Shown: positions 1 through 36,319 of the stretch, one piece after another
How positions within the stretch are numbered: the stretch's first letter is position 1
Layout: every line of letters starts with the position of its first letter
Source: Gammaproteobacteria bacterium
GTDB taxonomy: Bacteria; Pseudomonadota; Gammaproteobacteria; Steroidobacterales; UBA11654
Assembly (NCBI GenBank): GCA_029941465.1
Contig: JAPYQN010000010.1
Span: 6,754 to 43,072 of the forward strand
Direction of reading: 5' to 3'
DNA length: 36,319 nucleotides
The notes under the pieces: generated by a model
Told to the model about the DNA's origin: nothing
Database searches by the model: none
The model's input: only the letters and a program-made list of their open reading frames with translations
Translations under genes and position numbers: made by a program

Positions 1-45
1 TTTAGTTTTATCTTCTTTAGTTTTATCTTCTTTAGTTTTGTCTTT
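1..45. repeat. 15-bp tandem repeat (tttagttttatcttc) encoding KEDKT units in the FmdB-like C-terminus
   Basis: Two identical copies and a third degenerate copy at 1-45. Confidence 0.85.
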
Positions 46-273
46 CTTCACAGATGAATCATCCTTATTCTCAGCTAAGTTCTTTCGATTGCCTGTTTTG
101 AAATCAGTTTCATACCAACCCTTACCCTTTAGGCGAAAGTTTGGCGCAGAAATAAGTCGTTTTAAAGATGTTTTATTGCAAGCTGGACATTCTGACAACC
201 TCGGCTCATTGATGCCCTGAAGAGCATCAAGTTGATGACCACATTGTGTGCATTCATATTCGTATATTGGCAT
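1..273 (-). CDS. FmdB-family zinc-ribbon protein, C-terminus runs off the window
   Basis: Minus-strand translation from ATG at 273: MPIYEYECTQCGHQLDALQGINEPRLSECPACNKTSLKRLISAPNFRLKGKGWYETDFK..., with the CxxC...CxxC ribbon and GWYxTDF motif; ends in KEDKT repeats. Confidence 0.9.
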   Translation of the reverse strand, partial: MPIYEYECTQCGHQLDALQGINEPRLSECPACNKTSLKRLISAPNFRLKGKGWYETDFKTGNRKNLAENKDDSSVKKDKTKEDKTKEDKTK

Positions 274-337
274 TATCTCTAAATCTAATAATTAACTTAA
301 TAAAACTGAGTATATTACGATAGAGACAGAATAATTT

Positions 338-1330
338 CTAAACTTTAATCTCAGGAAACGGTAAATTATTCATTGTATCTGCATCCAATTCATTACCTGA
401 TAGTTCTTTGATGATAGATTCCATATCTTTTGGTAACTTTGATGAGAAAGAGATTAACTCTGCTGTAGAGGGGTGTTGAAATGTGAGTTGACAAGCATGG
501 AGAGCCTGCCTTTTAAAGGAGCGCAGTGTCTTTTTTAAGCTTTCACTAGAGCCTTTAGGAATCATCAGCCTTTGCCCATAGAGAGGATCACCTAATATAG
601 CATGACGAATATGAGACATATGGATTCGAATTTGGTGGGTTCTTCCTGTTTCCAATCTTATACCTATAAAACTATGACCTTGAAACTTTTTTAGAACACG
701 GTAATGCGTGACCGAAGATTTACCAAATTTTGATACTTTATATTTTATTCGATTATTAGGATCTCTAGATAAATTAACATCAATAGTTCCGCCACTGGTC
801 ATCTCTCCAATACAAATTGCCCGGTACTCTCTTTTTATCAGTCTTGACTGTAAAGCAGTATTCAGTGAATTATAAGAGTTAGAGTTCTTTGCCACCATTA
901 ATAAGCCACTTGTGTCTTTGTCTAATCTGTGAACTAAGCCTGCTCTAGGTAATAACTTCAGATCAGGATGATGGTATAAAAGACCATTTTGCAAAGTTGA
1001 CTCATGGTGACCATGACCAGGATGAACAACTAACCCCTGTGGTTTATCCACTATGATGAGGTCATTATCTTCAAAAACAATCTGGAGATTCATATTTTGA
1101 GGATTAACCTCAGTGCGTTCCTTTAACACTGGATGCACTATAATTTTCTGCCCTTCTTGAACCTTAGTTTTAGCTTTAACTACATGATTATCAACAAGAA
1201 TATTTTCTGTTTCTATCCAACCTTTGATGATTACGCGTGAATACTCCTTTAGGTATAAGCTCACCACCTTATCAACCCTTTGATTGTGTTCTTCAGCTAG
1301 GACAAGAAATTCTATTGCATCTTCTTTCAT
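338..1330 (-). CDS. rluD: 23S rRNA pseudouridine synthase RluD
   Basis: S4-like N-terminus, HRLDKDTSGLLMVAK catalytic motif, ETGRTHQIRIHMSHIRHAILGDPLYG. Confidence 0.95.
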   Translation of the reverse strand: MKEDAIEFLVLAEEHNQRVDKVVSLYLKEYSRVIIKGWIETENILVDNHVVKAKTKVQEGQKIIVHPVLKERTEVNPQNMNLQIVFEDNDLIIVDKPQGLVVHPGHGHHESTLQNGLLYHHPDLKLLPRAGLVHRLDKDTSGLLMVAKNSNSYNSLNTALQSRLIKREYRAICIGEMTSGGTIDVNLSRDPNNRIKYKVSKFGKSSVTHYRVLKKFQGHSFIGIRLETGRTHQIRIHMSHIRHAILGDPLYGQRLMIPKGSSESLKKTLRSFKRQALHACQLTFQHPSTAELISFSSKLPKDMESIIKELSGNELDADTMNNLPFPEIKV

Positions 1331-1414
1331 CTAATCTATTATGCCTAAATCTATGCGATTTATTTTAGGCTATAATTCCATAATAAAACTATCTAGGAAA
1401 CAAAAGGGGCTGTA

Positions 1415-2203
1415 ATTTTTAAAAATACACAAAAAATATTTTTTCTAACAGGTCTTATCCTTATCACTGCTTGCAGCAAAGATGAAGTAACAGACCTAAG
1501 ATCGTCTTCTGAAGTTATTTATGAAAAAGCAAAATATGCGCTTGATAATAATAACTATAGAAACGCTACTCGATACCTAGAAGTACTCACTACTTCATTC
1601 CCTTTTAGCAATCAGGCCAAGCAAGCTCAGTTAGATTTAATTTATGCCCATTATCGAAGCTCTGCCTTTGAAGAGGCTATTGATGAAGCTAAGCAATTTG
1701 AAAAAGAAAATCCAACACACCCTAGAGTTGACTACGCACTTTATATGAGGGGTTTATCTTCATTTGAAGGTCAACATGAGTGGTATCATGAGATATTCGA
1801 TGTGGATCTTACAAAGCGACCGCCAACAAAAACCGAAGAAGCCTTTTCTGTGTTTTCACAACTAATAAGACGATACCCTGATAGTATTTATGTCAGTGAT
1901 GCTAAACAGAGAATGGTTTTTCTCAGAAACAGACTAGCAAAGTATGAAAATCATGTGGCTCAACATTACATGGATAGAGGTGCCTATGTCGCTGCTATTA
2001 ATAGAGCCAAATATGCCTTAGAACAATACAGCGGATCCCCATCCACTATTCAGTCCTTAGAAGTTATTGCAAAGGCTTACGATAAACTTGGGATGACAGA
2101 TCTTGCTGAACAAGCAGCAAGTATTTACTTGGCTAATCAGTCAAAGGATCCAAATCTTTCTGTGGAGATTGAAGACAGCGATCCTTGGTATAAAATCTGG
2201 TAA
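1415..2203 (+). CDS. bamD: Outer membrane assembly lipoprotein BamD, probable ATT start
   Basis: The frame extends upstream of the listed Met (1745) as (I)FKNTQKIFFLTGLILITACSKDEVTDLR..., a lipoprotein signal peptide with lipobox LITAC followed by TPR-like BamD sequence; in-frame stop TAG at 1394 with no ATG/GTG/TTG between. Confidence 0.88.
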   Translation: MFKNTQKIFFLTGLILITACSKDEVTDLRSSSEVIYEKAKYALDNNNYRNATRYLEVLTTSFPFSNQAKQAQLDLIYAHYRSSAFEEAIDEAKQFEKENPTHPRVDYALYMRGLSSFEGQHEWYHEIFDVDLTKRPPTKTEEAFSVFSQLIRRYPDSIYVSDAKQRMVFLRNRLAKYENHVAQHYMDRGAYVAAINRAKYALEQYSGSPSTIQSLEVIAKAYDKLGMTDLAEQAASIYLANQSKDPNLSVEIEDSDPWYKIW

Positions 2204-2207
2204 AGAA

Positions 2208-3077
2208 TCAACTCAGAACTGACTTCATTTTTTCACCAATGAGTGCGGGTGATTCAACAGTATGAACGCCAGCCTCTTGTAATGCCTCATATTTACTGTC
2301 TGCAGTTCCTTCTTTTCCAGTAACAATAGCTCCAGCATGTCCCATCCTTTTCCCAGGAGGTGCTGAAACACCAGCAATATAGGCAACCACAGGCTTGGTT
2401 ACATGCTCTTTTATATATTCGGCTGCTTTCTCTTCATCCGAACCACCTATTTCTCCAACTAAAACAATACCTTGTGTTTCAGTATCAGATTCAAATAATT
2501 CTAAACAATCAATAAAGTTTAAACCTTTTATCGGGTCACCACCAATCCCTATACATGTGCTTTGACCTAAGCCATATTTAGTCGTTTGATGCACGGCCTC
2601 ATAGGTCAAGGTTCCTGATCTAGAAATAATTCCAATAGAACCTTTCTGATGAATGAAACCAGGCATAATGCCTATTTTAGATTCATCAGGAGTGATAATA
2701 CCTGGGCAATTTGGTCCAAGCAAAACTGATGAGGAATTCTTTAAAGAAGCTTTAATCTCGATCATGTCTTGCACCGGTATGCCCTCTGTAATACAAACGA
2801 TTAATTCCACCTCAGCCTCAATAGCTGCCATTATTGCATCTGTTGCAAATTTGGGAGGAACAAAGATCATGCTTACCTCAAACTCTATGTTCTCTTTTGC
2901 CTCTATCACTGAATTAAAAACAGGAACTCCTAAATGCTCTTGGCCACCTCGGCCTGGGGTAACTCCACCGACTATTTGTGTGCCATATTCAATACACTGC
3001 TCTGTATGGAAAGTACCTTGAGAACCAGTAATTCCCTGACATATTATTTTTGAGGAGGCATTAACTAGGACACTCAT
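2208..3077 (-). CDS. sucD: Succinyl-CoA synthetase alpha subunit
   Basis: [32 protein letters not shown] motifs; adjacent to sucC. Confidence 0.97.
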
Positions 3078-4243
3078 TATGATCCTTTTACTGAGGTAAC
3101 AATTTTTATCGCGGCATCAGTGAGGTCATCTGCTGGTATTATTTGTGCCCCTGCTTCTGCCAACATGTCTTTAGCTAAATCCACATTAGTGCCTTCCAAC
3201 CTAACAACAATCGGAATATCAATTTTAGATTCCTTTAAAGCTTCTGTGATGCCACTTGCAATAACATCACATCTAACGATACCTCCGAAAATATTAATAA
3301 GGATGCCCTTAACATTAGGGTTTTCCATGATAATTTCAAATGCAACTTTTACTCTTTCTGTGGTTGCGCCCCCACCCACATCAAGAAAATTAGCAGGCTC
3401 GCCACCATGCAATTTAATTAAATCCATTGTTGCCATAGCTAGGCCTGCCCCATTGACCATACAAGCAATATCTCCATCCAATGAAACATAGCTTAAATCA
3501 TTATTTGTGGCTTTAACTTCAAGTGCATTTTCCTGGTTAGGGTCTTTATAATGCGTCAATACTTCTTGTCTAAAAAGAGCATTACTATCAATAGTTATTT
3601 TTGAGTCTAGGGCAATAAGATGATTGGTTGTATCAATAATAAGAGGGTTAATTTCAATTAAATTAGCGTCAGTCTTTTTAGCCAATAAAAAAAGTTTAGT
3701 CGTGATATCAATAAATTCTATGGTGGTCTCATTCATAAAACCAAGTTCTGTGGCCATATGAGATAATTCAGCTTCACTCAAACCATCAATAGGGTTGACA
3801 GTATATTTGAGAATTTTATTTGGTGTTTCATCTGCAACTACCTCAATATCCATTCCTCCTTCAGAAGAAGCAATAAAGGTCCAAGATTCTTTGGCTCGAT
3901 CTATAAGTAGGCTTAAATAGAATTCAGATCTTATCTCTGTTCCACATTCAACATAGACGCAATCAATGGGTAATCCGTTCTGATCAGTTTGCTTGGTAAT
4001 AAGGCGAGAACCCAACATGGAAGATGCAATACTCTCAACCTCATCAATATTATTCGTTATTTTAACTCCACCTGCTTTACCTCTGCCTCCTGCGTGAACC
4101 TGTGCTTTAATAACCCAAGTGTCACCACCTAGTTGCTCAGCAATAGACTTAGCCTTAACTGCGGATGCAGCCACAGCTCCTTTAAGGATAGGTATACCTG
4201 CATTCAAAAATAGTTCTTTTGACTGAAATTCGTGTAAATTCAT
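3077..4243 (-). CDS. sucC: Succinyl-CoA synthetase beta subunit
   Basis: [44 protein letters not shown]. Confidence 0.97.
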
Positions 4244-4335
4244 CAGATGAGAAAATTTAAATAATTATTACTCAGTTATAACAAAAGGCTATTTTCATCT
4301 AAACTAGTAATGAATTAAACCTTTTTATTATTTTT

Positions 4336-4965
4336 ATGAAAGATACTTTAAAAATTGGGTTAACAGGGGGCATTGCTTCAGGTAAATCAACTGTTTGTGA
4401 CTTGTTCTCACAATTATCTGTGGAAATCATTGATGCAGATACAATATCACATTACCTAACCAAAAGTGATGGGCTGGCCTTTCAAGAAATTTTGGATCAT
4501 TTTGGTGACAGGATACTGGGTTCAGATGGAGAGCTGGATAGACAACAATTAAGATCCATAATATTTAATGATGTAGCAGAAAAACAAGCCTTGGAAAATA
4601 TAATTCATCCAAAAGTACTCGATAAGATTAATAAAAATATCTCTGATTCAACTGCACCGTATTTAATAATAGCTGTCCCTCTCATGATTGAAACAGGCAT
4701 GAACCTATTAATGGATAGAGTTTTGCTTATAGATTGCTCAATTGAAACTCAAATCAAACGATTGATTGAAAGAGACAAATGCACTAAACAACAGGCTGAG
4801 AGTATTATCGAAAACCAAGCAAGCTTAGAGAGCAAAAGAGCAATTTGTGATGATGTTATTCTTAATGAAGAAGATACAAGTTTTGATCAGCTCAAAACTG
4901 AAGTAATCAGACTACACAGTTTTTATAGCGATCTAGAAATAAAAAGGTTACATAAATTACCCTAA
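4336..4965 (+). CDS. coaE: Dephospho-CoA kinase
   Basis: GLTGGIASGKSTVCDLF P-loop, IIDADTISH, HPKV. Confidence 0.95.
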   Translation: MKDTLKIGLTGGIASGKSTVCDLFSQLSVEIIDADTISHYLTKSDGLAFQEILDHFGDRILGSDGELDRQQLRSIIFNDVAEKQALENIIHPKVLDKINKNISDSTAPYLIIAVPLMIETGMNLLMDRVLLIDCSIETQIKRLIERDKCTKQQAESIIENQASLESKRAICDDVILNEEDTSFDQLKTEVIRLHSFYSDLEIKRLHKLP

Positions 4966-5002
4966 GTGCTATTTTATACTGTTCTAACAACTGGTTTTTT
5001 TT

Positions 5003-5761
5003 ATGGAACAAGGAGTATATGAACTTCCATTAAATGAAAGATTAAGGACATTCATGAGAACTGAATTCCTTTATGCTCGCCTAAAATACTTCTCATCTGA
5101 TTTACAAGACAGTTGGGAAACTCGGACAGTAATTCATACCTTATTGGAAATATATTCAATTTTATCTAGAACTGATGTGCGCAGAGAAGTTTTAGCTGAT
5201 TTGGATAGATATATAATGCAAATGCAACGATTCCAGTCAGTTCCTGATGCTGATTCTAATATGGTTATAAATACCCTTGAAGATCTAGAATTAATTAAAG
5301 AAGAAGTAGTCAATATTGGGATTGATTATCTCAAACCATTAAGAACAGATGCATTTATTGCATCTCTGTTACATCGACATACTTTACCAGGCGGTAAAGC
5401 TGAATTTGATTTACCTAAATATAAGTTCTTTCTTGAAGGAGATAAGAGATTAGTTAGCAAAAAGATTGCTACATGGATTGATGTTATCCGACCACTGAGT
5501 GAAGGCATTGATAAATTGATGTGGATCATAAGGGAAAGCAGCGAACCTATTGCAACAGTAGCTGTCGGAGGTCAATATAATCATCAAATAGAAAGGCGAA
5601 CTCAAATTTCACTTGTTAGAATCTTTCTAAAAAATAAAAAAATATTCCCTGAAATTAGTGGTGGCAGACACTTAATTGCCGTTCGGTTTTTTGAAAGCAT
5701 CGGGGAAGATAATTATCAACAATATCAAGACAATGTTGATTTCAAAATTTCTCTGTGTTGA
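5003..5761 (+). CDS. zapD: Cell division protein ZapD (DUF1342)
   Basis: YELPLNERLRTFMRTEFLY, LPGGKAEFDLPKYKFF; next to coaE. Confidence 0.92.
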   Translation: MEQGVYELPLNERLRTFMRTEFLYARLKYFSSDLQDSWETRTVIHTLLEIYSILSRTDVRREVLADLDRYIMQMQRFQSVPDADSNMVINTLEDLELIKEEVVNIGIDYLKPLRTDAFIASLLHRHTLPGGKAEFDLPKYKFFLEGDKRLVSKKIATWIDVIRPLSEGIDKLMWIIRESSEPIATVAVGGQYNHQIERRTQISLVRIFLKNKKIFPEISGGRHLIAVRFFESIGEDNYQQYQDNVDFKISLC

Positions 5762-5762
5762 T

Positions 5763-6161
5763 CTAGCTTAATAAATCATAAATAACCGCTACACTTCCGG
5801 GCAAGATTTTTTTCTCCTCAAGGCACTTCTTGCTCACCCATATAATATCCTCTTCTTCATTAGCAACTGGCTTACCTGAATAACTTATCACTCTGTAAGG
5901 ATGAAGTTCAACATCGAGATTATCATATTGATAAACAATAGAATCCATTGCATAGAATTCCTCAGCACTAATTGTGATCTCTTCTCTAAGCTCCCTGATT
6001 AGGGCATCCTCGTTTGTTTCGGACGATTTAACCTTACCCCCAGGGAATTCTAGATAATCATTGTAGATAGGCTTAGTGTGCCTAGTTGATAAAAGAAACT
6101 CACCCTTCGAATTACCTATAATGCCAATTACTACCTGCAAAAACTTTTCATTAATATTCAC
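5763..6161 (-). CDS. mutT: NUDIX hydrolase, MutT-like (GTG start)
   Basis: NUDIX box FPGGKVKSSETNEDALIRELREEI; downstream of secA. Confidence 0.88.
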   Translation of the reverse strand: MNINEKFLQVVIGIIGNSKGEFLLSTRHTKPIYNDYLEFPGGKVKSSETNEDALIRELREEITISAEEFYAMDSIVYQYDNLDVELHPYRVISYSGKPVANEEEDIIWVSKKCLEEKKILPGSVAVIYDLLS

Positions 6162-6167
6162 AGAAAC

Positions 6168-8876
6168 CTATTGCTCTATAACCCCATGACATTTTTTATA
6201 TTTTTTACCTGAACCACAAGGGCATGGTTCATTCCTTCCTATTTTCTCCTGAGCTCTAATAAAAGGTTTAGTTAATGTTTTTTCAGGTTCTGCTTTAGTG
6301 GCGCCAGATTTAAATATAGAAGCGTCTTTATGTTGAAGTTGAACTTCTTCAACATTTGGCATCTGCTCATTAACAGTCTCTGCATCTTCTTCGCCTCTGA
6401 ATCGTGCCCTAGAAAGAATACTAATTACATTAAATTTAAGCTGATCCATCATAAAAGAGAACATTTCAAAAGATTCTCTTTTGTATTCCTGCTTTGGATT
6501 CTTTTGTGCGTAACCCCTCAAGTGAATCCCTTGCCTTAAATGATCCATTGCTGCAAGGTGTTCACGCCATTGCATATCAAGCTGCTGAAGCATTACAGCC
6601 TTTTCAATTTCTCTCATTGGTCTTTCACCTATTGAGTTTTCTTTAGTGCTATAGTTGCGAGTGAATTCTTCATAAATAATTTTCCAAATATTGTCAGCAT
6701 TTAATGAATCATCTTGATTTACAATTGATTCAAGATCTAAAGAAATCATAAAATCGTTATAAATAGACTGGCTCAAACCATCGAGATCCCATGTGTCTTC
6801 CATAGAATCCGGGTCTATGTATTGACTGGCCAATTCTTGAATAGCTTCTTCGCTTATCCCTTCAATCATGTCATTGATACTTTCTGAAGTTAGAATGTCA
6901 TTCCTTAATTGATAAATTACAGCTCTTTGATCATTGGCAACATCATCATACTCAAGAAGATTTTTTCTCATATCATAATTATGTGATTCAACTTTTCTTT
7001 GAGCTCTTTCTATTTGACGAGTAAGTAAGTTACTCTCAATAGCCTCCCCCTTCTCCATACCAACTCGAGATAACATGCTCTGCGTTTTTTCCGGATCACC
7101 AAATATTCTTAATAAATCATCGTCTAGAGATAAATAGAACCTACTTGAACCAGGATCTCCTTGTCGGCCAGCTCGTCCTCTAAGCTGATTATCAATTCTT
7201 CTTGATTCATGACGTTCAGTGCCGATGATATGCAATCCCCCTGCCTCAATAACCTTGTCATGTTTTGCCTGCCAATCATCTTTGAGGAGTATCTTTTTTT
7301 CATCGCTAAGCTCATCACCAGATAACTTTAATTGTGCTTCAAAATTACCCCCCAGAACAATGTCAGTTCCTCTACCTGCCATATTAGTAGCAATGGTTAC
7401 TACTCCTGGTTTTCCTGCTTGTGCAATTATTGTTGATTCTTTTTTATGTTGCTTGGCATTCAACACTTCATGCTTGATTCCTTCTTTGTTTAAAAGACTT
7501 GAGATGTATTCTGAATTTTCTATTGAGGCTGTTCCAACTAAAATTGGCTGATTATTTTCTTGCCTATTCTTAATATCTTTAATGATATTGTTAAACTTAC
7601 CGTCTCTATTTAAATACACTAAATCAGCTTGATCATCTCTAATCATTGGTTCATCAGTAGGTATAACAACCACTTCCAAACCATAAATTTGCTGAAATTC
7701 AAAAGCCTCTGTGTCAGCAGTACCAGTCATTCCAGAAAGTTTGTCATAGAGTCTAAAATAGTTCTGAAAAGTAATTGATGCTATGGTTTGATTCTCTTCT
7801 TTAACCCTCAAGCTTTCTTTTGCTTCAACCGCTTGGTGAAGCCCATCAGACCAACGTCTCCCTGCCATAGTTCGTCCAGTGAATTCATCAACAATGATCA
7901 CTTCTCCATCTTTGACAATATAATCAACATCCTTATTAAAGAGTTTATGCGCCCTAATTGCAGCGTTAATATGATGCATATATCTTATATTTTTTGGGTC
8001 ATACAAACTTTCACCTTCCCCCAATAAATTCATTTTCATTAAAATTGTTTCTACGTTTGCATGCCCTTTTTCAGTGAGATAGATTTGTTTGGTTTTCTCA
8101 TCAATCGTATAATCATTTGTCTCTGATTCATTGATGGCAGGATTTAATTGGTTAACGATTGAATTTATTTTTTGATATAACTCAGTACTTTGATCTGCTT
8201 GCCCAGAAATAATTAAAGGCGTTCTCGCTTCATCAATAAGAATCGAATCAACCTCATCAACAATAGCAAAAGTAAGTTTGCCTTGAGATTGTGAATCACT
8301 TTCATATGATAAATTGTCTCTTAAATAATCAAAGCCAAACTCATTGTTTGTGCCGTAAGTAATATCGCATTGATAGGCTGCTTTCTTTTCTGCCGCATTC
8401 TGATTTGATTTAATACAACCCACTGTTAAGCCTAAAAATTCATAAATAGGCTTCATCCATTCAGCATCTCTCTCTGCCAAGTATTCATTAACAGTTACAA
8501 TATGCACACTATTAGATAGTGAGTTTAAATAAGCAGGCAGTGTTGACACTAAAGTTTTGCCTTCTCCTGTTTTCATTTCAGATATTTTTCCATGATGTAA
8601 CGTGAGGCCTCCAATCAATTGAACATCATAATGTCTAAGTCCAATAGTTCTTTTTGAAGCTTCTCTAACCACTGCAAAAGCCATTGGTAAAAGGCTATCT
8701 AGGTCTTTATTTAACTCATAAAGGGATTTGAGTTCATCAGTTTTTGCTAATAAATCACTATCATTTAAAGCAGTAATTTCATCTTCTAAGGCATTAATCT
8801 CATGCACAATCTTAGAATACTGATTCAATAACCTTTGATTGCTGCTACCAAAAATTCTTTTAAATAATTCTTTCAA
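6168..8876 (-). CDS. secA: Preprotein translocase ATPase SecA (TTG start)
   Basis: [54 protein letters not shown]-terminal [14 protein letters not shown]; start triplet at 8874-8876 reads caa on +, with GAGG 6 nt upstream. Confidence 0.98.
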
Positions 8877-8944
8877 AAGTTGCCTCAGATATTAATTAGA
8901 TCAGAAGTAAATATAAGTATTTAAGTTTATTAGGTTTTATGAAC

Positions 8945-8953
8945 TGCTATTAT
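8945..8953 (+). promoter_or_regulatory. Candidate extended -10 (TGcTATTAT) for the dciA-like gene
   Basis: tgcTATTAT about 50 bp upstream of ATG 9005 in the divergent secA/dciA gap; -35 is weak. Confidence 0.35.
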
Positions 8954-9004
8954 AACCTGAAGGTAAAAAATATTATCATTGATAAATAAATAGATGGAAA
9001 TGCA

Positions 9005-9295
9005 ATGAAACACATTTCAGAAGTGCTAAAGAATAACTTAAGTAATTTTAAGAATATCTCAGAATCTTTAGATAAAAAAACTATCATTTTAAAGAGTTTA
9101 AAGAAAAATATGGGTGACCTAGGTCAGCATATAACTGCTGCATATCTTGAAAAAAATAATACATTAATTATTGAATCAATTAATTCTGAAGCTTCATCAA
9201 GAATACGGTTTGAAGAACTAAGAATTAAAAAAATTTGTGAACAATTAGGATTTGTTCCTAAGAAAATAAAGTGTTTGGTCAAACAAGGTTACTAA
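9005..9295 (+). CDS. DUF721 / DciA-like protein (helicase-loader family)
   Basis: Small DUF721-like protein with LIIESINSEASSRIRFEELRIKKICEQLG; located between lpxC and secA as in other gammaproteobacteria. Confidence 0.65.
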   Translation: MKHISEVLKNNLSNFKNISESLDKKTIILKSLKKNMGDLGQHITAAYLEKNNTLIIESINSEASSRIRFEELRIKKICEQLGFVPKKIKCLVKQGY

Positions 9296-10206
9296 GCTTT
9301 ACCTAAAGCTGCAGTCCAATAAGAGATCGGTATGTCTGAAATTTCTGACTCCTCGACCTCTTCCCAGGCAGATTCATCCGCGTAAAGTTTTCTTATCAAC
9401 TTATTATTTAGTTCATGACCAGATTTATAGCCATTAAACTCTCCAACCAAAATATGACCCATGAGATATAAATCACCAATGGCATCCAAAATTTTATGTC
9501 TAACTAATTCATCCTCAAATCTTAATCCATCTTGATTTAAGATACGATAATCATCAAGGACGATAGCATTATCTAAACTACCACCTAGGGCTAAATTATT
9601 TGCCCTCAATGTTTCAATTTCTTTCAGAAAGCCAAAAGTTCGAGCTCTCGATATTTCATTTAGGAAAGTTAGAGTAGAAAAATCAAAGCTAAACTCTGTT
9701 AATTTATCCTGAATCATAGGGTGCTCGAATTCAATTTTAAAACTTAGTCGATAGCCATTAAAAGGTTTAAATTCAGCAAATTTATCATCTTCTTGCACTT
9801 TGACATTTTTTTTAATTCTAAGAAATTTCTTTGGTGCACTTTGCTCTATGATGCCTGCTAACTCAACTAATAAGATAAATGATGCAGCACTCCCATCCAT
9901 TATAGGTATCTCAGGTCCATGAATATCAATATAAGCATTATCAATTCCTAAACCTGCAAAAGCAGCTAAAAGATGCTCAACAGTCATAACTGAGACATTA
10001 TTTTGGGAGATAGTGGTTCCTAATCGAGTATCAGTTACATTGTTAGCATGAGCCTTAATTTCTTGTGCGGGGTCACAATCGATTCTTCTAAAACAAATTC
10101 CTGAATCTGCAGATGCAGGCCTTAAGGTTATTTCAACCTTTTCACCGCTGTGCAATCCAACACCTGCTGCAGATATTGTTTTACCTAAGGTTCGTTGATG
10201 AAGCAT
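9292..10206 (-). CDS. lpxC: UDP-3-O-acyl-N-acetylglucosamine deacetylase
   Basis: QRTLGKTISAAGVGLHSGEKV, TVEHLLAAFAGLGIDN, GHELNNKLIRKL. Confidence 0.97.
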   Translation of the reverse strand: MLHQRTLGKTISAAGVGLHSGEKVEITLRPASADSGICFRRIDCDPAQEIKAHANNVTDTRLGTTISQNNVSVMTVEHLLAAFAGLGIDNAYIDIHGPEIPIMDGSAASFILLVELAGIIEQSAPKKFLRIKKNVKVQEDDKFAEFKPFNGYRLSFKIEFEHPMIQDKLTEFSFDFSTLTFLNEISRARTFGFLKEIETLRANNLALGGSLDNAIVLDDYRILNQDGLRFEDELVRHKILDAIGDLYLMGHILVGEFNGYKSGHELNNKLIRKLYADESAWEEVEESEISDIPISYWTAALGKA

Positions 10207-10301
10207 TATCTTAAACCCCCTTTTTTTCTTAGAAACCTCTAAAACAGCTAAAGACTATCACAAATAAAGATTATTACTCAAATCTTTGTTTTTATTGAGA
10301 A

Positions 10302-11534
10302 TTATAGATTTGAGTTAAACCAAGTTTTAATTTTCTCAATCAATGTGGCAGAGGACTTTTGCTTTATTAATTCTTCAGGGTTTGATTTAAACTTTTTAAG
10401 TGCATATAAAAGTAACCCTGCTCCGGTTGCATTCTCTGGGCTATTGATGGTTTCAAAAGCACCGCTCATTGGTCGAGGATAACCAAGTCTAACATCTGAA
10501 GAGAACACTTCTTCTGCTAATTGAGCAGCTCCACTAAGCTGTGAAGCACCTCCCGTAAGAACAATACCTGCTCTAAGGTTTTCAGTATTCATTTTGCCAA
10601 TTTCATCTAATACAACTTCAAATAATTCTTGATAACGTTGTTCTACAACTGTTGAAAGAACTTTCAAATCAGTTTGTCTGGGAGCTCGGTCGCCAACACT
10701 TGGCACTTCAATCATCTCATTAGATCCGTTCAATTGAGATAATGTACGGGCGTGTTTTATTTTAATTTCCTCAGCACTATCAATTGGGGTTTTTAATTCA
10801 TGAGCAATATCTATAGTTACATGATCTCCACCAATGGGTATAACTTTTGTTGTAAGAATTTGGCCATCTTTAAAAATAGCAATATCAGTTGTGCCTCCCC
10901 CAATATCAATTAGACAAACCCCCAGATCTTTCTCATCTTTGGTTAACACAGACATGCTTGATGCAAGAGGCTCCAATACAATTTCCTGAACTTCTAGATT
11001 ACAACGTTCAAGTGATTTAACTATATTCTTCTCAGCACTTCTTGAGATAGTGACAATGTGAACATCTGCCTCCAAACGGATGCCAGACATTCCTATGGGA
11101 TCCCTAATTCCATCCTGACCGTCTATGACATAATCTTTTGGTAACACATGCAATATCCTCTCTTCAGAAGGGATTTTCATGGCTTTAGAAGCATCAATAG
11201 CCCCAGCTATGTCACGAAGGTTAACCTCCCCACTATTAATTCTGACAAAACCATGGCCATCATAGCTCCTTACATGGCTGCCAGCAATTCCTGCAAAGAC
11301 TGTATTAATCTCACACTCTGCTATCTTTTCTGCCTGTTCTATGGCCTTAGTAATGGATTCAATAGTGGCTTCTATATTAACAACCACTCCTTTCTTTAGG
11401 CCTGTGGATCTATTGAAACCTGCTCCAATAATTTTTAGCTCAGCATCATCATTAATCTCTGCTATAAGAGCAACTATTTTAGATGTACCAATATCGATAG
11501 CAGCTATGATTTCAGTGGAGTTACTTTTGGACAT
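10302..11534 (-). CDS. ftsA: Cell division protein FtsA
   Basis: AAIDIGTSKIVALI, IDIGGGTTDIAIF, VLTGGASQLSG, C-terminal amphipathic LIEKIKTWFNSNL. Confidence 0.97.
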   Translation of the reverse strand: MSKSNSTEIIAAIDIGTSKIVALIAEINDDAELKIIGAGFNRSTGLKKGVVVNIEATIESITKAIEQAEKIAECEINTVFAGIAGSHVRSYDGHGFVRINSGEVNLRDIAGAIDASKAMKIPSEERILHVLPKDYVIDGQDGIRDPIGMSGIRLEADVHIVTISRSAEKNIVKSLERCNLEVQEIVLEPLASSMSVLTKDEKDLGVCLIDIGGGTTDIAIFKDGQILTTKVIPIGGDHVTIDIAHELKTPIDSAEEIKIKHARTLSQLNGSNEMIEVPSVGDRAPRQTDLKVLSTVVEQRYQELFEVVLDEIGKMNTENLRAGIVLTGGASQLSGAAQLAEEVFSSDVRLGYPRPMSGAFETINSPENATGAGLLLYALKKFKSNPEELIKQKSSATLIEKIKTWFNSNL

Positions 11535-11546
11535 TATATTTTCAAC

Positions 11547-12341
11547 CTAATTCTTCCGTTTTATGACAAAACCTTCTGCATACCTAAGATCAATATAAGA
11601 AATTAATTCAAAATTTTCTAATAGAGATTTATCCCAAATCATTAAAAATCTATCAAATCTTTCATCTGTGTTCTGATCCCCTAATTTTATCTCTATTCCT
11701 GGTCTCACTGTTACACTCCAAGACCCTCTTAAATCAAGGCCTATTTTTTCTATCAGAATACCTCTGGCAATCAATTCATTATTATACAGTTTGAATTGCT
11801 CATAAACTTCATCAACTAAATCTTCGGGGCCAAAAAACTGGATTAACTCGCCTGGAATAACTCTTTTATCCAAAGCATATAAACTGCCAGATGAATTCAA
11901 CAACAGTTCATTATTCCATATTCCGACTACATCATCTTCAATAACAGTTATATTAATAGTGTCTGGCCACTCTTTAGATAACTGAACTGACTTCACCCAA
12001 TTAAAAGATTCTAATTTCTTTTTAATTAAGGATTGTCTAACACTCAAAAATCCCTTGTTTTTCATTTCTGAAGTAATTGATTGGATCGTTTTTAATGACA
12101 CCCGTTTAAAATCACTTTCTATATTGATCACACGAATAGGTTGATTTAAAGACACATAAATAAACGACAGTATTAGAGTAAATATTAGAACAAGTAAGAG
12201 GGACTTATAGGAACGTTTATTTTTGCTCCCTTGACGAAATTTACTAAAGAAATTAAAACGGGTTTGTTTCTTTTTATTCTTCTTAGTTTTTTTTAGAAAA
12301 CTCAATTTAATCAAGACTGGTTTTTTAAAATTTCTAAACAA
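11547..12341 (-). CDS. ftsQ: Cell division protein FtsQ (probable TTG start)
   Basis: Basic N-terminal tail, one TM, POTRA-type VINIESDFKRVSLKTIQ..., WPDTINITVIEDDVVGIWN; lies between ddlB and ftsA. Confidence 0.92.
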   Translation of the reverse strand: MFRNFKKPVLIKLSFLKKTKKNKKKQTRFNFFSKFRQGSKNKRSYKSLLLVLIFTLILSFIYVSLNQPIRVINIESDFKRVSLKTIQSITSEMKNKGFLSVRQSLIKKKLESFNWVKSVQLSKEWPDTINITVIEDDVVGIWNNELLLNSSGSLYALDKRVIPGELIQFFGPEDLVDEVYEQFKLYNNELIARGILIEKIGLDLRGSWSVTVRPGIEIKLGDQNTDERFDRFLMIWDKSLLENFELISYIDLRYAEGFVIKRKN

Positions 12342-13231
12342 AGGGTATTGAAATCTATTCCTTGTTCTTTAGCTGCCATCGGCACTAAGCTATGGGTTGT
12401 CATTCCTGGTACAGTATTTATTTCAAGAATCACTGGTCGATTTTCATCGTTTAAAAAAAAGTCTATTCTTCCCCACCCTCTTATCTTAAAAAGTTCAAAA
12501 ATAAATAAACACTCTTTCTTGATACTTTCTTCAACATCTTTATCTAGCTCACTTGGACAAATATATTTTGTTTCATCACTAAGGTACTTAGCTTCATAGT
12601 TATAAAACTCTTCATTGCTGGCATCAATTTTTACCAAGGGCAGCACCTTGTCTGCTAAGAATCCAGCGGTGTATTCAGGTCCATCAAAATATTTTTCAGC
12701 AATTATCCAGTCATTTAATTGGTGAATTTCTAAAAATTTCTCATTATATTGATCTTCGTCTTTGATAATAAAAATACCCAAACTAGATCCTTGAGAACAA
12801 GGCTTAATAATGAATGGAGATCCTAAAGTGTCTGAGATTTCCGAGAAAGTTGTGGTTTCATCTAATATCAAAAAATCTGGTGTCTGGTGATTGTTAGCCA
12901 TAAGGACTTTTTTCGTAAACAACTTATTCATGGTCAAAGAACAACTCAAGGTCCGACTACCCGTAAAAGGTATATCTGATAATTCCAACAGACTTTGAAT
13001 TTTCCCGTCCTCTCCATCTGCTCCATGAAGAGCTATCCAAACATTGTTAAATTTTTCATCTAATAATCGCTTTATAAAAGGTTCTTTGGTATCGATTAGA
13101 TGAGCATCGACTCCTTTTATTTTTAAAGCGTTATAAACAGCTTCACCAGAAATTAGAGAAATGTCCCGTTCTGATGAATTACCACCGTACAAAACAGCAA
13201 CTTTCCCAAAACCATTATTTGTTTTTGACAC
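12311..13231 (-). CDS. ddlB: D-alanine--D-alanine ligase (GTG start)
   Basis: VAVLYGGNSSERDISLISG, ALHGADGEDGKIQ, KPCSQGSSLGI, LEINTVPGMTTHSLVP. Confidence 0.96.
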   Translation of the reverse strand: MSKTNNGFGKVAVLYGGNSSERDISLISGEAVYNALKIKGVDAHLIDTKEPFIKRLLDEKFNNVWIALHGADGEDGKIQSLLELSDIPFTGSRTLSCSLTMNKLFTKKVLMANNHQTPDFLILDETTTFSEISDTLGSPFIIKPCSQGSSLGIFIIKDEDQYNEKFLEIHQLNDWIIAEKYFDGPEYTAGFLADKVLPLVKIDASNEEFYNYEAKYLSDETKYICPSELDKDVEESIKKECLFIFELFKIRGWGRIDFFLNDENRPVILEINTVPGMTTHSLVPMAAKEQGIDFNTLCLEILKNQS

Positions 13232-14138
13232 TTAATTTCTCGCCTATGATTCTAACTTCAGTCTCTAATTCTACATCAAACTGGCTACTGACAATTTCTT
13301 GAACATATTCAATCAGGTCCTCAATATTTTCTGATGTAGCATTACCCTCATTGACAATAAAATTTGCATGCTTAGTCGATATAGAAGATCCACCAATTCT
13401 ATAACCCTTTAGACCGGCTCTCTCAATCAGATCTCCTGCGTGCTCTCGTTCTGGGTTCTTGAAAACTGACCCACAAGTATCTTCAGTGAGAGGTTGTGTT
13501 TTAAACCTCTGGTCTCTCATTGATTTCAATTCAGATTTGGTGGTTATTTCAGATTCAGGAAATTGCATTAGGCAAGAGACGAAGCAGAGGGGAAAGGGAA
13601 ATTTGACTGTTCTGTAGGAAAATGTGAAATCTTTGGGGTCCAAGTGATGTATAACTCCATCTTGATCAATGACCTCCACAGATTCCACAAAATCCCAAGT
13701 TTCATGACCAAATGACCCCGCATTCATTGTAAGAGCCCCACCAACTGAACCAGGGATTCCAGAAAAGAATGCTGCAGGTCCCAATTGATTCTTTTCTGCA
13801 AACAACGCCAAATCCATACATGAAGCACCTGCTTCAACTCGGCAAGTATTATCTGCTTCTTTCTTAATCTTATTCAGTGATTTTTTTGTTGAAATAACAG
13901 AACCCCTAATACCTCCATCTCTAACTAAAACATTGGTTCCATTACCTAACCATGTAATGGGCTTGTCATAGTTTGACTTTAAGAACTGTGATAACTCATC
14001 ACGATTATCAGGCGCGAAGAAAGTATCCGCCGGTCCTCCTACTTTCCATGACGTGTATTTAGATAGTGGTTCATTGAAAAGGGACCGATCTTTGATTTTT
14101 TTAGTAATTTCACTCATATAATCCGCCATCACCCACAT
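13215..14138 (-). CDS. murB: UDP-N-acetylenolpyruvoylglucosamine reductase
   Basis: YTSWKVGGPADTFF, GNGTNVLVRDGGIRG, GIPGSVGGALTMNAG, GSVFKNP. Confidence 0.95.
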   Translation of the reverse strand: MWVMADYMSEITKKIKDRSLFNEPLSKYTSWKVGGPADTFFAPDNRDELSQFLKSNYDKPITWLGNGTNVLVRDGGIRGSVISTKKSLNKIKKEADNTCRVEAGASCMDLALFAEKNQLGPAAFFSGIPGSVGGALTMNAGSFGHETWDFVESVEVIDQDGVIHHLDPKDFTFSYRTVKFPFPLCFVSCLMQFPESEITTKSELKSMRDQRFKTQPLTEDTCGSVFKNPEREHAGDLIERAGLKGYRIGGSSISTKHANFIVNEGNATSENIEDLIEYVQEIVSSQFDVELETEVRIIGEKLSVKNK

Positions 14139-15294
14139 CCTTTAAAGGGGGCTGTTCTATCATTTTGTAGCAAAATTGAGCTATATTCTGGGTGGCATTG
14201 ACAAAAGTCTCATCATACGTTGCTTCTGCCATTTCACTGAGAATTCCTTCTTGTAAAAAAATCTTCTTTATTGTCTTTACTAGAATCTCTAACTTTAGAT
14301 CTTTATCCAAAATAACTTCAGCTCCTCCTTTTTTTGCAATAAATTGTGCATTAAACCATTGATGGTTATCCATGGCATGCGGAAATGGTATAAGAATGGA
14401 AGGCAAACCTATAGCGCTAGCCTCAGAAACTGTCATAGCGCCTGCTCTACTAATCAATAAATCTGCCCATTCATAAGCTTTTTCTATATTAGGATTAAAC
14501 CTTGTAATTTTGGCATCTATTCCCAACTCTAAGTATTGATCATTCACAGCCTCAAAGTCCTTTTCTCCAGAGTCATGCATTACTTCTACTGGAAGATCTG
14601 CCATCAATAAACTGATAGCTTTAGGAGCGATCATGTTGATAGATCTAGCGCCTTGACTACCACCCATTATAAAAATCCTAGGTTTTTTTGATTTGTCTGG
14701 AAATGATCTAACTATTCGATTGATATTGAGGATATCATCTCTGACTGGGTTACCCAGAAAGACATGGTCATCAGTTGAAAGTTTAAGAAAATTAGTCTTC
14801 CAGTCAAAGCCGCCTGGTAGCCCCTCAATAATGCCTCTGGCTTGGGTTGCTGCAATGTATCTGTTGGCTCTTCCTGCCTTAGCATTCTGCTCATGGATGG
14901 CTACATAGGGCATAATAATATTTCCTGGAAAATCTCCTTCAATTGTTTGAAGATAAAAAGCTGTTTTACAAAGATCGAATGAAGCATAACCACCCATTCC
15001 TAAAATCAATTGTGGAGATAGTTCAGCTACATATCTTCTCAATTCCCGATCTGGTCTAGTTAAGGCAGCTAAATATTTTTTAAGTCTAGATGTGTCCTTG
15101 AACCTATTCTTAAAAAAAACAGTCTCAATGTCATATTGAGCAAATATTTTCTTTTCCAGAGCATTGCCGGTACCAACAATTACAACTTTATGTCCGTCAG
15201 ATTTAAATTTTTTTGCCAACGCTATAGCTGGGAAAATATGTCCGCCTGTGCCGCCGGCACCAATGAGGATAGTGTATTTTTTTTCTTCAGCCAT
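14110..15294 (-). CDS. murG: Undecaprenyl-PP-MurNAc-pentapeptide GlcNAc transferase
   Basis: GAGGTGGHIFPAIALA, HEQNAKAGRANR, GNPVRDDIL, GGSQGARSIN, SRAGAMTVSEASAIGLP. Confidence 0.96.
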   Translation of the reverse strand: MAEEKKYTILIGAGGTGGHIFPAIALAKKFKSDGHKVVIVGTGNALEKKIFAQYDIETVFFKNRFKDTSRLKKYLAALTRPDRELRRYVAELSPQLILGMGGYASFDLCKTAFYLQTIEGDFPGNIIMPYVAIHEQNAKAGRANRYIAATQARGIIEGLPGGFDWKTNFLKLSTDDHVFLGNPVRDDILNINRIVRSFPDKSKKPRIFIMGGSQGARSINMIAPKAISLLMADLPVEVMHDSGEKDFEAVNDQYLELGIDAKITRFNPNIEKAYEWADLLISRAGAMTVSEASAIGLPSILIPFPHAMDNHQWFNAQFIAKKGGAEVILDKDLKLEILVKTIKKIFLQEGILSEMAEATYDETFVNATQNIAQFCYKMIEQPPLKDVGDGGLYE

Positions 15295-16444
15295 TGGTTC
15301 TTAGATTTTTCTTTGGTTGAGGGTTTTCACAACCTATTCTCAATACCATAGCTAAAGTAATCAGTGTAATTGCGATACTGCTGCTACCATAGCTGATTAA
15401 AGGTAGCGTAAGCCCTTTGGTTGGAAGAAGACCCATATTAACTCCAAGATTAATAATAACTTGGAGTGATAACCATATCCCTATCGAAATACACAAATAA
15501 CCTTGAAACATAAGCTCTGATCTAATGGCTTTAAACCCAATGATAAAGATTCTAGAAATTAGAAGGCCATATAAAGACAGAATCAATACCGTTCCCATTA
15601 AACCTAATTCTTCAGCAATGATGGCAAAAATAAAATCCGTATGAGCCTCAGGTAAATAGAATAATTTTTGAATGCTCTCACCTAAACCAACACCAAATAT
15701 TCCCCCACTCCCTATAGCAATTAATGAATTGGTTAATTGATAGCCAGCACCGAGTGAATCTTTCCATGGTTCAAGAAAACCTGCAAGGCGACTCATCCTG
15801 TATGGCTCAATATATATTAGAAATGCAAAGGCAAGGCCCAAGATGATAATAAGCGCGATAAAGTATCTTATTTTAAACCCAGCAATAAAGAATAAGCCGG
15901 CAGTGACTGAGAGTATGATGACTGTTGAGCCAAAATCGGGTTGTCCTAAAAGCAGAAGGCAAGCCGGAATAATGAATATCATCGGTTTGACAAAACTCAT
16001 AAAATCATTGGTTAAGGTTTCTTGCTGTCTATAGCAATAACCAGAAATATAAATTAACAGCAGTAACCTAGCTGGATCTACTACTTGTATATTTGGCAAA
16101 GGACCTATCTTAATCCAGCGTGTTGCTCCGTTTGCTGTCACCCCTATATCAGGAATAAACACTATAGTTAGGAGTCCAATAGCTAATATTGGCAGAAGAA
16201 TTCCAAACTTTTCCCACATACGACTTGGAATTAGGAAGGTAATGAAACCGGCCGATAGGCCTAATCCAATTGAAAAGATTTGTTTATATACATAACCGTA
16301 GGGATCTCCGAGATTCTTAACTGCGATCGGCATTGAAGCTGAAGCTAACATCACCAATCCACCTATCAATAGAACAACTGTGACTATAATAAATAAATGG
16401 TCTATGCCATGAAAAAGATTGGTTTGTCGTCTATCTGAGCCCAA
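15287..16444 (-). CDS. ftsW: SEDS-family glycosyltransferase FtsW (TTG start)
   Basis: GATRWIKIGPLPNIQ, GQPDFGSTVI, LPEAHTDFIFAIIAEELG, LPLISYGSSS; AGGA SD about 8 nt before TTG. Confidence 0.95.
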   Translation of the reverse strand: MGSDRRQTNLFHGIDHLFIIVTVVLLIGGLVMLASASMPIAVKNLGDPYGYVYKQIFSIGLGLSAGFITFLIPSRMWEKFGILLPILAIGLLTIVFIPDIGVTANGATRWIKIGPLPNIQVVDPARLLLLIYISGYCYRQQETLTNDFMSFVKPMIFIIPACLLLLGQPDFGSTVIILSVTAGLFFIAGFKIRYFIALIIILGLAFAFLIYIEPYRMSRLAGFLEPWKDSLGAGYQLTNSLIAIGSGGIFGVGLGESIQKLFYLPEAHTDFIFAIIAEELGLMGTVLILSLYGLLISRIFIIGFKAIRSELMFQGYLCISIGIWLSLQVIINLGVNMGLLPTKGLTLPLISYGSSSIAITLITLAMVLRIGCENPQPKKNLRTNG

Positions 16445-16476
16445 AACTTATCCTAAGAGCATAGCTTTTCTTATTT

Positions 16477-17556
16477 TCATCGAATCTTAAGGCTAGATAA
16501 ACCTATTAATACCAAAAAAACAGTAATAATCCAGAAACGAACAATGACCTTAGGCTCTGCCCAGCCTTTTAATTCAAAATGATGGTGAATTGGTGCCATA
16601 TTAAATATTCTTTTACCTCTAATTTTGTAGGAACCAACTTGCAAAATTACTGAGAGCGTTTCCATAATGAACACTCCACCCATGATTGCTAGCACTAGTT
16701 CTTGCTTAACAACTACTGAGATTAACCCCAGAGTTCCCCCTAAAGAAATAGCACCAACATCGCCCATAAACACTTGAGCTGGATAAGTGTTGAACCATAA
16801 AAATCCTAAACCTGCTCCAGAAATAGCACAACATATCACAAAAACTTCACCCGCTTCTCTTAGGAATGGAAGATCTAAATAAGAAGAAAAATTTATATTG
16901 CCAGTGACGTAAGCAAAAATACCCAAAGCGATGGAAATCATCACTACCGGCACAATTGCAAGACCATCAAGGCCATCGGTAAGATTAACAGCATTACTAG
17001 AACCAACAATTACAAAGATAGCAAAAGGTAAAAACACCCATCCAAGATCTATCCTTACATTATTGGTAAAAGGTATCAGTAAGTCTGTGGTAATAGGCTC
17101 TACTGAGCCATAGAATAAATAGCTTATAGCCCCATAAGCAACACCAATTTGCATGAAAAATTTTATGGAGGCACGCAGACCATTTTTATTGCCTTTTAAC
17201 TTTATAAGATCGTCAATCAAGCCAATTAGACCAAATAGGAGCATACTGATCAAAATAGTAATGATGTAGCTATTGGTAAGATCGCTCCATATCAATGTAC
17301 TAATTGATACTGAAAGTAAAATCAGAATACCTCCCATTGTTGGAGTACCTTTTTTCTTAGAGTGGGATCTTGGTCCATCTTCTCTTATGGATTCCCCAAT
17401 ATCATTACCTTCCAACAGGTTGATTAACTTAGGCCCAAAAATAAATGAAATAACTAAAGCCGTCAAGGCACTCAAAATTCCTCGCGTGGTAATATATGTG
17501 AAGGCATTAAATGCAGAGAAGATTTCAATCAACTGATCTGAGAAAAATAAAAACAA
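16477..17556 (-). CDS. mraY: Phospho-N-acetylmuramoyl-pentapeptide-transferase (TTG start)
   Basis: KKGTPTMGGILIL, NAVNLTDGLDGLA, FMGDVGAISLGG, APIHHHFELKGW. Confidence 0.97.
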   Translation of the reverse strand: MFLFFSDQLIEIFSAFNAFTYITTRGILSALTALVISFIFGPKLINLLEGNDIGESIREDGPRSHSKKKGTPTMGGILILLSVSISTLIWSDLTNSYIITILISMLLFGLIGLIDDLIKLKGNKNGLRASIKFFMQIGVAYGAISYLFYGSVEPITTDLLIPFTNNVRIDLGWVFLPFAIFVIVGSSNAVNLTDGLDGLAIVPVVMISIALGIFAYVTGNINFSSYLDLPFLREAGEVFVICCAISGAGLGFLWFNTYPAQVFMGDVGAISLGGTLGLISVVVKQELVLAIMGGVFIMETLSVILQVGSYKIRGKRIFNMAPIHHHFELKGWAEPKVIVRFWIITVFLVLIGLSSLKIR

Positions 17557-17623
17557 CTTCCGTTACCTATATAGATTTAATTAATGGGTTATCAAGAATC
17601 ATTAATTGTACCAGAGATATTTA

Positions 17624-19297
17624 TTATTTTTTATCTGGTGAAACCCCCAAAAGTCTAAGTGTTCTCGATGCGATTGAAGAAAATATTGGAGCTGCAACCT
17701 GACCCCCATAATACTCTCTTCCTTGGGGCTCATTAACAATGACTGCAACAACTATTCTAGGCTCAGAGATAGGGGCAATACCAACAAAAATAGCATTATG
17801 AGCATCTCGTGAATAATTAGCTGCAGCAATTTGTGCAGTGCCTGTTTTTCCACCAACCCTATAACCATTAATTTGTGCTCTGACAGCAGACCGTTCCACA
17901 ACTTGCTCAAGCATCAATAAAAGTGTCTGAGATGTTTGCTCTGACAATACTCTATTGCCTGTTTCTAGTTGATCAATTCGTTCAAGAGAAATATTATTCT
18001 TAACTCCTCCATTCGCTATTGTTGCATAAGCATTTGCCAATTGAATTAAATTAACATCAACGTTATAACCAAAAGCTAAAGAAGCACGCATGCCATCTCT
18101 CCAACGTTGATATGAGTTGTCTAGAGTCCCTGAAGTTTCCCCAGGAAAACCTGAAGCAGTTGCTTGCCCAATGCCTAATTTTGATAGAATTTCATAAAAT
18201 AATTCTGGGTCAGTTGATAGTGAAATTTTTGAGGCTCCAACATTACTGGATTTAATCAATATCTCACCTAGACTAAGTGGTCCATAATATCTTGGATCCT
18301 TAATTTCTCTTGAGCCGATTGAATAAGGAAGGGTGTCAATCGTGTCTGTTGAATTAAAAATTCCATGCTCAAGAGCAGTCGCAATAATTAAGGGTTTAAA
18401 CGTTGATCCAGGTTCAAATTTATCCGTAAGAGCTCGATTCTTATAAAACTTGGGTAATCGAAGTTTGAGATTACTCATATCTGCAGAAGGATTATTCACA
18501 ATGGCTAATACCTCACCAGTTTTAATGTCTAAAACAACCGCAGAAGCTTGCTTTGCTTGAGAGATATTCACTCCTTCATTAAGAGCGGCATGAGCTATAT
18601 ATTGAATCCTAACATCTATGCTCGTATGAAAATCTTTCCCTTGTTTAGCTGGCTGAATAATTTCAACATCTTCAATAGTATGTAAACCAATATCAGTAAT
18701 TGCTTTTTTTTTGCCATCTTTTCCTGACAAATAATCATTAAGAGCATACTCTAAGCCCTCTTGACCTTGATCATTGTTATCATTGAATCCTATGATCTGT
18801 GTTGTGATCTCTCCATTGGGATTAAATCTTTTATAAGCCTTCTCTAACCAAAAGTAATTGCTTTTTTTTAGGCGATTAATTACAGCTACTTGATCTTTGC
18901 CTAACTCTCTGGAGAGGATAAAATATCTTCTAGATGATCTTTTCTTGATCTCCTGATCAAGTACTGAATGATTGATTTTTAATACTGAAGCCAAAGACTT
19001 AGACAACTCCTGGTATCGACTTGAAGATAAAAATATCTTGGGATCTACCACTAGATTGCTAACTGGGATACTGACAGCCAAAGGGTTAGAATTTCGATCA
19101 TATATAGTGCCTCGACTTGATGGGATAGTGAGAGTTTTTATATGTTTTTTCTCACCTTCAGCACTTAAAAAATCAGATTCAATATATTGAAGATAAAATG
19201 ATCTAGATAAAAGAATAATGATTAGAGTAATAAGAATAAGGCTCAGAAAAATAAATCGGCTCCTAATAAGCCTTAAATTATTACTGCTTATCTTCAT
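17624..19297 (-). CDS. ftsI: Peptidoglycan transpeptidase FtsI / PBP3
   Basis: SRGTIYDRNSNPLAVS, FEPGSTFKPLII (SxxK), SSN (SxN), GKTGTAQ (KTG). Confidence 0.96.
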   Translation of the reverse strand: MKISSNNLRLIRSRFIFLSLILITLIIILLSRSFYLQYIESDFLSAEGEKKHIKTLTIPSSRGTIYDRNSNPLAVSIPVSNLVVDPKIFLSSSRYQELSKSLASVLKINHSVLDQEIKKRSSRRYFILSRELGKDQVAVINRLKKSNYFWLEKAYKRFNPNGEITTQIIGFNDNNDQGQEGLEYALNDYLSGKDGKKKAITDIGLHTIEDVEIIQPAKQGKDFHTSIDVRIQYIAHAALNEGVNISQAKQASAVVLDIKTGEVLAIVNNPSADMSNLKLRLPKFYKNRALTDKFEPGSTFKPLIIATALEHGIFNSTDTIDTLPYSIGSREIKDPRYYGPLSLGEILIKSSNVGASKISLSTDPELFYEILSKLGIGQATASGFPGETSGTLDNSYQRWRDGMRASLAFGYNVDVNLIQLANAYATIANGGVKNNISLERIDQLETGNRVLSEQTSQTLLLMLEQVVERSAVRAQINGYRVGGKTGTAQIAAANYSRDAHNAIFVGIAPISEPRIVVAVIVNEPQGREYYGGQVAAPIFSSIASRTLRLLGVSPDKK

Positions 19298-19574
19298 TAA
19301 TTAATAATACTTTTATTTTTGAAGAATCTGGTAATTGCATTGATGCCTTTTCATTAGCCTCTTTTTCTAAACTCATTCCAGATAAAAGCTCCGAGAGATC
19401 CAAACGAAGTTCCTTCCATTTAATCTCTAACTGATCCTGCTGTTTGACTAATAATTGATATTGCTTAAATAGCTCTCTATTTTTGTAATGTGTATCTATT
19501 TCGTAAGTTGCAGTAACAGCAACCATTAAAAACCAGAATAAAGGCCACTTATACCAATTGAGCTTATCTTTCAT
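19281..19574 (-). CDS. ftsL: Cell division protein FtsL
   Basis: Short single-TM coiled-coil protein between rsmH and ftsI. Confidence 0.82.
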   Translation of the reverse strand: MKDKLNWYKWPLFWFLMVAVTATYEIDTHYKNRELFKQYQLLVKQQDQLEIKWKELRLDLSELLSGMSLEKEANEKASMQLPDSSKIKVLLINEDKQ

Positions 19575-20500
19575 TTTATTTTTTCAGCAGCCCTTAATAT
19601 CGCACTTCGTGATCTTGGATTGGTTTTGACCTCCTCGTCTGAAGGTTTAATTTTCTTTAATATAACTTTTAATTTTGATGTGTCTTCAATATTTGGCAGC
19701 TTAGATAAAGTGGGATCTATTCTTGAGTTATCTCTAAAAAAACGTTTAACGATGCGATCCTCAAGTGAATGAAAACTAATAACAGCAATTCTTCCACCAG
19801 GTTTTAGACGTTCTAAACTAAAATCTAATAATGATCTTAACTCCTCAAGTTCATCATTAATATGCATTCTAATGGCTTGAAATGTTTTAGTGGCCGGGTG
19901 CTTTTTTTCTTTTTTTATAGAATGTTTTTTTATTTGATAAATAAGATCAGCAAGTTCTCTGGTGCTATTAAATGACTTAATACTTCTTTGTTCTATTATT
20001 GTTTTCGCAATTTTTCTTGAGTACGACTCTTCTCCATACTTCCAAATTATCCCTGAGATCTCATCTTCAGGGGCTCTATTGATCCAGTCTTTAGCTGAAA
20101 TGCCTGTTGTTTGATCCATTCTCATATCCAACTCAGCATCTTTCTTAAAACTAAAACCTCTTTCTTTAGAGTCTAATTGATGCGATGAAACACCCAAATC
20201 AGCTATGATTCCATCAAATGTAAAAGAACAATCCAGTTGATTTATTTCTTTTCTTAAGCTTCTAAAATTACTTTTAAGAATAGTGAGTTGAGGATGAGAA
20301 AACTTAGACTTAAGATAAGCAATTGAGTCTTGATCTCTATCAGCTGCTATTAGATGTCCTTGATTATCCAAACTTTCTAAAATTAATTGTGTGTGACCTC
20401 CAAATCCAGCTGTAGCGTCTAGATATAAGCCCTCTGCAGTAGTCATCATTACCTTTGTGGATTCTTTAGCAAGGACAGGTATGTGTAATGTATTGAACAT
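19571..20500 (-). CDS. rsmH: 16S rRNA m4C1402 methyltransferase RsmH (MraW)
   Basis: HIPVLAKESTKVM, DATAGFGGHTQLIL, DLGVSSHQLDSKERGFSF, FHSLEDRIVKRFF. Confidence 0.97.
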   Translation of the reverse strand: MFNTLHIPVLAKESTKVMMTTAEGLYLDATAGFGGHTQLILESLDNQGHLIAADRDQDSIAYLKSKFSHPQLTILKSNFRSLRKEINQLDCSFTFDGIIADLGVSSHQLDSKERGFSFKKDAELDMRMDQTTGISAKDWINRAPEDEISGIIWKYGEESYSRKIAKTIIEQRSIKSFNSTRELADLIYQIKKHSIKKEKKHPATKTFQAIRMHINDELEELRSLLDFSLERLKPGGRIAVISFHSLEDRIVKRFFRDNSRIDPTLSKLPNIEDTSKLKVILKKIKPSDEEVKTNPRSRSAILRAAEKIK

Positions 20501-20532
20501 AACTAAAGAATTTAGATTTTATAAAATAGATA

Positions 20533-20550
20533 ATGCCTAAAATTAGGCAT
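20533..20550 (-). promoter_or_regulatory. Perfect hairpin spanning the ftsZ stop codon; possible attenuator, terminator or processing site
   Basis: + strand ATGCCTAA-AA-TTAGGCAT; minus RNA AUGCCUA-AUUU-UAGGCAU followed by UAUCUAUUUUAU. Confidence 0.55.
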
Positions 20551-21694
20551 CCTGTCTTTTCAAAAATTGAGGGACATCAAGTATTTCTAAGTCTTCATGT
20601 TTCCCAATAATCGCTTCTTCCTTATTTTCAAATAGATCCTTAGTCTCTCTTAATGGATTTCTTTCAGTTATAGGTCTGTCAAGGTTACTGAAATTAGTTT
20701 GATCCTTTATCTTATTCTCAGATTGTCTCTCACCTAAACCAGTTGCAACGATAGTTACTCTGATTGAATCATTCATATTCTTTGAGATAGCTGTACCAAC
20801 TATTACCTTAGCCTTATCTGAAGCATAACTTTTGACTATCCCGCCAATTTCATCAAATTCTGATATTTCAAGATCTTCATCTGCCGTAACATTGAGTAAA
20901 ATTCCTTTAGCTCCTTGCAAATCAATATCCTCCAGCAAAGGGCTATTCACTGCTTCTTCAATTGCTCTTCGCCCTCGGTCAGGCCCAGAAGCCACTGCAG
21001 AACCCATAATTCCTCTCCCTTTATCACTCATAACTTTTTTAACATCTGCAAAATCAAGATTCATTAGGCCTGGAACGGTAATCAGTCCAACGATACCTTG
21101 CACTGAATTTAGTAAAACATCATTTGCAGCTTCAAAAGCTTTTACTAGGGTAATTTTCTTGCCCAATGATTGTAATTTATCATTAGGTATTATGATGAGT
21201 GAATCGACATGTTTCTCTAATTCTTTTATGCCTTCTTCAGCATATTGAGTTCTTAAATCACCCTCCCAATTGAAAGGCTTAGTAACTACGGCAACGGTTA
21301 AAATACCTAACTCTTTTGCAATCTCAGCTATAACAGGGCTTGCTCCAGTCCCTGTGCCCCCACCAAAGCCTGCTGTAATGAACAACATATCTGTTTCAGA
21401 TATTGCATTTGCTATTGCTTCCTTGCTTTCTTTTGCTGATTCACTCCCTATACCTGGATCCATACCAGCACCTAAACCTTTAGTGGTATCTATGCCTATT
21501 TGTATCTTTGTTGCAACATGGGATTGTGCTAAATCTTGAGCATCTGTATTAGCACATAGAAAATCGACACCCTCCATCCCCTTAGAGATCATGTGACCAA
21601 CTGCATTGCCTCCGCTTCCACCAACCCCAATTACCTTTATATTGGCTTTCTGATCAGCCGTATCATCTATTACAAACGCAAAATCTACCATCAT
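20543..21694 (-). CDS. ftsZ: Cell division GTPase FtsZ
   Basis: GGSGGNAVGHMI, GFGGGTGTGASPVIAEIAKE, NDKLQ, C-terminal DVPQFLKRQ. Confidence 0.98.
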   Translation of the reverse strand: MMVDFAFVIDDTADQKANIKVIGVGGSGGNAVGHMISKGMEGVDFLCANTDAQDLAQSHVATKIQIGIDTTKGLGAGMDPGIGSESAKESKEAIANAISETDMLFITAGFGGGTGTGASPVIAEIAKELGILTVAVVTKPFNWEGDLRTQYAEEGIKELEKHVDSLIIIPNDKLQSLGKKITLVKAFEAANDVLLNSVQGIVGLITVPGLMNLDFADVKKVMSDKGRGIMGSAVASGPDRGRRAIEEAVNSPLLEDIDLQGAKGILLNVTADEDLEISEFDEIGGIVKSYASDKAKVIVGTAISKNMNDSIRVTIVATGLGERQSENKIKDQTNFSNLDRPITERNPLRETKDLFENKEEAIIGKHEDLEILDVPQFLKRQDA

Positions 21695-21706
21695 TTCTCC
21701 TAATTT

Positions 21707-22156
21707 CTATAATGACAACATCTCAAAATCTTTGGGTAAGGTAAATTTTTCTTCCTGTAACCATTTCTCTCGAGACTTAGTCCATGTTAAATAATCCCAG
21801 ATTTCAAAACGCTTACCCTGGCCTATAAACATGGCTTCTTTATTAATTTTTGAAAATTCTCTTAGCTCTGAAGGAATTAAAATTCTTGCTGAAGAATCTA
21901 TTTCTATTTCAACTGCATGACCTACAAGCAATCTCTGTAATTTCCTACTGGAATTATCAAGGCTTGGCAGTTTCATTATTTTCTCTTCTATCTTTAACCA
22001 GTGATGTAGTGGATATAATAAAAGACAGTGATCTAGATCTATTGTGCAAATCAGCTTATTCTTGGAAACTTTAATTAGCTCATGTCTATATTTTGTGGGA
22101 ATCGAAACCCGACCCTTAGCATCAAGACTAATTTTATTTAAACCTCTAAACATCAT
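21707..22156 (-). CDS. mraZ: Transcriptional regulator MraZ (start trimmed to ATG at 22156)
   Basis: FRGLNKISLDAKGRVSIPTKYR and SSARILIPSELREFSKI AbrB-like repeats; the ORF track start at 22198 overlaps the promoter/MraZ-box region. Confidence 0.93.
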   Translation of the reverse strand: MMFRGLNKISLDAKGRVSIPTKYRHELIKVSKNKLICTIDLDHCLLLYPLHHWLKIEEKIMKLPSLDNSSRKLQRLLVGHAVEIEIDSSARILIPSELREFSKINKEAMFIGQGKRFEIWDYLTWTKSREKWLQEEKFTLPKDFEMLSL

Positions 22157-22182
22157 ATATAACAATAGGAACACAGTAAATA

Positions 22183-22197
22183 TCCCACTTTTTACCA
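22183..22197 (-). promoter_or_regulatory. Candidate MraZ box: TGGTA-N5-TGGGA (10-bp periodic)
   Basis: Minus strand TGGTAaaaagTGGGA between the promoter and the mraZ ATG; matches the known TGGGN-N5 direct-repeat layout with one degenerate copy. Confidence 0.6.
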
Positions 22198-22206
22198 CTC
22201 AAATAC

Positions 22207-22234
22207 ACTATAGTTTATTGGTAAGTTATGTCAA
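22207..22234 (-). promoter_or_regulatory. Sigma-70-type promoter for mraZ-ftsZ and the dcw cluster
   Basis: Minus strand TTGACA-N16-TATAGT, located between the rnpB 3' end and mraZ. Confidence 0.75.
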
Positions 22235-22270
22235 CCGAAAGATGATTAGAAAATAGCTCTAATTAGAGAA

Positions 22271-22606
22271 AAGGAGTTGGTCTATAAGCCGGGTTCTGTC
22301 TTGGACAATCATTCATCTGGGATGCTTGTCACCAAACACCTCTAGCAACCTACCCTAGAGCGATTACGGGATATCATAGCTCTTCTATTTGGTTTTGCTC
22401 TCGATGGGGTTTGCAATGCCATAAATGTTACCATTTATGCGGTGCGCTCTTACCACACCTTTTCACCCTTACTTTATCAAAGCGGTTTATTTTCTGTTGC
22501 ACTTTCCAGAGGCTCACGCCTTCCAGGAATTACCTGGCATCGTACCCGTTAGAGCCCGGACTTTCCTCCAAATTAATTTATTTGGCGATTGTCTGACCAA
22601 CTCCGA
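22271..22606 (-). ncRNA. rnpB: RNase P RNA, bacterial class A
   Basis: Minus strand contains GGAGTTGGTCAGACAATCGCC...GGAGGAAAGTCCGGGCTC...AGGGTGAAAAGGTGTGGTAAGAGCGCACCGC...GACAGAACCCGGCTTATAGACCAACTCC; P1 arms GGAGTTGGTC/GACCAACTCC pair perfectly; U-rich 3' end. Confidence 0.97.
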
Positions 22607-22643
22607 AGTGAATTATTCATCACTATCATAAAAAAAACAAGGG

Positions 22644-23474
22644 CTAGTATTGTTTTTCTAACGCATGAGTATAAATAATCTTTTTAGAATAACCTGTAAT
22701 TTTTGCACAGATCTTGATGGAACTTTTTAATGATAGCTCAAGTGTTAGAAGGCTTAAAATAAAATCAATTTTTTCATAATCAATACTTGTATTTCTTTCA
22801 CCTTGAACAATGATAGTAAATTCACCTTTCAATCTATCGGGGTTTGTTGATAGATAATTAGAAATCTCTAACAAATTACTGCCTAAAAAACTTTCATAGA
22901 GTTTTGTTATCTCTTTGCAAAGGACTGCATTTCTATTTTCGCCAAAAATCTCTTTCATTGACTCAATGGTATTAACTATTCTATGAACAGACTCATAAAA
23001 TATTAATGTTTCTGACCTGTTAGTCAGCTTTCTCAGTTCTTTAGCTCTTTTTACTTTAGTTTTTGGTAAAAACCCATAAAAGGTAAATTTATCTGCAGAA
23101 ATACCTGAAGCAGTTAATGCAGCTATCGCTGCTGAACAACCCGGTACGGGTGTAACTTGGATTGATTCTTCTCTAGCGGACCGAATTAGGAGATACCCTG
23201 GATCACTAATCAATGGTGTTCCTGCATCAGCAATTAATGCAATATTTTTTCCCTCTTTTAATTGTTTAATTAAAGTTTTCGTTTTCTGATTCTCATTAAT
23301 CAGATTAAAGGATGTTAGTTTATTCTCTATTGCATAGTGATTGAGTAGCTTTTTAGCAACCCTAGTATCTTCTGCAAGAATTAGATCGACACTTTTTAGA
23401 ACCTCAATTGCTCTAAAAGTTATATCTCGTAAGTTACCAATAGGAGTTGAAACAATATTTAATTGGCCGGGCAT
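22644..23474 (-). CDS. rsmI: 16S rRNA 2'-O-ribose C1402 methyltransferase RsmI
   Basis: LNIVSTPIGNLRDITFRAIEVLKSVD, AEDTRVAKKLL, ADAGTPLISDPGY. Confidence 0.96.
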   Translation of the reverse strand: MPGQLNIVSTPIGNLRDITFRAIEVLKSVDLILAEDTRVAKKLLNHYAIENKLTSFNLINENQKTKTLIKQLKEGKNIALIADAGTPLISDPGYLLIRSAREESIQVTPVPGCSAAIAALTASGISADKFTFYGFLPKTKVKRAKELRKLTNRSETLIFYESVHRIVNTIESMKEIFGENRNAVLCKEITKLYESFLGSNLLEISNYLSTNPDRLKGEFTIIVQGERNTSIDYEKIDFILSLLTLELSLKSSIKICAKITGYSKKIIYTHALEKQY

Positions 23475-23503
23475 TGGATAATCTCCAATAATTCAAGATG
23501 ACA

Positions 23504-24133
23504 CTATAAGTGCATCTCCTCTTCGTCTTCTGTAAGGCTGTCATGGAATGCCTCCCTGTCGAACACTCTTTGCATATAACTTTTCATATTTTTATGGTCA
23601 TTCGTTAAGTTGATATGAAAATAATCTAACCTCCAAAGTATAGGGCCCAGAACACAGTCTATAATGGTAAAATGCTCACTAAGAAAGTACTTATTAACTG
23701 AAAATAAATCAGCTGTTGCATTTAATGCTGATTTTAATTTCTTTCTACAGCTATTTTCATTTCGAGTTCCTAGTGACTGATCAAGATCCACTGCAGACTG
23801 AACAATATCAACTTCTAGGGAAGTTAAAGCTAATCTTATTTTAGCTCTATCAACTGGGTTAACTGGTAATAGAGGTGGATAAGGATACCTCTCATCTATA
23901 TATTCCATAATAACTCTTGAGTCATACAGAACTAATTCACGATCCACTAATGTTGGCATCGTAGCAAATGGGTTAAGAGCTATTAGATCTTCTGGTATTT
24001 TATTACCATCATAGTTATTAATTTGAGTAACAATGCCTTTTTCTGAGAGAACAAATCTAACTTGATGTGATCGGATACATATATTTCCTGAGTATAAACC
24101 CATCATAGATCTTCTATTTGCAACACTTGTCAT
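23504..24133 (-). CDS. sspA: Stringent starvation protein A, GST-like
   Basis: RRSMMGLYSGNICIRSHQVRFVLSEKGI...NPFATMPTLVDRELVLYDSRVIMEYIDERYP; start at 24133 chosen for AGGGGA SD upstream. Confidence 0.93.
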   Translation of the reverse strand: MTSVANRRSMMGLYSGNICIRSHQVRFVLSEKGIVTQINNYDGNKIPEDLIALNPFATMPTLVDRELVLYDSRVIMEYIDERYPYPPLLPVNPVDRAKIRLALTSLEVDIVQSAVDLDQSLGTRNENSCRKKLKSALNATADLFSVNKYFLSEHFTIIDCVLGPILWRLDYFHINLTNDHKNMKSYMQRVFDREAFHDSLTEDEEEMHL

Positions 24134-24183
24134 ATTTGATTCCCCTAAACTATTTGAGTAAAACAATAAATTTGCTGATTAAG

Positions 24184-24855
24184 CTACTTAACTTCTCTCC
24201 ATATATCCTTATAAAGAGCATAACTAAAAACTAAAAATAAGACCAAAAAACTGATAACCCAGACTCCGAGTGATTTTCTTTTTTGCTGTATAGGTTCGCC
24301 CACATATTCTAGAAAAGTCACTGTATCTAAGATAAATCTATTATAATCCTCGGCAATCATTTGCTCTTCAAGTAGCCATAAGATATGAGGCATACTCGTT
24401 CCATCTTGGATCAAGTTATTAACACCAGTTGGTGAAGTATGATCAATGTAGAATGACTTTAAGAATTGATAAACATAATCAGGATTTTTTCTTCTTGTTA
24501 CAAGAGTTAAATCTGGAGGTGCTTTACCAAACCATCGATCCCCGTCTTCTTGTAACATATTGGTTGTCACTAAATCCTGTGGAGTTTTATTAGTAAAAAT
24601 TAAATTGTCTAATAATTGTTCTTCCGAAATATTGAGATCTTCAGCAATTTGTTCATATCGCATATACTGTAATGAGTGACACCCAGCACAATAATTAAAG
24701 AAATTTCTCGCGCCTCTTTGTAGTGATTTAACATCTGATAAGTTAATTGTTACTGCTTCAATTCCTACCTCTGGTTCAGTAGGACTCGAAGCAAATCCGC
24801 TATTGCTAAAAAAGAAAATTGCTATAAGTGAGAAAATATATTGCTTCATGTTCAT
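24184..24855 (-). CDS. petC: Cytochrome bc1 complex cytochrome c1
   Basis: Signal peptide, FNYCAGCHSLQYMRY heme-c motif, C-terminal TM. Confidence 0.94.
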   Translation of the reverse strand: MNMKQYIFSLIAIFFFSNSGFASSPTEPEVGIEAVTINLSDVKSLQRGARNFFNYCAGCHSLQYMRYEQIAEDLNISEEQLLDNLIFTNKTPQDLVTTNMLQEDGDRWFGKAPPDLTLVTRRKNPDYVYQFLKSFYIDHTSPTGVNNLIQDGTSMPHILWLLEEQMIAEDYNRFILDTVTFLEYVGEPIQQKRKSLGVWVISFLVLFLVFSYALYKDIWREVK

Positions 24856-26096
24856 TTTTTATAAACCACCCTATGAGGCACGGGTTTTGTTTTCTCAAGT
24901 TTTGTATAAAACGGCATTAATAAGAAAAAAGCAAAGTAGATAATGGTAAATATCCGTGCCAAAAGAACATAGATTCCAGTTGCAGGTTGCATCCCTAAGT
25001 AACCTAACACAACAAATGAAACAACAAAGGCAAAGAGTGCGACCTTGTATTGCCATCCTCTGTATCTGATCGATTTGACAGAACACCTATCCAACCAGGG
25101 CAGAAAAACAAATAGTAAAACAGCTGCTACCAAGAACACTGCTCCTAATGCAGCATTTGGTATCGCTCTAAGAATCGCGTAATAAGGCGTAAAATACCAC
25201 GAAGGGACAATATGCTCAGGAGTTTTCAATGGGTCAGCAGGTTCAAAATTATCAACCTCTAGAAACAGACCACCCATCTCGGGTGCATAAAAAACTGCTG
25301 CAAAATACAATATTAAGAAGACAATGATAGCGACTAAATCTTTACTTGTATGAAAGGGATGGAACGCTACACCATCAATTGGCTTACCGCTTTCATCTTT
25401 ATAATCCTTGATCTCAATACCATCTGGATTATTAGAACCCACATGATGCAATGCCAGAATATGAGCAACTACCAATGCTAGTATTGCCAGAGGAAGCAAT
25501 ATGACATGGAAAGCAAAGAAGCGGTTAAGAGTTATATCAGACATAAAATAATCACCCCTGATCCACTCGGTTAGTGTCTCTCCGATAACCGGAATATAAC
25601 TAAATAAATTTACAATAACTTGTCCAGCCCAATATGACATATTGCCCCATGGAAGTAGATAGCCAAAGAAAGCCTCCGCCATTAAACAAAAGTAAAGAAG
25701 CATACCGACAATCCAAATGAGTTCTCTGGGTTTTTTGTAGGAACCATAGAGCATGCCCCTAAACATATGCAAATAAACAACTATAAAGAAAAATGATGAG
25801 CCAGTTGAGTGCATATAACGAATTAACCATCCCCATTCAACAGATCGCATAATATATTCAACCGAATTAAAAGCATCTTCAGTGGAAGGTTTATAATTCA
25901 TAGTAAGAAAAAAACCTGTCATGAGCATGATGATAAGAACAACCATTGACAACACACCAAAGATATACCAAATATTAAAATTCTTAGAAGCATAATATTC
26001 AGTTGCATGATCCTTAATTAACGAAGACAGAGGGAATCGATCATCGACCCACTTTAAAATTGGATTTGTAAAGATACTTTCTTCTTGCTTAGACAT
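24852..26096 (-). CDS. petB: Cytochrome bc1 complex cytochrome b
   Basis: MHSTGSSFFFIVVYLHMFRG, FFGYLLPWGNMSYWA, PEHIVPSWYFTPYYAILR. Confidence 0.97.
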   Translation of the reverse strand: MSKQEESIFTNPILKWVDDRFPLSSLIKDHATEYYASKNFNIWYIFGVLSMVVLIIMLMTGFFLTMNYKPSTEDAFNSVEYIMRSVEWGWLIRYMHSTGSSFFFIVVYLHMFRGMLYGSYKKPRELIWIVGMLLYFCLMAEAFFGYLLPWGNMSYWAGQVIVNLFSYIPVIGETLTEWIRGDYFMSDITLNRFFAFHVILLPLAILALVVAHILALHHVGSNNPDGIEIKDYKDESGKPIDGVAFHPFHTSKDLVAIIVFLILYFAAVFYAPEMGGLFLEVDNFEPADPLKTPEHIVPSWYFTPYYAILRAIPNAALGAVFLVAAVLLFVFLPWLDRCSVKSIRYRGWQYKVALFAFVVSFVVLGYLGMQPATGIYVLLARIFTIIYFAFFLLMPFYTKLEKTKPVPHRVVYKK

Positions 26097-26682
26097 TCAT
26101 GTCCTCAGAGTTTTCACCGACCACCAATATAGATCCATTTTCGAATCTGTGTGGTGGTATCCTCAGATTCGATGGCGCTGGAACACCGCTAAAGACTCTT
26201 CCAGATAAATCAAACTTTGATCCGTGACAAGGGCAATAAAACCCTCCCCTCCAATCGGGACCCATATCTGCAGGGGCTATTGAAAACTTTTCGATTGGTG
26301 CACATCCTAAGTGTGTACAAACACCTTCAACAACGAGGTATTTTGGTTTCATTGATCTCAACTCATTCTTTGCAAAATTTGGTTGTATGGATAATTCTGA
26401 ATCTGGGTCTCTTAGATCACTATTGATGGTTTTTAGTTGCGCAATCATATCATCAGATCTATGAACAACATAAAATGGCGTTCCTCTATATAAGACTTTA
26501 ATAAGAGATCCTGGTTCTAGATTAGAAAGATCAACTTTTATTGAGGCACCTAAAGCTTTAGCCTTTTTGCTGGGTTGGAAAGATAAAATAAAAGGAGTGA
26601 CAGCAAAAGCGCCTCCGATAACACTTGTTACGCTTGTGGCGATTGATAAAAACTTTCTTCTACCTACTTTACTCATTTTCAT
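26089..26682 (-). CDS. petA: Ubiquinol-cytochrome c reductase Rieske iron-sulfur subunit
   Basis: CTHLGCAPI and CPCHGSKFDLSGRVFSGVPAP Rieske motifs; TAT-like N-terminus (GRRKFLSIAT). Confidence 0.97.
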   Translation of the reverse strand: MKMSKVGRRKFLSIATSVTSVIGGAFAVTPFILSFQPSKKAKALGASIKVDLSNLEPGSLIKVLYRGTPFYVVHRSDDMIAQLKTINSDLRDPDSELSIQPNFAKNELRSMKPKYLVVEGVCTHLGCAPIEKFSIAPADMGPDWRGGFYCPCHGSKFDLSGRVFSGVPAPSNLRIPPHRFENGSILVVGENSEDMNV

Positions 26683-26748
26683 CTAATAACTGTTTAAACT
26701 TAAGACTCCTCAAAATTCTCGTGCGATTATACACGAATAAATAATAAA

Positions 26749-28005
26749 TCATGACTCAATTCTTTCCACTTGTGCACCAATAAGAGAAAGCTTCTTGTCA
26801 ATATTCTCATAGCCTCTATCAATATGATAAATACGATCAATTTCAGTTTCCCCATTAGCTACAAGAGCAGCCAATACTAAAGCCGCTGATGCTCTTAAAT
26901 CAGTTGCCATCACTTGGGCGCTTTGTAATTGGCTAACGCCTTTAATTTTAGCAATATTACTTTGCAACTTGATATTAGCTCCCATTCTTTGTAATTCAAG
27001 AACATGCATAAACCTATTTTCAAAAATTGTCTCTTCTATACTTGACTCACCTTGGGCTAAAACGTTTAAGACCATCAATTGCGCTTGTATATCAGTTGGA
27101 ATACCTGGATAAGGACTGGTAGTGAAACTCACAGGAATAATTTCATTCAATGAAGTTACTTCTATAAATTCTTGTGCTATAGATATTGATGCTCCTGCCT
27201 CTTCAAGCAAGTTAATGGGTTCCCTTAAGTGTTCTGCTAAAGCCCCGTTCAATTTTAGATTACTTTTGGTAATTAATGCTGCAATTAAAAAAGTCGCTGC
27301 TTCTATTCTGTCAGGTATTACCCGACAAGCTGTTGCTTCCAATTTATCAACTCCCTCTATGAGTATGTGGTCACTACCTAGTCCGTTTATTTTTGCACCC
27401 ATTGAAATTAGAAACTCTCCTAAGTTAACTATCTCTGGTTCTTTAGCGCAATTATTTAGAATAGTTGCACCTTCAGCCAAACAAGCTGCCATCATCAGAT
27501 TAGCAGTTCCCGTGACTGAAACAGGATTAAATGAAAACTCACACCCTTTTAACCGTCTTGCTTTGGCATGAATATAACCGTTTTTTAAATCGATCTCTGC
27601 ACCCATTGCTTTTAACCCTTCAATATGAAGATTGACAGGTCTAGCCCCTATTGCACAGCCCCCTGGTAATGAAACAACAGCTTCACCAAAACGTGCTAAA
27701 AGTGGACCCAATACCAAAATTGATGCCCTCATGGTTTTAACCAAATCGTATGGTGCAAATTTCTCTTTGATACGATGAGCATTAATTTTTACTGTGTTAT
27801 CTGAAGTTTTAGAAATTTTTACACCCATATATGTGATCAATCTAATCATTGTGTTGATATCCCGAAGGGCTGGGATATTATCAATTTCAACTTCTTCAGA
27901 GCATAAAAGACATGCAGCCATAATAGGTAATGCTGCATTTTTTGAACCAGAGATGTTCAACTCTCCATTTAGAGAATACCTCCCTTTGATTCTTAGTTTT
28001 TGCAA
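26749..28005 (-). CDS. murA: UDP-N-acetylglucosamine 1-carboxyvinyltransferase (TTG start)
   Basis: LNISGSKNAALPI, LVKTMRASILVLGPLLARFG, GGCAIGARPVNLHI (active-site Cys retained). Confidence 0.97.
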   Translation of the reverse strand: MQKLRIKGRYSLNGELNISGSKNAALPIMAACLLCSEEVEIDNIPALRDINTMIRLITYMGVKISKTSDNTVKINAHRIKEKFAPYDLVKTMRASILVLGPLLARFGEAVVSLPGGCAIGARPVNLHIEGLKAMGAEIDLKNGYIHAKARRLKGCEFSFNPVSVTGTANLMMAACLAEGATILNNCAKEPEIVNLGEFLISMGAKINGLGSDHILIEGVDKLEATACRVIPDRIEAATFLIAALITKSNLKLNGALAEHLREPINLLEEAGASISIAQEFIEVTSLNEIIPVSFTTSPYPGIPTDIQAQLMVLNVLAQGESSIEETIFENRFMHVLELQRMGANIKLQSNIAKIKGVSQLQSAQVMATDLRASAALVLAALVANGETEIDRIYHIDRGYENIDKKLSLIGAQVERIES

Positions 28006-28017
28006 TTATTTTCTCTG

Positions 28018-28260
28018 TTATTTAGAACTAATTTCATGCTCATCTGGAGTAAGAGCATTAATAGTCAGCGCATGAATCTCATGGCTCATTTTATCTCCCA
28101 ATGATGCGTAAATCATTTTATGTCTCTCTAGTAAAGACTTCCCATTGAATGAATCAGAAATTATAGTGGTTTCAAAATGGACATTGTCCTCACTGTTAAC
28201 TTGGACCTCTGAGTTATCAATAGAGTTTAAAATTAAAGACTTTATTTCCTGCGGATTCAT
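28018..28260 (-). CDS. BolA/IbaG-family protein
   Basis: LLERHKMIYASLGDKMSHEIHALTINALTPDE; immediately upstream of murA. Confidence 0.87.
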   Translation of the reverse strand: MNPQEIKSLILNSIDNSEVQVNSEDNVHFETTIISDSFNGKSLLERHKMIYASLGDKMSHEIHALTINALTPDEHEISSK

Positions 28261-28343
28261 TTTTTTTCCTTTATTTTATATTAATATGATCTTGATATTA
28301 ATGTATTAGATCAGAAGAGTTAACTTGATCTTAAGGGTTTATA

Positions 28344-29324
28344 TTGAATAAGGAAAAAAATACTTTCGACTACATCGATGTTGCAAACAGAGTATTAGAT
28401 ATTGAATCTGCAGCTATTAAAAACCTTAAAGGCACTTTAAATAAAAGTTTCGTTGAGGCTTGTGAGGCATGTGGAAATTGTAAGGGTAAAATTATTGTAA
28501 TGGGTCTTGGTAAATCTGGGCACATAGCAGATAAAATCGCAGCAACATTTGCTAGCACTGGAACACCAGCTTTCTTTATACATCCTAGTGAAGCTATTCA
28601 TGGTGATCTAGGAATGATTGACAAAGAAGATGTTGTCCTTATTTTGTCAAACTCGGGGGAAACAGAGGAAATTGTTTCACTAATCCCTATTATAAAAAAA
28701 ATGGGTATAACAATCATTGCACTTACAGGTAATAAAAAATCAAAACTGTCTAATGAGGCAAATATCCATTTAAATGTCGAGGTTAAAGAAGAAGCTTGCC
28801 CCATGAACCTGGCCCCAACAGCAAGCACAACAGCAGCTTTAGCTATGGGTGATGCAATAGCTGTTGCGTTACTAGAAAAAAAAGGTTTTACCAAAGAAGA
28901 TTTTGCTAAATCTCATCCTGGGGGTTCGCTGGGTAAAAAACTCTTACTTTCTTTAGGCGACATTATGCATAGAGGTGATGAAATTCCAATTGTTTATGAA
29001 ACAGATAAGCTTGCTTCTGGTTTAATTGAAATGTCAGAAAAAGCATTGGGTATGACAGCAGTTAAGAATGATAACAATGAACTAGTAGGTATTTTCACTG
29101 ATGGTGACCTAAGAAGGACCCTTGAAAATAAAGTAGATATTCAAAATACTTGCATGAAGGAAGTAATGAAAAAAGACCCTTACACTATGAGTGAAGACAC
29201 CTTGGCCTATAATGCAGTGGCAACAATTCAAGAAATGAAAATCACCTCACTTCTCATAGTCAAAGATAAAAAAGTTATAGGAGCTCTTAATATTCATGAT
29301 CTATTTAGATCTGGAGTAATGTAA
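28344..29324 (+). CDS. kdsD: D-arabinose-5-phosphate isomerase KdsD/KpsF (TTG start)
   Basis: VMGLGKSGHIADKIAATFASTGTPAFFIHPSEAIHGDLGMI; two C-terminal CBS domains. Confidence 0.95.
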   Translation: MNKEKNTFDYIDVANRVLDIESAAIKNLKGTLNKSFVEACEACGNCKGKIIVMGLGKSGHIADKIAATFASTGTPAFFIHPSEAIHGDLGMIDKEDVVLILSNSGETEEIVSLIPIIKKMGITIIALTGNKKSKLSNEANIHLNVEVKEEACPMNLAPTASTTAALAMGDAIAVALLEKKGFTKEDFAKSHPGGSLGKKLLLSLGDIMHRGDEIPIVYETDKLASGLIEMSEKALGMTAVKNDNNELVGIFTDGDLRRTLENKVDIQNTCMKEVMKKDPYTMSEDTLAYNAVATIQEMKITSLLIVKDKKVIGALNIHDLFRSGVM

Positions 29325-29341
29325 AAAGAATCTCTCATTAA

Positions 29342-29896
29342 ATGAATAATTACTTTCTTAAATTAGGTCTTCTTGTTGTTTTAGCAATTCTCAGCAACTT
29401 AATCTATTTTTTCACCGTAGAGACTTCAAAAGAAATTGAAAATATAGCCACAAGTGACAGAGAGTTTATTCTCAAAAATGCAAAGATTTTTGGCTCAAAT
29501 AAAGAAGGTAACTTCAGTTACAGCATTTTTTCAAAAAAAGCTAAGACGAATGATCTAAAAAAGCTAATTTATCTTGAACAATTAGAAATAAAATATATTG
29601 CAGAACCAACCATCGATTGGGTAATTAAGTCTGACAGTGGAAAAATCATATCGAAAAGTAATGTCTTAGCTTTATCAGGCAATGTTCTCATTGAGAATAA
29701 ATCAATCGATAACCCCTCAATTATTTCAACAAACTATCTGGAGATCAATCCAAATACACTAACAATAGCTACCAATAGAGACGTCTTTATCACCATCAAC
29801 AACAATACAATTCAAGCACAAGGTCTTAACGCCCAACTTAGAGACAACAAACTGAACTTTAGCTCCAGCATGACCTCTAATATTTTTGCTCAATAA
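29342..29896 (+). CDS. lptC: LPS export protein LptC
   Basis: N-terminal TM; beta-rich ALSGNVLIEN...ATNRDVFITINNNTIQAQGLNAQL; adjacent to lptB. Confidence 0.8.
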   Translation: MNNYFLKLGLLVVLAILSNLIYFFTVETSKEIENIATSDREFILKNAKIFGSNKEGNFSYSIFSKKAKTNDLKKLIYLEQLEIKYIAEPTIDWVIKSDSGKIISKSNVLALSGNVLIENKSIDNPSIISTNYLEINPNTLTIATNRDVFITINNNTIQAQGLNAQLRDNKLNFSSSMTSNIFAQ

Positions 29897-29907
29897 GGAA
29901 ATAGAGC

Positions 29908-30633
29908 GTGAGTATATTAATAGCAGAATCACTGGAAAAAAAATATAAATCTCGAAAGGTTGTTAATAATCTTAGCTTTAATGTTAAAAGTGGTGAGATT
30001 ATAGGGCTTCTAGGGCCCAATGGTGCTGGAAAAACAACGGCATTTTACATGGTGGTTGGACTTGTAGCATGTAAAACAGGCAAAATCATGCTTGATGATT
30101 TAAATCTTACTAACCTCCCTATTCATAAACGTGCACAAAAAGGCCTTGGATATTTACCTCAAGAAGCTTCGATTTTTAGAAAACTTACAGTAGAAAATAA
30201 CATCATGGCTATTTTGGAAACTCGAAAAGAACTTAATTATTCGAATCGTGAAGACCTCTTAGAGAAACTATTAGATCAGCTTAGTTTAAATACGTTAAGA
30301 AATACTCTGGGCATTAGTTTATCAGGTGGAGAACGAAGAAGAGTAGAAATTGCTAGAGTACTTGCAATAGAACCAAAATTCATACTCTTAGACGAACCAT
30401 TCGCAGGCGTCGATCCTATTTCGGTCCTCGATATTCAAAGAATTATAAAAGATTTAGCTGGTGAAGGTATAGGTATACTCATTACTGATCACAATGTTAG
30501 AGAGACACTAGAGATATGTACGCGTGGATATATCGTTAATCAAGGTATATCAATTGCCTATGGTACTCCAGAACAGCTTCTAGAAAATAGGGAAGTTAAA
30601 AAAGTTTACCTAGGTGAAGGCTTTAGAATGTAA
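29908..30633 (+). CDS. lptB: LPS export ABC transporter ATPase LptB (GTG start)
   Basis: [66 protein letters not shown]. Confidence 0.96.
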
Positions 30634-30706
30634 ATTTATTGTTATATTTTATTGGTATTGATTACAATCTGAATAAATCAAATTAGCCTTATAATTATCT
30701 CAAGAC

Positions 30707-32050
30707 ATGCAACATTCAGAAAAAAAACTCACTGATCTAATAAAAGATCTTGAAAAAGATAGGGTAGCTAGTATCAAGAATACTCTCTCCTCACTTAGTC
30801 CTTATGAAATTGCAAGACTGCTTGAATCAATAGAACCCAGGAACAGAGAAATTTTATGGGAGATGATGGATCAAGAAGATGAGGGCGAGGTTCTAAAAGA
30901 GCTAATTGAAGATGTCAGACAAAACCTTATTGATCAAATGGATACGCAAGAACTGATTGCAGCTACCCAAGACATGGAGTTGGATGATTTGGCTGATATT
31001 ATTAATGATCTACCCAATCAAATTACAGACCAAGTAATTAAAGCTCTAGATAAACAAGACCAAATTAGACTGGAATCAGTCATGTCATATGAGGATGATT
31101 CTGCGGGTGGTTTAACCAACCCAAAAATTGTAACGATAAGAAGAGGTATCTCCATTAATGGATTGATTCGCTATTTAAGAACCTTTGAAAACCTACCAAT
31201 TAATACTAACTTAATTTACGTCATCAATCGTCACAATCAATATCTAGGTTCTGTAAAATTAGTGGATCTCTTTACAGAAAACATAGAGATGCCTATTGAA
31301 GAAATCATGGATGAATCTGTTAAACCAATTGATGCCAATTCCAAAGCCAATGATGTAGCCATTGAATTTCAGAATTTGAACTTAATTTCAGCTCCTGTAG
31401 TCGATTCAAATAATCAATTATTAGGAGAAATTACTGTGGATGACGTCGTTGATTTGATTCAAGATCAGGCCAATAGTGAAATATTTAACATGGCAGGATT
31501 AGATGATGAAGATGATATCTTTGCTCCTGTGCTTTTAAGCTCTAAAAGAAGAGCTGTTTGGTTAGGCGCCAACATGGTAACAGCGTTTATTGTTGCTACT
31601 GCTGTAAGCCTATTCCAAGAAACTCTTGATCAGATTGTCATTCTAGCTGTCTTAATGCCGATAGTAGCGAGCATGGGTGGAGTTGCCGGTAATCAAACCC
31701 TTATTCTTGTTATTCGAGGAATCGCTATGGGTAAAATCCAATCATCTAATGCAATGAACTTATTATCACGAGAATTCCTGGTTGCTCTAGTGAACGGAGT
31801 ATTTTGGTCAATTGTTGTTTCATGCTTGGCGGTACTCTTATTTAAAACCAGTTGGGATATAGGCTTAATCGTTGGGGCATCAATGTTACTGAATATACTT
31901 GCCTCTTCTATAGCAGGGGTTTCTATCCCATTTTTACTGAGACGTTTTGGTATTGATCCAGCGCTTGCAAGTGGGGTACTCATGGTAACCTTGACCGATG
32001 TTCTCGGGTTTATAACTTTTCTCGGGTTAGCAACAGCTCTGTTACTGTAA
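30707..32050 (+). CDS. mgtE: Magnesium transporter MgtE
   Basis: N-terminal MgtE domain, paired CBS domains, C-terminal TM domain with MPIVASMGGVAGNQTL. Confidence 0.95.
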   Translation: MQHSEKKLTDLIKDLEKDRVASIKNTLSSLSPYEIARLLESIEPRNREILWEMMDQEDEGEVLKELIEDVRQNLIDQMDTQELIAATQDMELDDLADIINDLPNQITDQVIKALDKQDQIRLESVMSYEDDSAGGLTNPKIVTIRRGISINGLIRYLRTFENLPINTNLIYVINRHNQYLGSVKLVDLFTENIEMPIEEIMDESVKPIDANSKANDVAIEFQNLNLISAPVVDSNNQLLGEITVDDVVDLIQDQANSEIFNMAGLDDEDDIFAPVLLSSKRRAVWLGANMVTAFIVATAVSLFQETLDQIVILAVLMPIVASMGGVAGNQTLILVIRGIAMGKIQSSNAMNLLSREFLVALVNGVFWSIVVSCLAVLLFKTSWDIGLIVGASMLLNILASSIAGVSIPFLLRRFGIDPALASGVLMVTLTDVLGFITFLGLATALLL

Positions 32051-32062
32051 AAACATTATTAT

Positions 32063-33196
32063 TTATTGAAAAATACTCTTTATTTGCTCTTTTTGTTCTA
32101 TGGCATCTTGAAAACCTAGTTCGATTAATTCCTGAGTGAACGAGGATTCAAACAATAAAAAACTTAACAACTCAGACTGACTTTGATTTTTTAAACCTAA
32201 CCCTCTTAAAAGTAGCTTGATTGAATAAGGGAGTTCACTGAAATGTCCTTCAGCGATAAGGTTAATATCCTTTGAGGGTGAAATAATACAATAATCCAGA
32301 TGTTTCATTTGTTTCGATGCAGTACTGATTGGGTCATTACTAGAATGTTTGATAATTTGGTTAATACGGTCTAGGCGTTCTAAATCTGCTAAAAGTCCAC
32401 TAGAGAACAATGCATCGAGCATATAGCCTCCTATCTCCCCTAGCGAAGGATCATCTCTTTCATCGGTATCAGGGTCGTTCTTATTGTTATCTGTGGTTAT
32501 GATTAATAATTTTTCAGCTCCTAAACGAATTGCTGGTGACAATGGCGTGGCATGACGCATAGCTCCATCACCAAAGAATTCATTATCAATTTTCACTGCT
32601 GGGAAAATTATAGGCAGGGCCACACTGGCCATCAGATGATCAGTACCTATTTTCGATTCTATGCCCTCTCTTCTGAACTTTTCCCAATCAATATTTTTTT
32701 TATTGGATTGGAAAAATGTTTTTGATTTTCTAGAACTGTAACCAGCCGCCGTTATAGCAAAAGCCTCCAGATTGCCGTCATCAATATTTGATCTTATACG
32801 ATCAAGATTGATGCTTTCCATTAACAGGCTTCTTAACGGTGCATTATTGAGCAATGACTTTGGATTCTTCACTAATATTCCTCCGGAAACAATAGCAACT
32901 AACCAGTGTAAACTGCTCTTAAACATCGTTAGGCTATCAGTTTTGTATACTCTATTAGTTTTAAAGTTACCCCAAATATCATTCAGTAAATCAATCGCAT
33001 CAACAAAAGAGTCCGCTTTTGATGCTATTACACTTGCATTAATAGCGCCGGCTGATGTGCCACTGATGACACTAAAAGGATTACTAACTCTAGCTGGCAG
33101 AATTTTAGAAATCGCTTTTAATACACCAATTTGATAAGCACCTCTTGCACCTCCACCAGGGAGAACCAAACCGACTTTGTTTTCGAATGTACTCAT
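32063..33196 (-). CDS. Patatin-like phospholipase family protein
   Basis: GLVLPGGGARGAYQIGVL, GTSAG nucleophile elbow, DGA motif (FFGDGAMRHATPL). Confidence 0.92.
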   Translation of the reverse strand: MSTFENKVGLVLPGGGARGAYQIGVLKAISKILPARVSNPFSVISGTSAGAINASVIASKADSFVDAIDLLNDIWGNFKTNRVYKTDSLTMFKSSLHWLVAIVSGGILVKNPKSLLNNAPLRSLLMESINLDRIRSNIDDGNLEAFAITAAGYSSRKSKTFFQSNKKNIDWEKFRREGIESKIGTDHLMASVALPIIFPAVKIDNEFFGDGAMRHATPLSPAIRLGAEKLLIITTDNNKNDPDTDERDDPSLGEIGGYMLDALFSSGLLADLERLDRINQIIKHSSNDPISTASKQMKHLDYCIISPSKDINLIAEGHFSELPYSIKLLLRGLGLKNQSQSELLSFLLFESSFTQELIELGFQDAIEQKEQIKSIFQ

Positions 33197-33254
33197 AAGT
33201 AAATATTAACAGTAATACCTATTGGTTAATGTAGAATAAGTTTAATTTTTAATT

Positions 33255-33809
33255 ATGGTGAAGATTATGAATAAGACAATTGCATCTTTTGTTGTAGGGC
33301 TGAGTTTAGTGTCATTGGTTTTATACACCAGTGTTTTTTCAGAATCAGATCTCAATGAGGGTGATTTAGCTCCAAATTTTAATTTACAAGATCAGAACGG
33401 TGAATGGCACAGTTTAGAAGATTATAAAGGTCAGTATGTGGTTTTATTCTTCTATCCCAAAGATGGTACACCCGGGTGCACCACTGAAGCGTGTAGTTTC
33501 AGAGACAATATTTTTGAATTTAATTCATTGGATACCCAAATATTAGGAGTGAGTCTTGATGATGTTGATTCACATCAAGAATTCAGTGAAAAATATAGTC
33601 TCCCCTATCCTATTCTCGCAGATGTCAATAAAAACTGTGCTGAAGATTACGGCGTGCTTGGGAAATTTATGATGATGACAATTGCTAAAAGACAATCTTT
33701 TATTATTGACCCACAAGGCAAAATTTTAAAGCGTTACAACAAAGTTGATCCCGATACTCATACCAGCGAAGTTATTGAAGATATAAAGAAATTTAGACAA
33801 ACAATCTAG
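33255..33809 (+). CDS. Peroxiredoxin (BCP/PrxQ-like) with N-terminal hydrophobic export/anchor segment
   Basis: APNFNLQDQNGEWHSLEDYKGQYVVLFFYPKDGTPGCTTEACSFRD (Cys-x4-Cys); N-terminus MNKTIASFVVGLSLVSLVLYTSVFS. Confidence 0.92.
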   Translation: MVKIMNKTIASFVVGLSLVSLVLYTSVFSESDLNEGDLAPNFNLQDQNGEWHSLEDYKGQYVVLFFYPKDGTPGCTTEACSFRDNIFEFNSLDTQILGVSLDDVDSHQEFSEKYSLPYPILADVNKNCAEDYGVLGKFMMMTIAKRQSFIIDPQGKILKRYNKVDPDTHTSEVIEDIKKFRQTI

Positions 33810-35002
33810 TCAGACACTACTGTAGCTTTTGACTGAATCATTTGCTTGATTGTTTCTTCATCAACACCTGCCTCTGCTAAAATTTCTAAGCTATGCTCGC
33901 CAAAGTTTGGTGCGTGTTTGCGAATTGTGGCTGGGGTTTCTGAAAATTTTACTGGAAAACCTGGCATCTTTAATTTGCCTTCCGTAGGGTGGTCAAAATC
34001 TTGCCAAAAACCAACCGCCTCTAGATGTGGATCAGTAAATAGATCATCAAGGCTGTTCACAATAATGACAGGCACCTTGGTGTCAGCAAAAATATCCAAC
34101 CATTCCTGAGTTGTTTTTGTAGCCAGAATTTTCCCTGTCTCTGAATAGGTGTCATCAATGTTTTTAACTCTAGAAGATAGGTTCTTAAATCGATCATCTT
34201 CAATTAAATCCTGTCTTTCTGCTTTTTCACAAAAAGTCTTCCAATGATTATTCATATAAGGCAAAACAGCAATATAGCCGTCTTTAGTTTTATAGGGTTT
34301 TCGATGATGAGACATTAAGCGGGTGTAACCAGCTTTACCCAATGGTGGCTCAAAGATCTCTCCCCAGATGTGTTCAGCCATCACAAATGAGACCATAGTC
34401 TCAAACATTGGTACTTCAATTTCTTGACCATTGCCTGTTCTTTCACGGTGAAACAAGGCTGCCAGTATTGAGTAGACAACTGTTATTGCTGTGGTTTTAT
34501 CAGCAACCACGGTAGGTAAATATCTAGGCTCACCGAGCACCAATTCATTCAAAGCAGCAATACCACTAGCAGCTTGTATAGAATCATCGAGCGCACCCTT
34601 TTCACCATATGGTCCATCCTTGCTGTAACCATAAGTACCGCAATAAATGATATTCTCATTGACTGCTTTAATATCGTTATATTCTAGTTTAAATTTGGTC
34701 ATAACTTGAGGTCGATTATTATGCAGAAAAACATCGCAGTCCTTAACAATAGCAAGCAAAGCATCACGTGCACTTGACTGCTTTAGATCAAGAACCAAAC
34801 TTCTCTTATTCCTATTATTTGAGAGATAAAGAGCCGCCATATTTGGATTACGTGAAGCTCCTAATTGTCGATTACTGTCACCAAACGGTGCCTCAACTTT
34901 AACAACTTCAGCACCCATATCTGCCAGAATTTGAGCAGCCCAGGGTCCCAGAACAACACTGGTTAACTCAATTATTTTAAGGCCTTTTAAGGGTCCTGAC
35001 AT
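33806..35002 (-). CDS. CaiB/BaiF (type III) CoA-transferase
   Basis: GPLKGLKIIELTSVVLGPWAAQILADMGAEVVKVEAPFGDSNR, NRNKRSLVLDLK, VADKTTAITVVYSILAALFHRERTGNGQEIEVPMFE. Confidence 0.94.
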   Translation of the reverse strand: MSGPLKGLKIIELTSVVLGPWAAQILADMGAEVVKVEAPFGDSNRQLGASRNPNMAALYLSNNRNKRSLVLDLKQSSARDALLAIVKDCDVFLHNNRPQVMTKFKLEYNDIKAVNENIIYCGTYGYSKDGPYGEKGALDDSIQAASGIAALNELVLGEPRYLPTVVADKTTAITVVYSILAALFHRERTGNGQEIEVPMFETMVSFVMAEHIWGEIFEPPLGKAGYTRLMSHHRKPYKTKDGYIAVLPYMNNHWKTFCEKAERQDLIEDDRFKNLSSRVKNIDDTYSETGKILATKTTQEWLDIFADTKVPVIIVNSLDDLFTDPHLEAVGFWQDFDHPTEGKLKMPGFPVKFSETPATIRKHAPNFGEHSLEILAEAGVDEETIKQMIQSKATVVSD

Positions 35003-35046
35003 AATGTATTATTGGGTTATAAAAATACCCAGAATATAAAACCTAT

Positions 35047-35955
35047 TTAATTGTGATCGTGGTCATGATCATGATCATGATAATGAGGGTACTCAAAATC
35101 AGTGAAATGATTATGTCCATCAGGTGAGCGAATCCATTTATACAGAGACGGTTTCAAGCGCCTAAGTCTAGCCGCTGCTCTGTCTGCATTATCCTTAGGG
35201 GTTGACCAAGGGTTATGATGGAAATAATTGTGAAGATGAGCATCAGTTCGCCCGATTGCAATAATGCCATTTTTGCTAGCAAAGGCACCATGATTAATAT
35301 AGGGCGGTCTCCAGAAATACCCTCCTGTCGGTAAGTCACCAAATTGCATCATCCATGAAGTCCCCCAAATATGATAAGACTCTTCACAACAGTCATGATA
35401 TGAAATATTGTCTTGTTGAAACCCTGGTGTCATGCAATACAAGAAAGTGTGTGCTTCTGTGTGTAAGTCATATTTTAAAAGTTTCAACATGCAACCGGAT
35501 GCAACAGACGGAACAATTCTATTTCCAGGCATCCAATGAATATCTTCCATAGAGTTGATGATAGATAAACGATGGCGTTCAGCTAATGGGTGATCCTCAT
35601 CAGAAGCAACAAAACTTGGTTCACCATAATTGTAGAACATTATGGCAACAGCTCCTTTGCTCACTTTCATTACCGGCATGGTTACGCCTGGAGGAATAAG
35701 GAAGTAATAGCCCTCGCCATAAGTTTTATCACCATAGGTTATTGAGCCTGACACAATAAAGAGTTCAAGTTCAGAATAACTCATCCCCGCCGGTAGCTTA
35801 TAGCCACTTTCAAATTTAACTTTTAATGAACACGCCCCTGTATCAGTGTCCATACTTAAAACTTTGTAATGCATACCCTTGTTAAAACCAGGCAATGTCA
35901 TACGTTTGTATGCTGCCGGTCTTTCGTCATAAGGTTCTATGTGTGGTCTTGGCAT
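35047..35955 (-). CDS. Bicupin-like protein with His/Asp-rich C-terminal tail
   Basis: LELFIVSGSITYGDKTYGEGYYFLIPPGV cupin-like half; second half with SYHDCCEESYHIWG...PPYINHGAF; tail HYHDHDHDHDHN. Confidence 0.65.
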   Translation of the reverse strand: MPRPHIEPYDERPAAYKRMTLPGFNKGMHYKVLSMDTDTGACSLKVKFESGYKLPAGMSYSELELFIVSGSITYGDKTYGEGYYFLIPPGVTMPVMKVSKGAVAIMFYNYGEPSFVASDEDHPLAERHRLSIINSMEDIHWMPGNRIVPSVASGCMLKLLKYDLHTEAHTFLYCMTPGFQQDNISYHDCCEESYHIWGTSWMMQFGDLPTGGYFWRPPYINHGAFASKNGIIAIGRTDAHLHNYFHHNPWSTPKDNADRAAARLRRLKPSLYKWIRSPDGHNHFTDFEYPHYHDHDHDHDHN

Positions 35956-35973
35956 AATCTCTATCCTTTTATA

Positions 35974-36315
35974 TTAATGGTCAAATCCTTTGAGATCTTT
36001 AGGTTCATAAGTAACTTTGGTTTTTCTTCTTGGTTTTTTAGGTAAGTCTTCCCTTGCTATCACCATTCTGGTATCGCCATCAATGTTTTGCCCTCGAGTT
36101 GTAATTCGATCAAAAAATTCTTCAAACCATTTATCTCGTTTAGGAGTAATTTCCTCCATGTGTTCTAAGATTTTTTTGAAACGTTTTTGCTGTTGTTTCA
36201 GCTCATTTTTCATCCAAGCTTTTACTGGTTTAGATTGTTTATGATCTATAGAATTTAAAGGTTTTTCTTTGCCTGAAGCTCTTCCTTCTGAAGCTTCACC
36301 CATTTGATTGGCCAT
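35974..36315 (-). CDS. Hypothetical basic/charged protein, may extend beyond the window edge
   Basis: 113-aa ORF, no recognised family, same strand and 18 bp from the cupin gene. Confidence 0.6.
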   Translation of the reverse strand: MANQMGEASEGRASGKEKPLNSIDHKQSKPVKAWMKNELKQQQKRFKKILEHMEEITPKRDKWFEEFFDRITTRGQNIDGDTRMVIAREDLPKKPRRKTKVTYEPKDLKGFDH

Positions 36316-36319
36316 AAGC

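Follow-up and report, generated by a model that had tools for sequence, protein, structure and literature searches.

Relocation of ftsZ to a slot between mraZ and rsmH in a gammaproteobacterial family, behind a putative MraZ operator

The stretch of DNA analysed here (36,319 nucleotides, hereafter the window) comes from a draft genome of 1.39 Mb in 52 contigs that is 91.8% complete, and it carries on its minus strand a dcw cluster in which curated family models, helped by position for ftsI, murG and ftsQ, give the order mraZ-ftsZ-rsmH-ftsL-ftsI-mraY-ftsW-murG-murB-ddlB-ftsQ-ftsA-lpxC (Table 1). The gammaproteobacterial order mraZ-rsmH-ftsL-ftsI-...-ftsQ-ftsA-ftsZ-lpxC is not what is found: ftsZ stands second, after mraZ and ahead of rsmH, and the gene after ftsA is lpxC. 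An earlier note on this DNA, made from the letters alone, had read the genes in this way, with ftsZ starting 12 bp after the mraZ stop codon, about 9 kb away from ftsA, and with no copy between ftsA and lpxC. Each of these readings stands: the order is exactly that, the spacing is indeed 12 bp, about 9.0 kb separate the ftsZ stop from the ftsA start (11534) and the 95-bp gap between ftsA and lpxC is without any ftsZ remnant. At its other end, ftsZ is separated from rsmH by 42 bp. Elsewhere in the window, a small ORF without NCBIfam match (9005-9295, plus strand) sits between secA and lpxC on the opposite strand, a position that we take to resemble that of the DUF721 gene near lpxC/secA in pseudomonads, and two ORFs (35047-36315, minus strand), one of them with a histidine-rich tail and a cupin-like look, adjoin a CoA-transferase-like gene.

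Table 1. Features of the window around the relocated ftsZ (positions are those of the whole stretch).
Feature	Position	Strand	Evidence and remarks
rnpB (RNase P RNA class A)	22269..22604	-	Rfam RF00010, 326 bits; upstream neighbour of mraZ, co-directional
Promoter, sigma-70-type, TTGACA-16-TATAGT	22207..22234	-	11/12 matches; 5' of mraZ
Putative MraZ operator GTGGTAAAAAGTGGGATA	22181..22198	-	Two GTGGN units at 10-bp spacing, immediately 3' of the -10
mraZ, dcw repressor	21707..22156 (ATG start)	-	TIGR00242, 140 bits (cut-off 98)
ftsZ, relocated	20543..21694	-	383 aa; TIGR00065, 403 bits (cut-off 295)
Terminator-like hairpin	20532..20551	-	8-pair stem; spans the ftsZ stop codon
rsmH	19571..20500	-	TIGR00006, 345 bits
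ftsL	19281..19574	-	TIGR02209
ftsI	17624..19297	-	Best full-length matches PBP2/FtsI models, below cut-offs; between ftsL and mraY
mraY	16477..17556	-	TIGR00445
ftsW	15287..16444	-	TIGR02614
murG	14110..15294	-	TIGR01133, 240 bits, slightly below cut-off (250); expected position
murB	13215..14138	-	NF010480
ddlB	12311..13231	-	NF002378
ftsQ	11547..12341	-	NF008043, weak match below cut-off (80.9 bits); expected position
ftsA	10302..11534	-	TIGR01174
lpxC	9292..10206	-	TIGR00325; directly 3' of ftsA
murA, outside the dcw cluster	26749..28005	-	TIGR01072, 556 bits

The order mraZ-ftsZ-rsmH recurs in nine genomes of the genus (that of the window and G001, G002, G003, G004, G005, G007, G008 and G009), which are all those in which both ftsZ junctions are visible. 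The assembly of G006 is without ftsZ. The family's other genus is represented by a single genome, in which ftsZ is cut by the contig start and followed by rsmH. All 20 loci read from 12 other families of the order have ftsA immediately 5' of ftsZ. Since the arrangement is shared by the nine genomes and the sister genus while the canonical one prevails in 12 other families, the ftsZ move is a trait common to the family. The relocated gene encodes what, judged by its sequence, is an intact FtsZ that scores above the TIGR00065 cut-off. Intactness was assessed by the GTP signature GGGTGTG, the T7 catalytic loop NxDxAD and the C-terminal FtsA/ZipA-binding peptide, and the window protein has all three (GGGTGTG at residue 111, T7 loop NLDFADV and C-terminal tail ILDVPQFLKRQDA). 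GGGTGTG and NLDFADV are intact in 9/9 family loci, and the C-terminal peptide D[IV]PxFLxRQ, or a near form of it, in eight of the nine proteins. The gene is single-copy, with one tubulin-family (PF00091) match in the window genome and one FtsZ per genome across the nine; G009 gives two matches, but these are halves of one and the same frame, broken in the assembly.

TTGACA-16-TATAGT, between rnpB and mraZ, is the best promoter-like match in the region, and the promoter and the GTGGTAAAAAGTGGGATA box are conserved in 9/9 family loci, whereas the surrounding spacer is not; together they form the best conserved non-coding block at these loci. Within the window, GTGGTAAAAAGTGGGATA is the sole match at up to three mismatches (0.05 expected). 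In all nine loci, mraZ would carry MraZ boxes in its own promoter, two GTGGN units at 10-bp spacing that form a putative operator; the role of MraZ has been summarized elsewhere (PMC7761207; PMC8475190). The mechanically called mraZ ORF starts at a GTG (22198) that lies inside the operator and in frame. Automatic start calling adds 14 residues to MraZ, read from its operator (22198-22157, minus strand, in the window), and does so in every family genome; gene callers tend to start mraZ too early because the MraZ box holds an in-frame GTG. In the eight genomes whose ftsZ frame is intact, mraZ and ftsZ are 10-19 bp apart, and the Shine-Dalgarno sequence before ftsZ is clear in some genomes and weak in others. 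A weak promoter-like match lies just 5' of ftsZ (21718-21690, 9/12), but such matches are no commoner than chance. The hairpin at the ftsZ stop is strongest in the window genome and is not conserved among the family relatives, so a conserved ftsZ-rsmH terminator that sets the dose was rejected.

To gauge how unusual this slot is, the Gammaproteobacteria were sampled evenly, with one genome for each family; of these 143 genomes, 135 have FtsZ. Among the 89 ftsZ loci read outside the window's family, ftsA is directly upstream in 78, three are cut off upstream but continue into lpxC, one is uninformative and seven are displaced; most of the remaining sampled genomes were judged solely by an mraZ-ftsZ distance of 13-23 kb on one contig, by eye. 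The seven displaced-ftsZ families show ftsZ-mraZ-rsmH (L196), ftsZ-rsmH with mraZ absent (L203), mraZ-rsmH-ftsZ (L150, L151 and L152), rsmH-ftsI-ftsZ-murE (L184, the Saanich Inlet assembly SI034_bin82, also L033) and an ftsZ outside any cluster (L156), so that in five of them ftsZ is among the first cluster genes, mostly in different slots. These lineages mainly have genomes of 0.9-1.9 Mb. A 24,386-aa open frame around the ftsZ of another genome (G075) was discarded as very probably a run of N, because the 3001 bases directly 5' of that ftsZ are all N. Within the sampled gammaproteobacteria, the exact order mraZ-ftsZ-rsmH was seen only in the window's family, where it is present in the nine genomes of the genus, and no paper describing it was found in the literature searched. 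The earlier note had known of no described gammaproteobacterial lineage with this order; within this sample that holds for the exact order, while displacement of ftsZ in itself is seen in seven other families.

The family genomes are all incomplete drafts, that of the window included, which could speak for an assembly artefact or for a second ftsZ copy escaping view, and the earlier note had itself named misassembly and a second ftsZ as grounds for doubt. However, the same order on independent contigs in nine genomes excludes chance or misassembly, both junctions recurring each time, and a second ftsZ was rejected on the single PF00091/FtsZ match per genome, so that we regard this explanation as highly improbable. 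A different possibility is a xenologous replacement, with loss of the original gene and insertion of a foreign ftsZ between mraZ and rsmH. It would be in accord with the larger FtsZ tree, which puts the family outside its otherwise well-supported order, but that tree is dominated by long branches and, once these are removed, the family joins its order, although weakly (support 32), leaving a foreign ftsZ unsupported. LpxC groups the family with its order at support 100, which FtsZ does not reject and neither does FtsA (AU test, p 0.75), and the identity of the family FtsZ to that of the order (52-59%) is similar to what is seen for FtsA and LpxC. Nothing in the protein trees points to a foreign copy replacing ftsZ; a lateral origin from another gammaproteobacterium appears unlikely, and we give replacement only a slight chance.

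The scenario that we favour, and consider probable although by a good way not assured, is that the resident ftsZ moved in the ancestor of this family of small-genome gammaproteobacteria and is now the second gene of an MraZ-controlled dcw transcript, yielding more FtsZ than FtsA. The resident gene, not a foreign substitute, would have left its position 3' of ftsA for the mraZ-rsmH gap, where it would have remained. It would now be read second on a transcript from a single strong sigma-70-type promoter, with the MraZ operator overlapping its downstream side. As the second gene behind such a promoter, ftsZ would have its synthesis follow MraZ autoregulation directly, and more FtsZ than FtsA would be made, since ftsA is reached only after about another 10 kb. 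E. coli uses promoters inside ddlB-ftsA for ftsZ, and promoters of this type would no longer adjoin ftsZ in the family. Co-transcription of mraZ and ftsZ under MraZ seems likely from the arrangement of the locus, and the near-consensus promoter, the conserved MraZ-box-like operator and the 10-19 bp gap make direct MraZ control and close coupling of ftsZ plausible; repression by MraZ, translational coupling and the FtsZ:FtsA ratio are what we infer from gene order, motifs and tight spacing. A possible counterpoint is rnpB, which is upstream and co-directional and might read through into mraZ-ftsZ.

The earlier note had placed ftsZ directly under the mraZ promoter and possibly coupled to MraZ translation. 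The promoter, the operator and the short gap make this plausible, but MraZ control of ftsZ does not depend on the window's order, because in Burkholderia cenocepacia everything from mraZ to ftsZ is one transcript from an MraZ-regulated promoter (PMC7761207). With a distal ftsZ already on an MraZ transcript there, the new element is, on our analysis, the position of ftsZ, MraZ control as such being already known. The same finding favours a neutral rearrangement, in which ftsZ moved during genome reduction and cluster remodelling to a slot without special regulatory meaning, there being one MraZ-controlled transcript either way. This would also be in accord with the seven other sampled families, in which displaced ftsZ occupies several slots, five of them near the cluster head. 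Against it, most displaced ftsZ genes, in otherwise largely colinear clusters, sit among the first cluster genes. This may hint at selection for promoter proximity, as far as a small sample of perhaps not independent lineages allows, and we consider a neutral move rather unlikely while taking it seriously.

Four genes that E. coli has in its dcw cluster, murE, murF, murD and murC, are absent from that of the window, where the corresponding sites (ftsI then mraY, mraY then ftsW, murG then murB) are closed, with -29 to 67 bp between the flanking genes. Searches for Mur-ligase domains in 11 family genomes found MurF, Mpl and FolC, the last of these assigned in the window genome, whose three genes of this type are L211 (MurF), L212 (Mpl) and L213 (FolC). 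MurF and Mpl are present in 11/11 genomes. The Mpl of the window genome, encoded away from the dcw cluster, scores 516.8 bits with TIGR01081 (cut-off 388.7) and only 269.8 with the murC model (cut-off 335.1), and its TAFFDKRSK fits the Mpl motif (S/T)AFFDKRSK (PMC3060825). MurC, MurD and MurE were found in G007 but in none of the other 10 draft genomes, glutamate racemase (MurI) was found in 0/11, alanine racemase (Alr) in 0/11 above cut-off and DapA in two, being missing from nine. The probability that a gene was missed in all ten other genomes by random incompleteness is about 6e-9, calculated as the product of (1 - completeness) over the ten and assuming independence.

G007 has a block of dapB-dapA-dapD-lysA, an M14 peptidase gene and dapF-murC-murD-murE between a glyoxalase/rhodanese pair and a MOSC gene, in which the reading frames of murE and murD look short at their 5' ends; the block looks native (L253, G007:C14, 2529-11931). 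Contamination as its source was rejected, because the contig has the GC content of its genome and shares 62-68% identity with the relatives in ccmF. In eight other genomes, including the window's, the rhodanese gene directly adjoins the MOSC gene. G004 (L252/L261, G004:C1) has dapB-dapA-dapD-lysA at a different site, next to genes for arginine biosynthesis and for an M14-type peptidase; in three relatives this site is empty. Islands for amino-acid synthesis thus differ between genomes within the family, and the closed sites speak for a genuine absence of the dap/mur genes there in the relatives, as far as the assembled sequences go.

The apparent loss of MurC/D/E, MurI, Alr and usually DapA, with Mpl and MurF kept, suggests that the family may build its cell walls from scavenged stem peptides, the ftsZ move perhaps being part of the same cluster rebuilding. 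We put this forward tentatively, as a possibility on which we would not yet bet. The enzymes that remain are MurA, MurB, Mpl, MurF, DdlB, MraY, MurG and those of septal synthesis. Mpl would charge UDP-MurNAc with murein tripeptide (L-Ala-D-Glu-mDAP) imported from outside, MurF would complete the UDP-MurNAc-pentapeptide after this step, and the promoter-proximal relocation of ftsZ would be one part of the wider rebuilding of the dcw cluster. In P. arcticus, Mpl takes the mDAP tripeptide in strong preference to L-Ala, and a murC mutant can be rescued by overexpressing the Mpl of E. coli (PMC3060825). Chlamydia has a DapF that also serves as glutamate racemase (PMC5885031), and a similar double role would explain how G007 manages without MurI. 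No paper on Mpl-only wall synthesis was found in the literature searched. If true, the loss of the stem-peptide ligases would make this a walled bacterium dependent on peptidoglycan fragments of others. Such a nutritional dependence would be new in kind, and Mpl would have a direct use as an essential enzyme; this side result is possibly weightier than the relocation of ftsZ.

The relocation itself matters because the level of FtsZ times division, and because few gene orders in proteobacteria are as conserved as that with a distal ftsZ after ftsA. A family with ftsZ beside its regulator, together with the other head-of-cluster lineages, offers a natural test of gene order against the FtsZ:FtsA ratio.

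From mraZ to lpxC, the dcw cluster of E. coli K-12 has the same relative gene order as the window, save for ftsZ and the Mur ligases: in the window ftsZ is second rather than last, murE, murF, murD and murC are out of the cluster and murB is in it. Both have MraZ boxes beside a sigma-70 promoter 5' of mraZ, which in E. coli are GTGGG repeats with a 10-bp period; at the equivalent place E. coli has GTGGGAAATTGTGGGGCAAAGTGGGAA, which shares unit and spacing with GTGGTAAAAAGTGGGATA of the family, although with three units instead of two. According to Eraso et al. in 2014, MraZ reportedly binds a repeat of this E. coli type. In B. cenocepacia, an MraZ-regulated promoter 5' of mraZ governs ftsZ much as proposed here, but ftsZ is at the distal end of a 15-gene transcript and not the second gene (PMC7761207). 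The mraZ-mraW-MG_223-ftsZ cluster of Mycoplasma genitalium, in which loss of MraZ raises the ftsZ transcript, has a short mraZ-ftsZ distance as in the window, but it is a four-gene cluster of a wall-less relative of the Firmicutes, with ftsZ after mraW (rsmH) and not before it (PMC8475190). Also comparable are the gammaproteobacterial lineages L196, L203, L150/L151/L152 and L184/L033, which also have ftsZ in the front half of the dcw cluster, although in other slots, in families outside the window's order and with the Mur ligases kept where visible.
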